Assembly (NCBI GenBank): GCA_034003325.1
Contig: JAVEYW010000003.1
Span: 186,001 to 250,000, forward strand
Direction of reading: 5' to 3'
Source of the DNA: Desulfobacterales bacterium
GTDB lineage: Bacteria > Desulfobacterota > Desulfobacteria > Desulfobacterales > JAFDDL01
DNA length: 64,000 nt
Part shown: positions 1 through 64,000 of the stretch, in pieces
How positions within the stretch are numbered: the stretch's first letter is position 1
Layout: the number at the start of each line of letters is the position of its first letter
Notes under the pieces: generated by a model
Databases searched by the model: none
Told to the model about the DNA's origin: nothing
The model's input: the letters and a program-made list of their open reading frames with translations, nothing else
Program-made: the position numbers and the translations under genes

Positions 1-1
1 T

Positions 2-835
2 CGCGGATGCTATGGCGAGTGTAATTTCTGCGCCATCGGCGTTCATCAAGGTAGAACCGTTATCAGCCGAAGCCGGGCCTCTATTTTGGCGGAAGCGCAA
101 AGAATGGTCCAGCACGCTGATTTTAAAGGCTATATTCAGGATGTCGGCGGCCCCACGGCCAATATGTACGGCTATGAATGCAAAAAAAAACTTCGCCACG
201 GGGCATGCACGGACAAGCGTTGTCTCTTCCCGACCCGATGTGACCAATTGCTGATAAATCACCGGCCTCAGATGGCGCTTCTTGAAGATATCCGGCGAAT
301 AAAAGGCATCAAACGGGCGTTTGTTCGCTCCGGAATTCGCTATGACCTCCTTCTCACGGATTCATCCGACGGGCTTGATTATTTGAGACAAATAATTCAC
401 CACCATACGTCCGGACAACTTAAAGTGGCACCTGAACATTGTGTCGCACACATTTTAAACTATATGGGTAAATGCGATATATCGAAATTGATTTCCTTTA
501 AACAGCTGTTTGACCAATTATCCGGAGAGATGGGAAAAAGGCAGTTTCTTACTTATTATTTGATGGCCGCTCACCCCGGATGCACAATAGGGAACATGCA
601 ACGGCTAAATGAATTTGCGCGCCATCAACTGCATATCACCCCCGAGCAAATTCAAATTTTCACCCCGACCCCGTCCACCTATTCGAGCCTCATGTATTGG
701 ACCGAAATGAACCCGTTTGACCGAGAGCCGGTTTTCGTAGAAAAGGACAAAAGAAAAAAGGAAATTCAGAAAAAAACCGTTCTGGCGAAACGAAACACAC
801 CGCATCATGTCCGAAAAACTAAAACATCCGGTTGA
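2..835 (+). CDS. YgiQ family radical SAM protein, C-terminal part (5' truncated by window edge)
   Basis: The reading frame is open from base 2 and carries a radical SAM CxxxCxxC cluster motif at once (RGCYGECNFCAI; Cys codons at 8-10, 20-22 and 29-31), so the true start lies left of the window. Downstream come the Cys-rich ECKKKLRHGACTDKRC segment and the HTSGQLKVAPEHC segment typical of the YgiQ/UPF0313 family, and a basic tail that fits the family's C-terminal region. Members bind SAM and a 4Fe-4S cluster; their substrate is unknown. An internal ATG at base 86 would give a shorter product but would drop the cluster motif, so it is not the start. A run of nine A (182-190) lies in a conserved lysine stretch. 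Confidence 0.88.
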   Translation, partial: RGCYGECNFCAIGVHQGRTVISRSRASILAEAQRMVQHADFKGYIQDVGGPTANMYGYECKKKLRHGACTDKRCLFPTRCDQLLINHRPQMALLEDIRRIKGIKRAFVRSGIRYDLLLTDSSDGLDYLRQIIHHHTSGQLKVAPEHCVAHILNYMGKCDISKLISFKQLFDQLSGEMGKRQFLTYYLMAAHPGCTIGNMQRLNEFARHQLHITPEQIQIFTPTPSTYSSLMYWTEMNPFDREPVFVEKDKRKKEIQKKTVLAKRNTPHHVRKTKTSG

Positions 836-954
836 AATCCCGTTTAAGTCCGACTATGATTCAACAGCATATTCGTTTTATATTCCCGTCTTGTCCGGTT
901 GCCTGCTTAAACACAACGCAAACCGGCAAAAGACCATAAGGAGGACAGCGGCTT

Positions 955-1467
955 TTGATCGTTATTGATTTGAATCAATCGGCCTATCGTGTCGGTGTTA
1001 TTTCGGACACCCATGGCAGGTTGCGCCCCGAAGCGGCTCGAACCTTACAGGACGTTCAGCTCATCATTCATGCCGGAGATATCGACTCTCCGAACGTCAT
1101 GAGCGCACTCAGGGAAATCGCACCCGTCATCGCGGTTCGTGGAAACATGGATCAAGGTGGATTCGGGCTCAGCCTTCCCGAAACCGAAAGCATTCGAATA
1201 GGCACGCTCAGTGTGCTTGTATTGCACGATATACTGCGTTATTACGGCACCCGTCACGAACAAGATTTTAACCTGGTGATTACCGGCCATACCCACCGGC
1301 CCAATATTACCCGTAGCGGTCCGACGACCCTTCTCAATCCGGGAAGTGCCGGCCCGAAACGGTCCGGCTTGCCGATTTCCATGGCCATTATCGAGTTTGA
1401 GGAAGAACAATTCATCATACGGCATGTTGACCTGGAATCTTTGAACTGTGATAACGGCATCGGGTAA
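955..1467 (+). CDS. YfcE/MJ0936-type metallophosphoesterase
   Basis: Encodes 170 residues beginning with TTG at 955, chosen because a strong AAGGAGG ribosome site (938-944) sits 10 bases upstream. The calcineurin-like metal-binding motifs are in order: D-x-H in VISDTHG, GDID in IIHAGDID, the GNMD segment in VRGNMDQ, and the GHTH motif near residue 110 followed by NPGSAGPKR. These are the ligands of a two-metal phosphodiesterase of the small YfcE/MJ0936 family, cytoplasmic, with no signal peptide. The physiological substrate cannot be read from the sequence. It stands alone between ygiQ and the octaheme cytochrome gene. Confidence 0.85.
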   Translation: MIVIDLNQSAYRVGVISDTHGRLRPEAARTLQDVQLIIHAGDIDSPNVMSALREIAPVIAVRGNMDQGGFGLSLPETESIRIGTLSVLVLHDILRYYGTRHEQDFNLVITGHTHRPNITRSGPTTLLNPGSAGPKRSGLPISMAIIEFEEEQFIIRHVDLESLNCDNGIG

Positions 1468-1556
1468 CGCATGAACAAACATCAACCGGCAACGAGGCCT
1501 CTTTTGACCAAAAGTTTTTATTGCCATCATTGCCGAACCGTTAATCCTAATCCGGC

Positions 1557-1646
1557 AAAGCCGGATGCTGGAAGGCTGGGATGCCGAGAGGCATAAAAGC
1601 CATCTTTCACCTTCAGTGAACATACACGCAAAAAACGTGTATGTTT
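1557..1646 (-). repeat. Dispersed hairpin-bearing repeat, copy 1
   Basis: Read on the minus strand, this stretch matches 41780-41860 on the plus strand. Shared blocks include GAAGGTGAA, GATGGCTTTTATGC, CATCCCAGC and TTCCAGCATCCGGCTTT, with about ten extra bases here in the middle. One end forms a perfect 8-bp stem, CATACACG/CGTGTATG, around a CAAAAAA loop (1621-1643). It lies between the phosphoesterase and the cytochrome gene. No coding function is supported. Confidence 0.6.
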
Positions 1647-1683
1647 TTGATAGAGGGTCTAATATTCTGACATGGAGGTCCTG

Positions 1684-3255
1684 ATGAAACACCAGACGGC
1701 TGCTGTTTTGAGTTTTGTCCTTTTTTTAACCTGTTACACCGTCGCCGCAGCCGGTGCTCCCCCCGTGAGCGAGGCAACCCAGGAGTGTCTGGATTGTCAC
1801 GCCGTATTCCATCCGGGCATCGTGGCGGATTGGGAAAAAAGCCGGCATGCGCAAACCACACCGTCGGAAGCAATGAAAGTGGACGGGCTTTCAAGGAAAA
1901 TTTCTTCGGACAAGATTCCGGAAGAATATACATCCCATGCGGTAGGTTGCGCGGAATGCCATGGATTGAATGAAAAGAGCCATAAAGACACCTTTGAGCA
2001 CAATGGGTATCAGCTTCACGTCGTGGTAACACCACTGGATTGTGCGCTCTGCCATACAACCGAAGCCATGGAATATTCGGAAAATCTCATGGCCCATGCC
2101 CATCACATTCTGGCGTCAAACGATACCTACGAGATGCTGGAAAAATCAATGACCGGTTCTCCTAAGGTCGGCGGCGGTTCGCTTGAATTTTCGAACCCCG
2201 ATGAACGAACAAAGGCTGAAACCTGCTACTATTGCCACGGCACCAAAATCGAGGTGACCGGCCTTGAAACCAGAGAAACGGATGCCGGAGAACAGACGTT
2301 CCCGGTCATGACCGGCTGGCCCAATCAGGGAGTGGGCCGGATTAATCCCGATGAAAGCAAGGGGGCCTGCACACCTTGCCATACTCGCCATCGCTTTTCC
2401 ATGGAGATGGCGCGAAAGCCTTACACCTGCAAGCAATGCCATACAGGGCCGGATGTGCCCGCTTACAAGGTGTATGCGGCCAGCAAACATGGCAATATTT
2501 TCGCATCCCATGAAAAAGGATGGGATTTTACGACCACGCCTTGGACTGTCGGCAAAGATTTCACGGCTCCGACTTGTGCGGCTTGTCATATTAGCTTGCT
2601 GGCCAATACGGATGGCGAACCCATCGCCCAACGCTCTCATCGTATGAACGATCGGCTGCCCTGGCGGTTATTCGGACTCATCTATGCGCACCCTCACCCG
2701 ATTGATCCGGATACATTTAAAATTCGAAATCAAGAAGGCCTTCAATTGCCGACAAGCCTTGACGGAGAAAACGTTTCCGAAGCGCTCATCGATAAAACCA
2801 TTCAGAATCAGCGAAGGGATGCCCTTCAACGCATTTGCCTTTCCTGCCATGATGCCTCCTGGGTCAATGGCCATTGGGAGCGGCTTGAAAACGCGATTGA
2901 GCAAACAAACCGCGCCACCCAAACCGCAACCCGAATCATGAAAAGCATCTGGAACGATTCTTTGGCCAAGGGGCCCGAAAACGGCGGCAGCCCCTTTGAT
3001 GAGTTCATCGAAACGAAGTGGAGCGACATATGGTTGTTCTATGCCAACACCATTCGTTTTTCGGCGGCCATGGGCGGCGGCGGGGACTACAGCGTTTTTG
3101 CAAACGGATATTACCAGCTTTCCAGCGCCATAAAAGAAATGCATGATTGGCATCAGAACAGGACAGAATTACGCAATCTGGCAACCATGTGTCGCCGGTG
3201 GGGGCTATCCGGGAATCGTCAGCCTTCGTCCGCATGGCATGATGCCGTCCAATAA
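1684..3255 (+). CDS. Octaheme cytochrome c, hydroxylamine oxidoreductase (HAO)-like
   Basis: Encodes 523 residues from ATG 1684; an in-frame ATG at 1672 is less likely because GGAGGT (1674-1679) serves as the ribosome site for 1684. An N-terminal signal peptide (hydrophobic residues about 6-24) sends it to the periplasm. Eight CxxCH heme sites are visible, with the first Cys at residues 35, 89, 120, 181, 229, 249, 298 and 385, followed by a C-terminal helical region rich in W and Y. Eight c-hemes in a chain of this length fits the HAO/octaheme nitrite-reductase superfamily. Whether it oxidises hydroxylamine or reduces nitrite or hydroxylamine depends on the crosslinking tyrosine, which I could not place with confidence. 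No partner electron-transfer gene is adjacent. Confidence 0.82.
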   Translation: MKHQTAAVLSFVLFLTCYTVAAAGAPPVSEATQECLDCHAVFHPGIVADWEKSRHAQTTPSEAMKVDGLSRKISSDKIPEEYTSHAVGCAECHGLNEKSHKDTFEHNGYQLHVVVTPLDCALCHTTEAMEYSENLMAHAHHILASNDTYEMLEKSMTGSPKVGGGSLEFSNPDERTKAETCYYCHGTKIEVTGLETRETDAGEQTFPVMTGWPNQGVGRINPDESKGACTPCHTRHRFSMEMARKPYTCKQCHTGPDVPAYKVYAASKHGNIFASHEKGWDFTTTPWTVGKDFTAPTCAACHISLLANTDGEPIAQRSHRMNDRLPWRLFGLIYAHPHPIDPDTFKIRNQEGLQLPTSLDGENVSEALIDKTIQNQRRDALQRICLSCHDASWVNGHWERLENAIEQTNRATQTATRIMKSIWNDSLAKGPENGGSPFDEFIETKWSDIWLFYANTIRFSAAMGGGGDYSVFANGYYQLSSAIKEMHDWHQNRTELRNLATMCRRWGLSGNRQPSSAWHDAVQ

Positions 3256-3273
3256 GCTTCCTGCTTTGCCGGA

Positions 3274-3978
3274 TTAGTCCCGTCGTTGAAATATGGCGAG
3301 GGTTCTTTCCGAGTCAATGAATGGCAGTTGATAGGTTTCCAATGAAAGGGCAAGGCGCTGATCGTCCATAAGCAGCATATCAGGATTGGCGTGTTCAAAG
3401 AATGGGGCGAGTCGGGCCAGCTCCGCTTGGGTCTCTGAAAACCGACCTTTATAGGCGATGAGCTTTCCGCCAGGCGCCAAAAGCGGCAGCGACATCGAAA
3501 CAAAAGCGGAAAGCTCGCATAAGGCGCGACAAACGATCACATTAAAGGCCGGCTTATCGCGGGAATCATTGGCCAGGGTTTCGGCTCGCGTGTAAAGAGC
3601 GGCAATATTCGACACCCCCAGCATTCGAATGACATGGGAAAGAAAGCTCACCTTTTTTCTGATACTGTCAATCAATAAAACGGTAAGTTCGGGCCGCATT
3701 ATTTTCAATACCAAGCCCGGATATCCGCCGCCGGAGCCGATGTCCAGCAGGGCTGCATGTAACGGCAAAACCGGTAAGGCGGCAAAAGCATCAAGTACGT
3801 GTTTAACGGCGATTTCTTCAGGATTCGTAATGGCGGTTAAATTGGTTTTGCGGTTCCATCGCAAAAGTTCGGTTGCGTGTGCTGCCAATAACGCCAGTTG
3901 CGCATCGGAAACCTGAACGCCCAGGCGTTCGCCGCCATCCCGAATCAAGCAGTTCCAGGCCGCATCCCCCAATTCCAT
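3274..3978 (-). CDS. rsmG: 16S rRNA (guanine527-N7)-methyltransferase RsmG
   Basis: Encodes 234 residues. The SAM-binding motif LLDIGSGGGYPGLVLKI lies near residues 76-92, preceded by the family signature WNRKTNLTAI (about 41-50) and followed by the VCRAL segment and LLAPGGKLIAYKGR. This is the RsmG/GidB methyltransferase that makes m7G527 in the 530 loop of 16S rRNA. It is 19 bases downstream of the CoA-transferase/GNAT gene on the same strand and convergent with the cytochrome gene across an 18-bp gap. It is not next to the mnmG/parAB genes that often accompany it. Confidence 0.93.
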   Translation of the reverse strand: MELGDAAWNCLIRDGGERLGVQVSDAQLALLAAHATELLRWNRKTNLTAITNPEEIAVKHVLDAFAALPVLPLHAALLDIGSGGGYPGLVLKIMRPELTVLLIDSIRKKVSFLSHVIRMLGVSNIAALYTRAETLANDSRDKPAFNVIVCRALCELSAFVSMSLPLLAPGGKLIAYKGRFSETQAELARLAPFFEHANPDMLLMDDQRLALSLETYQLPFIDSERTLAIFQRRD

Positions 3979-3997
3979 TCTTCAGCCCATCCCCCGA

Positions 3998-5956
3998 TTA
4001 TTCCGATTTTGTATCGGACGGCGCATCGGGGGTAGGGACGCCTGCCGGCTTTTTTGATTCCATAAAATTCATCAATATGGAGACTTCACCACCGCCGCCC
4101 ATGGTGATAACGGCATTTGGATATCTCTTTTTGAATACTTGAATCATGGCCTGATTTTCTCGCAACACCGTCGCTACAAACCCGGTGTACTCGTTTTCCT
4201 GTGCAATATCTTCAAGCTTTTCCAAAAGGATGGAGGCAATGCCAAGCCCCTGGTGATCCTCCCGGACAACAAATGCAACTTCAGCAAGATTCTCTTCAGC
4301 CGGCGCATAAGAGCCGATACCGACGATTTCCTTGTGTCCTCCTTTCTGACGTAAAGCGATCATCGACATGCTTTTTCGGTAATCCACGCTGGCATATTGC
4401 TGCTGAATGACCTCGTGCGAGAAAAGCTTCATTCGGTAAAAAAATCGGTAATAAATTGTTTTTTCCTGAAGCGAATAGAAGAAATTTCGATAGGCGAACT
4501 CGTCTGAAGGCAGCAAGGGCCGATATTCGAGCATCTTGCCGTTTTTGCATTTTTCCACACTTTTATAGCCCTCCAGAAACAGCAGGTCTTCTTGGGCCGG
4601 TGGCAGTTGATCCGCAAAAATGTAGTGCCGTTTACGGGCAAAATCGATCAGTGCCGCCCTGAATTTCGGGTGCGCGATTTGCGCAAGCTCCATCACCCGC
4701 TGATAAATCCCCTTACCCTGAAGTTCCGCAATGCCATATTCGGTGATAACAAAGTTGACATCGCCGCGGGTGGTGGCGACCCCTGCCCCTTCGCTCAGAT
4801 GCGAAACAATTCTTGATATCGAATTGTTTCGAGCCGTGGAAGGCAGGGCAATGATCGAAAAACCACCTTTGGACATGGCGCTGCCCCTGATAAAATCAAC
4901 CTGATCACCGATACCACTGAAAAAGAGATATCCAAGCGAATCCGTACAAACCTGTCCGGTAAGATCGACTTCAAGGGCGGAACTGATGGAAATCAGGTTG
5001 TCATTTCGGGCGATTTCCGTGGGGTCGTTTACAAATTCGGAGGATTTGAAATAAAAGATGGGATTGTCATTCACGTAATCATAAAGTTTTTGTGAGCCCA
5101 TGCAAAGGGATGCGACCACCCGACCGGGCAATAAGGTTTTTTTTCTGTTGGTCACCACCTTTTTCTCTATCAGATTCATCAACGCATCCGTAACCAGCTG
5201 CGTGTGAACGCCGAGATCTTTTTTCCCTTCGAGGTGTTGCAGCATCGCGTACGGCAAGCTACCGAACCCGATTTGAATGGTGGCACCGTCGTCCACCAAC
5301 TGGGAAACGTAATGGCCGATTCTTCTGAAGACCTCATTATCCGTATTGCCGGGCGGCGCCTCCACAAGCGGCTCTTCATGCCATACCATCACGTCAATAT
5401 CATCCATATGGACGAAACTGTCCCCCCATATTTTCGGCATCTTAGGATTCACCTGTGCGATGACGAGACTCGCATTTTCCATGCCGGCACGGGTGATATC
5501 CACGGAAACCCCGAGACTGCAATAGCCGAATCGGTCCGGCGGACAGACCTGAATCAATGCGACGTCCAACCCGATGCGGTGACTTCTAAAAAGTTCCGGA
5601 ATTTGAGAAAGATAGGCCGGAATATAATCAATTCTGCCTTCAAACGCGGCCCTTCGCATGGGCGTGCTGATGAAAAAAAGTTTCAACAAAAACCGCCTTC
5701 GAAAAGATTCGTCGTCAATATATTGGGATAAAGTAAAGGACATCATTTGATACAGCATGATATCCTGTAAGCGCACATCCGCAATCATGGCCTTAATAAG
5801 GGCCTGAGGCTCCCCGCATCCGGTGCCGATAAATACCCGGCTGCCCCTGCGTATCTTGGAGATGGCCGTGTGAATATCCACCAGCTTGCTACGGCAGTTG
5901 TCCATCGTCCATTCGTAACTTTCTTTTGTGGCAGTGCCGTTGGAATGTGTTGTCAT
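3998..5956 (-). CDS. Acetyl-CoA hydrolase/transferase fused to a GNAT acetyltransferase domain
   Basis: Encodes 652 residues with two parts. Residues about 15-440 form a CoA-transferase/acetyl-CoA hydrolase (seen in FIGTGCGEPQALI near the N terminus, VQIGFG-like IQIGFGSLPYAML, and VNFVITEYGIAELQGKG). Residues about 465-625 form a GNAT domain with the acyl-CoA pyrophosphate-binding motif EDHQGLGIASILLEKL. The architecture is known in deltaproteobacteria as a bifunctional CoA transferase/acetyltransferase; the acyl substrate cannot be deduced. The GNAT part could acetylate a metabolite or a lysine, or only sense acetyl-CoA. The gene precedes rsmG on the same strand and diverges from the Nudix gene. 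Confidence 0.85.
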   Translation of the reverse strand: MTTHSNGTATKESYEWTMDNCRSKLVDIHTAISKIRRGSRVFIGTGCGEPQALIKAMIADVRLQDIMLYQMMSFTLSQYIDDESFRRRFLLKLFFISTPMRRAAFEGRIDYIPAYLSQIPELFRSHRIGLDVALIQVCPPDRFGYCSLGVSVDITRAGMENASLVIAQVNPKMPKIWGDSFVHMDDIDVMVWHEEPLVEAPPGNTDNEVFRRIGHYVSQLVDDGATIQIGFGSLPYAMLQHLEGKKDLGVHTQLVTDALMNLIEKKVVTNRKKTLLPGRVVASLCMGSQKLYDYVNDNPIFYFKSSEFVNDPTEIARNDNLISISSALEVDLTGQVCTDSLGYLFFSGIGDQVDFIRGSAMSKGGFSIIALPSTARNNSISRIVSHLSEGAGVATTRGDVNFVITEYGIAELQGKGIYQRVMELAQIAHPKFRAALIDFARKRHYIFADQLPPAQEDLLFLEGYKSVEKCKNGKMLEYRPLLPSDEFAYRNFFYSLQEKTIYYRFFYRMKLFSHEVIQQQYASVDYRKSMSMIALRQKGGHKEIVGIGSYAPAEENLAEVAFVVREDHQGLGIASILLEKLEDIAQENEYTGFVATVLRENQAMIQVFKKRYPNAVITMGGGGEVSILMNFMESKKPAGVPTPDAPSDTKSE

Positions 5957-6069
5957 ATGCGTTGCCTTGATTATTCCTTTTAAATTGACCGAAAACGTAT
6001 TAATTGATCATTATCTCGTTTATGAGAGGCTTGCTCAAAATCTATTATATATACATCAGGTGGTTTCAA

Positions 6070-6510
6070 ATGCCAAATAGTTTATCCCATAGAAATCCGC
6101 TTCTCACAGTTGATATTATTATTGAGATCCCAAGCGGTATCGTCCTTATCCGCCGAAATAATCCACCCTTCGGCTGGGCGTTACCCGGTGGATTTGTCGA
6201 TTATGGGGAAGCACTTGAAACTGCGGCAATCCGTGAAGCCAAGGAAGAGACCGGATTGGATATCGGCTGGCCGGAACAGTTTCATGCCTATTCAGCGCCG
6301 AATCGTGATCCGCGCCATCATTCGGTCACGATGGTGTTTATCGCATCGGCTGCGGGAACTCCCTGTGCAGGGGATGACGCCGGGGCGGCGCGCATTTTCA
6401 ACGAAACGGATCTGCCTAAAAATCTGGCTTTTGACCATGCCCGGATTTTATCGGATTATTTTCGATACAAGGGTGGTGAAAAGAAATCCGTCATTTTTCA
6501 GCATCACTGA
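6070..6510 (+). CDS. Nudix hydrolase
   Basis: Encodes 146 residues from ATG 6070, preceded by AGGTGG at 6058-6063; an in-frame ATG at 6004 lacks such a site and would add an unrelated hydrophobic stretch. The complete Nudix box, G-x5-E-x7-REAKEETGL, is present ([20 protein letters not shown]), flanked by GWALPGG and by an SVTMVFIA strand. Proteins of this size and layout act on ADP-ribose or other nucleoside diphosphate derivatives; the substrate is not determined here. It is a single-gene unit, transcribed away from the CoA-transferase gene. Confidence 0.88.
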
Positions 6511-6615
6511 ACACGACCATCCTTCCTGCCGGGGCCAATTCGATGTTATTTTTCTTTTGAGGACACAGTAGGTTGTAAAAATTTCGACTTTTTTTTAAAT
6601 GTTTTTATGTTTTTA

Positions 6616-6644
6616 TTGACAAAGCGTCACCGAACCTCTACAGT
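6616..6644 (+). promoter_or_regulatory. Sigma-70 type promoter for the EF-G paralogue
   Basis: A perfect -35 TTGACA (6616-6621), a 17-bp spacer and a -10 TACAGT (6639-6644) lie after an A/T-rich stretch. It is about 240 bp upstream of the EF-G start codon, which implies a long untranslated leader. Confidence 0.6.
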
Positions 6645-6700
6645 GCCCCGGCTTGTGAGGGACTCGTCTGAATCGTAGATTCTTCCGCGTTTTTAAAAGG

Positions 6701-6737
6701 GCTTCCTGAAAAGGCACGACTCCGCCTTTCTGGAAGC
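6701..6737 (+). other. Hairpin 1 in the EF-G leader
   Basis: GCTTCCTGAAAAGGC (6701-6715) pairs with GCCTTTCTGGAAGC (6724-6737), leaving an 8-base loop, one mismatch and one bulged A. It is followed by a short pyrimidine stretch (TTTCTTGTT). Confidence 0.5.
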
Positions 6738-6769
6738 TTTCTTGTTATCCGTCAATTTGTCGGCTCGAT

Positions 6770-6813
6770 CCCCAATCGACCCCGCAGGTCGAAACTTGGG
6801 GATTTTATATTTT
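6770..6813 (+). terminator. Terminator-like hairpin 2 in the EF-G leader (possible attenuator)
   Basis: CCCCAATCGACC (6770-6781) pairs with GGTCGA (6787-6792) and TTGGGG (6796-6801), with a three-base bulge, and is followed by ATTTTATATTTT (6802-6813). This has the form of an intrinsic terminator, but it lies between a strong promoter and the EF-G start codon, so it may act as an attenuator. It could instead end transcription from the Nudix gene. Confidence 0.5.
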
Positions 6814-6888
6814 AGGGACCCTTTTCGCATGCAGCACACTTCCGCTTAATCCGAAGTGCACAATGGTTATGAAAAAAGGAACGGCACA

Positions 6889-8973
6889 ATGAAAAACGAA
6901 ATTCAAAAAGTTAGAAACATCGGCATCAGCGCACATATTGACTCTGGGAAAACCACCCTGACGGAACGCATTCTTTTTTATACCAACAGGATTTATGCGA
7001 TTCACGATGTCAAGGGAAAAGACGGTGTCGGCGCCACCATGGATTCCATGGAACTTGAAAAGGAACGAGGAATCACCATCGCTTCCGCCGCGACATTCTG
7101 CGAATGGCAGGGTCACGACATTAATATTATCGACACCCCCGGTCATGTGGATTTCACGATCGAGGTGGAGCGCTCCTTGCGCGTGCTGGATGGCGCCATT
7201 CTTGTTCTCTGTGCGGTTGGCGGGGTCCAGTCCCAATCCATCACCGTGGATCAGCAAATGAAACGGTACCGGGTGCCGTGCATCGCCTTTATCAATAAAT
7301 GCGATCGGAATGGTGCCAACCCGTTTCGCGTCATTGAACAACTTAAGGATAAACTGGGCCACAACGCCGTCGCAATGCAGATGCCTATCGGCTTGGAAGC
7401 GGATCTGGAAGGAATTGTTGATCTGGTTGCGATGAAAGCCGTCTTTTTCGACGGCAGCAACGGGGAAACCCTTCGCTTGGAGGACATTCCCGAAGCGCTT
7501 CTGGCCGAGGCACAGGCCCGGCGGGAAAAATTGATCGATGCTGCCACGATGTTTTCAGACGAATTAATGGAAAGGGTTCTTGAAGAGAAGGATATCCCCG
7601 AATCGCTTCTGATCGAAGCCGTCCGAAAAGGTACCATCGCTCGAAAATTGACCCCTGTTTTTATGGGTTCCGCCTACAAAAACAAAGGCGTTCAGCCGTT
7701 ATTGAACGCGGTCACCGAATTACTCCCCTGCCCGCTTGATGTCGAAAATGAAGCGCTGGATATGGACAAGGGGGAAGCGCCGGTCATTTTGACCGGCCGG
7801 CCGGAAGATCCCCTGGTGGCGTTGGCATTCAAGTTGGAGGACGGCACTTACGGCCAGCTTACCTATATTCGTGTCTATCAGGGGGTCCTTTCAAAGGGGA
7901 CCACCATGCTCAATGTGCGAACCGGCAAAAAGGTGAAGGTAGGTCGTGTTGCCAAAATGCACGCGGACCAAATGGAGGACATTGAGGAGATTCCCGCTGG
8001 CTCCATCGGCGCTCTTTTTGGAATTGACTGCGCTTCGGGAGACACGTTTGTCTCACCCGGCATGAACCTGACCATGACCTCCATGTTCGTACCGGAACCT
8101 GTTATCTCCCTTGCCATTATTCCCATCAATAACAAGGCACAGATTAATATGTCAAAGGCCCTAAACCGGTTTTCTAAAGAGGACCCCACCTTTCGAACCT
8201 CTTTCAATGAAGAGACCAACGAGACGATCATACAAGGCATGGGGGAGTTGCACCTTGAAGTGTATGTCGAAAGAATGCGGCGAGAATACAATGCCGAAGT
8301 GACTACCGGTGCGCCTCAAGTGGCTTACCGGGAAACCATCACCCGCAAAGCGGAATTTAACTATATTCATAAGAAACAAACCGGCGGGTCAGGTCAATAC
8401 GGCCGAGTGGCCGGTTACATCGAGCCGATTATAGACGAGGTGTTTGAGTTTGATAACCAGGTAACGGGCGGTTCCATTCCGACAAATTATATTCCGGCCT
8501 GTGAGAAAGGGTTTCGCCTGTGCATGGTCAAAGGGCCGAAAATGGAGTTTCCGGTTACCGGCGTTCGCGTCGTACTCAATGATGGGGCATCCCATTCCGT
8601 GGACTCATCGGACATGGCCTTTCAGGCGGCAGCCCGAGGCGGTTTTCTTCAGGCCTACGCCAATGCGGGGGCCGTGATCCATGAGCCGGTGATGAAGGTG
8701 GTGGTGGAAACCCCTTCTGATTTTCAAGGCAGTGTAATGGGTTCTTTGAATCAACGCCGCGGCATGATTGTGGGCGCACAGGATGAAGGCCCCATGTGCA
8801 CCATCGAATCACAGGTGCCTTTGTCGGAAATGTTCGGATACGCAACAGCGCTTCGCTCCATGACTCAGGGCCAGGCGCAGTTTACGATGGAATTTTACGC
8901 TTATAAACAAGTACCCCGGCAAATCGCCGAAGAGCTGGCAAAAAAGGCGCAAGAAAAGAAACATGTGGCTTAA
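6889..8973 (+). CDS. fusA: Elongation factor G, mitochondrial-EFG1-like subtype
   Basis: Encodes 694 residues from ATG 6889 (AAAGGA upstream); an in-frame ATG at 6856 would only add a non-family leader. GTPase motifs are all visible: G1 AHIDSGKTT, switch I/G2 ERGITI, G3 DTPGHVDF, G4 NKCD. The later EF-G domains follow, with GMGELHLEV in domain III and [11 protein letters not shown] in domain IV. The signatures [29 protein letters not shown] and [10 protein letters not shown] match the EFG1 of mitochondria and the related spd-EFG1 subtype of spirochetes, planctomycetes and deltaproteobacteria rather than the usual bacterial AHIDAGKTT form. It catalyses GTP-dependent ribosomal translocation. 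It is not in a str operon (no rpsL, rpsG or tuf nearby) and has its own promoter and long leader. Confidence 0.92.
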
Positions 8974-9045
8974 CCATTGAGACCGTCGAGCCTTACCTGT
9001 AAAGAGATCAAAGCGTTGCTGATTCAACCCCATTGCGAGTTAGAC

Positions 9046-9069
9046 AAAAACCGGCCGGGAAAGGTTTTT
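9046..9069 (+). terminator. Weak hairpin between EF-G and the ATPase gene
   Basis: AAAAACC (9046-9052) and GGTTTTT (9063-9069) form a 7-bp stem around a G/C-rich loop. It could terminate or partly terminate the EF-G transcript. Confidence 0.3.
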
Positions 9070-9117
9070 ACGAAACATTCCCAGTGCCTGATTTCCCTTA
9101 GAGAGAGGAATTTTTAC

Positions 9118-9819
9118 ATGTTGAAGAAAGACCTGCTTCTTCGCAACCCATTAAGATTACTAGGTTATGGCGAAAAAAACCTTCTGAATTCAGGCGAGTT
9201 CGGTGCGGTATTGGCCAGGGCCGGTGTCGGGAAAACCGCTCTATTGATCCAGTTGGCACTCAACAGCCTTCTGAATGAAAAACGAGTGCTTCATATCAGT
9301 TTAAACGACCCGGTCAACAAGGTGACACTGTGGTACGATGAGGTGTTTCGCAATATTGCCGGCCAGTACGACCTGCTTCAAATGAACGAGATATGGGATA
9401 GCCTTCTCCCGAATCGGTTGATCATGACCTTTCAGGTAGAAGGATTTAGTGCGCCAAAACTGGGGGAACGCCTGACCGACCTGATGTCTCAAAATATTTT
9501 TTCGCCGGACATGGTGATTGTGGACGGCCTTCCTTTGGATGACTCCACCCGTCCAACCCTTGCAGCGCTCAAAGATTTGGCAAAAGCAATGAATTTTCCC
9601 ATGTGGTTTACCGGCCGGACCCATCGGCATGAAGAAGATGCCCCCAACGGCCTGCCCATGCGAATATCCGCGGTGGCAGATCTCTTTGAAACCATTCTTC
9701 GAATGAGACCTGAAACATCACAAATTCACATTTGCGCCGTAAAGGGCAACGCCGTCCCCGAATCGAATACGCATTTGTTGCTGGATCCCGTAACCATGCT
9801 GATTCAGGACGGCAACTAG
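9118..9819 (+). CDS. P-loop NTPase of RecA/KaiC-like type, function unknown
   Basis: Encodes 233 residues from ATG 9118; GAGAGAGGAA lies just upstream, and the frame further 5' has no family-like sequence. A Walker A motif (ARAGVGKTALLIQLAL, about residues 31-46) follows a short lead-in, and a hydrophobic Walker B strand ending in D (MVIVDG) lies near residue 132, with WFTGRTH as a likely sensor strand. This is the fold of RecA/KaiC-like single-domain ATPases. No helicase, kinase or DNA-binding extension is present. It follows EF-G on the same strand, but the 144-bp gap with a weak hairpin makes co-transcription uncertain. Confidence 0.6.
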   Translation: MLKKDLLLRNPLRLLGYGEKNLLNSGEFGAVLARAGVGKTALLIQLALNSLLNEKRVLHISLNDPVNKVTLWYDEVFRNIAGQYDLLQMNEIWDSLLPNRLIMTFQVEGFSAPKLGERLTDLMSQNIFSPDMVIVDGLPLDDSTRPTLAALKDLAKAMNFPMWFTGRTHRHEEDAPNGLPMRISAVADLFETILRMRPETSQIHICAVKGNAVPESNTHLLLDPVTMLIQDGN

Positions 9820-9828
9820 CTGATTTTA

Positions 9829-11979
9829 TTAGCCGATAAAATTTAAAATAACCTCATAAACCCTTTCAGATCCGTCCCCCATGAGAATACCGTGGCGTGA
9901 GAAATTGAGAAGGCTGTAGGTTTTATTCGTTGCGCCGAGTTGCTCGAAGAGTCGTCGAGAACCACGAGGGTCCACCACCGGATCCTGATCCGCCTGCACA
10001 ACCAGTGTTCGGCATTTGATTTCGGGCAACTTCGGCGCCAATGAATACATCAGACGTTCCAGTTCTCTAACACCCGAAATGGGATTTCGCCGATAGTTGA
10101 TATGTGGATTTTCCGAATGGTTCGGCACAAATATTTTTTGCCCACCATTCATTTGAATTTTTTTCATCAACCGGTTCCATGTATCCACGGCCGGGGCGAA
10201 TTTGGACGAAAAATCCTGTAACCGCATCGGCGGGCAGACCGCAAACGCACTTTGAATATCCGGCATTCTCGCCGCCAAATTCAGCGCCAAGCCGGCACCC
10301 GTTGAAAAGCCGCCGACAACGACGCGACGGCACATATTTTGAATGATCGCGTAGCCGACATCGGCATTTCGGATCCAATCCTTGAAATTGCGTTGAGCAA
10401 GATCTTCGGGTGAAGTGCCATGGCCCTTGAGTCTAGGCGCATAGACACAGTATCCTCTTTTTTTAAGATAGTGCGCCAACCCCCTGACTTCCGCGGGGGC
10501 TGCCATATACCCGTGTATCAGCAATACGCCGGTTTTTCGAGATTTTCCACGCAGCAGAAAAGGCCGGCCGACATTCTTGTCTTTTGATTCCCCCGCAATG
10601 AAAAACGCGGCATAATCCTTTTCAAACCCATCCAGTTCCTTTTTAAGCAGACTGGTTATAATCCTGCGTCGCAAAAAATACTCGGGCAACCATGCAATAT
10701 GACGTATTTTTTTTTGCAGCCCCCACATCGGCTCTATGGAATTGGCCATTACAGCCATAGGGTTATCGATTCTAACCCGATGGAAATCAAAGGGAAAGGA
10801 TAGTTTTTGCGTATCACGCCATAGCAACCCGTCCCGATTCAACACCACCCCTTTTTCGGTCGCGACGGACATAAAATCCCGAAACCGGTGATACCGGTCA
10901 TCTGTAATCAAATGCAACTGATCTTCACTTAGTGTGCGATGCAAACAAATAGAAGCATGATCCGACAGGTCGGAAGCCAACAGAAATACGCGTCGTCTCA
11001 GATTCGCTTCGGTCGTTTTGCGAAACGGCAGTTGCCGAAGCATGCCCGCAAACAGATGATCCGAGTTGACCGTGGTCATGCTATAAATGGCATCCATATA
11101 GCGTTTCATAATCTTTAGCGCATCTCGCCGCATTCGTTTTCTGGAAGCGATCGGCGAGTCAAACCCGAAGGAAGCTTTTTGGTTGATATCCTTTTTAGTG
11201 ACCTTGCTGTGCATGAATGGGCTGATCTCAATCGCCGGCGCAAAGCGAATATCGATATCAACCCCTGAAAGGAGCATGGCGCCCTCGGTCATAATTTCTT
11301 CCACGACTCGCTCCGGAATATCTTTTCCGGCAAGATTAACGGCCAGCTTGCTTAAAATATTTTCTTTGGCCCGCACGGGGTAATACGTAATGTTAACTGG
11401 AACAATGCAGGTCGACCCATGTTGTATTTGATCGATGGAAGAAATGTGAAACTCCCCAAGTAATCTGTCTGCTTCGGCCAAATCCTGTTGTTGAAGCGAA
11501 AAAAGGCGTTGACGGTAAAACTCCGTCCGCAGCGCAAGCGTGGCCGCGCCGGTATGTGGCGGGCGTTTGCCTCCGGCGTAGGACACAATATAACGACCCT
11601 TTTCCACTATTTTTTTATTTTTGACCATTCGGCCTTCGGGAAAAATAATCCAGTGGGCTTCCCCCGTGAGCAAGGTCTTAACGATCAACTGATCTCGTTG
11701 CGGGTCTTTCGTGGATACGGCCCCAACACTTTTAAGAAAATCCCCGAACGCGCCGCCGAACAATCCGGCATCGGCAAGAGACCAGACGGCCCGGTTTGTC
11801 AGTTTGAAAATATAATACGGCATCAGGAAGGTTTCGATTCGGGTGAAATGATTGATCACAAAAATGATGGGCCTATTTTCCGGTATGTTTTCTCGGCCGT
11901 GGATAACAAGATCGGCTTTGGAAAGATTGTAGATTGCTTTTATGGCAAGACCGGTAGTGCGATAGGCAAATCTATTCAT
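9829..11979 (-). CDS. PlsC-type acyltransferase fused to an alpha/beta hydrolase
   Basis: Encodes 716 residues. The N-terminal third is a lysophospholipid acyltransferase-like domain with NHFTRIE (His44, Glu49, so H-x4-E in place of the family's H-x4-D) and the FPEGRM block at 113-118. The C-terminal third is an alpha/beta hydrolase: LLIHGYMAAPAEVRG oxyanion region, nucleophile elbow GGFSTG (Ser about 559), acid in VQADQDPVVDP and His in FSRHGIL, close to the monoacylglycerol lipase/carboxylesterase group. One chain could therefore remove and add acyl groups on a glycerolipid. No signal peptide is obvious, and the partners are unknown. It is divergent from the ferredoxin/mnmA cluster. Confidence 0.8.
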   Translation of the reverse strand: MNRFAYRTTGLAIKAIYNLSKADLVIHGRENIPENRPIIFVINHFTRIETFLMPYYIFKLTNRAVWSLADAGLFGGAFGDFLKSVGAVSTKDPQRDQLIVKTLLTGEAHWIIFPEGRMVKNKKIVEKGRYIVSYAGGKRPPHTGAATLALRTEFYRQRLFSLQQQDLAEADRLLGEFHISSIDQIQHGSTCIVPVNITYYPVRAKENILSKLAVNLAGKDIPERVVEEIMTEGAMLLSGVDIDIRFAPAIEISPFMHSKVTKKDINQKASFGFDSPIASRKRMRRDALKIMKRYMDAIYSMTTVNSDHLFAGMLRQLPFRKTTEANLRRRVFLLASDLSDHASICLHRTLSEDQLHLITDDRYHRFRDFMSVATEKGVVLNRDGLLWRDTQKLSFPFDFHRVRIDNPMAVMANSIEPMWGLQKKIRHIAWLPEYFLRRRIITSLLKKELDGFEKDYAAFFIAGESKDKNVGRPFLLRGKSRKTGVLLIHGYMAAPAEVRGLAHYLKKRGYCVYAPRLKGHGTSPEDLAQRNFKDWIRNADVGYAIIQNMCRRVVVGGFSTGAGLALNLAARMPDIQSAFAVCPPMRLQDFSSKFAPAVDTWNRLMKKIQMNGGQKIFVPNHSENPHINYRRNPISGVRELERLMYSLAPKLPEIKCRTLVVQADQDPVVDPRGSRRLFEQLGATNKTYSLLNFSRHGILMGDGSERVYEVILNFIG

Positions 11980-12055
11980 AGTGATGCTGGCAACCGTTTG
12001 ATCCGTTTCAAGGTCTTTACCAAAACACCCTGCGACATGCGGCGGAATGAAGATG

Positions 12056-12084
12056 TTGACATATAAGAAGATTGGATTTAATTT
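12056..12084 (+). promoter_or_regulatory. Possible promoter of the NIL-ferredoxin/mnmA/mtaB cluster
   Basis: A perfect TTGACA (12056-12061) is followed after 17 bp by TAATTT, a weak -10. It lies in the divergent spacer about 45 bp before the GTG start of the first gene. Confidence 0.35.
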
Positions 12085-12128
12085 ACAATCCTTTAAGATA
12101 AAAATAAAGTAATTTTCGGAGGATTCGC

Positions 12129-12557
12129 GTGTATTCCAAAATACTCATGCTGCAATTTCCCATTACGGAAGCGCAAAAGCCGGTGGTCTGCAACCTGGCG
12201 AAACATTTTGATCTGACTTTTAATATTTTAAAGGCCACCATCCTTCCCCGCAAGGAAGGCGTCATGGTGCTTGAATTATCGGGAAGCCGCAAGAACTTTA
12301 ATGACGGCGTTAATTATTTGAAATCTCAAGGGGTTGATATTAAAACAGCCGACAGTGAAGTCAAAAGAAGCAAAAAAAAATGCATTCACTGCGGCGCTTG
12401 CACCGCGGTTTGCCCCACGGGTGCGCTTTCTATTCAGCGCCCGGAAATGACGGTTATATTCGACCAGAGCAAATGCAGCATTTGTCAACTGTGTGTTCCC
12501 GCATGTCCGACAAGAGCCATGGAAGTCCGGCCCCTCGACCAGCTTTTTTTCGAATGA
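12129..12557 (+). CDS. NIL domain / 2x[4Fe-4S] ferredoxin protein
   Basis: Encodes 142 residues from GTG 12129, with GGAGGA at 12118-12123. Residues 1-75 match the NIL ligand-binding fold (named for a conserved motif in methionine-transporter ATPases). Residues 85-126 hold two classical 4Fe-4S motifs, C85-x2-C88-x2-C91-x3-C95 and C116-x2-C119-x2-C122-x3-C126. NIL-ferredoxins occur in anaerobes near genes for sulfur incorporation. The stop codon overlaps the mnmA start (ATGA), so the two are translationally coupled, which suggests electron or sulfur delivery for tRNA 2-thiolation. A run of nine A encodes the lysines before the first cluster. Confidence 0.85.
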   Translation: MYSKILMLQFPITEAQKPVVCNLAKHFDLTFNILKATILPRKEGVMVLELSGSRKNFNDGVNYLKSQGVDIKTADSEVKRSKKKCIHCGACTAVCPTGALSIQRPEMTVIFDQSKCSICQLCVPACPTRAMEVRPLDQLFFE

Positions 12558-13669
12558 AACCGTCCATCGCCATTGCCATGAGCGGCGGCGTGGATTCGCT
12601 CGTTGCCGCCTATCTTTTAAAAAACCGCGGACACTCCATTTTCGGTCTTCATTTTATTACCGGCTATGAAAAAAACCGATATATTCGCGAACAATTAGGT
12701 AACGAAACGGATCATGATGGCCATAAGGCGGGGGATTGCATTGATGTGACCGACATGCTCACGAATCATCCGATTCACCTTCTCGCCAACCAATTGAATA
12801 TCCCCCTTTATCTTGCGGACTGCCGCCACCTGTTTCAAAGGAAGGTTGTTGATTATTTTTGCCGCACCTATGCCGCCGGTCTCACCCCGAACCCTTGTTT
12901 GGTGTGCAACCCGTCCATAAAATTCGGTTCTCTTTTTACCTTTGCGTGCAAAAAGGGAGCCAGTGCCCTTGCAACCGGGCATTACGCGCGGGTTCTCAAA
13001 GGAGCCGATAATCGATATCATCTGCTCAAAGGCATCGACACGGCCAAAGACCAGTCGTATTTTCTGGCTTTTTTAAATCAGGAGCAGCTCTCCAGGGCCA
13101 TATTCCCGTTAGGCGTGATGACCAAGGATGCCGTGTACCAATTGGCTCGGGAAAAGAACCTCAGCCCGATCGTTTCCGATGAAAGTCAGGATATTTGCTT
13201 CATTAAAAGACAATCCTATGGTGATTTTTTGGTTAAAGATGGAAATATTACCCCAACGGACGGCCCCATCATAAATCTGAATGGCAATGTAATCGGTATT
13301 CACCATGGCTTACATCTTTTCACTATCGGCCAGCGCAAAGGGATCAACTGCCCCGCGGCGGAACCCTATTACGTGGTTGATATTGATCCGGTAAAAAATC
13401 AGTTGACTGTCGGCGCCAAAACGGACCTTCTCACGATGAAATGCCGGCTTGAAGATATTAACTGGATACAAAAACCGGTTCACACGCCATGCGAGCTGGA
13501 AACCAAGCTGCGTTACCGGCATCGCGCCGTGCCGGCAACATTGCAATTTGACGAAAACCAACGGGGTGTCCTGTATTTCCAATCTCCTCAAGCGTCCGTG
13601 ACCCCCGGCCAGGGCGCCGTATTTTTTCAGGGGCAGGAGGTAATGGGCGGGGGGTGGATCAGTCGATGA
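12554..13669 (+). CDS. mnmA: tRNA-specific 2-thiouridylase MnmA
   Basis: Encodes 371 residues; ATG 12554 overlaps the preceding stop. The PP-loop ATP-binding motif SGGVDS is at residues 10-15. The first catalytic Cys is in NPCLVCNP (C115, with C118 nearby) and the second in ESQDICF (C215), matching the two thiol-transfer cysteines of MnmA. The C-terminal beta-barrel region follows. The enzyme puts sulfur on U34 of tRNA-Glu, -Gln and -Lys. It is flanked by a ferredoxin and a tRNA methylthiotransferase in what looks like one operon (overlaps of 4 bp on each side). Confidence 0.94.
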   Translation: MKPSIAIAMSGGVDSLVAAYLLKNRGHSIFGLHFITGYEKNRYIREQLGNETDHDGHKAGDCIDVTDMLTNHPIHLLANQLNIPLYLADCRHLFQRKVVDYFCRTYAAGLTPNPCLVCNPSIKFGSLFTFACKKGASALATGHYARVLKGADNRYHLLKGIDTAKDQSYFLAFLNQEQLSRAIFPLGVMTKDAVYQLAREKNLSPIVSDESQDICFIKRQSYGDFLVKDGNITPTDGPIINLNGNVIGIHHGLHLFTIGQRKGINCPAAEPYYVVDIDPVKNQLTVGAKTDLLTMKCRLEDINWIQKPVHTPCELETKLRYRHRAVPATLQFDENQRGVLYFQSPQASVTPGQGAVFFQGQEVMGGGWISR

Positions 13670-14988
13670 AAAAAGAGATTTTTGAAATTATCACGCTTGG
13701 ATGCAAGGTAAATCAATCCGAATCCGCAACCATGAGCGCGAAATTGACCGCTTATGGCTGTCAAGCGTTCAAGCCAACGGACATGAATCCGGATGCTGCT
13801 ATTTCGGGTGAAAATGTCACCATTTGTATCATTAACACCTGCACGGTCACTGAAAAAGCATCCATGCAATCACGTCAGGCGATTCGAAAGGCAATTCGAA
13901 ATCATCCGAATGCCAAAATAATCGTAACCGGCTGTTATGCGCAAACCCAACCGGAAGAACTCATTAAAATTAAAGGCGTTGACGATATTGTCGGACGTGG
14001 TGGGAAATCGAGTATTCCGGAAAAGATTTTTATCGAGAGCCCTCTTTCCAAACCCCCGACCACTTTCCTATCGTTGCCCGCATTCGCCCACAGAACCCGC
14101 GCATTTTTAAAAATACAGGATGGCTGCAATGCGAAGTGTACCTATTGCATTGTCCCGAGGGCAAGAGGTGCCAGTCAAAGCATGCCATATGAACAAGTGC
14201 TGGCACAAATTAAGCGCCTCGAACAGACCGGTTACAAGGAAATTGTTCTTTGCGGTATTCACATGGGAACCTACGGCAGGGATTTAGACCCGGTGACAGA
14301 CTTGGAAAAATTGCTGACCGGAATTGAAGAATCAAACACCACCGCTCGAATTCGATTAAGCTCCATTGAACCCCGGGAAATCTCCGACGAAATAATCTCC
14401 TTGGTCGCCAAATCGAAAAAGCTATGCCATCACTTTCATATTCCCCTTCAGAGCGGCGATGACGGAATTCTTAAAAAAATGGGTCGCCCCTATTCCGGCG
14501 CTTTCTTTCGGGCTTTGATATTAAAGATTCATCAACAAATACCGAATGCCGCCATCGGTATCGACACGTTGATCGGATTTCCCGGTGAAAGCGACGCCGC
14601 GTTCAACCAAACCTATGATCTGGTTGAATCGCTGCCGATCACTTATCTGCATGCCTTTCCGTTTTCCCCTAGGGATAAAACACCCGCCGCCAAACTCCCC
14701 GGTCGCGTCCCCTTCGATATCGTCAAAGATAGATGCCGAAAAATGCGAGCGCTCGGCGCACAGAAAAAGAAATTGTTCTATGAGGGAATGAGGGGAAAAA
14801 TTGCGAGTGTTCTCGTTGAAGGCAGGTCAACCCCTGAAACCGGCCGGTATAAGGGCACCACATCGAATTATGTGCCCGTATATCTGATAGGGGCAGCGCC
14901 GATAAAGAACACGATGGTTCAGGTGCGCGTGGAAAGGTTTTTAGGTGAACGTGGTGTCATCGGTTCGCTGGTTACCTCAAAGGATTGA
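13666..14988 (+). CDS. mtaB: tRNA t6A37 methylthiotransferase MtaB
   Basis: Encodes 440 residues from ATG 13666, which overlaps the mnmA stop (ATGA); an in-frame ATG at 13654 is possible. The N-terminal UPF0004 domain supplies the auxiliary cluster ligands C13 (LGCKVNQ), C59 (NTCTVT) and C90 (TGCYAQ). The radical SAM cluster is C154-x3-C158-x2-C161 (CNAKCTYC). The C-terminal part has a TRAM-like RNA-binding region. The short second segment and the overall length favour MtaB (ms2t6A37) over MiaB or RimO. It completes a cluster of three genes for tRNA sulfur chemistry. Confidence 0.9.
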   Translation: MKKEIFEIITLGCKVNQSESATMSAKLTAYGCQAFKPTDMNPDAAISGENVTICIINTCTVTEKASMQSRQAIRKAIRNHPNAKIIVTGCYAQTQPEELIKIKGVDDIVGRGGKSSIPEKIFIESPLSKPPTTFLSLPAFAHRTRAFLKIQDGCNAKCTYCIVPRARGASQSMPYEQVLAQIKRLEQTGYKEIVLCGIHMGTYGRDLDPVTDLEKLLTGIEESNTTARIRLSSIEPREISDEIISLVAKSKKLCHHFHIPLQSGDDGILKKMGRPYSGAFFRALILKIHQQIPNAAIGIDTLIGFPGESDAAFNQTYDLVESLPITYLHAFPFSPRDKTPAAKLPGRVPFDIVKDRCRKMRALGAQKKKLFYEGMRGKIASVLVEGRSTPETGRYKGTTSNYVPVYLIGAAPIKNTMVQVRVERFLGERGVIGSLVTSKD

Positions 14989-14998
14989 AACAGGCGCG

Positions 14999-15757
14999 CT
15001 AACGAATATCTCTAATTTTTTTAATCTCTTCATAGGCCTCTTGAATTTCACGAAATTTTTCATTCGCAAATTGAATAAAGGCATCCGGCAATCCTTTTGA
15101 GGCGATTTTGTCCGGATGAAATTCGGATACTAACTTTCGATATTGTTTTTTAATCTGCTCATTGGTATCCGACTCATCGCAACCGATTACGGCATAATAC
15201 TTGACGGCGTTACTGACATACTTGGATTTGATTCGTTGGTACTGAGCGTCTTCAACATTAAAAATGCGAATCGCAGATAAAATCATCCTTTCTTCTGTCT
15301 GGCTCATGTTGCTGTCAGAAACAGACACGCGAAGCATAATGTCTATCATCATTTCCAGGAGTCTCGGCTCATTTCTGAACTGATCGTAAAACTGAGCCGC
15401 AAAATCTTGAAAACTTTCCCTCGAATGAACCGCTGCATGGAAAATATCCCGCGCAACCCGCCGGCTTTCCGGATCAAGGTTTAAATCCACAGCCATGAAT
15501 CTTTCCACGGAATCAACCTCCTCGGGAGTTAGCTCTCCGTCCGCTCTAGCAATTTTAGCAAGCATCGAAAAAGCTGCCACAAAAAAAGTGAGCTGGGCCG
15601 TTTGATTGCCGGCGGAAAAAGACTCCGTCTCAATGTAGCCGATAGAATCACCGCTCTTATCAAATGCGTGTCCGAACACGGCTCCCGCAATGGCCCCCAG
15701 TGGTCCCCCCATTGCAAAACCGATGGTTCCTCCTACTAATTTACCAAGCATTCCCAT
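14999..15757 (-). CDS. TerB-like / DnaJ-domain co-chaperone (DjlA-like)
   Basis: Encodes 252 residues. The N terminus has glycine-rich hydrophobic segments ([17 protein letters not shown]) that could insert in or lie on a membrane. Residues about 55-175 resemble the acidic TerB/DjlA central domain ([17 protein letters not shown]). Residues about 186-250 form a J-domain with the FHPDK motif, which stimulates DnaK ATPase. The order membrane segment, TerB-like, J-domain fits DjlA. It is convergent with mtaB (10 bp apart) and has its own promoter. Confidence 0.85.
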
Positions 15758-15833
15758 AGAATCTCCAACCTCATATCATTTGCCGGTCAAAGGCGTCCGT
15801 ACACCCCTGCCTTTATCGATTTTAAATTTCGTT

Positions 15834-15862
15834 ATTATAATGCCATATGTGGTGCTTTTCAA
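15834..15862 (-). promoter_or_regulatory. Promoter of the DjlA-like gene
   Basis: On the minus strand TTGAAA (15862-15857), a 17-bp spacer and a perfect TATAAT (15839-15834) lie about 77 bp before the start codon. Confidence 0.6.
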
Positions 15863-16000
15863 GTGGGGCTGTTTCTAAATTTTTGATAATATTTAATATG
15901 GTTCGGAAAAGAGGGCAGTACAAATGAGGGGGATGACAGCCGGGATGAGAGTGAACCGGACTGAATTTGATCCCACAGTAGCCGGGATTCAATGATGAAG

Positions 16001-16393
16001 TTACGGGCCCTGCACGGTATGGTGTTTGATTAAATAATCAACCTTAATTTTTTGCTCCGCCGTGAGTTCTTCAAAACATAGACTTTGTTGGCGTTTTGAA
16101 ATGGAACTAAACGGCAATTTATTTTCAATCTCGAAATCAAAAACCGTACGTACCTTTATTTTATCAATATACAAGGAATTTTTGGCCAGCATAATGTTTA
16201 AGTATTCGGCAGTTAGCAATCGTTTGCTGCCGACAAAATATTGAAATGCCACCCCCCCCCTGCTCAAATCAATTATCTGCCCCAGCTCTTCATCCGAATC
16301 CGATTTAAGAATGGCAAATGCCAATCCCTTCATTGCATAGCGCTTGTGTTTTCTGCGGTCAACAGAGGGGCTTGTAACCGGCTGACAATTCAT
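16001..16393 (-). CDS. PilZ domain protein
   Basis: Encodes about 130 residues from ATG 16393, which has GGGAGG four bases upstream; ATG 16396 is directly adjacent, and a longer form starting at 16483 is open but lacks a ribosome site. The c-di-GMP binding signature is present: RRKHKRY near residue 15 (RxxxR) and DLSRGGVAF (DxSxxG) about 27 residues later. A lone PilZ protein of this size is usually a c-di-GMP adaptor for motility, secretion or exopolysaccharide. The DxSxGG codons are written with nine consecutive G, an unusual homopolymer for a coding region here. Confidence 0.8.
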   Translation of the reverse strand: MNCQPVTSPSVDRRKHKRYAMKGLAFAILKSDSDEELGQIIDLSRGGVAFQYFVGSKRLLTAEYLNIMLAKNSLYIDKIKVRTVFDFEIENKLPFSSISKRQQSLCFEELTAEQKIKVDYLIKHHTVQGP

Positions 16394-16822
16394 CATTCCT
16401 CCCGGTCTTTTAAACGTCCGAAAAGGTACAGTGGAACCGGACCGTATGGAAACCGAACACGTGTGTGAATTGGATTGCGGCATCGTATAATAACAGCGGG
16501 TTAACGGGAAGCCGCTTCACTTTTAAACAAAACGAAAGCCAACTATCTAAAACGCTAAAGAAATCTAAATGCCAACGAACAGATTGCTTTCATTAGCAGA
16601 TAAAACAGATAAAATCAATACGCAGAAAGTATTAACGCAAAATCAGGCAAGTAACAGCAACTTCCATTCGATCCCCCCTCAAGACTTTCGCTCCCGGCAG
16701 TTCATTTCTACATGCGATTGCCCTGACGATACCACCGCTATCACTGCTATCACTTGAGTTTGTTGACAGCTTTGAGTATGATTAATGTATCTATAACTGA
16801 ATGCCTTTCAAAGGAGGAAACG
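16394..16822. other. Intergenic region between PilZ gene and proline-rich secreted protein gene
   Basis: This spacer of about 430 bp contains the possible 5' extension of the PilZ frame (to 16483) and no other convincing gene. A TTGACA at 16763-16768 lies upstream of the secreted-protein gene but lacks a well-spaced -10. Confidence 0.4.
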
Positions 16823-17311
16823 ATGAATAGGTCAAAATTGCTTTACCTCGCTGTTTTCATACTTATTTGCTGTTTCAGTACCGCGTGGGCGGATAAAGGC
16901 AAAGACGAGTCCGGGAAAGGGAAAAAACAGTCTCCCTCATCTGATTATGGGCAAAACAAGGGCCGCGACGCTTATAAAGATGACCATCACGATTCTATGA
17001 GAACCAACGAAAATGACACGTATTTTCATCGGCGCGGCTATACCCGCCTGAACATCCCCAAAGGTCACTATCCACCGCCGGGAAAATGCCGTGTATGGTT
17101 TCCGGGGCAGCCTCCCGGTCAGCAGCCCCCTCCGGGCGATTGCCATCATTTGAATGTACCTCCCGGCGCTTGGTTAATTCGGCATCCGGTGGATCGGCCC
17201 GATCATTGCCACGTCACGGTCTATGATGATGATCGCCCGGGGTCCATTGTGATTACCGGAGAATTCGAGATACCAACGGGCGGATTCGTACGCGTTGTTC
17301 TGGATAAATAA
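16823..17311 (+). CDS. Secreted proline/glycine-rich hypothetical protein
   Basis: Encodes 162 residues from ATG 16823 with AAGGAGG directly upstream. Residues 1-22 form a clean signal peptide ending in TAWA, followed by a charged linker rich in Lys, Asp and Gly. The centre has PPPGKCRVW and PGQQPPPGDC blocks, each ending around a Cys, then a His/Asp-rich beta-like tail. I recognise the pattern as a recurrent exported proteobacterial protein of unknown function. It may be an envelope or stress protein; the next gene is a GlsB-type stress membrane protein. Confidence 0.65.
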   Translation: MNRSKLLYLAVFILICCFSTAWADKGKDESGKGKKQSPSSDYGQNKGRDAYKDDHHDSMRTNENDTYFHRRGYTRLNIPKGHYPPPGKCRVWFPGQPPGQQPPPGDCHHLNVPPGAWLIRHPVDRPDHCHVTVYDDDRPGSIVITGEFEIPTGGFVRVVLDK

Positions 17312-17405
17312 AGATAAATTGAGAGCCGGGGGAAAATAGACAATACTGACATGCGTCTGACCTTTGAGGATCATAGAAGTGGGGGCGGATACAAGGAGGG
17401 AAGCT

Positions 17406-17654
17406 ATGGGGATATTTTCTTGGATCATAATGGGGCTTATTGTTGGCGCTCTGGCGAAATTTCTCATGCCTGGGAAAGATCCCGGAGGGATATTTATTAC
17501 CATACTTATAGGAATCGCTGGCGCTTTTGTTGGCGGTTTTGTCGGCGCAAGATTGGGATTGGGAGCAATTAGCGGTTTTAATCTTGGTAGCCTTGCACTG
17601 GCTACCGGTGGCGCGCTGGTTTTGCTGATGATATATCGTCTCGTAAAACGGTAA
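17406..17654 (+). CDS. GlsB/YeaQ/YmgE family stress-response membrane protein
   Basis: Encodes 82 residues from ATG 17406, with AAGGAGGG upstream. Three hydrophobic glycine-rich helices (IIMGLIVGALAKFLMPG, an ILIGIAGAFVGGFVG helix and a C-terminal helix) and the G-K-DPGG loop are the hallmarks of the transglycosylase-associated/GlsB family, small inner-membrane proteins induced in stress. It follows the secreted proline-rich gene by 94 bp on the same strand. Confidence 0.88.
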   Translation: MGIFSWIIMGLIVGALAKFLMPGKDPGGIFITILIGIAGAFVGGFVGARLGLGAISGFNLGSLALATGGALVLLMIYRLVKR

Positions 17655-17721
17655 AGCTTGAACCTTGTGTCTTACATCTGTCTGAAGAGGGGTGCAGCAA
17701 AAAAGTCGCCTTACTCCTCCC

Positions 17722-17838
17722 GGTGATCGTCGGCCTTCACCCACGGTGGGACGATAACATTGACGCTACTGTCGGACAGCTCGCTTATAGCAATTTTTGA
17801 CGGGGGATACTTGAGGATTCGATCGTTTTCAGCAAACG
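17722..17838 (-). pseudogene. Stranded fragment of an mscS gene
   Basis: About 118 bp match 23217-23335 inside the intact mscS gene, with roughly 17 mismatches (about 86% identity by eye). On the minus strand it still reads as about 37 codons similar to the channel's C-terminal domain (NDRILKYPP, SELSDSSVNVIV, PWVKADD versus DDRILKNPP, SELADSSVNFIV, PWVKADD). Both ends are truncated. The left end runs into unrelated sequence and the right end into the 5' end of the CDF transporter gene. Confidence 0.75.
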
Positions 17839-19046
17839 ATGAGACCAGGCAGATTTACAAGCTTGCCGGCTTCGCGGTTCTGTTGAATCTTTTTCTTGCC
17901 GCCATAAAAGCCCTTCTTGCACATATTTCGGGGAGTCTTGCCATAACCGCCAGCGCCATCGACTCCGGAACCGATGCGGTTGCCTCCCTTGTGATTTATG
18001 GCGGGGTGCGGCTGTCCACAAAAAAAACACGTGCGTTTCCACTAGGGCTTTATAAACTTGAAAACGTCGCTTCCGTTATCGTCGCACTTTTTATTTTTAT
18101 TGCAGGGTATGAGATTGTCCGGGAAATTCTGTCTCCGGTCGAAAGTTCACCACATATCTCTTTATCATACATTATGCTCCTTTTTGCCGGCACCGTGATT
18201 ACTCTCCTTTTTGGCATGTACGCAATATATATTGGGCGAAAGACAGAATCCCCCACTCTGATTGCCGAGGGAAAACACCGTCAGGTTGATGTGCTCTCGT
18301 CGATTGTGGTTTTGATTTCGGTTACCCTGAGCTATTTCGATCTCCGTGTAAATATGTTAGGCGTCACCTTCGATCAGGTTGGAGCGGCACTGATCCTTAT
18401 TTTTATCGCCCATACCGGATGGCAATTGCTCTCTGACGGTATGCGCGTCCTTCTTGATGCGTCGATTGATCTTCCGACCCTGGACAGCATCCGTGAGATT
18501 ATAAAGAGTGAGCCAATGGTGAGTGAGATCAAGTCTCTCATGGGAAGAAACGCCGGCAGATTCAGGTTTATTCAAACGACCATAACCTTGAAGACGGAAA
18601 ACCTGGAAAAGGCGCATCGGATCAGTGAAGATATTAAAATAAACATCCGGAATCAAATTACGCACGTTGAAAAAGTGAACATTCATTATCAACCCCAAGA
18701 GAAAACGCACGACCGGGTGGCCTTGCCCCTTGAGGAAGGACAGGACCGGATCAGCATGCACCTTGGAGAAGCGCCTTACTTTGGCATTGTACACATCCGT
18801 CGAAAGGACAAAGAAATCGAAAAAATTGAAATTTTAGAGAACCCCTTTCGATCGGTAGAGACGGCAAAAGGCATTCGTGTGGCGGAATGGTTGGTAAAAA
18901 ATAGGGTGGAACGCGTTGGATTAAAAGAGGATGTTTCCCATAAAGGGCCGGGCTATGTGTTTGCAAATGGAGGAGTAAGGATACATATCATATCGGCGGC
19001 GCAGATAGATCATGCGATCGATGCGATCGTCTCTGAAACTTCATAA
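17760..19046 (+). CDS. Cation diffusion facilitator with C-terminal NifX/dinitrogenase-cofactor-like domain
   Basis: Encodes up to 428 residues. The start is uncertain: TTG 17760 and TTG 17811 are both in frame, and codons before about 17838 overlap the antisense mscS remnant, so the original start may have been lost. Six membrane helices span about residues 35-235. The metal sites SAIDSGTDAV (D-x3-D) and KHRQVD (H-x3-D) match CDF transporters, while the usual HPFGHGKxE loop reads FPLGLYKLE. Residues about 235-310 are the cytoplasmic CDF domain. The tail (about 325-425) resembles NifX/NafY-type cofactor-binding domains (GIRVAEWLV, VGLKEDVSHKGPGY). It probably exports a divalent metal; the tail may sense metal or cofactor. 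Confidence 0.78.
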   Translation: MTLLSDSSLIAIFDGGYLRIRSFSANDETRQIYKLAGFAVLLNLFLAAIKALLAHISGSLAITASAIDSGTDAVASLVIYGGVRLSTKKTRAFPLGLYKLENVASVIVALFIFIAGYEIVREILSPVESSPHISLSYIMLLFAGTVITLLFGMYAIYIGRKTESPTLIAEGKHRQVDVLSSIVVLISVTLSYFDLRVNMLGVTFDQVGAALILIFIAHTGWQLLSDGMRVLLDASIDLPTLDSIREIIKSEPMVSEIKSLMGRNAGRFRFIQTTITLKTENLEKAHRISEDIKINIRNQITHVEKVNIHYQPQEKTHDRVALPLEEGQDRISMHLGEAPYFGIVHIRRKDKEIEKIEILENPFRSVETAKGIRVAEWLVKNRVERVGLKEDVSHKGPGYVFANGGVRIHIISAAQIDHAIDAIVSETS

Positions 19047-19286
19047 AACATCACTGCTTTTGATTGCCCAATCTCACCAAACGGCACAGTTTTTGTTGTT
19101 CGCGATACGGTTGACATGTTCTTTTGGCGCATGCTTATTTATGTGGTCGGCCGCGAAAAAAAAGGGTTTAGGAAAAATTATCGACTTCACCTGCTCTAAG
19201 ATGGATATTACCAATTGAATACAAGCCGACACCCGGCCCGGTGAGGGTGTTTAAGCGCCGCCTTCAGGTATAGGAAGGTTCTTGTG

Positions 19287-21290
19287 ATGATAAACGAGAA
19301 AATCTATCCAGGGCAAAAAACGGATTTGCGAAGTCGGGCTGAAAGGGCTTGCCGGGAGAAATTCGCCCAACGACCGGCCATTCCGGAAACGCTCACCCCT
19401 GAAGTTGCCCGGAAAATGATCCATGAACTGAAGGTTTACCAGGAGGAGCTTGAGATACAAAACGAGGAGCTGCGCCAGGCATACGAAGAGCTGGATATTT
19501 TGCGGGCCCGCTACTTTGATCTGTATGAACTGGCGCCGGCGGGCTATTTCACCCTCTCCGAGAAAGGGATGGTTCTTGAGGCAAATCTCACTGCCGCGAC
19601 CCAACTGGGCTTGGCGCGTAGCGACCTAATCCATCAGCCCATTACCCGGTGGATTTTCAACGAGGATCAACCAATCTATTACCGTCACCACAAACTGCTT
19701 TTTGAAACCGGAAAGGGGCGGTCATTTGAACTACGCATGGTGAAGACGAACGCCGGGGAATTTTGGGCGCACATAGAAGCGATGCTCTCCGAACATACCG
19801 ACGGTGCGTCGGTTTGCCACGTCATCATCAGTGATATTTCCGATACGAAGAGAATTGAGTCCCGACTAAATGAAAGGGTAAAGGAATTACGCGGCCTATA
19901 TGATATTTCGACCCTGCTGGGAAACCCTGCCCTGTCCTTTGATGAGAAGTTGATACAAACGGTGAGGCTCATTCCGACAACCTTCCAGCTTCCTGAAATC
20001 GCCGCCGCACGAATCGAAACTGCCGGAAAGACCTATCAGACGCCCCTTTTTAAGGAAACCCAGTGGATGACGGCCTGCGATATTCATGCGTTCGGCAAAC
20101 CGGTCGGACGCGTAACCCTTTGCTATATAAAGAAACAGGCATTTCTGCCGGAGGAAAAACGGTTTATCCGTGCCATCGCCGAGAGAATCAGTCATGCCGT
20201 CGAGAACAAGCAGCTCATGGCGTCTTTGCGTAAAAGCGAAGACCGATTCCGTCAGGCCGTCAATGCGACAAAAGACGGCATATGGGAATGGGATATTCAA
20301 ACCGGCCTGGAATATTTTTCTCCCAGGTGGTGCAAGATAGTCGGATATTCGGCTGATGACCCGGAGCTGGTCCACACATACGAGGGCTGGGCTTCCAGAA
20401 TCCACCCCGATGATGTTGCACGCGTGAGGGCTGCGTTGCAAAATCATCTCGAACAGGGCACGCCCTATGACGTTGAATATCGGCATTTGCACAAATCGGG
20501 CGAATATCGGTGGCAAAATTCCATAGGGCAGGCAATTTTTGATGAAAAGGGCACCCCCTGTCGAATGGTCGGTTGCATTCGGGATATCACCGCGCGGAAA
20601 CTGGCAGAAGAAAAACTTCATTTTCTTTCTACCCAACTGCTGGTTTCCAAGGAAAAAGAACAACATCGCATTGCCATGGAACTGCACGATCAGACGGGTC
20701 AGGATCTTATGGTGCTTAAATTGCGACTGGAAGCCATAAAAAACCGGATGCGAAAGGATCAACCCAAGCTGAAACGGGAGGTTGAAGAAACCCTCGTGTT
20801 TGTGGATGAAATCGTTGAGGATATTCGTCGCCTCGTTTACGGCTTGAGTCCGGACCAGCTCCAGTCCCTGGGGCTTTCAGCCGCAGTGTCGGCGATGATT
20901 CGAAATTATTCACAGAAAACAGGAATTCCCGTCGACTTGGACGTGACAGCCCTGAATGTGGCGTTTGCGCCGGAAAAAGAGATCGTTCTCTACCGTATTT
21001 TTCAGGAAGCCCTGACCAATATCTACAAACACGCGCATGCCCGAAAGATTCGGATCGACATTTATCGTCAAAAAGACGCGCTATTCCTTAAAATCAAAGA
21101 CGACGGAACAGGTTTTAACTTGGGCAGCTATCAAAAGAGCACCGCAGGTGGCGAACGGGGAATGGGTTTGGCCGCAATGGAATTGCGGGCGCGTATGATC
21201 GCGGCGGACCTAAAGATTGTCAGCGGGCCGGGGGAAGGTACGGAAATCAGCCTTTTGGTGCCGATAAATGGCAAGGGCGCCGTATCATGA
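19287..21290 (+). CDS. PAS-domain sensor histidine kinase, NarL-type (HisKA_3)
   Basis: Encodes 667 residues from ATG 19287 (GTG 19284 also possible) with AGGAAGG upstream. After an N-terminal coiled coil (about 30-75) come a PAS domain (LYELAPAGYFTL), a GAF-like region (about 215-310), a second PAS/PAC domain (about 325-445) with SPRWCKIVGYS, a dimerisation helix with the phospho-acceptor in MELHDQTGQ, and a C-terminal HATPase (QEALTNIYKHAHA, DDGTGF, GMGLAAMELRA). There is no transmembrane segment, so it senses a cytoplasmic signal. No response regulator is adjacent, making it an orphan. Confidence 0.88.
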   Translation: MINEKIYPGQKTDLRSRAERACREKFAQRPAIPETLTPEVARKMIHELKVYQEELEIQNEELRQAYEELDILRARYFDLYELAPAGYFTLSEKGMVLEANLTAATQLGLARSDLIHQPITRWIFNEDQPIYYRHHKLLFETGKGRSFELRMVKTNAGEFWAHIEAMLSEHTDGASVCHVIISDISDTKRIESRLNERVKELRGLYDISTLLGNPALSFDEKLIQTVRLIPTTFQLPEIAAARIETAGKTYQTPLFKETQWMTACDIHAFGKPVGRVTLCYIKKQAFLPEEKRFIRAIAERISHAVENKQLMASLRKSEDRFRQAVNATKDGIWEWDIQTGLEYFSPRWCKIVGYSADDPELVHTYEGWASRIHPDDVARVRAALQNHLEQGTPYDVEYRHLHKSGEYRWQNSIGQAIFDEKGTPCRMVGCIRDITARKLAEEKLHFLSTQLLVSKEKEQHRIAMELHDQTGQDLMVLKLRLEAIKNRMRKDQPKLKREVEETLVFVDEIVEDIRRLVYGLSPDQLQSLGLSAAVSAMIRNYSQKTGIPVDLDVTALNVAFAPEKEIVLYRIFQEALTNIYKHAHARKIRIDIYRQKDALFLKIKDDGTGFNLGSYQKSTAGGERGMGLAAMELRARMIAADLKIVSGPGEGTEISLLVPINGKGAVS

Positions 21291-21689
21291 GCTAATGTAC
21301 ACCCCGAAGGGTGGATAACGCTGATCTGACATTGCTGACCATCCCCTGCCATAGCCCTACTGAATGCCCCAGCGTCATTGTGGCACATGTGTAAAATAAT
21401 GCCTCATTATTGTGGAATTTACTTCACATTGTTGCATTCTATTCATACATATAAATACGTATGTTTTCTCTTCAAAAGTACTATTTAAAATCATATCCGC
21501 CTTAAATTAAATATAAAATTAAAACATGTCGCATTATATAGATTTTTGTATGATTTTTGCGTATTTTTGTTAGATCAGAAGACTCCGGATTGTTTTTCTT
21601 TATTCGATTTAAATAATCAGTTTAAAAATTTTCAAATAGTTAATTGTCGGTTTAATAACATCTAAACCCCTGAAAGGAGAACAACGGTT
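21291..21689. other. A/T-rich intergenic region before the diheme peroxidase gene
   Basis: About 400 bp, strongly A/T-rich from 21390 on, with no gene seen. It holds a perfect 7-bp inverted repeat AATAATG/CATTATT (21395-21411) and a CATAC/GTATG dyad near 21445. These could be regulator sites for the peroxidase, but no promoter could be fixed. Confidence 0.4.
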
Positions 21690-22865
21690 ATGAAAAAGCA
21701 AGTGGCTATTTTATTTCTATCAGTTGCTCTTATTATCCTGCCCACTGTGCTTTTGGCTGATGGGCTTACACCCACTGAGCAACTCGGTAAGTTTCTATTT
21801 TTTGACGAAAATCTTTCCGTTAAACCTGGCATGTCCTGTGCCACCTGCCATGCTCCTGAGGTCGGCTTTACCGGTCCAGATGCCGTCATCAATGACACAC
21901 TGGCTGTTTATCCCGGCGTCATTCATACGCGTGCGGGAAACCGTAAGCCCCCTACTGCTGCTTATGGTGGTCAGAGTCCCGTAATGTACTATGACGAGGA
22001 CGAAGCGCTATGGATTGGTGGGATGTTTTGGGACGGCAGAGCAACCGGGTTGACGCTCGGCGATCCGCTGGCGGAACAGGCCATGGGTCCTTTCCTAAAT
22101 CCTGTGGAACAAAATATTCCCAATATGCGCTTGGCGGTCCTTAAAGTGGCCCTCTCGGACTATGCAGATCTTTACGAAGCGTTATATGGTCCGGTCGATT
22201 TTATGAACGATGTTGCCGGAAGTTATGAAAATATCGCTCGCGCCATCGCTGCTTATGAGAGATCCGCCGAAGTGAATCCCTTCAGTTCAAAATACGACGC
22301 ATATCTCAAAGGAGGGGCGGAATTAACCGCGGAAGAGGCCTGGGGACTTGAGCTGTTTGAGGGCAAGGCCATGTGTTCAGCCTGTCATGTTAGTGCGCCA
22401 GGATCAAACGGTGAACCACCGTTGTTTACCGACTTTACCTATGATAATCTCGGAGTTCCTAAAAACCCCGACAATCCTTTTTATGATCAGCCGAAAAAGA
22501 TCAATCCGGATGGAGAAGACTGGATCGATTATGGGCTTGGTGGGTTCCTAAAAAGTATTGGAAAAGAGTATGATGTATACGCTCCGGAGCTGGGAAAACA
22601 GAAAGTGCCCACCCTTCGAAATGTGGACAAAAGACCTTATCCCGAATTTGTGAAAGCCTATGCACACAATGGGTTTTTTAAGTCTCTGGAAGATATTACA
22701 CATTTTTACAACACAAGAGATGTAGAGCCATGGCCGGCCCCCGAGGTTGCAGAAAATGTCAATACCGATGAATTGGGCAACCTGGGCCTGACTGCTGATG
22801 AAGAGGCCGCCATTGTAGCTTTTATGAAAACACTATCTGATGGATACGTCGCGCCTCAGCCTTAA
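21690..22865 (+). CDS. Diheme cytochrome c peroxidase (MauG/CcpA family)
   Basis: Encodes 391 residues from ATG 21690 with AAGGAGA upstream. A signal peptide (residues 1-23, ending LLADG) exports it to the periplasm. Two heme-attachment sites, CATCH (about residues 50-54) and CSACH (about 230-234), lie in the two halves expected of bacterial diheme peroxidases, with the family segments FFDENLS and MFWDGRA and the late YAHNGFFKSLEDI. It reduces hydrogen peroxide with electrons from c-type cytochromes, which suits oxygen defence in an anaerobe. It is a monocistronic unit: A/T-rich upstream region, strong terminator downstream. Confidence 0.9.
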   Translation: MKKQVAILFLSVALIILPTVLLADGLTPTEQLGKFLFFDENLSVKPGMSCATCHAPEVGFTGPDAVINDTLAVYPGVIHTRAGNRKPPTAAYGGQSPVMYYDEDEALWIGGMFWDGRATGLTLGDPLAEQAMGPFLNPVEQNIPNMRLAVLKVALSDYADLYEALYGPVDFMNDVAGSYENIARAIAAYERSAEVNPFSSKYDAYLKGGAELTAEEAWGLELFEGKAMCSACHVSAPGSNGEPPLFTDFTYDNLGVPKNPDNPFYDQPKKINPDGEDWIDYGLGGFLKSIGKEYDVYAPELGKQKVPTLRNVDKRPYPEFVKAYAHNGFFKSLEDITHFYNTRDVEPWPAPEVAENVNTDELGNLGLTADEEAAIVAFMKTLSDGYVAPQP

Positions 22866-22911
22866 CTAACTAACTAACGTTAGGAGAGATAAAATAAACA
22901 GGCCGGGGTAA

Positions 22912-22949
22912 AGAAAGGCAGGATTATTGTATCCTGCCTTTCTATTTAT
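22912..22949 (+). terminator. Intrinsic terminator after the peroxidase gene
   Basis: AGAAAGGCAGGAT (22912-22924) and ATCCTGCCTTTCT (22931-22943) form a perfect 13-bp stem with a 6-base loop, followed by ATTTAT. Short TAAC repeats just after the stop codon (22863-22879) add stops in other frames. Confidence 0.8.
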
Positions 22950-23104
22950 AAGCCGATATCTCGGATTTTTCATATTCTGTTGCGTACAACCTTTTTCATT
23001 TAAAAGCAGTCGATTTACCACAACCGCATCCAACCAGAGAAGAACGCTTGCCAAACCCATCCATAGTCCGCTACCTTTTAAAATGTTGCAAAGGGATAAG
23101 GCGG

Positions 23105-23920
23105 CTATTTTGCCTTATGTTCGTAAATGTGGACGTCTCGTTGCGGAAACGGAATAGAAATGCCTTGCGCATCGAATTCTTTTTTGATGTTCTCCGTAAC
23201 GGAAAAATATACATTCCAGTAATCGTCGGCCTTTACCCACGGGCGGACGATAAAATTGACACTGCTGTCGGCCAGCTCGCTTAAAGCAACTATTGGCGGG
23301 GGATTCTTGAGGATTCGATCGTCATCGGCAAGGGTGTCGATGATAATCTTTTTGGCGTTGTCGATGTTGTCCTGATAGCTGATACCGAAAACAAGATCGA
23401 CCCTTCGTGTGCCCTTTGTCGACCAATTGACGATATTATCCTCGGTTAACTTATGGTTTGGGATAATGATGGTTTTATTATCCGGTGTGGTTAACTGGGT
23501 TGTAAATATCTGAATTTTTTCAACCGTACCGGCGACACCGGCCGCTTCAATGAAATCGGACACCCTAAACGGACGGAAAAGGAGCAGGAGAAAACCCGCC
23601 GCGAAATTGGAAAGCGAGCCCTGAAGCGCCAGGCCTATGGCTAATCCAGCCGCTCCCAAAACGGCAATAAAGGATGTCGTTTGAATTCCAATCTGGCTGA
23701 GGGCGGCCAGAATAATGAAAATCAAAAGCGCCGTATAGGTCAGATTGGAGGCAAAAGTGGTGATGGTCGGATCAATCCGTCGTCTCTCCATGATATTATG
23801 AATGACCTTTTCGACGATTTTTGCAGCCCAACGCCCGAAAATAATAATAGCCAACGCGGCTATAATTTTAATACCGTAAATAGTTAGCAATTCCCAAATT
23901 TTCGGCAACAGATTTTCCAT
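23105..23920 (-). CDS. mscS: Small-conductance mechanosensitive channel, MscS family
   Basis: Encodes 271 residues. Three N-terminal membrane helices are visible (about 10-30, 55-80 and 85-110). The third is the glycine/alanine-rich pore helix GAAGLAIGLALQGSLSNFAAG, split here by its kink at residues near GLAIG. The cytoplasmic beta domain follows (FRVSDFIEAAGVAGTVEKI) and the C-terminal mixed domain (PWVKADDYWNVYF) with FPQRDVHIYE at the end. It opens on membrane tension to release solutes in osmotic downshock. A segment of it (23217-23335) is duplicated at 17722-17838. Confidence 0.92.
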   Translation of the reverse strand: MENLLPKIWELLTIYGIKIIAALAIIIFGRWAAKIVEKVIHNIMERRRIDPTITTFASNLTYTALLIFIILAALSQIGIQTTSFIAVLGAAGLAIGLALQGSLSNFAAGFLLLLFRPFRVSDFIEAAGVAGTVEKIQIFTTQLTTPDNKTIIIPNHKLTEDNIVNWSTKGTRRVDLVFGISYQDNIDNAKKIIIDTLADDDRILKNPPPIVALSELADSSVNFIVRPWVKADDYWNVYFSVTENIKKEFDAQGISIPFPQRDVHIYEHKAK

Positions 23921-24160
23921 TTCAAACCTCGCTCAAGGGGTCTGGTTGTTTAAAAATAAATGGCGGCATGGTGCGGAAAAAAATTCGTTTCAATTGCGGC
24001 TGTCGAATCTAAAATGAAACCAAATCGACGAACCGGCAACCGCAGCGTTAAGGTTATCTATGATTGGTTTGAATTGTCAAGGCTCGTTTTTTGTTTTATG
24101 AAGCCACGAATGTTGGTGCCACAAGGGGTTATAGGGCATAATGCCCGCAACCCATCAAAA

Positions 24161-24201
24161 GCAAAAAGGCTTGCAGTTATTTTTGCTGCAAGCCTTTTTG
24201 C
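24161..24201 (-). terminator. Terminator of the tRNA-Leu gene
   Basis: GCAAAAAGGCTTGCAG and CTGCAAGCCTTTTTGC form a perfect 16-bp stem with a 9-base loop. On the minus strand it begins 8 bases after the tRNA CCA end, and the T-rich arm supplies the U tract. Confidence 0.85.
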
Positions 24202-24208
24202 TTGTAAA

Positions 24209-24295
24209 TGGTGCCGAAGAGAAGACTCGAACTTCCACCGGGAATCCCCGACTAGACCCTGAACCTAGCGCGTCTACCAATTCCGCCACTTCGGC
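24209..24295 (-). tRNA. tRNA-Leu (anticodon CAG)
   Basis: An 87-nt tRNA on the minus strand with encoded CCA. The acceptor stem is GCCGAAG/CTTCGGC, the D arm holds the GGCGGAATTGGTAGAC class II pattern, the anticodon stem is CTAGG/TCTAG around loop TTCAGGG (CAG), a long variable arm follows and the T arm contains GTTCGAGTC. The long variable arm and identity elements fit tRNA-Leu decoding CUG. It is framed by a good promoter and a perfect terminator, so it is a single-gene unit. Confidence 0.96.
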
Positions 24296-24313
24296 GTGGT
24301 GATTGTGGCTGGG

Positions 24314-24342
24314 CTTATATGATTTTCTATAAAGCCTGTCAA
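24314..24342 (-). promoter_or_regulatory. Promoter of tRNA-Leu
   Basis: On the minus strand, TTGACA (24342-24337), a 17-bp spacer and TATAAG (24319-24314) lie about 19 bp before the tRNA 5' end. Confidence 0.75.
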
Positions 24343-24440
24343 GTTGAAATTAAAGGTCTTGGAATTAAAAAGAAAGAAAGGTCAAGGCAGTTTAAAAATA
24401 GGTTATTATAGTTTTAAATACTTGTTAACACAATTTAATA

Positions 24441-24469
24441 TTGACATTATCGCGCTTAGCGCTTAATAA
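24441..24469 (+). promoter_or_regulatory. Possible promoter of ribF
   Basis: TTGACA (24441-24446) is followed after 17 bp by TAATAA. The spacer carries a small GCGC/GCGC dyad, and a second TTGACGTCAA palindrome lies 40 bp downstream, ahead of the start codon at 24529. Confidence 0.4.
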
Positions 24470-24528
24470 AGTGTCGAAATAAAGCTTGACGTCAATATAA
24501 CATAGCGTTCACCCTAAAAAATATTAAC

Positions 24529-25464
24529 ATGAAGATATTAAACGATATTGATTCAGCTAAAGGCCTGTGTGCCAATTCGGTCATTACCATCGGCAACTTT
24601 GACGGCGTACATATCGGTCATCAAGCACTGTTTCATGAAACAATTATGAAGGCGGACGCAATCGGCGGCACTTCAGTCGCCATGACCTTTGAACCCCACC
24701 CGATCAGACTTCTGAACATCGGAACACCGCCACCGCTGATTACATTATACGAACAAAAGGTTGAACTGATTTCTAAGGCCGGATTGGACTTTTTGATCTG
24801 CGTGCCGTTCACCCGTGAATTCGCTGCGATCAGCGCCGAAGCGTTTGTCGAGGACATCCTGATTAAGAAAATCGACATGAAGGCCATTGTCGTGGGAGAA
24901 GACTATAGTTATGGTCGAAACCGAGCAGGCAATCTCAACACGCTTAAGGCGGATGCGGCGCGATTCGGCTTTCAGATCATCGTTGTGCCGGGCATTCCAT
25001 TTGCCGGCGCTTCGATGGAGAGAATCAGCAGTACCCGCATTCGGGAATTGGTTATGGAAGGCAATATGCTGGAATCCCGAAAACTTTTGGGACGACACTA
25101 TCAAGTCCGCGGCACCGTGGTGACCGGTCGAAACAGGGGCGGAAAATTATTAGGGTTTCCGACCGCGAACATCAGCTTGCAAGACGAACTTCGCCCTAAA
25201 AACGGGGTTTATGCGGTAACAGTTGAGTGTTTGGATCATTTGTTCAAAGGCGTGGCCAATATCGGATACAGCCCTACTTTCGATGACAATCAGTTTACAG
25301 TGGAAGTCCATTTGCTTGACTTCAAGGGAGATCTTTACCAAAAGAAAATTCGCGTAAACTTCATCGACCGGATTCGCGATGAAATAAAATTTTCCGGCAT
25401 TAAAGAACTTTCCGATCAGATCAGAAAAGACATCGATCGGGCCCGGAACATGATCGCATTATAG
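24529..25464 (+). CDS. ribF: Bifunctional riboflavin kinase / FAD synthetase RibF
   Basis: Encodes 311 residues. The N-terminal nucleotidyltransferase (about 1-175) has TIGNFDGVHIGHQ and the ISSTRIREL motif that bind ATP and FMN. The C-terminal flavokinase (about 180-305) has GRNRGGKLLGFPTANI and NGVYAV. It converts riboflavin to FMN and then FAD in the cytoplasm. The gene stands alone, divergent from tRNA-Leu and 250 bp before def, with its own candidate promoter. Confidence 0.94.
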   Translation: MKILNDIDSAKGLCANSVITIGNFDGVHIGHQALFHETIMKADAIGGTSVAMTFEPHPIRLLNIGTPPPLITLYEQKVELISKAGLDFLICVPFTREFAAISAEAFVEDILIKKIDMKAIVVGEDYSYGRNRAGNLNTLKADAARFGFQIIVVPGIPFAGASMERISSTRIRELVMEGNMLESRKLLGRHYQVRGTVVTGRNRGGKLLGFPTANISLQDELRPKNGVYAVTVECLDHLFKGVANIGYSPTFDDNQFTVEVHLLDFKGDLYQKKIRVNFIDRIRDEIKFSGIKELSDQIRKDIDRARNMIAL

Positions 25465-25713
25465 TCACCCGCCGGTCGGCTTGTATTGATTTCTGATTAC
25501 TTGCCGCAAGGCCCAACCGGTGAAATGAAAAACCGGCGTTATGAACCATAGCATGGCGGTCTCGTTTCGGGTTTTTTCAGCCGTGCGCATTCGTATCGAT
25601 GAATTATACTGAATTCCCACACAATACTATAGTTCTCTCCGCTGAAAATTAAGCAATCATGACAAAATGAAAGTTTCGCCAACATATCTTTTGCGCCAAG
25701 CGAGGATAAGACT

Positions 25714-26223
25714 TTGTCAATACTTGAAATTATAACATATCCGAACAATTTTCTGCGACAATTGACCAAGGCTGTCGACAACATCACAGGCCAAACCCAG
25801 GACTTGATTGCCTCGATGGTGGAAACCATGTATGCCGCCCCCGGTGTCGGACTTGCAGCCAACCAGGTCGGCTCCGAGCAACGAATTCTAGTTTTTGATG
25901 CATCGAATCGCGATGAAACGCGTTCTCCGACCATACTGATCAATCCCAAAATCATCGAGCGGCATGGAGAAATCATTTCCGAAGACGAGGGCTGTTTGAG
26001 TGTTCCCGATTTTCGATCCAATGTCAGACGGGCCGAGTCGATTCTTGTTGAATGTGTGGACCGTGACGGAAATCCGCTCTCCATTGAAGCCAGTGGATTC
26101 CTGGCCATCATATTGCAGCATGAAATCGATCATCTGGAAGGCAAATTGTTTATAGATCATATCAGCAAGCTTAAACGCCAGCTGTTCACGCGCAGAATGA
26201 AAAAGCGCCTAAAAGACAGGTAA
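25714..26223 (+). CDS. def: Peptide deformylase
   Basis: Encodes 169 residues from TTG 25714, preceded by GAGGA. All three deformylase motifs are intact: GVGLAANQVG (residues about 46-55), EGCLS with the metal-binding Cys (about 91-95) and HEIDHLEG with the two metal-binding His (about 136-143). It removes the formyl group from nascent proteins. fmt follows after 5 bp and rsmB after that, the classical def-fmt-rsmB order. Confidence 0.95.
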   Translation: MSILEIITYPNNFLRQLTKAVDNITGQTQDLIASMVETMYAAPGVGLAANQVGSEQRILVFDASNRDETRSPTILINPKIIERHGEIISEDEGCLSVPDFRSNVRRAESILVECVDRDGNPLSIEASGFLAIILQHEIDHLEGKLFIDHISKLKRQLFTRRMKKRLKDR

Positions 26224-26228
26224 TTATT

Positions 26229-27161
26229 TTGTTTAATATCGTTTTTATGGGTACGCCCGAATTTGCAGTGCCTGCGCTTCAGGCCCTTTACGACCATCAA
26301 TACCCTATCCTTCAGGTCGTCACGCAGCCCGATCGGCCCAAAGGAAGGGGGCGAAAACCGATTTCCCCTCCGGTTAAACAGAAGGCGGAAGCCCTGGGGT
26401 ATTCTGTCATGCAACCGGACAGTATAAAAGCCGATGATGTCTATGAAGCGCTGTTCAAGCTCAAACCGGATCTTTTTGTGGTGGTGGCCTTCGGTCATAT
26501 TTTAACGAAGCGATTGCTTTTGCTGCCGCGGATAGGCGCTATCAACATTCACGCGTCCCTACTCCCAAAATATCGGGGCCCCGCGCCGATTCATCGGGCT
26601 ATTATTGCCGGCGAAACGCAAACCGGCATCACAACCATGATGATGAACGATGGGCTTGATACGGGAGATATTCTTATGTCCGAGTCACTGGCGATTCATG
26701 CTGACGATTCGGCAGCATCGCTGCATGACCGGCTATCCGAAATGGGCGCCATGTTACTGATAAAAACGCTGCAGGGGCTGGCATCCAACACCATTATACC
26801 CATTGCACAGAATCATGCGGAAGCAACTTACGCCCCTTTATTAAAAAAAGAGGAAGGACGAATCAACTGGTACCTTTCAGCCTCGGAACTGGAGCGTTTC
26901 ATTCGTGGAATGAAACCATGGCCCGGCGCCTATACCTTTTATGGCGATAAGCGGATAAAAATTTTCAAGGCCGCTGTAATTTCTGAAAATTCAAACACAA
27001 CACCGGGAACGGTGATTAAAGGCTTTCCCGATGAGTTGCGAGTTGCCACGGCCGAAGGCGTATTGTCCATTATAGAGCTTCAGGGCGAGTCCGGAAAACG
27101 GCTTTCCATAAAGGATTTTCTCAGGGGATGCGCCATCGCCCCGGGGGCAACATTCAACTGA
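26229..27161 (+). CDS. fmt: Methionyl-tRNA formyltransferase
   Basis: Encodes 310 residues from TTG 26229, five bases after def. The start FMGTPEFAVPAL, the folate-binding loop ASLLPKYRGPAPI and the catalytic NxHxSxxP-D pattern (N-I-H-A-S, later GLDTGDIL) are characteristic. The C-terminal OB-like domain carries the tRNA-binding end (RGMKPWPGAYT). It formylates initiator Met-tRNA. The product of this gene and deformylase act in sequence, and they are co-transcribed. Confidence 0.95.
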   Translation: MFNIVFMGTPEFAVPALQALYDHQYPILQVVTQPDRPKGRGRKPISPPVKQKAEALGYSVMQPDSIKADDVYEALFKLKPDLFVVVAFGHILTKRLLLLPRIGAINIHASLLPKYRGPAPIHRAIIAGETQTGITTMMMNDGLDTGDILMSESLAIHADDSAASLHDRLSEMGAMLLIKTLQGLASNTIIPIAQNHAEATYAPLLKKEEGRINWYLSASELERFIRGMKPWPGAYTFYGDKRIKIFKAAVISENSNTTPGTVIKGFPDELRVATAEGVLSIIELQGESGKRLSIKDFLRGCAIAPGATFN

Positions 27162-27166
27162 ATCAA

Positions 27167-28543
27167 ATGTCCGCAAAATCTAACATAGTCTCCGGGACGG
27201 ATCCGAGAAAAGATGCGCTTTGCATTTTAACTGCTTTGAATGATACTCGAAAGACGCTGGATCTGCTTCTTGAAGATATGGATAAACATGAATATAAAGA
27301 TTCCCGTGACCGCGCCTTGTTAAACACGCTAGTATACGGTGTGCTTAGATGGAAAGGCAAACTCGATTGGGTCATTCAATATTTTTCCCATATTCGCCTG
27401 AAAAAAATCGATCCCAAGGTGCTCAACATTTTACGCTTGGGGCTTTTTCAGATCTTGTATCTTGATCGTGTTCCTGTTTCCGCCGCGGTAAACACCAGCG
27501 TTGAATTGACCAAACAAGAGGCGGCGCCCTGGATCGTTAAGTTCGTCAATGCGGTTATGCGGAAAATGTCAGTCAAGCCGATGCACCTTCCTGATCCTTT
27601 TGCAAATGTATCATGCACCGCCGGCATGTCCGTGGAAAAATCTTTTCCCGAATGGCTGATCATTCGATGGGTGAATCGCTTTGGCATAGCGGAAACAAAA
27701 TCTCTGTGCGATGCGATCAACGAATTGCCACCCATAACGGTTCGAACCAATACGCTTCGAACCGACCGGGAGCAGTTGCAACGTGAGTTGGAGACATCCG
27801 TTGAGCAAGTATATTCGACGCCGCATGCCCCCGAGGGGCTATCCCTTATCGGAACCAACACGTCGATTGGACGAATACCTGCTTTCACCAAAGGCCTTTT
27901 TCAGGTTCAAGATGAAGCCGCGCAGTTGATCGCGCATCTGACGGGGCCTCAACCCGGTGAAAGCATTCTGGATGCCTGCGCCGGGCGGGGCGGGAAAACG
28001 GGGCATCTGGCCCAATTGATGGAAAATAAGGGCCAAATTGTCGCAATGGATATCAACGCGGATAAGCTGCGCCGGCTGCAAAAAGAAATGGAACGGCTCG
28101 GCATCGGTATCGTTACAACCGTCACGGCCGATTTGAATGCGGTACCGGCGTTGGGAACATTCAACCCTTTTGACCGTATTCTTTTGGACGCGCCTTGCTC
28201 CGGATTGGGCGTCCTGAGAAGAAACCCCGATACCAAATGGCGTGTTTCTGAAAAAGATCTGAAACGAAACGGACAAAGGCAAGTGCTCTTCTTGGATCAC
28301 TTGTCGCACCTGCTTAAACCTGGCGGCATTTTGGTATATGTGGTATGCAGTACCGAGCCGGAAGAAAACGAAGCGGTCGTCGAAAAGTTTCTTGCCTCAC
28401 ACGCAAATTACGGGATCGCTCCGGTGCAAAGCGGCTGTGATAGTGAAAAGGTATTTCTGACAGACAACAATTGTTATCGCAGTTTTCCTCACCGGCATCG
28501 AATGGACGGCTTTTTCGGTGCTCGCTTTCGACGACGCGAGTAG
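27167..28543 (+). CDS. rsmB: 16S rRNA (cytosine967-C5)-methyltransferase RsmB
   Basis: Encodes 458 residues from ATG 27167, six bases after the fmt stop; an earlier in-frame ATG at 27128 lies inside fmt. The N-terminal NusB-like RNA-binding domain (about 10-145) precedes the methyltransferase with DACAGRGGKTGHLAQ, the catalytic-region motif LDAPCSGLG and the nucleophile in VVCSTEPEENE. This matches RsmB/Sun. gspF starts only 8 bp downstream, so the type II secretion genes seem joined to this translation operon. Confidence 0.93.
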   Translation: MSAKSNIVSGTDPRKDALCILTALNDTRKTLDLLLEDMDKHEYKDSRDRALLNTLVYGVLRWKGKLDWVIQYFSHIRLKKIDPKVLNILRLGLFQILYLDRVPVSAAVNTSVELTKQEAAPWIVKFVNAVMRKMSVKPMHLPDPFANVSCTAGMSVEKSFPEWLIIRWVNRFGIAETKSLCDAINELPPITVRTNTLRTDREQLQRELETSVEQVYSTPHAPEGLSLIGTNTSIGRIPAFTKGLFQVQDEAAQLIAHLTGPQPGESILDACAGRGGKTGHLAQLMENKGQIVAMDINADKLRRLQKEMERLGIGIVTTVTADLNAVPALGTFNPFDRILLDAPCSGLGVLRRNPDTKWRVSEKDLKRNGQRQVLFLDHLSHLLKPGGILVYVVCSTEPEENEAVVEKFLASHANYGIAPVQSGCDSEKVFLTDNNCYRSFPHRHRMDGFFGARFRRRE

Positions 28544-28551
28544 AAATCACC

Positions 28552-29778
28552 ATGCCCGTATATGAATACAGCGCTCTGAATGCAAAAGGCAAATCGGTCT
28601 CCGGCATCATTGATGCGGAGGGCGCCCAAGCCGCTCGCCAAAAACTCAGAAATTCCGGAATGTATCCGGTTAACGTCAACGAGGTGGAAGCGAGCGCTAT
28701 TCGAAAAGAAACAAAAGGCTTAAAAAGCGTTCAATTTTTTAAACGCGTTCGGCCCACTGAAGTATCCATGATGACCCGTCAATTATCCACCCTTCTTGAA
28801 GCCGGCTTTCCGCTGGTCAATGCCATGGATACGCTGATTCCCCAAATCGCTTCCCAGTCTTTTAAGAAAATAATGTCAAAGGTCAAAATTTCCATCGTCG
28901 AGGGATCAAGCTTTTCCGAAGCCCTCTCCCTTTATCAAAATGTATTCCCCCCCTTATACGTCAATATGGTGCATGCGGGGGAAAGCTCGGGAACCTTGGA
29001 GATTGTGCTGGAACGCCTGGCCGAAATTTCGGAAAAACAACAAGCGCTCTCAAGCCGTATCCGTGCGAAGCTGGCCTACCCTGTTTTTATGTCCATTTTT
29101 GGTGCGTTGGTCCTGTTTTTTCTTCTGACCGTGATCGTACCGAGTATCACTTCCATTTTCGCCGATATGAACAAGGTTCTTCCCCGGCCAACGCGCATAT
29201 TAATTTCAGTCAGCGGTTTTCTTCAAACCTATTGGTGGTTCCTGTTGTTAATGGCTCTGGGCCTGGTAATTTTTTATCGCTTTATCAAAAGAACGGAAAA
29301 AGGCCGGCATTGGATGAGCAGGCTCGCTATTTCCTTGCCTGTTTCGGGAGAACTTGTCAAAAAGCTGGCGGTGGCACGGTTTGCCAGAACCCTGGGCTCC
29401 TTGCTTGAAAACGGGGTATCCATGCTGACCGCGCTTGGCATTGTCAAAAATATTGTCGGCAACCTGATCATTGCAGAAACGATTGAGTCGGCAGCCGAGT
29501 CCGTCGGCAAGGGCCAAGGACTCGCTGAATCTCTGAGCAACAACAGTCCTTTTCCTTATCTGTCCATTCAGATGATTCAGGTGGGTGAGCAAAGCGGCGC
29601 CCTTGAATCCATGCTGAGCAAAGTGGCCAACATTTACGAAAACGAGGCGGAAGCCGCAGTGCTCAGCATGACCTCGCTGCTGGAGCCGGCCATGATTTTA
29701 TTAATGGGCGTCTTTATCGCATTTATCGTGTTATCCATCATGCTTCCCATTTTGGAAATGAATCAGCTCATTGCATAA
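28552..29778 (+). CDS. gspF: Type II secretion inner-membrane protein GspF
   Basis: Encodes 408 residues from ATG 28552. It begins MPVYEYSALNAKGKSVSG as in GspF/PilC platforms, and carries two T2SSF repeats (about 70-195 and 275-400), each with an MTRQLSTLLEAGFPL- or FARTLGSLLENGVSM-like helix, and three membrane helices (near 175, 220 and 380). It is the inner-membrane platform that links the GspE ATPase to pseudopilin assembly. First gene of the T2SS run, 8 bp after rsmB. Confidence 0.94.
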   Translation: MPVYEYSALNAKGKSVSGIIDAEGAQAARQKLRNSGMYPVNVNEVEASAIRKETKGLKSVQFFKRVRPTEVSMMTRQLSTLLEAGFPLVNAMDTLIPQIASQSFKKIMSKVKISIVEGSSFSEALSLYQNVFPPLYVNMVHAGESSGTLEIVLERLAEISEKQQALSSRIRAKLAYPVFMSIFGALVLFFLLTVIVPSITSIFADMNKVLPRPTRILISVSGFLQTYWWFLLLMALGLVIFYRFIKRTEKGRHWMSRLAISLPVSGELVKKLAVARFARTLGSLLENGVSMLTALGIVKNIVGNLIIAETIESAAESVGKGQGLAESLSNNSPFPYLSIQMIQVGEQSGALESMLSKVANIYENEAEAAVLSMTSLLEPAMILLMGVFIAFIVLSIMLPILEMNQLIA

Positions 29779-29886
29779 CCTTGATCGTGGTGTTTTTTCC
29801 TTAACCGGGCATTTGACCCGTTTTCACCAAAATGATATTGAAGTCATTATTTTTTTTGTTACGCAGAAAATAAAATCGGAGGCACA

Positions 29887-30342
29887 ATGAAAAACAGCGG
29901 CTCGCCCCACAATTCCCGCTCCCACGGATTTACCCTGATCGAGTTGATGGTCGTTATCGTCATACTGGGTATTTTAGCCACCTTGATCGTTCCCAGACTT
30001 ATGGAAAGACCGGGTCAGGCAAAGCAGGTCAAAGCGCAGATACAGATACAAAGCCTTGAAACGGCATTGAAACTGTTCAGTCTCGACAACGGGTTTTATC
30101 CCACTACTGAACAGGGACTCCAAGCGCTCGTGGAAGCACCGACAACCGGAACCATTCCCAAAAAGTTCCCTGCCGGCGGATACCTGGAAAAGGGGAAAGT
30201 CCCCCTGGACCCCTGGGGAAATGAATATATTTATCTCTCGCCGGGCATGCATGATAAGTTTGATATTATTTCTTATGGCGCGGACGGTGTTCCCGAAGGG
30301 GAAGGTGAGAATAAAGACATCAATAGCTGGGAAATCGAATAG
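29887..30342 (+). CDS. gspG: Major pseudopilin GspG
   Basis: Encodes 151 residues with CGGAGG upstream. The prepilin cleavage site and N-terminal helix [19 protein letters not shown] keep Gly(-1), Phe(+1) and Glu(+5). The C-terminal part has the GspG-specific calcium-loop region ([13 protein letters not shown] and SYGADG). It is the main subunit of the T2SS pseudopilus. gspH follows after 9 bp. Confidence 0.95.
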
Positions 30343-30351
30343 CCCGCCTGC

Positions 30352-30867
30352 ATGAGATACGGAACCATCACGGAAAAAAGCGGTTTCACCCTTATTGAGC
30401 TCATTGTGGTCATGGCATTGATCGGCATTGTCATGTTTGCCGCCCTTCCGCGCTTCCAACGCGTCATTACGGATCCGGCGCGAATCGTCTCGCAATGGAT
30501 AATTTGGAAGATTCCCGAGTTGAAGCAACGAGCGGTTTCTGAAAACCGCCGGTATGCCTTGCAGATCGATCTGTCTGAAAACAAATTGTGGACGACACAC
30601 GAGGCAATGAGCGAAGCGGAGAAGGTTCAAGCGGCGGAATCCGGCTATGTTTTGCCTCACAGTATCAGCGTGTCGAATATTGAATTTCCCGATGATCGTG
30701 TTATTTCTACGGGCGTCGCGCAGATTCTGTTTTATTCAAAGGGATATTCGGACCGCGCCATCATTCACCTCTCTTCGGGCGATGACCGAACTTTTTCATA
30801 TGTTATCGAACCCTTTCTCAACAAGATCGGCTTTTTTGACACGCATGTCGGATTTACGGAACCATAA
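30352..30867 (+). CDS. gspH: Minor pseudopilin GspH
   Basis: Encodes 171 residues. The prepilin motif SGFTLIELIVVMALIGIV (cleavage before Phe, Glu at +5) lies at about residues 8-25. The globular part is short and poorly conserved, as in other GspH proteins. The position between gspG and gspI supports the assignment. The gspI start lies inside its 3' end (23-bp overlap). Confidence 0.85.
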   Translation: MRYGTITEKSGFTLIELIVVMALIGIVMFAALPRFQRVITDPARIVSQWIIWKIPELKQRAVSENRRYALQIDLSENKLWTTHEAMSEAEKVQAAESGYVLPHSISVSNIEFPDDRVISTGVAQILFYSKGYSDRAIIHLSSGDDRTFSYVIEPFLNKIGFFDTHVGFTEP

Positions 30868-31258
30868 TAAAATCAATTTTTCAGGAAGCAACGGCTTCAC
30901 GTTTCTTGAAATCATGGTGGCCCTGGCCATTATCGCCATCGTGCTGGTGAGTGTTTACCGCCTTCAATCCCAAACGATTCTCATGAATATCCGGTCCCGG
31001 TTCGACACGCTCGCCCCCATGCTGGCGCAACAAAAACTGGGCGAAATAGAGGCGGATTTAAAAAATGCGGTTTCGGATACCGGAGATTTCAGTGATGACT
31101 TTCCGGGATATTCATGGGAAACTGTCGTGTCGGAAATAACATCTGAAATCCTGGGGCAAGTAGCGGAGGATATGAGACAAATTAAGGTGAGGGTTTTTTT
31201 TCAGGATGAACTAACTAGTTATGAATTAAGGGTATATAGGGTGATACATGCGGATTAA
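30845..31258 (+). CDS. gspI: Minor pseudopilin GspI
   Basis: Encodes 137 residues from ATG 30845, overlapping gspH by 23 bp. The prepilin motif NGFTFLEIMVALAIIAIVLV starts near residue 17, and the ensuing LAQQKLGEIEADL is the GspI-specific segment just after the helix. It forms part of the pseudopilus tip complex with GspJ and GspK. gspJ begins 11 bases before its end. Confidence 0.88.
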   Translation: MSDLRNHNKINFSGSNGFTFLEIMVALAIIAIVLVSVYRLQSQTILMNIRSRFDTLAPMLAQQKLGEIEADLKNAVSDTGDFSDDFPGYSWETVVSEITSEILGQVAEDMRQIKVRVFFQDELTSYELRVYRVIHAD

Positions 31259-31961
31259 CCCTTCGATGCAACGCCGAAAGTCAACCGCCGACATAGGGTT
31301 TACCCTGCTTGAGATTCTGGTCGCGATATTTTTATTCGCCATTTTGATTTCAGCCGTATTTGCCTCCTTTCGCGCCATCCATGATAGCGCGACGGCCCTT
31401 CAACAAGATGACCGGTATTACGAAACCGCACAAGCCGCATTGTCACGCATGCAATGCGACCTTGAATCTATTTTCATTACGGTCCCAGCGCGTTATAAAC
31501 CGCCCGGTTTTAATGAGCCCGCAGATGCCTATCGGGTTTTTGGTGAGAGCACTTCTTCAGAAAATAGAGATTTTTCAACGCTTCGGTTCACCTCCCTCTC
31601 GCATTTACCAATGAACGGGGATACGAACGAAGGCGTTGCGCAGATCGTTTATTATGTTCATCAGAGCGAACCGAATCTTTTTGCACTCAGGCGGGCGGAT
31701 CAACTTTGGCCTTATGAAACCATTGAAACAAACCACAACAACCCGATATTATGTGAAAATGTACAGTCTTTGGCCTTTAAATTTCTCAACGAATCCGGTG
31801 AATATCGTGACGCTTGGGATTCGGATTCCGCCGATTATGATTACGCCACCCCACGAGCCATTGAAATCGTTCTAACAGTGGGGGACGACACGCATTCACT
31901 CACCATGAAAACGGTGGCCGACCTGCACGTTTACAGAGACCCGATAGCAGCCGCTCAATGA
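31248..31961 (+). CDS. gspJ: Minor pseudopilin GspJ
   Basis: Encodes 237 residues. The prepilin motif IGFTLLEILVAIFLFAILIS is at about residues 14-33 (Glu at +5). The globular domain contains the LRFTSLSH-like strand (FSTLRFTSLS) and VAQIVYYV typical of GspJ. It is a tip pseudopilin that binds GspI and GspK. It overlaps gspI and is followed by gspK after 25 bp. Confidence 0.9.
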   Translation: MRINPSMQRRKSTADIGFTLLEILVAIFLFAILISAVFASFRAIHDSATALQQDDRYYETAQAALSRMQCDLESIFITVPARYKPPGFNEPADAYRVFGESTSSENRDFSTLRFTSLSHLPMNGDTNEGVAQIVYYVHQSEPNLFALRRADQLWPYETIETNHNNPILCENVQSLAFKFLNESGEYRDAWDSDSADYDYATPRAIEIVLTVGDDTHSLTMKTVADLHVYRDPIAAAQ

Positions 31962-31986
31962 TTTTTTTATACGACCAGGCAGGCAA

Positions 31987-33099
31987 ATGACACCAAAAAA
32001 CAATGGCGGAATGCTTTCCGATCTGTTTTTTTTTATCCCACGATTGCAAAACCGACGCGGAATCGCGCTTTTGGTAACGCTTGCCGTCATTACGGTTATC
32101 GTCGCCTTATCAATAGAACTCCACAAGCAAAAGCGCTTGGCGGTCCTATCCAGCGCTGAAAGCCGTAACCAGGTTACACTCAATTACATGGCCGACTCCG
32201 GTATCCACATTGCCATGGCCATGCTGATTCGGGATCGAATAGATTCCGAGCTCGACTCGATTCAGGAAGACTGGGCGCAGCCGGAAAAGCGAAACGAATT
32301 GCTTGCCGACTTTCCTTTTGATGAGGGCTCGCTTGAGGTTAGCATCAGTGACGAACGGGGCAGGATTCAAGTCAATGCGCTGGTCGCATTGCCGGGGCAT
32401 GAATTCAACCCGCTGCAGTTTCATATCTGGGACAGGTTGTTCGGCTTTGTTAAAAAAATGGATGAAACCCTGTCCGATCTGGATCATATCGCGATTATCA
32501 ATTCCGTAAAGGACTGGATGGACACCGGTGACGATGAGACCATTACCGGTCTTACCGGGGCGGAAAGCGACTATTATGAAAGCCTTGATCCACCCTATTC
32601 CTGCCGCAACGGCCCCGTTGATCACCTCGGAGAGCTTTTCCGCATAAAGGGAATTACAACATCGCTGATGTCGGGCACCGATAATGCAAACGATCTGATG
32701 GCATATTTAAGCGTCAATGGCGCGACCGCCATAGCGCAAGGCAGTTATACCTTTGATGGAATGATTAATATCAACACAGCACCGTTGCCGGTGCTGGCAG
32801 CGCTTTTGCCCGAGGAATTCGAAGCGTATGCACAGGATCTCTTTGATTATCGAATTGAAAAATCAGACGATCAATATGTTAACTCCTTAACCGAATCGAA
32901 ATGGTATAAACATGTCCCCGGGCTGGAGGAGTTAGACTTGCAAGCGGACTTGATCACTGCGGCCAGTGATCTTTTTCGAATCGTGGCCACCGCCACCCTG
33001 CAAGAAAAACAACGCCGCATTACCGCCCTTGTGCAACGAGAAACCGGAAAAGAATCAGGCAAATGGGGATGCCGCATATTGCGTTGGCAGATCGACTGA
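31987..33099 (+). CDS. gspK: Minor pseudopilin GspK
   Basis: Encodes 370 residues. A longer leader (about 24 residues) precedes the cleavage site and the helix RRGIALLVTLAVITVIVAL; as in other GspK proteins the Glu(+5) is missing. The large globular domain has the SISDERGRIQVNAL strand and the FDGMININTAPLPVLAALLP helix-hairpin segment. It caps the pseudopilus. Confidence 0.9.
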   Translation: MTPKNNGGMLSDLFFFIPRLQNRRGIALLVTLAVITVIVALSIELHKQKRLAVLSSAESRNQVTLNYMADSGIHIAMAMLIRDRIDSELDSIQEDWAQPEKRNELLADFPFDEGSLEVSISDERGRIQVNALVALPGHEFNPLQFHIWDRLFGFVKKMDETLSDLDHIAIINSVKDWMDTGDDETITGLTGAESDYYESLDPPYSCRNGPVDHLGELFRIKGITTSLMSGTDNANDLMAYLSVNGATAIAQGSYTFDGMININTAPLPVLAALLPEEFEAYAQDLFDYRIEKSDDQYVNSLTESKWYKHVPGLEELDLQADLITAASDLFRIVATATLQEKQRRITALVQRETGKESGKWGCRILRWQID

Positions 33100-33141
33100 A
33101 TTGTGTTAAATGAAGACCTCTAAGCTGATATTGGAGACGGC

Positions 33142-34584
33142 ATGAGCAGAAAATATCTGGGGCTGGACATTCAGGAAGACGCATTGTCCGCGGTTTTGCT
33201 GCAAAGCGGCCTAAAAACCCGTTTGATAGAATCCTGCATTCAAATTCCCCTGCCGGCCGCCGAATCTTTCCCGGAAAATATTCAAGAGGCCTTTAAAACG
33301 CTGGTGGCGGCGATGCCTTTAGACGGCCCTGTGACAACCCTTTCCATACCCATTCAATACGTTACATGCCGCAACCTGGACGTCCCTTTTTCCGATTCAA
33401 AAAAAATTCGTCAGGTATTGCCGTTTGAGCTGGAACCCCGCTTGCCTTTTCCGGTTGAAGACCTGGTGATTGATTTTCAGAAAGTCAAAACAACCGGTGA
33501 TATTACTCGAATTCTTGCCGTAGCAGCGGAAGTGTTCAGAATAAAACCCTTATTGGACATTCCGGTTGGTTATCAATTGGATCCGGAAACCGTTTTACCG
33601 GGTGCTTACGGTGTGGGCTGTTGGCTCTCCGGCCAAACCTACATGCCGGAGGATTGGATTCTTCTGGATGTATCCAATCAACGATGCGGCATGGTGGTTG
33701 TTTGCAAGCGTACCATATGCCTGTTACGCTCGTTTCCGGTGCTGCTGTCGAGCCCGAATGCTTTCACGGCAATCGGTGGGCATATTCAACAAACCATGAC
33801 AGCCATGGACGGCATCTTACAAACGGCCTACCTTCCCACTCGCCTTGTATTAACCGGGGCCGGCGCTGAAAACGATACCCTGCACGCCTGCCTTTCAGAA
33901 AAATTCGGCATTTCAGTTCAAAAATTAAACCTGCTTGAAGAGCTGAACCTCACTCAAGCCCTGCCTTCAACTAATTCACCGCATCGAATGAACAACGCAC
34001 TTGCCGGCGCTCTGATTGCCGCGGATGGTTATCGCGGCGGATTGAATCTCAGGCAAGGTGTATTGGCCGCAAAAAGCCGGCTATATGAATATAAAAGCCT
34101 TATTTTCAGAACCTGTATTTTGGGCGCGCTCGCTATTATCTGTGCCCTGGCGGGTATTCTTTCCGATATATTCATTTTGGAGGGAAAAGCGAATCAGTTG
34201 ACAGCGCAAGTCACCACTTTATTTAAATCCACCCTGCCGAATATTCAGAAAATCGTGGATCCCGTTCACCAGCTCACCATGGAAATTGAAGCGATCAAAA
34301 AGAAAGCGCTGACACCCGAGATCAGTCATCATTATTTGCCGGCGATCGATATGCTGCTATATCTGAGCCGGGAAATTCCCGAAACATTGGATGTCCACTT
34401 TACGAGTCTGGTGGCGGGCGATCAAAGCCTTCTCATCTCCGGCACAACGGATTCTTTCAACGCCGTTAATGAAATGACCCAAAAAATAGAAAAAAACCCC
34501 GTTTTTAAAAGCATTAAGATTAATTCCGCCAACATGGATCCGAATGGAAACCGGGTCCGATTTAAAATCAGGGTTCAGCTCTGA
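33142..34584 (+). CDS. gspL: Type II secretion protein GspL
   Basis: Encodes 480 residues. Residues about 1-300 form the actin-like cytoplasmic domain (YLGLDIQEDALSAVLL, then LPFELEPRLPFPVEDLV), which recruits GspE. A single membrane helix is near 328-347 (CILGALAIICALAGIL), and a ferredoxin-like periplasmic domain ends the chain. The resemblance of the N-terminal part to PilM is normal for GspL. Confidence 0.85.
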   Translation: MSRKYLGLDIQEDALSAVLLQSGLKTRLIESCIQIPLPAAESFPENIQEAFKTLVAAMPLDGPVTTLSIPIQYVTCRNLDVPFSDSKKIRQVLPFELEPRLPFPVEDLVIDFQKVKTTGDITRILAVAAEVFRIKPLLDIPVGYQLDPETVLPGAYGVGCWLSGQTYMPEDWILLDVSNQRCGMVVVCKRTICLLRSFPVLLSSPNAFTAIGGHIQQTMTAMDGILQTAYLPTRLVLTGAGAENDTLHACLSEKFGISVQKLNLLEELNLTQALPSTNSPHRMNNALAGALIAADGYRGGLNLRQGVLAAKSRLYEYKSLIFRTCILGALAIICALAGILSDIFILEGKANQLTAQVTTLFKSTLPNIQKIVDPVHQLTMEIEAIKKKALTPEISHHYLPAIDMLLYLSREIPETLDVHFTSLVAGDQSLLISGTTDSFNAVNEMTQKIEKNPVFKSIKINSANMDPNGNRVRFKIRVQL

Positions 34585-34600
34585 TTGATGGGAAAAACTC

Positions 34601-35131
34601 TTGGCCATCAAGCTGAATAAACGAGAACAATATTTTGTATCAGCGGCAATTGCGGTTGTCGTTGTTTTCACTGTTATTCACTTGATTGTGTTACCCTTGT
34701 TGGCAAAGCGCAACCAATTGAAACGGACCGTGAGGGTAAAGATTGAGCAGCTTCAAACCATGCGCGCGCTATCCGCCGAGTATCAATTGCTGAGCGAGCA
34801 GTCCGAATCCGCTAAAATTCGGCTGGCCAACCGTGAGGCGGGTTTCTCCCTCTTTTCCTATTTGGATGAGCTTGTCGGGAAAACCGGCTTAAAGGATCGA
34901 ATCAGTTACATGAAGCCATCGACCAGCGAGGGACCGGACAAGCACTATAAAATTTCAACCGTAGAAATGAAACTTCAGGGACTTACACTTGAAAGATTGG
35001 TTCAATATCTTTATCATCTTGAAAAATCAGGGAAAAGCGTTCAGATCAAACGAATTTCCATCACGGAAACAGGAAAATCGGAGGGGTTGGTGGATGTTGT
35101 CTTGCAAGTTGAAACGCTCGAATCGGTTTGA
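34601..35131 (+). CDS. gspM: Type II secretion protein GspM
   Basis: Encodes 176 residues from TTG 34601, 16 bp after gspL; no in-frame ATG is available earlier. A KLNKREQYF segment leads into one membrane helix (about 13-33), followed by a coiled-coil stretch (about 38-75) and a ferredoxin-like periplasmic domain. GspM pairs with GspL at the inner membrane. The assignment rests on topology and position. Confidence 0.82.
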   Translation: MAIKLNKREQYFVSAAIAVVVVFTVIHLIVLPLLAKRNQLKRTVRVKIEQLQTMRALSAEYQLLSEQSESAKIRLANREAGFSLFSYLDELVGKTGLKDRISYMKPSTSEGPDKHYKISTVEMKLQGLTLERLVQYLYHLEKSGKSVQIKRISITETGKSEGLVDVVLQVETLESV

Positions 35132-35167
35132 TAAGGCAGCCCTGTCGCCAGCAAGGTCACCGGTGTC

Positions 35168-36043
35168 ATGAAAAAATTTTACCTCCCTATTTTATACGCA
35201 TTTTACGTTGTAGCGGCCGTTATTTTTTTTATTTACGCGCTCTTTCCGGAAGAAGCGGCAAAACGCATGGTTTCGGATCGGTTTGAATACGCTTTTCCAG
35301 GATATAGTGTTCAAATAGAGCGCTTGGCGCCGAGCTTTCCTCCGGGTATCACCTTAAAGGACGTAACGGTTTTTCAGCCAAAAAAAGGGGGGGTCGAGGT
35401 GCCCCATGTTCGAATTTGCCCGAGTCTTTCTCGACTTATTCGAGGCCGGCTATTCCTTCACTATCAAGGCAACATTCAAAATGGTGCTTTCAGCGGTGAT
35501 ATGGAAATGGATGCCGACCAATGGCATCAGCCGAAAAAAATCACCCTGTCCCTGTCGCAGGTACATCTTCAGAACGCGGTGCTGAATGCTATTGAAAGCC
35601 CGCCGCCTGAATTGACCGCCGCTGTTGACGGTCACATGACCTTTGTGCCGAATTTGAAAACCGGGTTAACGATATATGCAAAGCTGGCGCTCACAGAGGT
35701 GATGTTAACCCTTCCCGCGTTATCCGATGTGTTGGAGCCCTTTCGATTTGCAACCATCGATTTGAATTGTTCCATGGCGCACCGCATTCTCCGTATTAAT
35801 AACGGCGTGTTCAGCGGACCTCAATTGGAAGGCACCATGGCAGGGACGTTGATTTTCAGTGACCCGTTACCCAAAAGCCGTTTAAATCTGCGCTTTGTTG
35901 TTTCTCTTCGTCCCGAATATCACGACAAACTGGCACAAGCGCTGCCGGTCGTCCTGTTTCAAAATAAAAGCGGCAATCCGGTCGGTTTTGAATTCGAACT
36001 AAACGGCATGTTGGAAAAACCAAGTGTTTCCATATCACGCTGA
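35168..36043 (+). CDS. gspN: Type II secretion protein GspN
   Basis: Encodes 291 residues. One N-terminal membrane anchor (about 4-25, ILYAFYVVAAVIFFIYALFP) is followed by a periplasmic beta-rich domain of AsmA-like character (FPPGITLKDVTVFQPKKGG). This matches the GspN proteins found in T2SS operons of deltaproteobacteria. The role in assembly is not settled. Its stop is directly followed by gspC. Confidence 0.78.
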   Translation: MKKFYLPILYAFYVVAAVIFFIYALFPEEAAKRMVSDRFEYAFPGYSVQIERLAPSFPPGITLKDVTVFQPKKGGVEVPHVRICPSLSRLIRGRLFLHYQGNIQNGAFSGDMEMDADQWHQPKKITLSLSQVHLQNAVLNAIESPPPELTAAVDGHMTFVPNLKTGLTIYAKLALTEVMLTLPALSDVLEPFRFATIDLNCSMAHRILRINNGVFSGPQLEGTMAGTLIFSDPLPKSRLNLRFVVSLRPEYHDKLAQALPVVLFQNKSGNPVGFEFELNGMLEKPSVSISR

Positions 36044-36052
36044 GTGTTATAT

Positions 36053-36919
36053 ATGATTAAAATTGCCTCTCATATCCTTAATCTTCTCTTTATCACAGCA
36101 GCCGTCTACTTTGCGGTGAATGCGGGCTATAACCTGCTGCAACTAAAAACAACCATGCCATCGCCCATAAGCCCTGCCGCGTGGACGGCATCGTCCGAAA
36201 CGGATACCGAAAAACAACCGCTACTGTTTTATCAGCCGATCCTTAAACGCAACCTTTTCCACACCAAGGGTGAGACCGACTCCAAAACCACCCCAGAAGC
36301 CAAGACGGTTGATATTGACAAATTGGAAAAAACCGAGCTGCGGCTGAAACTGTGGGGTACGGTTGCCTCAGCGGGTGATACCGCCTATGCAGTGATTGAA
36401 TCGGAAAAAGAACGCAAGCAAAGTCTTTACAAAGTCGGTGATACCGTCGAAACCGCAACGGTAAAAATAATTTTAAGGGAAAAGGTGATCCTGACCGTGG
36501 ACGGAAAAGACGAGGTGCTGGAGATTCAGCAACCGGTCGATTTGCCGATGGCAAACCAAAGGAAAACCGTTGCTTCGATGGCTCCCGCCTCGCCTTTTTC
36601 CAACGCCGTATCCAAGCGGCGAATCACCATGACACGCGCTCAGATTGAATCCGCCATGAGCAATGTCGCGCAGCTCATGAGTGAGGCCAAGATTGATCCT
36701 GTATCGGACGGGTTGATGGTCACCAATGTCAAGCCCAACTCTTTGTTTCGCAGAATGGGGCTTAGAAATGGTGACATTATTGTGGGAGTGGACGGCAAGG
36801 CCATTGGCTCGGTGGACGATGCCTTGAAACTTTATGAAAATTTAAAAACATCCGATACAGCTTCCGTGGAAATAAAAAGAAGAGACCGGCACCAAATGAT
36901 TGAGTATCGAATAAGGTAG
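36053..36919 (+). CDS. gspC: Type II secretion protein GspC with PDZ domain
   Basis: Encodes 288 residues from ATG 36053 (GTG 36044, directly after the gspN stop, is an alternative). One membrane helix (about 6-26) precedes a linker and the homology region KLWGTVASAGDTAYAVIE, which binds the secretin. A C-terminal PDZ domain follows (about 205-288; GLMVTNVKPNSLFRRMGL and GDIIVGVDGKAI). It links the inner-membrane platform to the GspD outer-membrane channel. Confidence 0.88.
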   Translation: MIKIASHILNLLFITAAVYFAVNAGYNLLQLKTTMPSPISPAAWTASSETDTEKQPLLFYQPILKRNLFHTKGETDSKTTPEAKTVDIDKLEKTELRLKLWGTVASAGDTAYAVIESEKERKQSLYKVGDTVETATVKIILREKVILTVDGKDEVLEIQQPVDLPMANQRKTVASMAPASPFSNAVSKRRITMTRAQIESAMSNVAQLMSEAKIDPVSDGLMVTNVKPNSLFRRMGLRNGDIIVGVDGKAIGSVDDALKLYENLKTSDTASVEIKRRDRHQMIEYRIR

Positions 36920-37034
36920 TACAAACCAGTCGAGTGTTTGGGCCGGTATCGTTTTTTTTCAACAGAAGCCGCCCAAACATTACCGTATTATAGACCGGCA
37001 ACAGGTTTCACAACAAGGAACGGGATATCCATTT

Positions 37035-39062
37035 ATGATCGCACGAATACCCCTCAGGGCCCACTTATCGGCGTTATTGATCTCTTGGCTTCTCATATTG
37101 ACCATGACGCTTCAAGTGCCCGCGGCAGATTCACCCGCTTCGGCCAAGCCCGAACCCAACCCGGTGAAAGCCGGTGAAAAGGAGCGGTTTGTCACCATTG
37201 ATTTCAATAATGTGGATATCGAGGTTTTCATAAAATTTATCAGCGAACTCACCGGCAAGAACTTTGTCATTGATAACCGGGTGAAAGGAAAGGTCACCAT
37301 CACTTCACCGGCCCGTATTTCAGTCGATGAGGCCTATCGTGTATTTGAATCGGTCCTCGAGGTGAACGGATTTGCAACCGTGCCTGCCGGAAAAGTCACC
37401 AAAATAGTCCCCTCCCCAGATGCACGGGGAAAAGATATCGAAACCCGCATTAACTCTCAAATGCGCCCCTTATTGGATAAAAAAGACGACACGCTCATCA
37501 CGCAACTAATTCCCCTGACATATGCCAGCGCGGAAGAAATAAAACGGCTCTTTACACCCTTGATTTCAAAAAACAGCGCCATATTGGCCTATCCGGCCAC
37601 CAACACGCTGATTATCACGGATGCCTATTCCAATATTCAACGACTGACTAAAATTCTAAAGGCCATTGATTTGCCCGGTATCGGTCAGGAAATATCCGTC
37701 ATTCCGCTGGTACATGCGGGATCTGAAAAAATGGTCAAAACGCTTCAGGAGGTTTTTAAGCAACCAAAAGTCGCCAAAAGCGTGCTGCCCCAACAAGAGA
37801 CTGCGCAATTCGTTTCCGACGAGCGAACCAATACCATCATCGCCATGGCCAGTGAAAACGATATGGCGCGAATTAAAAAGCTGATTGAAATTCTGGACAA
37901 GCAAACACCTCGTGGAAAAGGCAAAATTCAAGTCTATTACCTGGAAAACGCCATTGCGGAAGATACCGCCAAGGTGCTTCAGGAACTTCCGTCCAAAAAG
38001 AGCAACGCCAAATCCAACGAAGCACCTATTGTTTCAGAAGAAGTAAAAGTGACCGCCGACAAAGCGACCAACAGCCTCATCATTATGGCGGATGCGGAAG
38101 ATTATCTGGTCATTGAAGACATCATTCAGAAACTGGATATTCCGCGATCCATGGTGTATATTGAATCCCTTATTATGGAGGTTAATGTTAATAAAAATTT
38201 TAACCTTGGGATTAAATGGTCGGTTTTCGGCGAAACGTCGGTGGATGGCAAGTCTGCGGCCATCGGCGGTAGATTCAGTCCGGACGGCAGCGCGATCGGA
38301 ACGGGCGACCTGGCCCAATCGGGGATGGCGTTAGGCATCATTTCCAGCGATTTGATCGAATTTACATTAGGGGGCATACCCATCAGTCTTCCCAATTTGG
38401 GGGCTGTCGCCAATGCATTTAAGGGGGACGAAGATGTCCATATTCTTTCAACGCCGCAAATCCTGACCACAGATAATGAAGAAGCCAAAATCATTGTGGG
38501 CAGAAACATTCCTTTTAAGACAAAGACTACTACCAGCAGTGATTTAAACGAAACCTTCAACTCCATTGAATACAAGGATGTGGGATTAACACTTAAAATA
38601 ACGCCTCACATCAGTAAGGATCGGCTGGTTCGTCTACAAATATCTCAGGAACTCACGGCCCTGACCGGTTCACCGGAGGATGTTACGGATCAACCGTCCA
38701 CATTGAAACGCTCGGTGGAAACGACGGTGATTGTAAAAGATCAAAATACGATCGTGATCGGGGGACTTATCGATGATAATATCACAAACAGTCAAAATCA
38801 GGTGCCATGTCTGGGGAGTATTCCGCTCATGGGACGATTGTTCAGTTCCGAATCAAAATCGAACCAAAAAACCAATCTCTATATTTTTATCACCCCCCGC
38901 GTAATCAAAAGCCCTGCCGAAGCACAAGCCGTTCTGAATGAAAAACAAGCCGAAATCAATGTGATTCACGAGGGGAATATCAAATTATTTGACACCGATG
39001 GAAAGATAAATAGGGCGCCCTTCGGGGATGCATCATCGGTATCGCCGTCCGGAACAAAATAA
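37035..39062 (+). CDS. gspD: Type II secretion outer-membrane secretin GspD
   Basis: Encodes 675 residues with a signal peptide (about 1-32). N0-N3 domains follow (FVTIDFNNVDIEVFIKFIS at N0; repeated L-I-I-x-D/A blocks such as NTLIITDAYSNIQRL for N1-N3). The secretin core (about 390-640) carries IYIESLIMEVN-like, STPQILTTDNEEAKIIVG, VGLTLKITPHIS and VPCLGSIPLMGRLF. It forms the multimeric outer-membrane exit gate. No pilotin gene is adjacent. gspE starts two bases after its stop. Confidence 0.95.
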   Translation: MIARIPLRAHLSALLISWLLILTMTLQVPAADSPASAKPEPNPVKAGEKERFVTIDFNNVDIEVFIKFISELTGKNFVIDNRVKGKVTITSPARISVDEAYRVFESVLEVNGFATVPAGKVTKIVPSPDARGKDIETRINSQMRPLLDKKDDTLITQLIPLTYASAEEIKRLFTPLISKNSAILAYPATNTLIITDAYSNIQRLTKILKAIDLPGIGQEISVIPLVHAGSEKMVKTLQEVFKQPKVAKSVLPQQETAQFVSDERTNTIIAMASENDMARIKKLIEILDKQTPRGKGKIQVYYLENAIAEDTAKVLQELPSKKSNAKSNEAPIVSEEVKVTADKATNSLIIMADAEDYLVIEDIIQKLDIPRSMVYIESLIMEVNVNKNFNLGIKWSVFGETSVDGKSAAIGGRFSPDGSAIGTGDLAQSGMALGIISSDLIEFTLGGIPISLPNLGAVANAFKGDEDVHILSTPQILTTDNEEAKIIVGRNIPFKTKTTTSSDLNETFNSIEYKDVGLTLKITPHISKDRLVRLQISQELTALTGSPEDVTDQPSTLKRSVETTVIVKDQNTIVIGGLIDDNITNSQNQVPCLGSIPLMGRLFSSESKSNQKTNLYIFITPRVIKSPAEAQAVLNEKQAEINVIHEGNIKLFDTDGKINRAPFGDASSVSPSGTK

Positions 39063-39063
39063 A

Positions 39064-40788
<1,725 letters not shown>

Positions 40789-40852
40789 TAGTGATAAGCG
40801 CTTTTTCTTGCAGGTTTTTGATAAAGGGTTCCAGGGGACATCGGTAAATACC

Positions 40853-41767
40853 ATGGCCATCAGGTTTTTTCTTATTCTGTTTTTTCTTCTAGTCTGCGTC
40901 CCGCAATCCGACGCTCACTCACTGATAATTGATGCGGACGCTCAGTATGCCTATGCCGAGTCCTGCTTCAAGGAAAAGAATTTTGAACAGGCGGCCAATG
41001 AATTTAAACGGTTTCTTCATTTTTTTCCAGAGGATGCACGCCTTTATGCCGCTGAATATCAAATCGGATTATCCTATTTCAACATCGGGCAATTCCAATT
41101 TGCTGAAGACACGTTCAGGAAAATGCTGAATCGAACAAATGACAGCGCATATGTCAACAAAGCGCTCTTCATGATTTACGAGTGCCGATTGAAATCAAAT
41201 GATTTCGATGGCGCAAGCGCAGCGCTTCGCGTCTTGATACAAGGCGCAAAGGACGACGACACACGAGATGAGGCCCGATATCGGCTCGCCTGGTTTTGGA
41301 TAGAGGCCGCTTCATGGCAAAACGCAAAGGACGCTTTGAACACGATTGGTCCTGAAAACCGGAATAAATACCATGTAGCGGAAACTATCGCCGAAATCGA
41401 TACGGCCCACACACTACCGCAAAAAGACCCGGCCATTTCAGGCATGCTATCGATTTTGCCGGGAGCCGGGCATCTGTATTGCGGTCGATTCCAGGACGCT
41501 GCCGTCGCTTTTTTGCTGAACGCCGCCCTGATCGGTTCCGCCATAGAGGCTTTCGATCATGATCTTTCCTGGTTGGGCGGTGCTATCACCCTGTTTGAAG
41601 CAGGAATTTATTCAGGCACGATTTACAGCGCCGTTGGAAGCGCCCATAAATTCAATCGGCAGGAAACCGGAAAATTTATCAGGGGACTTAAACGCCACGC
41701 CGTTTCGGGGCTATCGATCGCTCCTGCTCCCGGCGGTTTTCATCTGGCCCTTACATTGGCCTTTTAG
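40853..41767 (+). CDS. Exported TPR protein with hydrophobic C-terminal domain
   Basis: Encodes 304 residues from ATG 40853, where a signal peptide (IRFFLILFFLLVCVPQSDA) begins; an upstream in-frame ATG at 40808 gives an unlikely leader. Residues about 25-190 form tandem tetratricopeptide repeats (AQYAYAESCFKEKNFEQAA, QIGLSYFNIGQFQFAEDTF). The C-terminal part has a small membrane-type module beginning SILPGAGHLYCGRFQDA, seen in exported TPR proteins of unknown role. It may be part of the T2SS transcription unit, perhaps as an envelope assembly factor. Confidence 0.65.
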   Translation: MAIRFFLILFFLLVCVPQSDAHSLIIDADAQYAYAESCFKEKNFEQAANEFKRFLHFFPEDARLYAAEYQIGLSYFNIGQFQFAEDTFRKMLNRTNDSAYVNKALFMIYECRLKSNDFDGASAALRVLIQGAKDDDTRDEARYRLAWFWIEAASWQNAKDALNTIGPENRNKYHVAETIAEIDTAHTLPQKDPAISGMLSILPGAGHLYCGRFQDAAVAFLLNAALIGSAIEAFDHDLSWLGGAITLFEAGIYSGTIYSAVGSAHKFNRQETGKFIRGLKRHAVSGLSIAPAPGGFHLALTLAF

Positions 41768-41779
41768 GCCCTTTACCAG

Positions 41780-41860
41780 AAACATGCACGCTTTTGCGCG
41801 TATATTCGCCGAAGGTGAACGATGGCTTTTATGCATCCCAGCATTCCAGCATCCGGCTTT
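41780..41860 (+). repeat. Dispersed hairpin-bearing repeat, copy 2
   Basis: Matches the minus strand of 1557-1646 (shared GAAGGTGAA, GATGGCTTTTATGC, CCAGCATCCGGCTTT). The stem of copy 1 is kept in altered form here (CATGCACGC/GCGCGTATA around TTTT). It lies between the TPR gene and rpe. Confidence 0.6.
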
Positions 41861-41932
41861 CAATTTGCCCTCGAATGGTATATGGATAGCCCGTTGCAGG
41901 CCTATTTATTCATTTTAAGGAGAGCTTGATTG

Positions 41933-42583
41933 ATGAAACTAATTGCCCCGTCGATATTATCCGCCGATTTTTCAAAACTCGGGGAGGAAATAAAAACGGT
42001 TGAAGCCGCAGGCGCAGACTGGATCCATGTGGATGTTATGGATGGTCATTTCGTACCCAACATCACCATGGGACCGATCGTGGTAGAGGCCGTCAAAAAG
42101 GCGACAAGCCTTCCGGCTGATGTGCATTTGATGATTGAATACCCGGATCGCTATATTGCTGATTTTGCCAAGGCGGGGGCGGATTTTATCTCCGTGCATG
42201 TTGAAGCCTGCGTCCATTTGAATCGGACCATTCAACTGATCAAGGAGTCCGGCGCCAAAGCGGGCGCGGTTTTAAACCCGGCCACCCCCCTCTCCGCTTT
42301 GGATTGGGTGTTGGATTCCCTCGATTTTGTGCTGATCATGAGCGTCAATCCCGGTTTCGGCGGTCAGGCTTTTATCCCCAACAGCCTGGAGCGGATTCGC
42401 CGGCTTCGCAACATGATCACCGATAAAAATCTACCCACGCTGATTCAAATTGACGGTGGCGTGAATAGCCGCACCATCACCGATATCTCAAAAGCGGGAA
42501 CAGATGTTTTTGTCGCAGGCTCTGCTATTTTCGGCAGCGCCGATTACCGGCATACCATTAAGACCCTTCGGGAAAACATGTAA
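41933..42583 (+). CDS. rpe: Ribulose-phosphate 3-epimerase
   Basis: Encodes 216 residues from ATG 41933, with AAGGAGAG at 41917-41923 (a TTG codon directly before it is not needed). Family motifs are complete: [29 protein letters not shown] with metal-binding His and Asp, [19 protein letters not shown] and IDGGVN. It interconverts ribulose-5-phosphate and xylulose-5-phosphate in the pentose phosphate pathway. aroQ follows after 29 bp. Confidence 0.95.
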
Positions 42584-42612
42584 GTTGCCTGCGCTCAAAA
42601 GGAGAAACTCTC

Positions 42613-43080
42613 ATGGCTCGAAAACAACCGGCGCTCAGCATTTTGGTTGTCCATGGACCCAATTTAAATATGTTGGGTAAGCGGGAACCGTCAATTTACG
42701 GCACGGACACTCTGGCGGACATCGATCAAGGCTTGAAACAAACCGGCAAACAATTGGGCATAACGGTGGAAACCTTTCAATCAAACCATGAGGGGGCGAT
42801 TGTGGATCGCATTCAGGCCGGATTTGGAACCATCCAAGGGCTCATCATTAATCCCGGCGCCTACACCCACACCAGTGTGGCCATTCGGGACGCTCTGCTG
42901 CTGTTTGATATTCCGATCATTGAAATTCATCTCTCCAACATCTATAAAAGAGAAGCGTTTCGTCATAGCTCCATGATTGCCGGCGTGGCGACAGGCCAGA
43001 TAGCCGGGTTCGGCGCACATGGATACACTCTGGCAATACAAGCGATGGCACGGTTGCTCTCAACTGCAAATTCCCATTAA
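42613..43080 (+). CDS. aroQ: 3-dehydroquinate dehydratase, type II
   Basis: Encodes 155 residues with AAGGAGA upstream. The type II signature [17 protein letters not shown], the [16 protein letters not shown] segment, [16 protein letters not shown] and the substrate loop [17 protein letters not shown] are all present, including the catalytic Tyr in SIYG and the conserved His. It catalyses the third step of the shikimate pathway. Confidence 0.95.
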
Positions 43081-43117
43081 CTGATTTTTAAAAGCGCATT
43101 CGCACCACACACACCTC

Positions 43118-44347
43118 ATGCCGATTACTCTCAATGATATTAAACGCGCCGCCGAGATTCTAAAGGGAAATATCAACGACACCCCCTGCTTATTTTCCGT
43201 TAAATTATCCGCTATTACAGGGATTAATGTTTTTTTGAAATACGAAAATCTTCAGTTTACCGGGTCGTTCAAGGAACGCGGCGCGTTGCTGAAGCTTGAA
43301 TCGCTTTCTGTCAAGAGCCGAAAAAAGGGAGTCATCACCATGTCGGCCGGCAACCATGCACAAGCGGTTGCCCATCGGGCGAGCCAACTGGGCATTCCCG
43401 CAACGATTGTGATGCCGCGCTATACGCCGAACATCAAGGTCGAGCGCACCCGGGCTTTCGGCGCCGAAGTTATTCTTCATGGCGAAGAGTTGTCAGAAAC
43501 CGCGGCGTTAGCGAAAAAGCTGGTCAAGGACCGGCGGCTGATTATGCTTCACCCTTACGATGATGAGAAAATTATTACCGGCCAGGGCACCATCGCGCTT
43601 GAAATGCTAAATCAACATCCGACTCTGGACGTAATCATCGTACCGGTGGGTGGTGGCGGACTCATATCGGGAATCGCCATTGCGGCCCGGGAAATCAACC
43701 CGGCCATTGATATCATCGGCGTTGAGACGCAAAGATTTCCTTCCATGAAACAGGCCTTGGCCGGAGAGCCGATTCAATGCGGCCGATCCACCATTGCCGA
43801 GGGAATTGCAGTGAAAACGCCCGGTGTCAACACGCTGCCGGTGATTCGTCGTTTGGTCAAAGACATTGTGCTCGTGGATGAACCCGAAATTGAGTCAGCG
43901 GTTCGCATGCTCCTGGATTTAGAAAAAACAGTCGTCGAAGGCGCCGCCGCCGCCGCTGTGGCCGCGCTGGTCAAAACCGCTGACCGGCTTTCAGGCCGAA
44001 ACGTGGGCGTCGTGCTGAGCGGCGGCAATATCGATCCCTTGGTGTTGGCCTCGATCATCAAACGGGGGTTGGTCCAATCCGGCCGCATGGTTCGGCTGCA
44101 TGTGGCCGTTTATGATGTGCCGGGCGCCTTGTCGAAGGTCTGCCGCTGCATCGGAGACGCCGGCGCAAATATCGTCGAAGTGCATCACCAGCGCTCCTTT
44201 ACCAGCCTGCCCCTGCAATCTGCAGACGTTGAATTTATACTCATTACCCGCGGCCGGGATCATGTCGATGAAATCATGTCCGCGCTTAGCCTCGACGGGT
44301 TTACCGCCCGTTTGATGAACGTGGCGGATATCAATAATCCGTTTTAA
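43118..44347 (+). CDS. ilvA: Threonine ammonia-lyase with C-terminal ACT domain
   Basis: Encodes 409 residues. The pyridoxal-phosphate Lys is in TGSFKERGA (K52), with MSAGNHAQAVAH and the phosphate-binding PVGGGGLISG. The tail (about 325-405) is a single ACT domain (LHVAVYDVPGALSKVCR), the architecture of the shorter biosynthetic or catabolic threonine dehydratases. It deaminates threonine to 2-oxobutanoate for isoleucine synthesis. Its 3' end overlaps the oppositely oriented ligase gene by 17 bp. Confidence 0.9.
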   Translation: MPITLNDIKRAAEILKGNINDTPCLFSVKLSAITGINVFLKYENLQFTGSFKERGALLKLESLSVKSRKKGVITMSAGNHAQAVAHRASQLGIPATIVMPRYTPNIKVERTRAFGAEVILHGEELSETAALAKKLVKDRRLIMLHPYDDEKIITGQGTIALEMLNQHPTLDVIIVPVGGGGLISGIAIAAREINPAIDIIGVETQRFPSMKQALAGEPIQCGRSTIAEGIAVKTPGVNTLPVIRRLVKDIVLVDEPEIESAVRMLLDLEKTVVEGAAAAAVAALVKTADRLSGRNVGVVLSGGNIDPLVLASIIKRGLVQSGRMVRLHVAVYDVPGALSKVCRCIGDAGANIVEVHHQRSFTSLPLQSADVEFILITRGRDHVDEIMSALSLDGFTARLMNVADINNPF

Positions 44348-45911
44348 AACTCTCCGCAATTCCCGCATATTGTTTGCGCAGTTTCGGTTTTTCAATCTTA
44401 CCCGTCGGATTGCGGGGTACTTCGCCGAATATGATTTGACGCGGCCGTTTGTATCTGGCCAGTGGCTGACAAAAATCGTTGACTTCCTCGGGTGTCAGCG
44501 CTTCTCCTGGCTTCACCTGAACAACGGCCACGGCGATTTCCCCCAGCCGATGGTTCGGAACGCCGATAACGGCGACATCTTGAATCCTGTCATGCGCCTG
44601 AAGAAGTGCTTCGATCTCCACCGGATAGATGTTTTCACCCCCGGTGATGATGATGTCTTTTTTTCGATCCACCAGCCAAATAAAACCGTCCTCATCCTGC
44701 TTGGCGATATCACCGGTCAGCAACCATCCGTTTTTCAAGGTTGCCGCGGTTTCTTCCGGGTTTTTATAATAGCATTTCATAACCGCCGGTCCCCGAACCA
44801 TCAATTCTCCGACCACACCGTTGGCCACACGGTTCAGATTCTCATCCACCACAGCCGCTTCCCAGTCAAACCCGGGCAGCCCGATCGCGCCGACCTTATG
44901 CGAGTTTTCAATGCCCAAATGAACACATTCAGGTCCCGTGGCTTCGGTCAATCCGTAGTTAGTATCGTATGCATGGTGGGGAAATACGCGCTTCCATTCC
45001 CTGATAAGGCTCGGCGGAACCGGTTGCGCCCCGATATGCATCAAGCGCCACTGTGAAAGGTTATAGGCATCCAAATGAATTTCACCGCGCTCAATCGCCA
45101 ACAAAATATCCTGCGCCCATGGGACCAGGAGCCATACCACGGTCACCTGTTCTTCGGAAATCGCCTCTAAAATCCATTGGGGGCTGATACCTTTTAAAAT
45201 AACGGCCTTTGCGCCCATGATGAAATTTCCGAACCAGTGCATTTTGGCACCGGTGTGATAGAGCGGCGGCAAACAGAGAAAATTATCGTTTCTGTTCTGC
45301 AAATGGTGTTTGTTCTCGACAAAGCAGGCTGCCTCCAGATTGCGGTGGGTTAATAACGCTGCTTTGGGTGTACCGGTGGTTCCGGAAGTAAAATAGAGGG
45401 CCGCCTCGTCGGTGATTTCGATGGGAATTTCAGGGTCGACCGGCGGCATATCCTCAATGAATTGATGATAATCCATCGCGTAATGCGGTCGCCGCTCGCC
45501 GGGGCCGACAAATATATAATGCTGAATGGTCCGATCCAAATCCGCCTTGATGCTATCGATTCGCTCGATAAATTCCTCGCCGAAAAAAATAGCCGTCGCC
45601 TCAGCCGTCTCAACGCATCTGCCGATGGTTTTGGCCACAAATCTGAAATTCAGCGGAACCGCCCAGGCACCCGTGCGCAGTATACCAAAATAGATCGGCA
45701 ACCACTCAAGGCTGTTCATCATCAGATGAACCACCCGGTCTCCTTTTTTGATCCCCCTTCTTGTCAATGCCTGGGCCACCCGATTTGCCTGATCATCAAA
45801 TTCCCGCCAGGAAATCTCTCGCCGAATATTTTTTGCAGGTTCTCTCTCGATGAGCGCCACATCTTTTCCGTACAGCCTGGCGTTTCGAGCCAGGATCTCA
45901 AAAATCAACAT
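44331..45911 (-). CDS. AMP-forming acyl-CoA ligase (long/medium-chain type)
   Basis: Encodes 526 residues, start ATG 45911 with GGAGAAG upstream. The P-loop YFTSGTTGTPKAALLTH, the YGLTEATGPE motif, the adenylate-binding WLLTGDIAKQDEDGF and the C-terminal catalytic Lys region NPTGKIEKPKLR define the ANL superfamily. It activates a carboxylic acid to its CoA ester. The exact acid is unknown; the neighbouring paralogue suggests fatty or aromatic acid use. Co-directional with and 61 bp behind the second ligase gene. Confidence 0.9.
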   Translation of the reverse strand: MLIFEILARNARLYGKDVALIEREPAKNIRREISWREFDDQANRVAQALTRRGIKKGDRVVHLMMNSLEWLPIYFGILRTGAWAVPLNFRFVAKTIGRCVETAEATAIFFGEEFIERIDSIKADLDRTIQHYIFVGPGERRPHYAMDYHQFIEDMPPVDPEIPIEITDEAALYFTSGTTGTPKAALLTHRNLEAACFVENKHHLQNRNDNFLCLPPLYHTGAKMHWFGNFIMGAKAVILKGISPQWILEAISEEQVTVVWLLVPWAQDILLAIERGEIHLDAYNLSQWRLMHIGAQPVPPSLIREWKRVFPHHAYDTNYGLTEATGPECVHLGIENSHKVGAIGLPGFDWEAAVVDENLNRVANGVVGELMVRGPAVMKCYYKNPEETAATLKNGWLLTGDIAKQDEDGFIWLVDRKKDIIITGGENIYPVEIEALLQAHDRIQDVAVIGVPNHRLGEIAVAVVQVKPGEALTPEEVNDFCQPLARYKRPRQIIFGEVPRNPTGKIEKPKLRKQYAGIAESFKTDY

Positions 45912-45972
45912 TCGTTTTCTTCTCCACGCAACCTAATTTTTAGATATAACAAAGGGGGGCGTCAAAGAGCCG

Positions 45973-47622
45973 CTATATTCCCATCTGATTCCGAATATTT
46001 TTTTTATTGATTTTACCAACACTTGTTTTGGAGATCGCATCCACCAGAACTACTTTTTGCGGTATGGCATATTGCGCAATTCTACCCTCCCGTGCAAATT
46101 GCGCAAAAAAAGCCTTCAGGTCGTTTTCATCCACTTTGCCCCTGTATTCTTGTTTTAACACCACCAGGGCAATCGGCCGTTCACCCCATTTTTCATCCGG
46201 AACGCCGATAATGGCCGCTTCACTGACCGCTTCGTGCTGAGTGATAATATCCTCCAGCTCAAGGGATGAGAGCCATTCTCCGCCGGTTTTAATTACATCT
46301 TTAATGCGATCCGTAAGTTGTAAATATCCATCCGATGTGAAAAAACCGATATCCCCCGTATGAAGCCATCCGTCTTTCCATAACGTTTCACTCAATTCCG
46401 TTTCTCTATAATAGCCTTTTGTCAACCAAGGGCTTCTGACAATTACTTCTCCCACGGACACACCGTCATGCGGGAGCGGATTGCCTAGTGGATCGGCTAT
46501 TTCCACCTCGACCAGCGGCGTTGGCACGCCGGTGCGGCATCGGTAACCGACCTGCTCCTCATCGGAGCTATTGAGTAAATCAGGCTTGAACGTAGCCAGT
46601 GTCATCAGCGGCCCGGTTTCAGACAACCCGTACCCGGAGATAAGATTGATCCCCCGCGACATGGCGTCTTTACATAGCCCCGGCGCCAGCGCCGAGCCAC
46701 CGATGATCATTTTCCATCCTTTGACATTCGCGGTTTCAATCCCCGGTGAGTTCAGCAGAAGATGCAGCATCGTCGGTACGCAATGGGAAAAGGTGACTTT
46801 CTCGGCACCGAAAAGGTGCAATAATCTCTCGGGCTCGTATTTACCCGGGTAAACCTGCTTTGCGCCGATTGAGGTCATCATATACGGCAAGCCCCACGCA
46901 TGAACATGAAACATGGGGGTAAGGGGCATATAAACATCATCCGAGTTAACAATAAACTGGCTGCTATGACCCGAAAGCACCATGGTTAGCGCCATGGTAT
47001 GCAGCACCAGTTGCCGATGCGAAAAATAAACCCCTTTTGGCCGACCGGTCGTCCCGGTCGTATAAAACAACGTGGCCAGTGTATTTTCATCAAAATCCGG
47101 ATAAGAAAAACTATCGCTCGCTTTTTGAATTAAATGCTCATATTCGCCGGCAGACGACCAGTCCGTCTTCGGGTCTGCCGCATCATCATTGATCACTATC
47201 ATTTGTTTCTCCTGCCCAATCTGATTCTTTATTCCCTCCAACAGGGGCAAGAAATCCGTATGGACAAGTATCAATTTATCCTGTGCATGATTAATCGTGT
47301 ATATGAGATGATCCGGCGAGAGCCGAATGTTAACAGTGTGCAAGATCGCGCCCATCATCGGTACCGCAAAATAAGCCTCCAGGTAACGGTGACTGTCCCA
47401 ATCCATCATGGCCACCCGGTCACCCGCCTTAACTCCCATCTGCATTAAAACGTTGGCAAGCTTGGCGATCCGTTTGGCGAACACCGCATAGGTATAGCGG
47501 CACTTATCCCGGTATACGATTTCCCGTTCCGCCCAAAAATTAAGGGGAAATCGAAGCAGGTGTTTTATCAGTAGTTGATAGTTAAGGGCGGATGGCGCCG
47601 GCTTATTATTCTCGAGCATCAT
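45973..47622 (-). CDS. AMP-forming long-chain fatty acid-CoA ligase
   Basis: Encodes 549 residues from ATG 47622, with GGAGGAG just upstream; the frame continues 5' to 47820 but the added residues have no family match. Key motifs: FYTTGTTGRPKGVYFSH, YGLSETGPLM, WLHTGDIGF, and the C-terminal Lys region SKTSVGKINKK. The sequence MMDWDSHRYLEAYFAVPMMG and NIRLSP is typical of the group often annotated as long-chain or medium-chain acyl-CoA synthetase. Likely transcribed together with the next ligase for fatty acid activation. Confidence 0.9.
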   Translation of the reverse strand: MMLENNKPAPSALNYQLLIKHLLRFPLNFWAEREIVYRDKCRYTYAVFAKRIAKLANVLMQMGVKAGDRVAMMDWDSHRYLEAYFAVPMMGAILHTVNIRLSPDHLIYTINHAQDKLILVHTDFLPLLEGIKNQIGQEKQMIVINDDAADPKTDWSSAGEYEHLIQKASDSFSYPDFDENTLATLFYTTGTTGRPKGVYFSHRQLVLHTMALTMVLSGHSSQFIVNSDDVYMPLTPMFHVHAWGLPYMMTSIGAKQVYPGKYEPERLLHLFGAEKVTFSHCVPTMLHLLLNSPGIETANVKGWKMIIGGSALAPGLCKDAMSRGINLISGYGLSETGPLMTLATFKPDLLNSSDEEQVGYRCRTGVPTPLVEVEIADPLGNPLPHDGVSVGEVIVRSPWLTKGYYRETELSETLWKDGWLHTGDIGFFTSDGYLQLTDRIKDVIKTGGEWLSSLELEDIITQHEAVSEAAIIGVPDEKWGERPIALVVLKQEYRGKVDENDLKAFFAQFAREGRIAQYAIPQKVVLVDAISKTSVGKINKKNIRNQMGI

Positions 47623-48045
47623 AACTCCTCCAAATGAGGTTACGTCGGTCGTTCTTTTTGTTCGCTGACGCTTGAATCGTTCCTGTAAAACTAACAAAAA
47701 AAACATAACCCCGCAACTCTTCCTTATCAAGTTATTTGATCGTATCCGCTCAAAAACAATAACCACCGTATCAAATACCGGCGGCCCGAAAACTAGCAAC
47801 TGTCCGGTAATAGCCGGCATGGCGAAAGGGAGAAAAACACCGCCTCACAGTGAAGGTGTCTTTCATCTTTAATCATCAGGTAGGAAAGTACGGTTTTTTA
47901 ATCATATAAATAAGGTGTTTGCCCTATGGTTTTTTTATCCTGATAGCAATAGGGTGAAATAAAAGTCGCAAAAGCAAAAAATAGTTTCCTCCGTCAATTG
48001 TTCACTTCAATTTTAATTCTCAACTTGAAATAAAGGAGGCGCAAA
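47623..48045. other. Intergenic region between ligase and small Cys-rich protein genes
   Basis: About 420 bp holding a non-conserved upstream extension of the ligase frame and an inverted repeat (GCCCTAT ... ATAGGGT, about 47920-47957) around a T-rich centre. No gene is supported. Confidence 0.4.
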
Positions 48046-48318
48046 ATGGGTGGAAAAGGAAAATCTAAAATAGCGAATTTCAAGCGTCGTTCCAGTGGGC
48101 TCCCAACTCCTTCCCATAAAAAAGGGGAGCGTAACATTTTCTGCCCTCACTATTGCGGTTGCCTTGATTTTGCCATCTCCAAATCCTGGGAATATTGGGC
48201 TTGTTCCGAGTGCCGGTTTAAGGAAAGCAGGCAATATTTGGAGGAATACCCGTTCACCAACAGCGATACGGTATTGTACCACTCCTTGCCGCCTGAAATT
48301 TTTATGAAGGTAGGGTAA
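48046..48318 (+). CDS. Small Cys-rich protein, possible zinc or metal-binding
   Basis: Encodes 90 residues from ATG 48046 with a strong AAAGGAGG upstream. The basic N terminus (GKGKSKIANFKRRS) is followed by a compact cysteine cluster, CPHYCGCLDF then WACSECRFK, which has the form of a four- or five-Cys metal-binding knuckle. The C-terminal 35 residues contain aromatic residues. I do not recognise a named family, though I have a general impression of such small proteins in sulfate reducers. A terminator follows 100 bp downstream. Confidence 0.6.
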   Translation: MGGKGKSKIANFKRRSSGLPTPSHKKGERNIFCPHYCGCLDFAISKSWEYWACSECRFKESRQYLEEYPFTNSDTVLYHSLPPEIFMKVG

Positions 48319-48420
48319 TACCCTATATATTTTCAGGAAACACCCCACATAGAATTAAGTCACCCTGGATATTCGAATTATCGAGCAGTTAGTAAAAGTG
48401 ACTTAACTTGCAATTCCCCG

Positions 48421-48454
48421 AGCACAGGTTTCTTTTAGAGATCTGTGCTTTTTT
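48421..48454 (+). terminator. Intrinsic terminator after the small Cys-rich gene
   Basis: AGCACAG (48421-48427) pairs with CTGTGCT (48443-48449), with additional weak pairing inside, and is followed by TTTTT. Confidence 0.7.
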
Positions 48455-48528
48455 CGGCCATGATCATGTTCTTTTTTGATGGAACGACCGCTTTACTATC
48501 TATCATACGCCTGATATAAACCAACACC

Positions 48529-49173
48529 ATGGGCCTACAGGTAAGTGAAATATTTTACAGTATTCAAGGAGAGTCGCTCCATGCGGGACGCCCTTGTGTT
48601 TTTGTGCGCCTTTCAGGATGCAATTTGCGGTGCACATATTGCGACTCAACCTATGCGTACGATGAGGGACGCGAATTTTCGATTCCCGACATTATTGAAT
48701 CCGTCAGGCTTTTTTCGTGCCATCTGGTTGAAATAACGGGGGGAGAACCGTTGCTTCAGCCTGAAACCACCACTTTAATTAAGGCGCTGCTGAATGAGGG
48801 ATTTTCCGTTCTCCTTGAAACCAACGGCAGCTTCGATATCGGAAAAACGGATTCACGATGCGTCAGAATCATTGATATCAAATGCCCCTCTAGCGGAGAA
48901 AGCCAGTCGATCTGTTACAAAAATTTTGAACGGATAACCACTCAAGATCAATTTAAATTCGTCATTGCCGATCGGGCAGATTTCGATTTTGCCGTCAAAA
49001 CCGCGGGATTGATTCCCGAGACAATCCCGCGTGATCATCTCCTCTTTTCCCCTGTTTACGGTAAGTTGTCACCAAACCTACTGGCGGAGTGGATTTTGGC
49101 CGCACATTTACCGGTGCGTCTTCATCTTCAACTGCATAAAATCATTTGGCCCGATATTGAAAGGGGCGTGTAG
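48529..49173 (+). CDS. queE: 7-carboxy-7-deazaguanine synthase QueE
   Basis: Encodes 214 residues. The short radical SAM core is intact: [20 protein letters not shown], then the cluster motif CNLRCTYC, and [11 protein letters not shown]. QueE converts 6-carboxytetrahydropterin to 7-carboxy-7-deazaguanine in queuosine synthesis. queC follows after five bases. No preQ1 riboswitch was seen upstream. Confidence 0.94.
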
Positions 49174-49178
49174 ACCCT

Positions 49179-49865
49179 ATGAAAAAAGCAGTCGTTCTTT
49201 CAAGTGGCGGTATCGATTCCACCACCGTGATGGCCATCGCCCTTTCCGAGGGTTACGATGTTTCCGCCATCAGTTATGCATACGGTCAGCGGCATGCCTT
49301 TGAATTGCAAGCCGCCGAAAGCGTGGCTGAATTTTTCAAAATTAAAAACCGGATCGTCTTAAGTATCGACCTGAGCCGTTTTGGCGGATCTGCGCTTACG
49401 GATACTATCGATGTTCCCAAATCAGCTACAAATATCATAAAATCGAACGGTATTCCGGTGACCTATGTGCCCGCCCGCAATGCGGTATTTTTATCCTTGG
49501 CCCTGGCCTGGGCCGAAGTTCTGGGCGCCTATGACATTTTTATCGGTGTCAACGCCATTGATTATAGCGGATATCCGGATTGCCGGCCCGAATTCATACA
49601 AGCATTTGAACAAATGGCGAACCTTGCCACCCGTGCCGGTGTCGAAGGCCCGGATCGATTTCGAATTCAGGCGCCGTTGTTGCACATGAGCAAAGCCCAA
49701 ATCATTCAAAAGGGCATTGCGCTCGGCGTGGACTATTCACTGACCCACAGCTGCTATGACCCCTCTGATACCGGCCTCGCCTGCGACCGTTGCGACAGTT
49801 GCATTCTAAGGCGCCTGGGGTTTGAGGCTGCCGGCGTTAAAGATCCAACCCGTTATCATCGATAG
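49179..49865 (+). CDS. queC: 7-cyano-7-deazaguanine synthase QueC
   Basis: Encodes 228 residues. The PP-loop SSGGIDSTT is near residue 9, [18 protein letters not shown] and [17 protein letters not shown] follow, and the zinc site has four Cys in [16 protein letters not shown]. It makes preQ0 from the QueE product. queD and queF are not in the window. Confidence 0.95.
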
Positions 49866-49939
49866 TGGTTGACTGTTTTTCAGCCAAAGCGATAACCAGC
49901 CCCTGGCTGAAACCGGCGCTGGAGAAAAAATCTGAAATA

Positions 49940-50827
49940 ATGCCCTTCAATAAACAAACATCCGGTTTTATTCATTGGGTATGCCTTATGCCGGGAATCT
50001 GTGTCGTTCTCTTTTCGGGGGTCTTTTTCCCTGATACTGCTTGTGCCTTCGACTTACGGAAAATTGATCCCCGGCAGGCAGCCGAACGATTGAACCGGTT
50101 TTCAATCCTGGATGCAAGGCCCCAGAAAGAATGGCAAAAGGCACATCTGCCCGGCGCACGATCCTTTTCCTGGGAAAATTATACCCGAACGGATTCGGAC
50201 GGCGTCAAATACCGCATTTTCAAGCCCGAAGAACTGGGCAATGCGTTGGGCGCCCTGGGAATCAGCCATACCGATGCGGTTCTGGTCTATGGGGATGCCG
50301 ACAGCAGTTGGGGAGGGGAAGGCTGGCTGGTCTGGATGCTGGCCTGGCTGGGCCATCAGGGAGCCGTTTATTTTCTGGACGGCGGTATTCATCTTTGGCG
50401 GGACAGTGGGCAGCCCGTCACTTCGGATATAGGCAACTCGCACGGCCAGGTAACCTATCAGATTCATCCGCGCCCTGAAATGAACCGGACCCGTGACGAC
50501 ATCGCGTCTCAGCGGGGCCAAATCAACCTGATCGACACGCGCGGCTACTTAACCGAATACCTGCCCGGACATCTTCCCGGCGCCATCCATATTCCCTGGG
50601 GAAAATTTTTTAAGGGCCCGTATCGTCAAAGCTTAGCCCCCCACGAGTTGAGCGCACTGCTCGAAGAAAAGGGAGTTGACCTGCGAAAACCGGTGGTCTA
50701 CTATTGCACCGGCGGCATTCGTTCCGGCTTTTCCTGGCTGGTGCATTCACTCGGGACCTTACCGCCCGCCGTCAATTTTGAGGGGGGCACCGAGGAATGG
50801 GCGCGGAAACACCCGCTGGTTCGGTAA
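49940..50827 (+). CDS. Exported two-domain rhodanese (thiosulfate/3-mercaptopyruvate sulfurtransferase)
   Basis: Encodes 295 residues from ATG 49940 (an open GTG at 49865, touching the queC stop, is less likely). A signal peptide or anchor spans about residues 9-36 (FIHWVCLMPGICVVLFSG). Two rhodanese domains follow. The first lacks the active Cys (loop reads VYGDADSSWGG); the second is active (YYCTGGIRSG, Cys about residue 256). It should transfer sulfane sulfur in the periplasm. It sits 58 bp upstream of the radical SAM/ArsM/DUF5714 gene on the same strand, at the left edge of the arsenic cluster, which may point to a role in thiolated arsenic or sulfur supply. Confidence 0.8.
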   Translation: MPFNKQTSGFIHWVCLMPGICVVLFSGVFFPDTACAFDLRKIDPRQAAERLNRFSILDARPQKEWQKAHLPGARSFSWENYTRTDSDGVKYRIFKPEELGNALGALGISHTDAVLVYGDADSSWGGEGWLVWMLAWLGHQGAVYFLDGGIHLWRDSGQPVTSDIGNSHGQVTYQIHPRPEMNRTRDDIASQRGQINLIDTRGYLTEYLPGHLPGAIHIPWGKFFKGPYRQSLAPHELSALLEEKGVDLRKPVVYYCTGGIRSGFSWLVHSLGTLPPAVNFEGGTEEWARKHPLVR

Positions 50828-50885
50828 CACAAATTCCCATTGTGCTGAACAAAAGATCACGGAAAAAACATTTCGCAGGAGAAAA

Positions 50886-53800
50886 ATGAACAGCCAGACA
50901 AGCTTCCGGAAAGAATGCTGGCATCGGTTTGAATATCAACGCATGCCTGTCTATATCCGCCCGGAGGGGCCGGATTGGTTTATTCCCAACAGCCGGGGAG
51001 ACGAGGTGATTCGGCGTCTGGATTCAACAACGCTGTCCGGCGTCGATTCGGAGACCCTTCGGTTTTTAGCCGCATTGCCGGATGCCGAACCGATCAGTTA
51101 TACGGGACGTTCGAACTACTTGGCCCTCGACCGGCTAAGGGAACTCTGGTTTCACCTGACCAACCGGTGCAATCTATCCTGCCGTCACTGCCTGTTTGCA
51201 TCGTCTCCGAAACACAGCGCTGAGCTATGTTTGCCGCAGGTGCTGCGCATCGCTGCGGAAGCCCATCGAATGGGGGCCCGCCTGTTTGCCCTGACCGGTG
51301 GCGAGCCCTTTGTTCATATGGACATCGTGGCGATCATCCGCGGTCTGCTTCAGCTTCAGGACAGCCATGTCGTGGTGCTGACCAACGGGATGAATCTTCC
51401 GGATATAGTAAACCGCAACCAATTTGATTCGGACCGCTTTCATCTTCAGATCAGTGTGGACGGCGCGCCGGCGGCACACGACCACATTCGGGGAAAAGGC
51501 GCTTATTCTCAGTTGACGCGGAATCTGGACTGGTTGCGTCGGCAAAAGATTCCCTACACCCTTTCGATGAGCGTGAACCGGTGGAATGTAACGGACATGC
51601 CGGCGGTCGTTGACGCCGCGGCGGACAATGGCGCCGGCAATATTCACTTTATGTGGACCTTTGTCCGCGGCCGAGCCGACAAGAACCTGATCGTGCCGGT
51701 CGACGCCCTTTTTGAGTCACTGATGCAAGCGACGGCATCCGCCGAAGCGCGGCAAGTGTCCATTGACAATATCGAGTCTCTAAAAACGCAGATTTTCTCG
51801 CCGGCCGGGACCATGCATGACGGATCAAGCGGTGCATGGGAATCTTTGGCCGTGGGCCCGGACGGAAGGCTCTATCCATCGGCCGCGCTCGTCGGAATTC
51901 CCGAGCTGGCAACCGATATGTCGGCCGGCATTAAAACCGCCTGGCACAATAGCCCGGTGTTGAATTCAATTCGAAATGCCACCGCGGCAACCCTTTCTTC
52001 ACCGTTCCGGTTCCTGACCGGCGGGGGAGATATGGATCACAGCTATCTCCACCACCGGACCTTTATGGGTGATGATCCCTATCACCCGCTGTATGAAAAA
52101 ATCATTCTGTGGCTCCTGACCGAGGAAGGTAAAGGCCAACCCGATCATTCATCGCCGCAAATGCGGTTGCGCATGGGAGAGATTCTGGAAAGCTGCGGCA
52201 GTCACGGAAAGGTTTCCCTAACCCACTCCAATTGCCTGCTCGCAACCGCCGGTGAAACCAGTTTGACCGTCGTGAAACGCTTTTACAGCGATGCGGCCGG
52301 TGATAAAAAGGAAGATATTTTAAATCCGGTTTGCTATGACGAGGCGTTGATCGACCATATTCCCGAAGCGTTTCGGTTTCGGGGATACGGGTGCGGGAGC
52401 CCCGTGCTGGATGCGCAGATTCAACCGGGCGAGCGGGTTGTGGATCTGGGCTGCGGCGGCGGCGTCGAGTGCTTTATCGCCGCGCGGCTGTCCGGCAAAG
52501 ACGGCCGCGTGACCGGCGTCGACATGCTCGACCCCATGCTGACGCTGGCCGGAGAAGGACTTAACCAGGTAACCGAAAATCTCGGATTTTCAACCATCGA
52601 CTTTAGAAAAGGCTATCTTGAAGCTTTGCCCCTGGAAAATGAAAGCGCCGATGTGGTGCTCTCCAACTGTGTGATGAACCTTTCGGTTCATAAGCGAAAA
52701 GCCTACGCGGAGATTTTTCGAGTGCTGAAGCCGGGAGGCCGTCTGGTGATCTCGGATGTGGTCTGCGAGACCGAACCCGATGCCGCGATTCGAAACGATG
52801 AAACCCTGCGCGGAGAATGCATCGCAGGCGCAATGGCGCAGCACCATTTGATGGCGCTTCTTGCGGAGAGCGGCTTTATCGGTATTCGGCTCATAAAGCG
52901 GTTTCCCTATCGGGAGGTTCACGGGCACCCCTTCTTTTCACTGACCTATTCTGCGGAAAAGCCGAGGGCGTCGGCCTCGGTTTGCGTGATGTATCGCGGA
53001 CCGCTCCCTTATCTCACGGCGCATGACGGATCCCTGCTGATGCCGGGCCGGGTTCAAGCGCTATCCCGGGATGAAGCGGAACGCCTGGGCGATCAACTAT
53101 TTATCCTTGATGCCGCTGGTCATGTAACCAATATCGCCGCCCAACAGACGTGCGCCTGTTTTTTACCCCCTGAAGATCAGCGGAAAAAGGAAGTAACGCC
53201 GGCTGTGGTCTCGCTATTCCCGCGCCGGCCGGCCGGGTGCATGGTGTGCGGCGCGCCGATAACTTATCTACCCCGGGAAGAGCTGCGGCGATGCACCTAT
53301 TGCCAAGAAGAAATTTCCACGAACAGCCGCTGTGAAAAGGGCCACTTCGTCTGTGATGCCTGTCACCTGGCCGACGGAATGAAAGTAATCGAGCATGTTT
53401 GTTCCGTAACGCTCGAAACGGACATGGTTCAGCTTTTCAGGCAGATTCGACGGCATCCGGCAATGCCCGTAAACGGGCCGGAACACCACGCTCTCGTGCC
53501 CGGAATTATTCTCACCACCTATCGAAATCTCGGCGGCGACATTCCGCTTTCAACCATTGAAACCGGAATCAAACGCGGCGCGTCGGTGGCAGGGGGTTAC
53601 TGTGCGTTCATGGGCGTCTGCGGCGCAGCGGTAGGCGTCGGCATCGCTTTCAGTCTGATATTGGAAGCAACACCGCTAACCCCTGAAAAACGGCAAATCG
53701 TACAAAGCGCCGTCCGGAGCGTTCTCTCGAAGATTTCGGGTCTAAAGGCCGCCCGCTGCTGTCAGCGCGATTCGTGGCTCGCCCTGACAAGCGCCACTGT

Positions 53801-53963
53801 GTTGTCCAAGAAGTATTTGCCGATAGCCCTTGAGGCGAACCTGCCGATGAGCTGCGAGCAACAGCACTTGAATAAAGAATGCATGGGAAACGCCTGCCCG
53901 CTTTGCGGGCGACAGACAGAATCAGTCGGCAGAGGAATCTTTCATCAGCGCGTGGAATTATAA
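50886..53963 (+). CDS. PqqD-like / radical SAM / ArsM-like methyltransferase / DUF5714 fusion protein
   Basis: Encodes 1025 residues from ATG 50886 (AGGAG upstream); the frame extends to 50676 inside the rhodanese gene without family match. Order: PqqD-like lead-in (about 15-80); radical SAM core with CNLSCRHC (C95, C99, C102), FALTGGEPF and LQISVDGA; a SPASM-like backbone GPDGRLYPS (about 323) that has lost its cysteines; a class I methyltransferase with DLGCGGG (520-526) and VLKPGGRLVISDVV; then a Cys-rich DUF5714 module from C785 (CMVCG, CTYC, CEKGHFVCDACH) to CMGNACPLCG at the end. The methyltransferase keeps C503 (YGCGSP), C595 (SNCVMNL) and C645 (GECIAGA), the As(III)-binding trio of ArsM, with the ArsM spacing of 50 between the last two; C483 may be the fourth. 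Followed by arsR and arsenic export genes. It probably methylates arsenic and adds a radical-derived group; the product is unknown. Confidence 0.8.
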   Translation: MNSQTSFRKECWHRFEYQRMPVYIRPEGPDWFIPNSRGDEVIRRLDSTTLSGVDSETLRFLAALPDAEPISYTGRSNYLALDRLRELWFHLTNRCNLSCRHCLFASSPKHSAELCLPQVLRIAAEAHRMGARLFALTGGEPFVHMDIVAIIRGLLQLQDSHVVVLTNGMNLPDIVNRNQFDSDRFHLQISVDGAPAAHDHIRGKGAYSQLTRNLDWLRRQKIPYTLSMSVNRWNVTDMPAVVDAAADNGAGNIHFMWTFVRGRADKNLIVPVDALFESLMQATASAEARQVSIDNIESLKTQIFSPAGTMHDGSSGAWESLAVGPDGRLYPSAALVGIPELATDMSAGIKTAWHNSPVLNSIRNATAATLSSPFRFLTGGGDMDHSYLHHRTFMGDDPYHPLYEKIILWLLTEEGKGQPDHSSPQMRLRMGEILESCGSHGKVSLTHSNCLLATAGETSLTVVKRFYSDAAGDKKEDILNPVCYDEALIDHIPEAFRFRGYGCGSPVLDAQIQPGERVVDLGCGGGVECFIAARLSGKDGRVTGVDMLDPMLTLAGEGLNQVTENLGFSTIDFRKGYLEALPLENESADVVLSNCVMNLSVHKRKAYAEIFRVLKPGGRLVISDVVCETEPDAAIRNDETLRGECIAGAMAQHHLMALLAESGFIGIRLIKRFPYREVHGHPFFSLTYSAEKPRASASVCVMYRGPLPYLTAHDGSLLMPGRVQALSRDEAERLGDQLFILDAAGHVTNIAAQQTCACFLPPEDQRKKEVTPAVVSLFPRRPAGCMVCGAPITYLPREELRRCTYCQEEISTNSRCEKGHFVCDACHLADGMKVIEHVCSVTLETDMVQLFRQIRRHPAMPVNGPEHHALVPGIILTTYRNLGGDIPLSTIETGIKRGASVAGGYCAFMGVCGAAVGVGIAFSLILEATPLTPEKRQIVQSAVRSVLSKISGLKAARCCQRDSWLALTSATVLSKKYLPIALEANLPMSCEQQHLNKECMGNACPLCGRQTESVGRGIFHQRVEL

Positions 53964-54115
53964 CGAAACGCCATCCGTTTTTATGCAAATCGTCAAAAGC
54001 TTTTACAATTTACATAAAAAATCAGGCAACCCCATCTCTTGTTTTCCGGACCATTCCGCCGCTCAGGCGCACCAAGCTCAGGTACTCCGACCAATTCTAT
54101 TTTCCTCAAAGCATC

Positions 54116-54207
54116 GTAGCCACATCCTTATAGTTTATCGCCTCAACCGGCAGCCCTGCAAGCTGCCATCCACCGCCGAGCGATTTAACAAGGGCCGCAA
54201 CCGATAC
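54116..54207 (-). pseudogene. Possible remnant of an outer-membrane efflux lipoprotein (NodT-like) gene
   Basis: On the minus strand this stretch reads as about 30 codons ending VAALVKSLGGGW and a short tail to a stop at 54116. LVxLxKALGGGW is the typical end of outer-membrane factor lipoproteins of RND pumps. Upstream codons in the same frame contain stops, so only the end survives. The rest of the 53964-54337 spacer shows nothing but the arsR promoter. Confidence 0.35.
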
Positions 54208-54286
54208 CCATTACCGATTTTATCCCAATTCGTAAAAGGCATTCAGTACAACCGCGAAAAAGGTCAAGACCACCGGCATTTTAAGC

Positions 54287-54315
54287 TTGACAGCCCACCT
54301 ATATCGCTATATCTG
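54287..54315 (+). promoter_or_regulatory. Candidate promoter/operator of the arsR operon
   Basis: TTGACA (54287-54292) with -10 candidates TATCTG (54310-54315, 17-bp spacer) or the overlapping TATATC. The -10 region holds the repeated TATATC GC TATATC element, with ATAT half sites, about 25 bp before the arsR start. This is where an ArsR repressor would bind. Confidence 0.45.
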
Positions 54316-54337
54316 AATGTATAAAAATGGAGGCACC

Positions 54338-54691
54338 ATGCGAAATTTTATCAAGGTGATGAAAGCCCTGTCCGATCCGAATCGGGTAAAGATTGTTAAA
54401 ATTCTTCAACGAAAAGTACTTTGCGTATGCGAAATCAAAGAGGCCCTCGGCCTTGCGCAATCATCCGCCAGCAAGCATCTTAAAATACTAGAAGAGGCGG
54501 GTCTTATTACCTATTCAAAAGATGGGTTATGGGTTAACTACCGGTTGACGGATGGGTCTCAAAGCCCTTATGCGGCCAACCTATTGGGAAACCTGAAACA
54601 TTGGCTTGAAGAGGATGCGGAGATCGCAAAACTGGTGGCACAATTGCCTGAAATACGCCGCGAACTGATTTGCTCGAGCTGTTCGGACTGA
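54338..54691 (+). CDS. arsR: ArsR family metalloregulator
   Basis: Encodes 117 residues from ATG 54338, preceded by GGAGG; an ATG 21 bases earlier would put that site inside the frame. The winged-helix core has LSDPNRVKIVKIL, the recognition helix LAQSSASKHLKILEEAGL and the DNA-contact wing. VLCVCEI gives the C-x-C pair in the position of the classical As(III)/Sb(III) site (ELCVCDL in E. coli ArsR). It likely represses the export genes and releases on arsenite. C-terminal CSSC adds two more thiols. Confidence 0.9.
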   Translation: MRNFIKVMKALSDPNRVKIVKILQRKVLCVCEIKEALGLAQSSASKHLKILEEAGLITYSKDGLWVNYRLTDGSQSPYAANLLGNLKHWLEEDAEIAKLVAQLPEIRRELICSSCSD

Positions 54692-54798
54692 TCTCTTTTA
54701 ATATCACCATATCGTTAACCAAGAAAATAGTTATTATAAAAAGGCATTACGCCAACAATGCCTGGTAACCGTGGTCGCGGTAAAGGAGAACCTGAAGG

Positions 54799-55971
54799 AT
54801 GAAGGAGCGTACCAAACTTCTGCTGATTGTAGCGGTTTTCTTAGCCGCATATTACATTCCCTGGAGTCATCCTCTCATTCGCACATCCGGCCTCGAAGCG
54901 TTTATGATGCTGCAGGAATATGCCAGAGAGCATGTGTTGACCTGTCTCATCCCCGCCTTTTTTATCGCAGGTGCCATCGCGGTATTTGTCTCCCAGGCCT
55001 CGGTGCTCAAATATTTCGGGGCCAAGGCCGGCAAAATTCTTTCTTATTCCGTCGCCTCGGTATCCGGCACCATTCTGGCGGTATGCTCCTGCACGGTCTT
55101 GCCGCTGTTTGCAGGCATCTACACTCGGGGAGCGGGTATCGGGCCTGCGACCGCATTTTTGTATTCCGGACCCGCTATCAACGTGCTGGCCATCAGCCTG
55201 ACGGCCAAAATTCTGGGCTGGCAACTGGGGTTGGCCCGAGCGGTGGGAGCCGTGCTCTTTGCCGTTGTCACAGGCCTGTTGATGGCGTTTATTTTTCGTA
55301 AAGACGATGCCGCCCGCACGGCCGGCCAGATCTATGTTCCGGATTCGGATGGCAAACAGCGCACCCTGCTTCAAGACACCCTGTATATTCTGACGATGGT
55401 TCTTATTCTGGTGTTCGCGGCCTTTGCCAAGCCCGCCCCCGGGTCAACCGGATTGTGGCCCGCCATTTTCGCCGCCAAATGGTACATCACCATTTGCTTG
55501 CTCATCGTGCTCGGTTTCATGCTCAAGGCATGGTTCACCAGGGAGGAAGGTAAAAGCTGGGTTGAATCGACCTGGGGATTTATGAAACAGATCTTTCCGC
55601 TGTTGGGCGGCGGGGTGCTGGTAGCTGGCTTTCTGCTGGGTCGTCCCGGTCATCCCGCCTTGATCCCCGAGCATTGGGTTCAATCCCTTTTGGGTGGAAA
55701 TTCCCTCTGGGCCAATCTGTTCGCCTCGTTGGCAGGCGCCCTGATGTATTTTGCCACCCTGACCGAGGTTCCTATCCTTCAGGGGCTTCTCGGCGCCGGC
55801 ATGGGCAAGGGCCCGGCCCTGGCCCTGTTGCTGGCCGGTCCGGCGCTGAGTCTGCCGAATATGCTGGTAATCGGAAGCGTTATGGGCGCCAAAAAAACAA
55901 TAACTTTTTGCGCTATCATTGTAATTTTGTCCACCATCGCCGGAATGCTTTACGGTGCAATAGCAACTTAA
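54799..55971 (+). CDS. ArsP-type permease (organoarsenical or metal efflux)
   Basis: Encodes 390 residues with 9-10 predicted helices. The pfam ArsP_1 permease signatures are clear: an N-terminal half with IPAFFIAGAIAVFV, the AVCSCTVLPLFAGIY motif (C-x-C) and FLYSGPAINVLAISL, and a C-terminal repeat half with FATLTEVPILQGLLGAGM and LLAGPALSLPNML. Known ArsP members export trivalent methylated or aromatic arsenicals; others move different ions, so the substrate is inferred from context. It follows arsR and precedes DUF2703 and the thioredoxin, a standard order in anaerobes. Confidence 0.85.
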   Translation: MKERTKLLLIVAVFLAAYYIPWSHPLIRTSGLEAFMMLQEYAREHVLTCLIPAFFIAGAIAVFVSQASVLKYFGAKAGKILSYSVASVSGTILAVCSCTVLPLFAGIYTRGAGIGPATAFLYSGPAINVLAISLTAKILGWQLGLARAVGAVLFAVVTGLLMAFIFRKDDAARTAGQIYVPDSDGKQRTLLQDTLYILTMVLILVFAAFAKPAPGSTGLWPAIFAAKWYITICLLIVLGFMLKAWFTREEGKSWVESTWGFMKQIFPLLGGGVLVAGFLLGRPGHPALIPEHWVQSLLGGNSLWANLFASLAGALMYFATLTEVPILQGLLGAGMGKGPALALLLAGPALSLPNMLVIGSVMGAKKTITFCAIIVILSTIAGMLYGAIAT

Positions 55972-55991
55972 GCCAAGAAAAGGGGATTAAA

Positions 55992-56387
55992 ATGAAGCAG
56001 CTTACCATTGAATGGCGCCATCTGGATAAAGACGGAAAAACCTGTGACCGCTGCTCAGATACCGGTGAAACGGTTCGCAACGCTCATGAAACGCTGGTTA
56101 AAGAGTTACACCCCAAAGGCTGGGAGGTGACATTGAAAGAGATCCTATTGACCGAGAATGAAATTCCGGAGTCGAATACCATTTTTTTCAACGGCATTCC
56201 CATCGAGCAGTTGTTACCCAATGCACGGAAATCTGAAAATTGCTGCACTTCGTGCGGCGAATTGCTGGGCTCACCCACCATGTGCCGAACAATCGAACGA
56301 TACGGCCAAACTTACGAGGCGATACCCGCTGCGTTGATTCTGGAAGCGGCCAACCTGTATATTCAAAAACATGAAGGAGGGATATAA
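55992..56387 (+). CDS. DUF2703 domain protein
   Basis: Encodes 131 residues from ATG 55992 (AGGGGA upstream). Cys pairs at residues 18 and 21 (KTCDRCSDTG) and a second cluster ENCCTSCGELLG ending in CRT mark the DUF2703 family, commonly next to ArsP-type permeases. The pattern suggests metal or metalloid binding with thiols. Its stop shares one base with the start of the thioredoxin gene (TAATG), so the two are translationally coupled. Function unknown. Confidence 0.8.
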   Translation: MKQLTIEWRHLDKDGKTCDRCSDTGETVRNAHETLVKELHPKGWEVTLKEILLTENEIPESNTIFFNGIPIEQLLPNARKSENCCTSCGELLGSPTMCRTIERYGQTYEAIPAALILEAANLYIQKHEGGI

Positions 56388-56620
56388 TGGAAATTAAAGT
56401 ATTGGGGCCTGGTTGCTCAAAATGCCAGGAGACGGAAAAGGTGGTAAAGGAAGCCGTGGCCGAAGCCGGTGTTGCGGCCAACATTGAAAAAGTCACTGAT
56501 ATCATGAAGATCGCGGGCTACGGCGTGTTCGGGACGCCTGCGGTGGTCGTGGATGGCGAAGTCAAGTCGGTGGGGAAAATCCCGAAAAAGGAAGATGTTA
56601 AATCTTGGCTTAAAAAGTAG
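56387..56620 (+). CDS. Small thioredoxin/glutaredoxin-like protein (TM0996/MTH895 type), ArsE-like
   Basis: Encodes 77 residues. The redox motif GPGCSKC (C10, C13) lies at the start of a compact thioredoxin fold, with YGVFGTPAVVVDG supplying the cis-Pro loop. This class, of about 80 residues, includes ArsE of the arsEFG aromatic-arsenical resistance operon, and arsF and arsG homologues occur 3 kb downstream. It may reduce a permease, a regulator or an arsenical. The separation from arsF-arsG leaves the ArsE name tentative. Confidence 0.82.
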   Translation: MEIKVLGPGCSKCQETEKVVKEAVAEAGVAANIEKVTDIMKIAGYGVFGTPAVVVDGEVKSVGKIPKKEDVKSWLKK

Positions 56621-56687
56621 GCATCGGCAGCTACCGGATAATCGGGAAATACGCATTAATAATGTCTTGTGATTAAACAGGCTGATA

Positions 56688-57278
56688 ATGATGAATAACT
56701 TGATTTTACAATTTCTCATTTACCCCGTGGTGCTCTTGATCATATTTCCGGAAAGTCTTTTCGCGGAACGCGTCAAGCCCCTTAATCCGGACTGTGATGT
56801 GTGCCCCGTCGTGATTTGTTATGAGGGAGAAGAGGCCAAGCGCATCCTGGGAAAAGAAGCCGTAAATTTGTTGCTGAAATTAACGAATTTAGAACAAAAG
56901 ACCAACAAAATAGACCTGGACGGCGTTAAAAACACAGGTTCGGAGACTGACAGCGATGAAGGATATGAATTGCTTGTATTTAGCTATAACCATTTGATAT
57001 CAATCAATTCTATTTTCGATAAAGCCGTCATTCAAATCAAAACGGACCCTCGAAGCCTCAGTCCGGAGGGCATATCAACTGCGTGGTCACCCGAAATTCA
57101 TTTAAGACCGCCGGGTTTTGTCGTTATCGACAAAACCGACGACCTGGAAACCGCGTGGCATAAAGTTAAAGAAGGTTCATTATATCAATATATTAATAAA
57201 GATGGCGCCCCGCATCACATGTTTAAAGACAATCTTGGAAAAATGATTTTGTATGTTTTAAAGACCGTAACGGAATAG
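56688..57278 (+). CDS. Exported hypothetical protein with CxxC motif
   Basis: Encodes 196 residues from ATG 56688. Residues 1-26 are a signal peptide (LIYPVVLLIIFPESLFAE), followed by PDCDVCPVVICYEGEEA, a C-x2-C plus a third Cys at the start of the mature protein. The rest is a mixed alpha/beta chain with no recognised motif. I cannot assign it to a family. Its location between the thioredoxin and the sulfur transporter genes suggests a periplasmic role in the same cluster. Confidence 0.6.
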   Translation: MMNNLILQFLIYPVVLLIIFPESLFAERVKPLNPDCDVCPVVICYEGEEAKRILGKEAVNLLLKLTNLEQKTNKIDLDGVKNTGSETDSDEGYELLVFSYNHLISINSIFDKAVIQIKTDPRSLSPEGISTAWSPEIHLRPPGFVVIDKTDDLETAWHKVKEGSLYQYINKDGAPHHMFKDNLGKMILYVLKTVTE

Positions 57279-57399
57279 TAATAAAATACAACCCGACTGA
57301 AATGTTTTGATTACAGGGCCCCGAATATGCTCTTGAAAAACTATACGCTTGAAATATTCAACTCCAAATACATTTTCGATAACTAGATAGAGGATAAAG

Positions 57400-58647
57400 A
57401 TGGCGAAGGATAGAGAAACTTCGTGGAAATGGATTAGCGTCGTGTCAGTGGTGTGCCTGATAGGCGTTACCTTGGCCGCAAAAATCAGCGGTTATTGGGT
57501 GCTGACCGCTTTGCCCGTGGGCTTTCTTTTCGGGTTTTTTCTGGAAAAAGGGGATCTTTGCGGTGCCTCTGCCTTCAGCGAAATTCTTTTGCTCAAAGAC
57601 TGGAAAAAGATGCAGGGCATAGGGGTGGTGATTGTTGTCAGCATGCTCGGGTTTTCCTTGCTGGACGGTCTGGGGATGGTGAAGCTCAGCCCCAAACCTT
57701 TGCTATGGGCCAGTTCCATCATCGGCGGAGTGATTTTCGGCGTTGGGACAGTGTTGGCGGGGGCATGTGTTAGCGGCAGCCTTTTTAAAGTGGCCCAGGG
57801 CAACCTAAATTCAATGGCCGCGCTGGTGGCGATTCCGATCGGCGTCATGTGGGTGGAGCATGGTTCTCTTAAGGCGTTTCAGAACACGCTACAAACCTAT
57901 GTGGTTAAAAACACAGACGGCGGGCCAGTCACTTTTTTTTCATTGCTCCATCTGCCCTACTGGTCTCTATCCATCATTTTCGCCATTCTAACGATTTGCG
58001 CGGTCATTTTTTTCAGGCATAAAAATAGATTGCCCCTTCTGCAAAACCATTCATCGGGTACCAGCAAACTCAAAACCATCATGACTTCCCGTTGGCGGCC
58101 GTGGCAAGCGGGGATCGCCATCGGGCTTCTTGCTTGTTTGGCATACCTTTCGTCCGCCGCAAGCGGCCGTAACTATCCTCTCGGGGTAACCCATGGGGTG
58201 ATGCATGCCGAACTCTTACTGACGGATACGCCGCTTGAATACGTATATGCGCCTAAAAACAATTTCGTCCCCCCCGCCATTAACAGCGGAAAACAGGAAA
58301 TCGGTAAGTCCCCTAAAAAAGTCTCTCTCTGGTTGTTATTCGAGGTGTTCGCGATCGTCTTGGGCGCCTTTGTCAGTGCAAAATTGACGGGTCGGGCCAG
58401 GTTGTTACCAAAGCCGCCGCAACAGACGATAACCGCTTTTTTCGGAGGCCTTTTGGTCGGCGTCGGTGCGGCCATCGCGGGCGGGTGCATTGTCGGCAAC
58501 ATTATGAGCGGTGTTGCCCTTATGAGCGTCGGGCCCCTTATCTTTGCGGTGGTTGTCATCTTAACAAACTGGATAACCACTTATTTTTACCTCATGGGCG
58601 GAAGTCTTTCAGACATGGTTTGGATTCAGAACTATTTTAAAAAATAA
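57400..58647 (+). CDS. YeeE/YedE (TsuA-like) sulfur-compound transporter, two repeats
   Basis: Encodes 415 residues with about 10 membrane helices in two Sulf_transp repeats. The conserved thiols that line the path in this family are present: KGDLCGAS (residue about 55), LAGACVSGSLF (about 124) and IAGGCIVGNIMSG (about 366). Family members import thiosulfate or related sulfur compounds. Unusual context: placed between redox and arsenic export genes, it may supply sulfur to cluster or thiolation chemistry, or move a thioarsenical. The latter is conjecture. Confidence 0.83.
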   Translation: MAKDRETSWKWISVVSVVCLIGVTLAAKISGYWVLTALPVGFLFGFFLEKGDLCGASAFSEILLLKDWKKMQGIGVVIVVSMLGFSLLDGLGMVKLSPKPLLWASSIIGGVIFGVGTVLAGACVSGSLFKVAQGNLNSMAALVAIPIGVMWVEHGSLKAFQNTLQTYVVKNTDGGPVTFFSLLHLPYWSLSIIFAILTICAVIFFRHKNRLPLLQNHSSGTSKLKTIMTSRWRPWQAGIAIGLLACLAYLSSAASGRNYPLGVTHGVMHAELLLTDTPLEYVYAPKNNFVPPAINSGKQEIGKSPKKVSLWLLFEVFAIVLGAFVSAKLTGRARLLPKPPQQTITAFFGGLLVGVGAAIAGGCIVGNIMSGVALMSVGPLIFAVVVILTNWITTYFYLMGGSLSDMVWIQNYFKK

Positions 58648-58701
58648 GTCGTTCGAGGGATGTCGGCCAACATGCCGGCCGGAAAAATAGGACTGAGGGA
58701 C

Positions 58702-59796
58702 ATGAGTGATAATCGCCTTAAAAAAAAATTAAGCTTCTTAGACCGCTTTCTCACCCTATGGATTTTCTTGGCCATGTTCATCGGCGTGGGAGGGGGGTAT
58801 CTGGTTCCGGAAATCAAAAATTTCATCAACCGCTTTTCCGTCGGCACCACCAATATTCCGATCGCCGTGGGCTTGATTCTGATGATGTATCCGCCGCTTG
58901 CCAAGGTAAAATATGAAAAGATGGGGTTTGTATTTCGCGACATTAAAGTGCTGACGCTGTCCCTGGTGCAAAACTGGGTCATCGGGCCGGTTCTGATGTT
59001 CCTTTTGGCCATCGCTTTTTTATCCGGATACCCGGAATACATGGTGGGGTTGATTCTGATCGGGCTTGCGCGCTGCATCGCCATGGTGATCGTCTGGAAC
59101 GATCTGGCCATGGGGGACCGGGAGTACTGCGCGGGCTTGGTGGCTTTCAACTCCATTTTTCAGGTGCTCTTCTTTTCGGTCTACGCTTATATCTTTATCA
59201 CCGTGCTGCCCCGATGGATGGGGCTGGAAGGCATGGCGGTGAATATCTCCATCGGCCAGATCGCGGAAAGCGTCTTCATCTATTTGGGCATTCCCTTTAT
59301 CGCGGGGTTACTCTCCCGGATAATCGGCCTTAACACGGTGGGCGCCGAACGCTATGAAACAAAATTCATTCCCAAAATCAGCCCCATAACGCTGATCGCC
59401 TTGCTCTTCACCATTCTGGTGATGTTCTCCCTGAAAGGCGAATATATCGTTCAACTGCCCATGGATGTGGTGCGCGTGGCCGTTCCGCTGTGCATCTATT
59501 TTGTGATCATGTTTTTCGCCTCTTTCTGGTTGAGCATAAAAGCAAAGGCCACCTATGAGCAATCAACGACCTTGTCTTTTACCGCCGCATCGAATAACTT
59601 CGAACTGGCCATCGCCGTGGCGATAGCCGTCTTCGGCCTGAATTCAGGGCAGGCCTTTGCCGCCGTCATCGGTCCCCTGGTGGAAGTGCCGGTGCTCATC
59701 TCTCTGGTGAATGCCGCGCTCTGGTTCAAACGTAAATACTTTCCGTATGCGCTGGAAACACCGACCGGCGTTTGCCATGTGTCGTGCAAGCCCTAA
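58702..59796 (+). CDS. acr3: ACR3 family arsenite efflux transporter
   Basis: Encodes 364 residues from ATG 58702 (GAGGGA upstream). Ten helices are predicted, with the essential Cys in [13 protein letters not shown] and the conserved Glu in [12 protein letters not shown]. The N-terminal block [14 protein letters not shown] and [11 protein letters not shown] are ACR3 signatures. It expels As(OH)3 using the proton gradient. arsF and arsG follow on the same strand. A run of nine A encodes lysines near the start. Confidence 0.95.
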
Positions 59797-59839
59797 ACGG
59801 CACTGAAGGAAGAACCAAAATCAGTAAAGGAATTTTTTT

Positions 59840-60298
59840 ATGAAAATTATTCAAAAACACCTGCCTTTTTGCAACCGGACGATTTTGTTCATGCTGATAT
59901 TCGTCATGCCGGCTTTTATGGCGGCATCGGCGGAAGGAGCCGAGACCCCATCCGCAACCCCCGCCCATTATTATACCGCCACCTACTTTCACGGTTCGTT
60001 TCGTTGCGGCACCTGTCAACGAATTGAAACCTTGTCTGAAAAAGCCATAACCAACCATTTCGCCCAAGAATTGAAATCCGGGGCGCTGGTTTGGCGGGCC
60101 GTCAATGTCGATGAACCGGAAAACCAACATTATGTCAAGGATTACAGTCTGTTCACCAAATCTCTGATCATTTCGGAAGTAAAGGACGGAAAGGAGATAC
60201 GGTGGAAAAACCTGGAAAAAGTCTGGAATTTTGTGAGAAATGAAGACAAATTCGACGAATATGTTTTATCCGAAGTGAAGGCATGGATGGGGCAATGA
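59840..60298 (+). CDS. arsF: ArsF-type protein (nitroaromatic-arsenical nitroreductase subunit)
   Basis: Encodes 152 residues. A signal peptide (about 1-35) precedes HGSFRCGTCQRIE, with C-x2-C in a thioredoxin-like fold, and the family segments WRAVNVDEPENQHYV and DGKEIRWKNLEKVW. In the arsEFG system ArsF and ArsE act together on nitro- and aromatic arsenicals before export by ArsG. Here arsG overlaps the arsF stop by 4 bp. The order acr3-arsF-arsG makes an arsenic function likely, though the substrate is inferred from the described system. Confidence 0.85.
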   Translation: MKIIQKHLPFCNRTILFMLIFVMPAFMAASAEGAETPSATPAHYYTATYFHGSFRCGTCQRIETLSEKAITNHFAQELKSGALVWRAVNVDEPENQHYVKDYSLFTKSLIISEVKDGKEIRWKNLEKVWNFVRNEDKFDEYVLSEVKAWMGQ

Positions 60299-60996
60299 CG
60301 ATGGGAATCGGCACGGCGGAAATTTTCTCCGTTATCTGGCTCGGCATTCTGACATCCATCAGCCCGTGCCCGCTGGCAACCAATATTGCCGCTACGAGCT
60401 ATATCGGCCAGCAGATCCATTCTCGTTTTTCAACGGTGATCGCGGCCACTGCCTATACCATCGGCCGCACCCTTTGCTATATGTTCATCAGCTTCCTGCT
60501 TGTCGCGGGCTTGATTTCCATACCGGGAGTGTCTAATTTTCTTCAAATGCACATGAACCGGATTCTGGGACCTTTTTTAATCATCGCCGGCCTGTTTATT
60601 CTCGATTTGATTTCGCTACGCCTGCCGAATGTCTCTTTCAGCATGGAGCGGCTTCAACAACTCGGCAAGAGCGGCTTTTTCGGCGCCGTTCTCATGGGAT
60701 TTTTGTTTGCGATGTCGTTTTGCCCGGTGTCTGCGGCGCTCTTTTTCGGAAGCGTGATTCCGCTGGCGCTCAAATGCCAGTCCCGCTTTTTTTTGCCGCT
60801 TCTTTACGGGGTCGGCACCGCCGCTCCGGTCATCGGATTCGCTTTTATCATGGCCTACAGCACCCGAATGGCAGGGTTGTTTTTCAACCGAATGGCCCCG
60901 GTGGAATTCTGGCTCCGCCGCATCACCGGCGGTCTTTTCATCCTGATCGGTGTGTATTTTTGTCTTAAATATATTTTTCGAATCATTCATTTTTAA
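60295..60996 (+). CDS. arsG: ArsG-type permease (CcdA/LysE-like, aromatic arsenical efflux)
   Basis: Encodes 233 residues from ATG 60295, overlapping the arsF stop (ATGA); ATG 60301 is an alternative. Six membrane helices; the motif SISPCPLATNIAATSYIG in the first helix and FAMSFCPVSAALFFGS in the fourth each hold a Cys-Pro pair as in the CcdA superfamily, which moves electrons or thiol-bound substrates. The combination with ArsF identifies the ArsG branch. It should export reduced aromatic or methylated arsenicals. Confidence 0.88.
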   Translation: MTMGIGTAEIFSVIWLGILTSISPCPLATNIAATSYIGQQIHSRFSTVIAATAYTIGRTLCYMFISFLLVAGLISIPGVSNFLQMHMNRILGPFLIIAGLFILDLISLRLPNVSFSMERLQQLGKSGFFGAVLMGFLFAMSFCPVSAALFFGSVIPLALKCQSRFFLPLLYGVGTAAPVIGFAFIMAYSTRMAGLFFNRMAPVEFWLRRITGGLFILIGVYFCLKYIFRIIHF

Positions 60997-61082
60997 TATC
61001 GGTATGGATAACGAATCCGATTAAACATCAGTGAACCTTCACTCCAGATGTTCGGAGTTGTACCAAGCGATAAGGGGGGATC

Positions 61083-61607
61083 ATGCCTTTCAGCAAACCC
61101 AAAATAAAGCAAATCCTTTTTGCAACTGATTTATCGGAAAACGCCAACCGCGCTTTTACTTATGCGACAAGCCTGGCGGACGCATACAGCGCGGTGGTCA
61201 CGGTGCTGCATGTGGTCGAAAAAATGCCGCCCAACGCGGAGATTCTCATTTCTGCATTTTTAGGATATCGGGATCTGGAGGAATACAGGGGAAAAACTGA
61301 GGCGGAGCTTATCGAACGGATCAAGACCCGCATCGAGCACTTTTGCTCGGAAGCCGCCGACAAGATAACCGAATGCACCTTTATCCTTCAAAAGGTGGTT
61401 GTCGAGCCGGGTATCGCTTCAAAGCGGATCCTGCACCATGCGGCAACGGGAACCTACGATGCCCTGGTTATGGGGTGTCGGGGTCACGGCATTATTCAAG
61501 AAGCGCTTTTCGGCGGGACAACCCACAAGGTTCTGCGTGAATGCAAAATCCCGGTCCTCCTGGTTCCCCTTCAGCTGCACGGAAAAGAAGAGAATCCATC
61601 GGCATGA
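61083..61607 (+). CDS. Universal stress protein, UspA family
   Basis: Encodes 174 residues with AAGGGGGG upstream. The alpha/beta UspA fold is seen in IKQILFATDLSENANRAFTYA, VTVLHVVEKM and the ATP-binding GxxGxG region in GCRGHGIIQEALFGGTTHKVL, which is the full Usp nucleotide motif (G-x2-G-x9-G-S/T). A single Usp domain. It probably responds to stress and may be co-transcribed with the arsenic genes; the 87-bp gap to arsG allows either. Confidence 0.9.
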   Translation: MPFSKPKIKQILFATDLSENANRAFTYATSLADAYSAVVTVLHVVEKMPPNAEILISAFLGYRDLEEYRGKTEAELIERIKTRIEHFCSEAADKITECTFILQKVVVEPGIASKRILHHAATGTYDALVMGCRGHGIIQEALFGGTTHKVLRECKIPVLLVPLQLHGKEENPSA

Positions 61608-61655
61608 CGGGATGCTCAGTGGACAAAAGATAACGTAGAGTAAACGGGGAACTTC

Positions 61656-63065
61656 ATGTTAAAAAACATGCTGGCTGCTTTTCATTGGTGCCCGACGATG
61701 AGATATGTGGCATATCAATTGATCACGAAATGGATTCTCTTTTCGGGTATGGCCTTCCTGACACCGTGGATCGCTTCAGCGAGTCAGGCTCCTCCGGACA
61801 CTCAATCCATGACCTTGAACGCCTGTATCGAAACCGCGCTTGAAAACAGTCCGGAATTGAAGGTCTCATACGGGGAGCAAGCCTTTCAGGCCGAAGCAAT
61901 CTCCCTGGCTCGTTCGGCCTTTTTGCCCCGAATTGACGCCCTGTCCGGATACACCCGCTTTGAGTACCCCATGCGGGTGACGCAGGCGCATGAAAATAAC
62001 GAACCGGGCGTCTTTGATCGGGACTTGCTGGAAACGGGTATTGTGTTCCGGTTACCCGTTTACCAAGGCGGACAACATCGGGCCGAACTCGCGATTGCCC
62101 AACTGGGGCGCCTGCAAGCGATGGAAATATGGAAAGGCACCCGTCAGGACCTGATTCTAAACCTTCATGCCGTATTCTACAAAATTCTTCAAATAGATGA
62201 GGTCCAGCGGTCGGCGATGGCTTCCATGCAGGCCCTTGAAGCCCATAAGACAACTACCCGGCTTCAACTGGAGGTGGGCAGGGTCGCACCGGTGGATGTG
62301 ATGAAAATCGATGTCCGTCTGGCCCAGATCGAACAACAGCTTTCCAGCATTCAAGCCGACCGGAAAGCGCTCATCGCGGCCCTTTTACAACTGATGGGCA
62401 TGGACCGGGCAAATCTGATCGATGTTGACATTCGGGGCGAACTGAAAGCACATCCGACCAAGCTGCCGAATATGGCGCTGGCCCGCAAGCGCGCCGAAAA
62501 CCAACGGCCGGAACTGGCTGCCGCGCGTCTGGAACTTGACCGAACCAAAGCCGGCGTTAAAGCGGCGCGAGCTGTTTTTCTTCCGCAGGTAGACGGATTT
62601 GGAACCTACAGCTTGAGAGCCGCCATTCCCTTTGACGACGATCATGAGGATGCCTGGTCCGCCGGACTTCAGGTTAATCTTCCCCTGTTTCACGGGGGTG
62701 CCAACATAGCCCGGTTGCGGCAAGCGGAAATCCGGCGCAAGCAGGCCGATGAACGCCACAGAGCCGTAACGCTGAAGATTGAAACCGATCTCGAGCAGTC
62801 CCTGGCGCGGCTCACCGACAGCCTGAAACGAATGGAAGTGAACCGAAAAAACATGACGCTCTCCAGCGAGACGTTTCGCATTGAGCAGGCCAAAAACGAA
62901 GACGGCAAAAGCAGTATCAATGACCTGCTAGACGCCCAGGCCGCCACGCTTGCGGCAGAGGTAGCCCATTCCCAGTCTGTCATGGACTATCTTCTGGCTC
63001 GGGTTGAATGGCGCCGGGCCGTAGGCACCCCCTTATGGCCGGTGGCTGAAACAGGAAAGGAATAA
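61656..63065 (+). CDS. TolC family outer-membrane efflux protein
   Basis: Encodes 469 residues from ATG 61656 (GGGGA upstream); ATG 61698 would start closer to the signal peptide (ITKWILFSGMAFLTPWIAS). Two OEP repeats are seen: TLNACIETALENSPELKV with FLPRIDALSGY, and ELAAARLELDRTKAGVKAAR with FLPQVDGFGTY, plus the long coiled-coil segments. It forms the exit channel of a tripartite pump. The adaptor gene follows after three bases, so this is the outer part of one efflux system, whose pump gene lies beyond the window. Confidence 0.92.
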   Translation: MLKNMLAAFHWCPTMRYVAYQLITKWILFSGMAFLTPWIASASQAPPDTQSMTLNACIETALENSPELKVSYGEQAFQAEAISLARSAFLPRIDALSGYTRFEYPMRVTQAHENNEPGVFDRDLLETGIVFRLPVYQGGQHRAELAIAQLGRLQAMEIWKGTRQDLILNLHAVFYKILQIDEVQRSAMASMQALEAHKTTTRLQLEVGRVAPVDVMKIDVRLAQIEQQLSSIQADRKALIAALLQLMGMDRANLIDVDIRGELKAHPTKLPNMALARKRAENQRPELAAARLELDRTKAGVKAARAVFLPQVDGFGTYSLRAAIPFDDDHEDAWSAGLQVNLPLFHGGANIARLRQAEIRRKQADERHRAVTLKIETDLEQSLARLTDSLKRMEVNRKNMTLSSETFRIEQAKNEDGKSSINDLLDAQAATLAAEVAHSQSVMDYLLARVEWRRAVGTPLWPVAETGKE

Positions 63066-63068
63066 GGA

Positions 63069-64000
63069 ATGAAACGCATTTCCGGCCGGGTTGTAACGAT
63101 TCTGATCCTCTTCGTTATCGTGGTAGGCCTGGCCATGGCATTGCACAAGGCGAAAAAGCAACTGGCGGCTGCGCCTGTCTGGCAGGCCCGGCCTTCCCCT
63201 GTGGAGACTGCGATCGTCAGGGAAGGAAATCTTTCCCGCTCCCTTCGGTATCTGGCCCGGCTGGAAGCGGTGTCCATGGCGGAGATTGCCCCCAAGATCA
63301 ATGCCAGAATCGTCTCTCTCGAAATGGACGAAGGGGATACCGTGGCAACAGGGGATGTTCTGGCACGCTTGGATGACCGGGATGTCCGGGCGCAAATCAC
63401 CGGCCTCGAAGCCACCATCGAGGCTGGAAAGGCACGCTTGGCCGGCGCGAAGGCCGGCGCCGATGCCGCCCGAAGCAACCTGGCCTATGCGGAACGGGAA
63501 AACAAGCGGGATAAGCGTCTTTTTGATAAAAAAGGCATCAGTGCTTCGACGCTGGAGGCCAGTCAAAACCAATTGGATGAAGCACGAAGTCAAACCTTAC
63601 AAGCAGAAGAGGCCGTTCGTAGCATCAAAAAGGAAATTTCCGCCCTAAAGGCTCAACTGGCTGAGGCTCGAACCCGGCTCAGCTACGCAACCATCCGGGC
63701 CGACTATCCCGGAACCATCCAAAAACGGTATGCCGAGCTGGGTGATATGGCCATGCCCGGCAAGCCCATTTTCAACATGATGGATATTTCCTCCTTCCGG
63801 CTTGCTTTCGAACTGGTAGAGGACGATTTGGCTTTGATTCAGGCCGGACAAACGGTCCGTATTCAGTGGTCCATTCCAGTTCCGGCCAATAGGCAAACCG
63901 CCACCGTAACCCGGATTTTTCCCTCCCTGGAATTAGATCAAACCGTTCGGGCGGAAATCGATCTTTTTTGTCCATGCTCCGAAAAACTGAAGGTGGGCAG
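63069..64000 (+). CDS. RND/HlyD-type periplasmic adaptor (3' truncated by window edge)
   Basis: Open from ATG 63069 (TAAGGA just before) to the end of the window, at least 310 residues. An N-terminal membrane anchor (about 8-25, VVTILILFVIVVGLAMAL) precedes the barrel-sandwich half INARIVSLEMDEGDTVATGD, a long coiled-coil hairpin (about 105-205), the second half with YATIRADYPGTI, and a beta-barrel part with LVEDDLALIQAGQ. This is the adaptor joining an inner-membrane pump to TolC. A C-P-C motif appears near the cut end (LFCPCSEK). Substrate unknown, but the arsenic context is suggestive. Confidence 0.9.
   Translation, partial: MKRISGRVVTILILFVIVVGLAMALHKAKKQLAAAPVWQARPSPVETAIVREGNLSRSLRYLARLEAVSMAEIAPKINARIVSLEMDEGDTVATGDVLARLDDRDVRAQITGLEATIEAGKARLAGAKAGADAARSNLAYAERENKRDKRLFDKKGISASTLEASQNQLDEARSQTLQAEEAVRSIKKEISALKAQLAEARTRLSYATIRADYPGTIQKRYAELGDMAMPGKPIFNMMDISSFRLAFELVEDDLALIQAGQTVRIQWSIPVPANRQTATVTRIFPSLELDQTVRAEIDLFCPCSEKLKVG

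Follow-up and report, generated by a model that had tools for sequence, protein, structure and literature searches.

In many relatives of the Desulfobacterales bacterium studied here, the gene for elongation factor G (EF-G) is preceded by a TTGACA-type promoter, a short AT-rich stretch, a hairpin and a T-run, in this order. The hairpin that many of these relatives have in common, approximately AAUCCCYCAUCUGG-loop-UCCAAAUGAGGGAUUUUUUU, displays covariation in its stem, runs into a U-tract and is specific to EF-G leaders. This attenuator-like leader family tied to EF-G is real and, within the literature searched, undescribed: no such EF-G leader motif is found among the open-access literature matches listed, and the available text of PMC10319736 and PMC10994844 makes no mention of one. 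In the 64,000-nucleotide stretch of DNA that we analyzed (the window), the EF-G gene has a leader of comparable layout, and we consider it reasonably likely, judging from sequence comparison, that this leader is a promoter-proximal intrinsic transcription attenuator of EF-G, working like GraL/greA.

The EF-G gene of the window occupies positions 6889 to 8973 of the forward strand, and its product scored 944 bits against NCBIfam TIGR00484, for which the cut-off is 659. A KDG insertion in switch I marks the spdEFG1 subfamily in the available account of these proteins (PMC3150367), where genomes without EFG I are also described as dividing EF-G work between spdEFG1 and spdEFG2. This insertion is present in the window EF-G (P0001), with the motif inspected in the window protein only, and by this insertion we take the protein to be of the spdEFG1 type. 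The genome encodes two more full-length EF-G-like proteins (42% and 35% identity), one of which, L082, may be the spdEFG2 partner; the upstream DNA of these paralogues (L082 and L083) revealed no such hairpin by eye. Commonly, EF-G is encoded in the str operon and made along with ribosomal proteins. In this genome, the sole S7 gene found adjoins an EF-Tu-like frame elsewhere, with no EF-G match there, thus placing the window EF-G outside the str operon, and the str operon of this genome seems to be without EF-G. There are two EF-Tu-like loci (G000:C1:237872 and 252942), with 37% matches over frames of 408 and 411 aa, one of them beside S7, and it is from these 37% matches that both frames are taken as probable EF-Tu. 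Directly upstream of the window EF-G lies a Nudix gene (Pfam PF00293).

The first-pass annotation of this DNA had described a promoter, TTGACA-17-TACAGT, followed by a leader of about 245 bases holding a hairpin and a second, terminator-shaped hairpin with a U-rich tail, and these elements are indeed present on the forward strand. The sigma-70-type promoter-like site at 6616-6644 has 10 of 12 consensus matches; from its position, transcription would be expected to start about 7 nt past the -10 hexamer, at 6651-6653, and the leader measures 244 nt from the promoter end to the ATG at 6889. The first hairpin (6698-6740), followed by TTTCTTGTT, was seen in minimum-energy folds and as an inverted repeat with two 11-nt arms that are 91% complementary, and no counterpart of it was noticed in the relatives. 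The second hairpin (6767-6804; about -21 kcal/mol), which is the proposed attenuator, comprises an outer stem of GAUCCCCAA/UUGGGGAUU and an inner stem of UCGACC/GGUCGA, and is directly followed by the U-rich tail TTTTATATTTT (6803-6813), an interrupted U-tract, so that a stable hairpin with its U-tract spans 6767-6813 upstream of the coding region. A simple terminator scan did not list this second hairpin, owing, we think, to its interrupted stem. Compared with shuffles, fold stability had z = -3.1 for positions 6690-6820 and z = -2.0 for the whole leader (6645-6892). The surrounding 4 kb contains 8 promoter-like sites vs. 4.1 +/- 1.9 expected from shuffles (about 2 SD above), and the promoter score alone is therefore weak; from the hairpin to the ATG, no such site was detected in the window. 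Closer to the gene, a Shine-Dalgarno-like AAGGAA (6876-6881) would serve for ribosome binding, and a third small inverted repeat, CACTTCCGCTT/AATCCGAAGTG, is situated at 6837-6858, about 30 nt before the EF-G start codon, where it could touch ribosome access.

To compare relatives, we searched for EF-G by protein: one search gave 80 loci, and another found EF-G in 135 of the order's 146 genomes. For 130 of the 136 matches from the latter, counting the window's own EF-G, the upstream DNA was retrieved and read alongside that of the 80 loci. With one and the same detector, applied to EF-G leaders of at least 350 nt and to crudely called ORFs in the fetched DNA as controls, a promoter followed by a terminator-like hairpin within 10-130 nt was found in 70 of 128 EF-G leaders (the window's included) vs. 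before 23 of 278 other ORFs, while any terminator-like hairpin was found in 85 of 128 vs. 61 of 278. An alternative promoter rule gave the promoter-terminator arrangement in 60 of 130. The first-pass annotation had made its reading depend on conservation of the leader in relatives, and this dependence resolves in two ways: the architecture is conserved, as exemplified by the detector counts, whereas the DNA of the window leader is not, with whole-leader similarity in 58 genomes giving a full-length match in the window's own genome only, and two other genomes matching over 29 and 38 query bases in a T-rich and a -35 stretch. The arrangement is lacking in 58 of the 128 leaders with the same detector, and loci titled Desulfobacula (L045-L047) are without the hairpin, indicating that it is not indispensable. 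In L041, L042 and L045-L047 the hairpin is missing and the TTGACA-type promoter is kept; L045-L047 also have another conserved stretch in common (AGCTAAGTTTAA...TAATTTAGCAATAT). A second similar stretch, approximately TTGTTTTAAAAT...ATATTGGAGTATCCT...GGTTAAGTTAAAA, was observed between the hairpin and the ATG in L021, L022, L029 and L050, more diverged in L050, and is possibly a further control element.

The hairpin common to many relatives was captured in a model, R1, built from the hairpins of 22 relatives with that of the window left out. On loci L001-L080, R1 gave 25 plus-strand matches before EF-G at E<=0.01, 22 of which were training members. Over the 146 genomes of the order, 36 had a match 17-313 nt upstream of EF-G on the same strand (12 of these 36 on-target sites having the exact score of a training sequence), and six more matches were the opposite strand of EF-G-leader sites. 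Elsewhere in these genomes, 10 sites were found at E<=0.1, the best at E = 0.0097 and none below 0.009, in a scan that scored about 43 of some 1000-5700 candidates per genome under strict filters and may thus miss weak sites; for one of the 10, in G007, no EF-G match was at hand for comparison. Given where the R1 matches lie, we reject a generic repeat or generic terminator motif as an account of the family. By family labels counted by eye, the 36 R1-positive genomes span about 21 of about 73 families. Across the phylum, R2, the second model by which the family is defined here, matched 13 of 297 genomes at E<=0.01; outside the order, the match in G211 lies before EF-G, those in G179 and G187 lie on contigs other than their EF-G match, and family f103 harbors versions of the strict motif (L260, L264 and L267). 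A different hairpin, approximately AAGGAGTTACAG-loop-CTGTAACTCCTT with a T-run, occupies the same place in L052, L056-L059, L062, L071, L079, L277 and L278, comprising loci titled Desulfobulbaceae, Desulfobulbus, Desulfocapsa or Desulfocapsaceae, the untitled L071 and two phylum genomes; in this AAGGAGTTACAG/CTGTAACTCCTT hairpin, a Shine-Dalgarno-like GGAG is often contained within the 5' arm.

The pairing in this family is borne out by two alignments. Among 52 hairpins, picked by R1 score and aligned on sequence alone, 86.5% of cells were paired vs. 36.9-56.0% in slid versions, 25 cells carried double changes vs. 12.3 +/- 2.9 in shuffles, and the covariation score was 0.228 vs. 0.172 +/- 0.011 in shuffles. 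None of 500 shuffles was as good on three of five measures; on the others, as many as 7 pairs with double changes were reached by 36 of 500, and the count of pair types by 5 of 500, and a slide by +1 column gave equal pairs (7) and equal cells with double changes (25). In the alignment of 23 hairpins that includes the window's, 87.5% of cells were paired (0 of 500 shuffles as good), and double changes occurred in 7 pairs (1 of 500 shuffles) and in 15 cells vs. 5.4 +/- 1.8. The first-pass annotation had proposed a search for covarying homologues of the leader; in relatives, a covarying hairpin family is found upstream of EF-G, of which the window leader is an unproven member. The variable loop length, the G-U pairs and the one-sided U-tract argue for an RNA element, and a DNA operator was rejected on these grounds. 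Near the loop, pairing alone does not account for the conservation of the paired letters C-A-U/A-U-G and G-G/C-C, a hint that a factor recognizes them.

The relation of the window hairpin to this family is one of position and shape. A terminator-like hairpin lies between the TTGACA-type promoter and the start of the spdEFG1-type EF-G (L081 being the window's EF-G). Its sequence is not the family stem (CAUCUGG/CCAAAUG, AUCCC/GGGAU, U7): R1 had no match in the window leader and none at that place in the genome search, and R2 scored the window hairpin at 6.9 bits (E 0.36 in 601 nt), with an unrelated T-rich stretch nearby scoring higher, at 9.3. The spacing differs as well, the second hairpin starting 122 nt after the -10 box as opposed to the usual position within about 50 nt of it, with the first hairpin starting about 53-55 nt after. 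Only the AUCCC/GGGAU base is common to the window hairpin and the family, and this base was unusable as an argument for homology, since the terminator base ATCCC..GGGATTTT occurs at 21 places in the window's own genome. Family membership of the window hairpin is unproven, and we file its leader as a diverged, position-matched example that would work like the family, not as an established member. In addition, a near-identical terminator-like sequence recurs at four places of this genome (G000 contigs C15, C16, C20 and C29); three of these lie no more than about 150 bases from where a contig begins and are suggestive of a repeat at which the assembly breaks.

For the window only, another reading is that its hairpin arose by chance or is an ordinary one, unrelated by descent to the attenuator of the relatives; we regard this as possible and on balance doubtful. 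The same order of elements is present before 23 of the 278 control ORFs, which renders the window's single-genome observation suggestive, not significant, and the missing family sequence and the commonness of the terminator base in this genome fit such a reading. It is countered by the fold stability (z = -3.1) and by L009/L133 of genome G014, in which a promoter, a diverged terminator-like hairpin, a T-run and EF-G follow one another, with a Nudix-type frame directly upstream (similar by eye) as in the window. 

Evidence that the family hairpin is a terminator comes from its U-tract and its spacing. A stem-only pattern, searched in 215 leaders without requiring a T-run, gave 41 matches, 39 of which have a run of at least 5 T in the 12 bases that follow; in comparison, 5.9% of 12-mers in those leaders have such a T-run, and a reversed control pattern matched once. 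This enrichment is strong but not fully independent, since most hairpins behind the pattern had been found with a T-run and the 41 include near-identical ones. For the spacing, each leader's best promoter and best hairpin were chosen independently, with no distance preference. Both were found in 87 of 186 leaders; in 70 of these the hairpin came after the promoter, and in the other 17 before it or overlapping with it. Of the 70, 48 lie 20-50 nt past the -10 box (median 34, middle half 28-49), while the distance from hairpin to ATG over those leaders ranges from 23 to 226 nt, a variation of about tenfold. An earlier form of this statistic, with a score slightly favoring about 45 nt, gave similar values in 94 leaders (median 34, middle half 28-46, hairpin to ATG 23-250 nt). 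Tight spacing from promoter to hairpin in the face of a variable distance from hairpin to ATG points to transcription, not translation. In the relatives whose hairpin lies nearest to EF-G, the gap from U-tract to ATG is about 17-23 nt and cannot accommodate another promoter, so in those leaders transcription of EF-G has to pass the hairpin.

These data also bear on two readings in which termination is not the means of controlling EF-G. In one, which we deem distinctly unlikely, the hairpin would act after transcription, protecting the 5' end of the mRNA or offering a protein site for translational control, with no transcription stop. Conservation of the loop-near paired letters (CAU, GG/CC, AUG) beyond pairing is what one expects of a recognized structure, and the family hairpin is close to the expected RNA start in relatives; yet such a hairpin would not need the U-tract into which 39 of 41 stem matches run, and the tenfold variation in its distance to the ATG speaks against it as well. 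The other, to which we give little credence, holds that promoter and terminator form a small RNA gene yielding a short trans-acting RNA, with EF-G as a read-through by-product or transcribed from another promoter. Target-pairing RNAs usually conserve unpaired seeds, and the conserved letters here sit in paired positions; moreover, the strict motif is tied to EF-G, and some relatives are without room for a second promoter. On the other side, promoter and terminator do make a complete unit that would release an RNA of about 75 nt, and GraL of E. coli is such an RNA from a leader, as described in the portion of PMC6829880 available.

We searched for features that could control read-through. From the promoter-hairpin distances, about 27 nt of RNA would precede the hairpin in a typical relative, too short for the usual aptamer or translated leader peptide. 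Pairing of the pre-hairpin segment with the 5' arm did not reveal an antiterminator in 55 leaders (own minus swapped segments, -0.21 +/- 0.32 kcal/mol); vs. letter shuffles in 92 leaders, pairing with the 5' arm was slightly above expectation (z -0.37 +/- 0.11), and that with the 3' arm was not. When the 3' arm is kept from pairing, the fold of the window leader is weaker by about 10 kcal/mol (-42.8 vs. -53.2). An antiterminator-type attenuator of the rpsL-leader kind is thus unsupported for the family, there being no pairing beyond that of other species' segments. Nor did the pre-hairpin stretch disclose a conserved element, the enriched words being few, short and T-rich or CAGC-like, with no boxA-type element by eye. 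The four hairpins compared for rRNA mimicry with the partly-N 23S-bearing stretch of G114 scored 9 each, vs. maxima of 6-8 for letter shuffles of that stretch and 8-15 for ordinary DNA of other loci.

The first-pass annotation had recognized no open frame and no known riboswitch in the leader, and our results concur. The small frames of the window leader, the longest TTG-started, reach at most 35 aa and are without a clear ribosome site (one GTG-started frame, in frame with EF-G, is excepted from this limit), and a leader peptide was rejected for want of a plausible frame in the window. With Rfam 15 at the gathering threshold, no cis-regulatory match was found in the window, where the sole match is a tRNA, or in 15 relative loci; at E<=10 over 6500-6950, there was a single chance-level match on the opposite strand. 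A riboswitch or known leader was rejected on these results and on those at relaxed E, where all matches fell far below their gathering scores; at one relative's leader, the best of them was RybB (22 bits vs. a gathering score of 40; E 0.016). A ligand-binding riboswitch or a ribosome-mediated leader-peptide attenuator therefore strikes us as very improbable, its support being the unusual length of the window leader, with about 115 nt ahead of the second hairpin, and the additional hairpin there, and its difficulties being the lack of a cis-regulatory Rfam match and of a plausible leader peptide in the window, and of conserved pre-hairpin sequence or antiterminator pairing in relatives. The first-pass annotation had proposed that EF-G may be set by attenuation or by a ligand or protein binding the leader: attenuation has gained from the detector counts (70/128 vs. 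23/278) and the 17-23 nt between U-tract and ATG in some relatives, while the ligand has lost ground with the short pre-hairpin RNA, the lack of a motif and the lack of an antiterminator.

We propose the following course of events: 1) RNA polymerase would start near 6652; 2) the nascent leader would fold into an intrinsic-terminator hairpin ahead of the EF-G start; 3) a fraction of transcripts would end at this hairpin, EF-G being expressed through read-through; 4) the efficiency of termination would thereby set the level of the window EF-G. For the relatives, the architecture and its conservation, the covariation, the U-tract and the tie to EF-G are shown by the data, while termination itself, the same action by the diverged hairpin of the window, and regulation are what we infer. 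Since no recognizable antiterminator, leader peptide or aptamer lies before the family hairpin, we surmise that the share of transcripts reading through is fixed, as a gauge, or else altered by a trans-acting factor that recognizes the hairpin, a candidate being an RNA-binding protein or an RNA-polymerase elongation factor.

The closest known system is the leader of greA in E. coli. According to the available text, its intrinsic terminator lets through about one third of the transcripts, the GraL RNAs set free there measure 37-59 nt, and regulation needs leader sequences beyond the bare terminator (PMC6829880). What the two have in common is a terminator placed soon after the promoter in the untranslated leader of a core gene, with mRNA made by read-through, which for EF-G is a prediction; however, greA encodes an RNA-polymerase cleavage factor in another lineage, and the likeness drawn here is one of architecture. 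Premature terminators have also been predicted before str-operon genes, EF-G among them, in the literature as available; in contrast to the leader described here, those are in the str operon, come with predicted antiterminators and, per their authors in the accessible part, have no globally conserved feature, whereas our EF-G stands alone, no antiterminator was found, and one hairpin sequence is common to many relatives. The rpsL motif of Candidatus Pelagibacter is a structured leader that occasionally precedes fusA, but it is a three-stem junction confined to Candidatus Pelagibacter and marine metagenomes in the available description (PMC2704228), and, in the portion of PMC2965389 at hand, it falls outside the terminator criteria used there. 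Ribosomal-protein leaders, some of them rRNA-mimicking (20 candidates in the available text of PMC7247131), resemble the EF-G leader as leader structures controlling translation-machinery genes; however, EF-G, fusA and elongation factor are not mentioned in the main text of that paper as available, and rRNA mimicry was not seen for the EF-G hairpins against the readable part of one 23S-bearing stretch.

A bolder proposal, which we hold to be rather unlikely, is that the hairpin is a sequence-specific terminator and the receptor for a regulator that acts in trans and is dedicated to it; this regulator could be EF-G or some other sensor of the state of translation. Such control would tune the translocase alone in cells with two specialized EF-G paralogues, through a leader of down to about 70-80 nt without antiterminator, aptamer or leader peptide, and the RNA released at the terminator might double as a small RNA. 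The EF-G leader would be termination control in compact form, with no obvious antiterminator. A conserved, EF-G-specific, terminator-like leader would offer a direct and easily tested answer to how a stand-alone EF-G of the spdEFG1 type is matched to ribosome numbers.

Follow-up and report, generated by a model that had tools for sequence, protein, structure and literature searches.

A conserved radical SAM–ArsM–DUF5714 fusion protein linked to the arsenosugar pathway in Desulfobacterota and other phyla

A gene in an arsenic locus of a Desulfobacterales bacterium encodes a radical SAM domain, an ArsM-type methyltransferase domain and a Cys-rich DUF5714 module in one chain. The fusion is a real, old and conserved family, and genomic evidence gives good support to its link with the arsenosugar pathway. 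We consider it probable that a single chain here takes the place of the pair ArsM and ArsS, in a replacement that is partly convergent, and that it methylates As(III) before adding a 5'-deoxyadenosyl (or similar) group. Arsenosugars count among the major organic forms of arsenic in nature, and we know of no enzyme other than ArsS for the radical step of their synthesis.

Within the window (the whole 64,000-nucleotide stretch of DNA that was analyzed, positions 186,001 to 250,000 of contig JAVEYW010000003.1), the fusion frame translates to 1025 residues, as originally predicted from the DNA letters, and an AGGAG ribosome-binding-like site lies immediately 5' of its ATG (Table 1). The motifs picked out in that prediction, namely C95-x3-C99-x2-C102, DLGCGGG and Cys-503, Cys-595 and Cys-645 in the contexts YGCGSP, SNCVM and GECIAG, are all present. 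Pfam matched Radical_SAM at residues 91-231 (2e-18), Methyltransf_31 at 513-662 (5e-29) and DUF5714 (PF18978) at 835-1006 (1e-56; 191.5 bits against a gathering cut-off of 26.2), in agreement with the predicted domains. The basis for the predicted PqqD-like domain is indirect: the fusion's N-terminus has no direct match to Pfam PF05402, but the homologous N-termini of two rSAM-ArsM proteins, L059 and L070, match it above cut-off. The full-chain structural model has a mean pLDDT of 71 and a pTM of 0.42, and residues 420-480 and 750-780 are too uncertain for relative placement of the three active sites. The invariant residues Cys-437, His-447, Asn-449 and Cys-450 of the linker may form a thiol site, in a region of low model confidence.

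Table 1. Features of the fusion gene and its locus; coordinates are positions within the window, not within the fusion gene.
Feature	Position	Strand	Basis
Rhodanese-family protein (two matched stretches), upstream	49865..50827	+	Neighbor survey; also adjoins fusion in L031, L040
Three-domain fusion protein, 1025 aa	50886..53963	+	Translation, Pfam, homologue alignment
PqqD-like (RRE-type) N-terminal domain, residues ~12-65	50919..51080	+	Homologous N-termini L059/L070 match PF05402; strand-strand-strand-helix in model
Radical SAM domain, residues 85-290, C95/C99/C102 and GGEP 138-141	51138..51755	+	Pfam, invariant residues, fold match to PqqE/SuiB/SkfB, tree
SPASM-derived region without cluster cysteines, residues 291-420	51756..52145	+	Alignment with L059/L070
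Linker with invariant C437, H447, N449, C450	52146..52301	+	Alignment, model; low model confidence
ArsM-type methyltransferase domain, residues 473-692	52302..52961	+	NCBIfam, Foldseek, structural alignment to 4fr0
C503, equivalent of ArsM Cys72	52392..52394	+	Alignment to solved ArsMs
C595, equivalent of ArsM Cys174	52668..52670	+	Alignment to solved ArsMs
C645, equivalent of ArsM Cys224	52818..52820	+	Alignment to solved ArsMs
C-terminal ArsM module with Y-R-G-P motif, residues ~693-755	52962..53150	+	Pattern shared with ArsS-adjacent ArsMs
Cys-rich module with DUF5714: zinc-ribbon-like CxxC...CxxC, then CxGCAxxG-like helical part	53211..53915	+	Pfam, 15 invariant Cys, model
ArsR-family regulator	54317..54691	+	Profile match
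ArsP/SaoE-like permease, below NCBIfam cut-offs	54799..55971	+	Kept beside DUF5714 end of fusion in L060
DUF2703 protein	55992..56387	+	Profile match
Acr3 arsenite efflux transporter	58660..59796	+	TIGR00832, 454.6 bits, cut-off 283
ArsF-family protein	59840..60298	+	NF040494
ArsG-family permease	60283..60996	+	NF040495, 257 bits, cut-off 200

In the same phylum, 24 out of 297 genomes carry the fusion or its split halves, at about 38-54% identity to the window protein, and further carriers are Eisenbacteria, Chitinivibrionales and Desulfocapsa bins and the cultured isolate Desulfogranum japonicum DSM 18378 (L066). Most of the ~30 fusion loci have one open frame and a few are split or ended by contig ends; in L050 and L051 the rSAM-ArsM part and the DUF5714 part are neighboring separate frames. 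This many loci in several phyla rule out a chance fusion, a frame error or an assembly artefact. In an alignment of 19 full-length sequences, the radical SAM motif and the three ArsM cysteines are invariant, as are 15 cysteines between residues 758 and 1004, so the cysteine motifs are not due to chance. A literature search of an open-access library, with most subscription papers outside its reach, returned no paper on such a fusion or on DUF5714.

The methyltransferase domain is closest to ArsM. Its nearest NCBIfam model is the arsenite methyltransferase NF008823, with 205.5 bits below the 263-bit cut-off of this model of stand-alone ArsM; the arsenosugar-cassette ArsMs of L104, L119 and L095 likewise score below it. 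ArsM and human AS3MT come first in both phmmer and Foldseek searches against the PDB and fill the best 13 Foldseek rows. VIA-align superimposed the domain on 4fr0 with a Z of 28.4 and an rmsd of 1.7 over 213 residues, the best non-ArsM methyltransferase reaching about 21. Cys-503, Cys-595 and Cys-645 align with the YGCGS, SNCV and GEC cysteines of solved ArsMs. In a maximum-likelihood tree all fusion methyltransferase domains form a single clade (100/100), and a 100/99 branch separates these and the ArsS-adjacent ArsMs from the short ArsMs beside arsR, arsP or acr3. The C-terminal YRGP module, searched for by pattern, is present in 23 of the 30 fusions and in 15 of the 16 ArsS-adjacent ArsMs, versus none of eight ars-operon ArsMs. 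Thus the domain groups with arsenosugar ArsMs and not with non-arsenic families, in line with the original prediction, and its conserved site and fold suggest that it methylates As(III).

The radical SAM domain has a different origin from ArsS. Fusion frames score only ~50-60 bits against the ArsS model TIGR04167 (cut-off 300), and a 100/100 branch of the radical-domain tree sets them apart from ArsS; score and tree together rule out an ArsS relative, so the same reaction as ArsS cannot be assumed. In this tree the fusion groups with the two-domain rSAM-ArsM proteins L059 and L070 at moderate support (84/71) and with stand-alone PqqD-rSAM proteins (97/96). NCBIfam matches of the radical core are to the ScmE, ScmF and PqqE models, and fold matches are to PqqE, SuiB and SkfB. 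The SPASM cluster cysteines are kept in L059 and L070, whereas the three-domain fusion has all of them replaced; a SPASM Pfam match is present in L070 and missing from the window protein. The missing auxiliary-cluster cysteines rule out a SPASM enzyme proper. The alignment and tree suggest that the radical domain was separately recruited from the SPASM group and then lost the cluster cysteines. A stepwise origin appears plausible, in which a PqqD-SPASM enzyme was joined with ArsM before the auxiliary clusters were lost and DUF5714 was gained. Although the sequences are only 38-54% identical, none of them departs from the radical SAM motif, from GGEP or from many residues of the active site, which argues for catalysis.

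The C-terminus lies near MbdU (NF045648), with 112 bits against a cut-off of 600. MbdU has two selenocysteines, and the fusion frame runs to its stop without any in-frame TGA; score and missing selenocysteines rule out MbdU membership. Modeled alone, with a mean pLDDT of 83, the DUF5714 part matched no PDB entry convincingly (the lowest Foldseek E was 0.59 and the highest Z 4.3), and such weak matches to a predicted model show neither a new fold nor a relationship. DUF5714 is not arsenic-specific, because it also occurs beside TrsS, a DVU_1556-type methyltransferase and Mo-hydroxylase-like genes in L055, where no arsenic genes were seen. That TrsS/DVU_1556/MbdU-type cluster, like the fusion, brings together radical SAM, methyltransferase and DUF5714 parts, encoded there by adjacent genes, but its TrsS is of the Tes-like kind, its methyltransferase is of a type other than ArsM, and Mo-hydroxylase-like and CoA-ligase genes accompany them. 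Within the fusion chain, DUF5714 probably captures, reduces or hands on thiol-bound arsenic.

Recurrent neighbors of the fusion are TIGR04282 and TIGR04283 glycosyltransferases, whose arsenosugar label is the curators' inference, a VTT/TVP38 protein and a MerA-like oxidoreductase; in L035 both glycosyltransferases are above cut-off (224.7 and 257.5 bits, respectively). Varying subsets of the same genes lie beside separate ArsS and ArsM in L104, L083 and L119. Sharing TIGR04282 and TIGR04283 with ArsS denotes a common pathway, not ArsS membership. Of the 24 genomes, eight have one or the other within 6 kb of the fusion, where 0.12 would be expected, and 12 have it within 30 kb; a cassette gene is found within 8 kb at 14 of the 24 loci and at none of the other ten. 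With P values in which shared ancestry is not fully corrected for, TIGR04282 is above cut-off in all 24 fusion genomes versus 134 of 297 overall (Fisher P 9e-17 for the association within ArsS-negative genomes), ArsS is above cut-off in 85 of 297 genomes and in none of the 24 (6.9 expected, P 2e-4), and the 15 taxonomic families with the fusion and the 46 with ArsS have zero overlap (P 2e-5). The six further carrier genomes are likewise devoid of ArsS; TIGR04282 exceeds its cut-off in four of them and gives a weak match in a fifth, while the sixth, a Chitinivibrionales bin, lacks it. This bin and the ten loci with no nearby cassette gene speak against the replacement.

The predicted arsenic locus is borne out in the window, where ArsR, Acr3, ArsF and ArsG were matched nearby. 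The rhodanese gene ends 58 bases before the fusion and arsR starts 353 bases after it, spacings at which the fusion may not share a transcript with the ars genes. An arsenic setting for the homologues holds in part: arsR, arsP or acr3 lie within ~8 kb at only three of 24 fusion loci (the window, G209 and G187, the last with arsR and a weak arsP-like match), but arsenosugar-cassette genes and TIGR04282 are far more frequent. Loci with separate ArsS are also mostly without acr3 or arsP nearby. In G209, two contig ends are presumably neighbors; joined, they would give GT83-GT82-fusion followed by arsR-arsP-arsF-like-arsG-like-acr3-TVP38-MerA-like.

ArsS adenosylates arsenic in arsenosugar synthesis (PMC12159101), and in the first steps of this synthesis SsArsS works with SsArsM (PMC8552651). 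In the fusion, As(III) would be held by Cys-503, Cys-595 and Cys-645 of the ArsM domain and methylated with SAM. The radical SAM domain would then cleave another SAM and transfer the 5'-deoxyadenosyl group (or a similar fragment) to methylated As(III) as in ArsS, a step suggested by analogy from the pathway replacement. The TIGR04282/TIGR04283 glycosyltransferases and partner redox proteins, judged by co-occurrence, may complete the arsenosugar. Arsenic would pass between sites on the single chain, and DUF5714 would keep it thiol-bound there, preventing the escape of toxic trivalent intermediates. Methylation followed by a radical addition in the same chain thus survives from the original prediction as the best reading, while its "new organoarsenical route" is narrowed to a substitute for ArsM and ArsS in the arsenosugar pathway. 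This protein resembles ArsS plus ArsM in the expected pair of activities, the partner genes and a related ArsM domain with the YRGP module; it differs in being one chain rather than two, in its SPASM-group radical domain and in the extra PqqD-like and DUF5714 parts. The selenoprotein fusions NF041537 (ArsM-AhpD) and NF041536 (ArsM-DUF2284) also join ArsM to a redox or metal-binding module, but they are without a radical SAM domain and contain selenocysteine, which the present fusion is devoid of.

A different organoarsenical would result if what the radical domain moved to arsenic were not an adenosyl group but some other fragment, such as the 3-amino-3-carboxypropyl group of SAM. In arsinothricin synthesis (arsQML), ArsL, which belongs to another radical SAM subfamily, acts beside ArsM and transfers an aminocarboxypropyl group, so that both systems pair the two enzyme types in an ars setting (PMC8552651), and a radical domain that is not ArsS could yield a different radical product. 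However, the ArsL system consists of separate proteins with different partner genes, whereas the cassette partners of the fusion (TIGR04282, TIGR04283, TVP38 and MerA-like) are those of arsenosugar loci; ArsS is missing from every genome with the fusion, and ArsL is not among the best 25 of 127 NCBIfam matches to the fusion protein. We regard such chemistry as unlikely. It is unlikely as well that the enzyme acts on another soft element (selenium, antimony, tellurium or mercury) or on several, arsenic being one substrate of many: the complete ArsM site, the grouping with ArsS-adjacent ArsMs and the clear ars loci of the window and G209 speak for arsenic, even though classical ars genes are found at few loci and DUF5714/MbdU relatives, called metal-binding selenoproteins, occur near Mo-hydroxylase and TrsS genes.

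PqqD/RRE domains in homologues and a fold like the peptide maturases SkfB, PqqE and SuiB would also fit a radical SAM enzyme that modifies peptides or lipids and has a PqqD-type domain for recognition, its fusion to ArsM being unrelated to C-As bond formation. We consider this improbable, since the three-domain form no longer has the SPASM cluster cysteines that such maturases typically carry, and the clustered neighbors of at least 80 residues include no recurrent gene for a small peptide. A very improbable reading is detoxification only, by an ArsM whose attached radical domain is inactive or regulatory and whose Cys-rich part serves as an arsenic sink; the lost SPASM clusters and adjacent ars resistance genes agree with it, but the invariant radical active site at such low identity does not.

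If the fusion does replace ArsM and ArsS, the arsenosugar pathway would extend to many bacteria without ArsS, radical SAM C-As bond formation would have arisen more than once, and DUF5714, a family of unknown function, would gain a testable role. The reading of arsenic-cycling potential from genomes would also change, as surveys for separate ArsM and ArsS genes may miss the fusion. More tentatively, and as something we would not yet call probable, a second, independently evolved radical SAM lineage (SPASM without auxiliary clusters) may form C-As bonds while sharing its chain with ArsM and a DUF5714 module that passes on the metalloid, making an arsenosugar precursor or an undescribed C-As compound, in Desulfobacterota and other phyla.

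The nearest relatives of the radical domain are the two-domain rSAM(SPASM)-ArsM proteins L059 and L070 and the stand-alone PqqD-rSAM proteins L151, L155, L157 and L159. Unlike the fusion, L059 and L070 retain the SPASM cysteines, L059 ending without DUF5714 and L070 being cut by a contig end, and the stand-alone proteins have no methyltransferase. L070, L151 and L155 lie near TIGR04282, as the fusion often does. Against the replacement reading, thirty-one genomes encode TIGR04282 but lack both ArsS and the fusion; these are partly explained because seven of them, versus one of 31 controls, have stand-alone PqqD-rSAM or rSAM-ArsM proteins.

The stand-alone PqqD-SPASM radical SAM protein is possibly a third form of the arsenosugar pathway. 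Its relatives were present in 7 of the 31 genomes that carry TIGR04282 but lack both ArsS and the three-domain fusion, a count that takes in the two-domain form of locus L059 and one partial match, compared with 1 of 31 controls. At locus L155, the radical SAM gene is flanked by genes for the arsenosugar glycosyltransferases TIGR04283 and TIGR04282. An adjoining gene there encodes a protein that is AhpD-like and comes close to TIGR04169 (arsenosugar-associated peroxidase-like). The stand-alone proteins of L151, L155, L157 and L159 are about 520 residues long.

In the Nitrospirae contig L070, the rSAM(SPASM)-ArsM fusion is accompanied by TIGR04282 and GT2 enzyme genes. An uncharacterised protein, c13, is encoded in this locus and also beside the three-domain fusion in L031 and L040. 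A PiT-type phosphate-transporter-like gene is a recurrent neighbour of ArsM/ArsS genes in arsenosugar cassettes.

In the window, the rhodanese gene and the fusion gene that follows it are immediately preceded, judging from the sequence, by putative queE- and queC-like genes. The ars gene run includes a TsuA/YeeE-like thiosulfate transporter (score below the cut-off), which together with the rhodanese gene upstream of the fusion suggests a possible link to thio-arsenic chemistry. Elsewhere, a second, MbdU-like DUF5714 protein (313 bits) adjoins the fusion of L044. In L055 and L056, DUF5714/MbdU-like genes share a cluster with the radical SAM gene TrsS, along with DVU_1553-type CoA ligase, DVU_1556-type methyltransferase and Mo-hydroxylase-like genes.

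Coordinates of the genes and regions discussed
Feature	Locus	Position
Stand-alone PqqD-SPASM radical SAM region	L155	1326-4674
rSAM(SPASM)-ArsM fusion locus	L070	2521-11980
PiT-type phosphate-transporter-like gene	L054	10414-11550
PiT-type phosphate-transporter-like gene	L083	12141-13316
PiT-type phosphate-transporter-like gene	L141	1192-2307
Putative queE- and queC-like genes	window	48529-49865
TsuA/YeeE-like transporter	window	57400-58647
Second DUF5714 protein	L044	11971-12660
TrsS cluster	L055	4564-17805
TrsS cluster	L056
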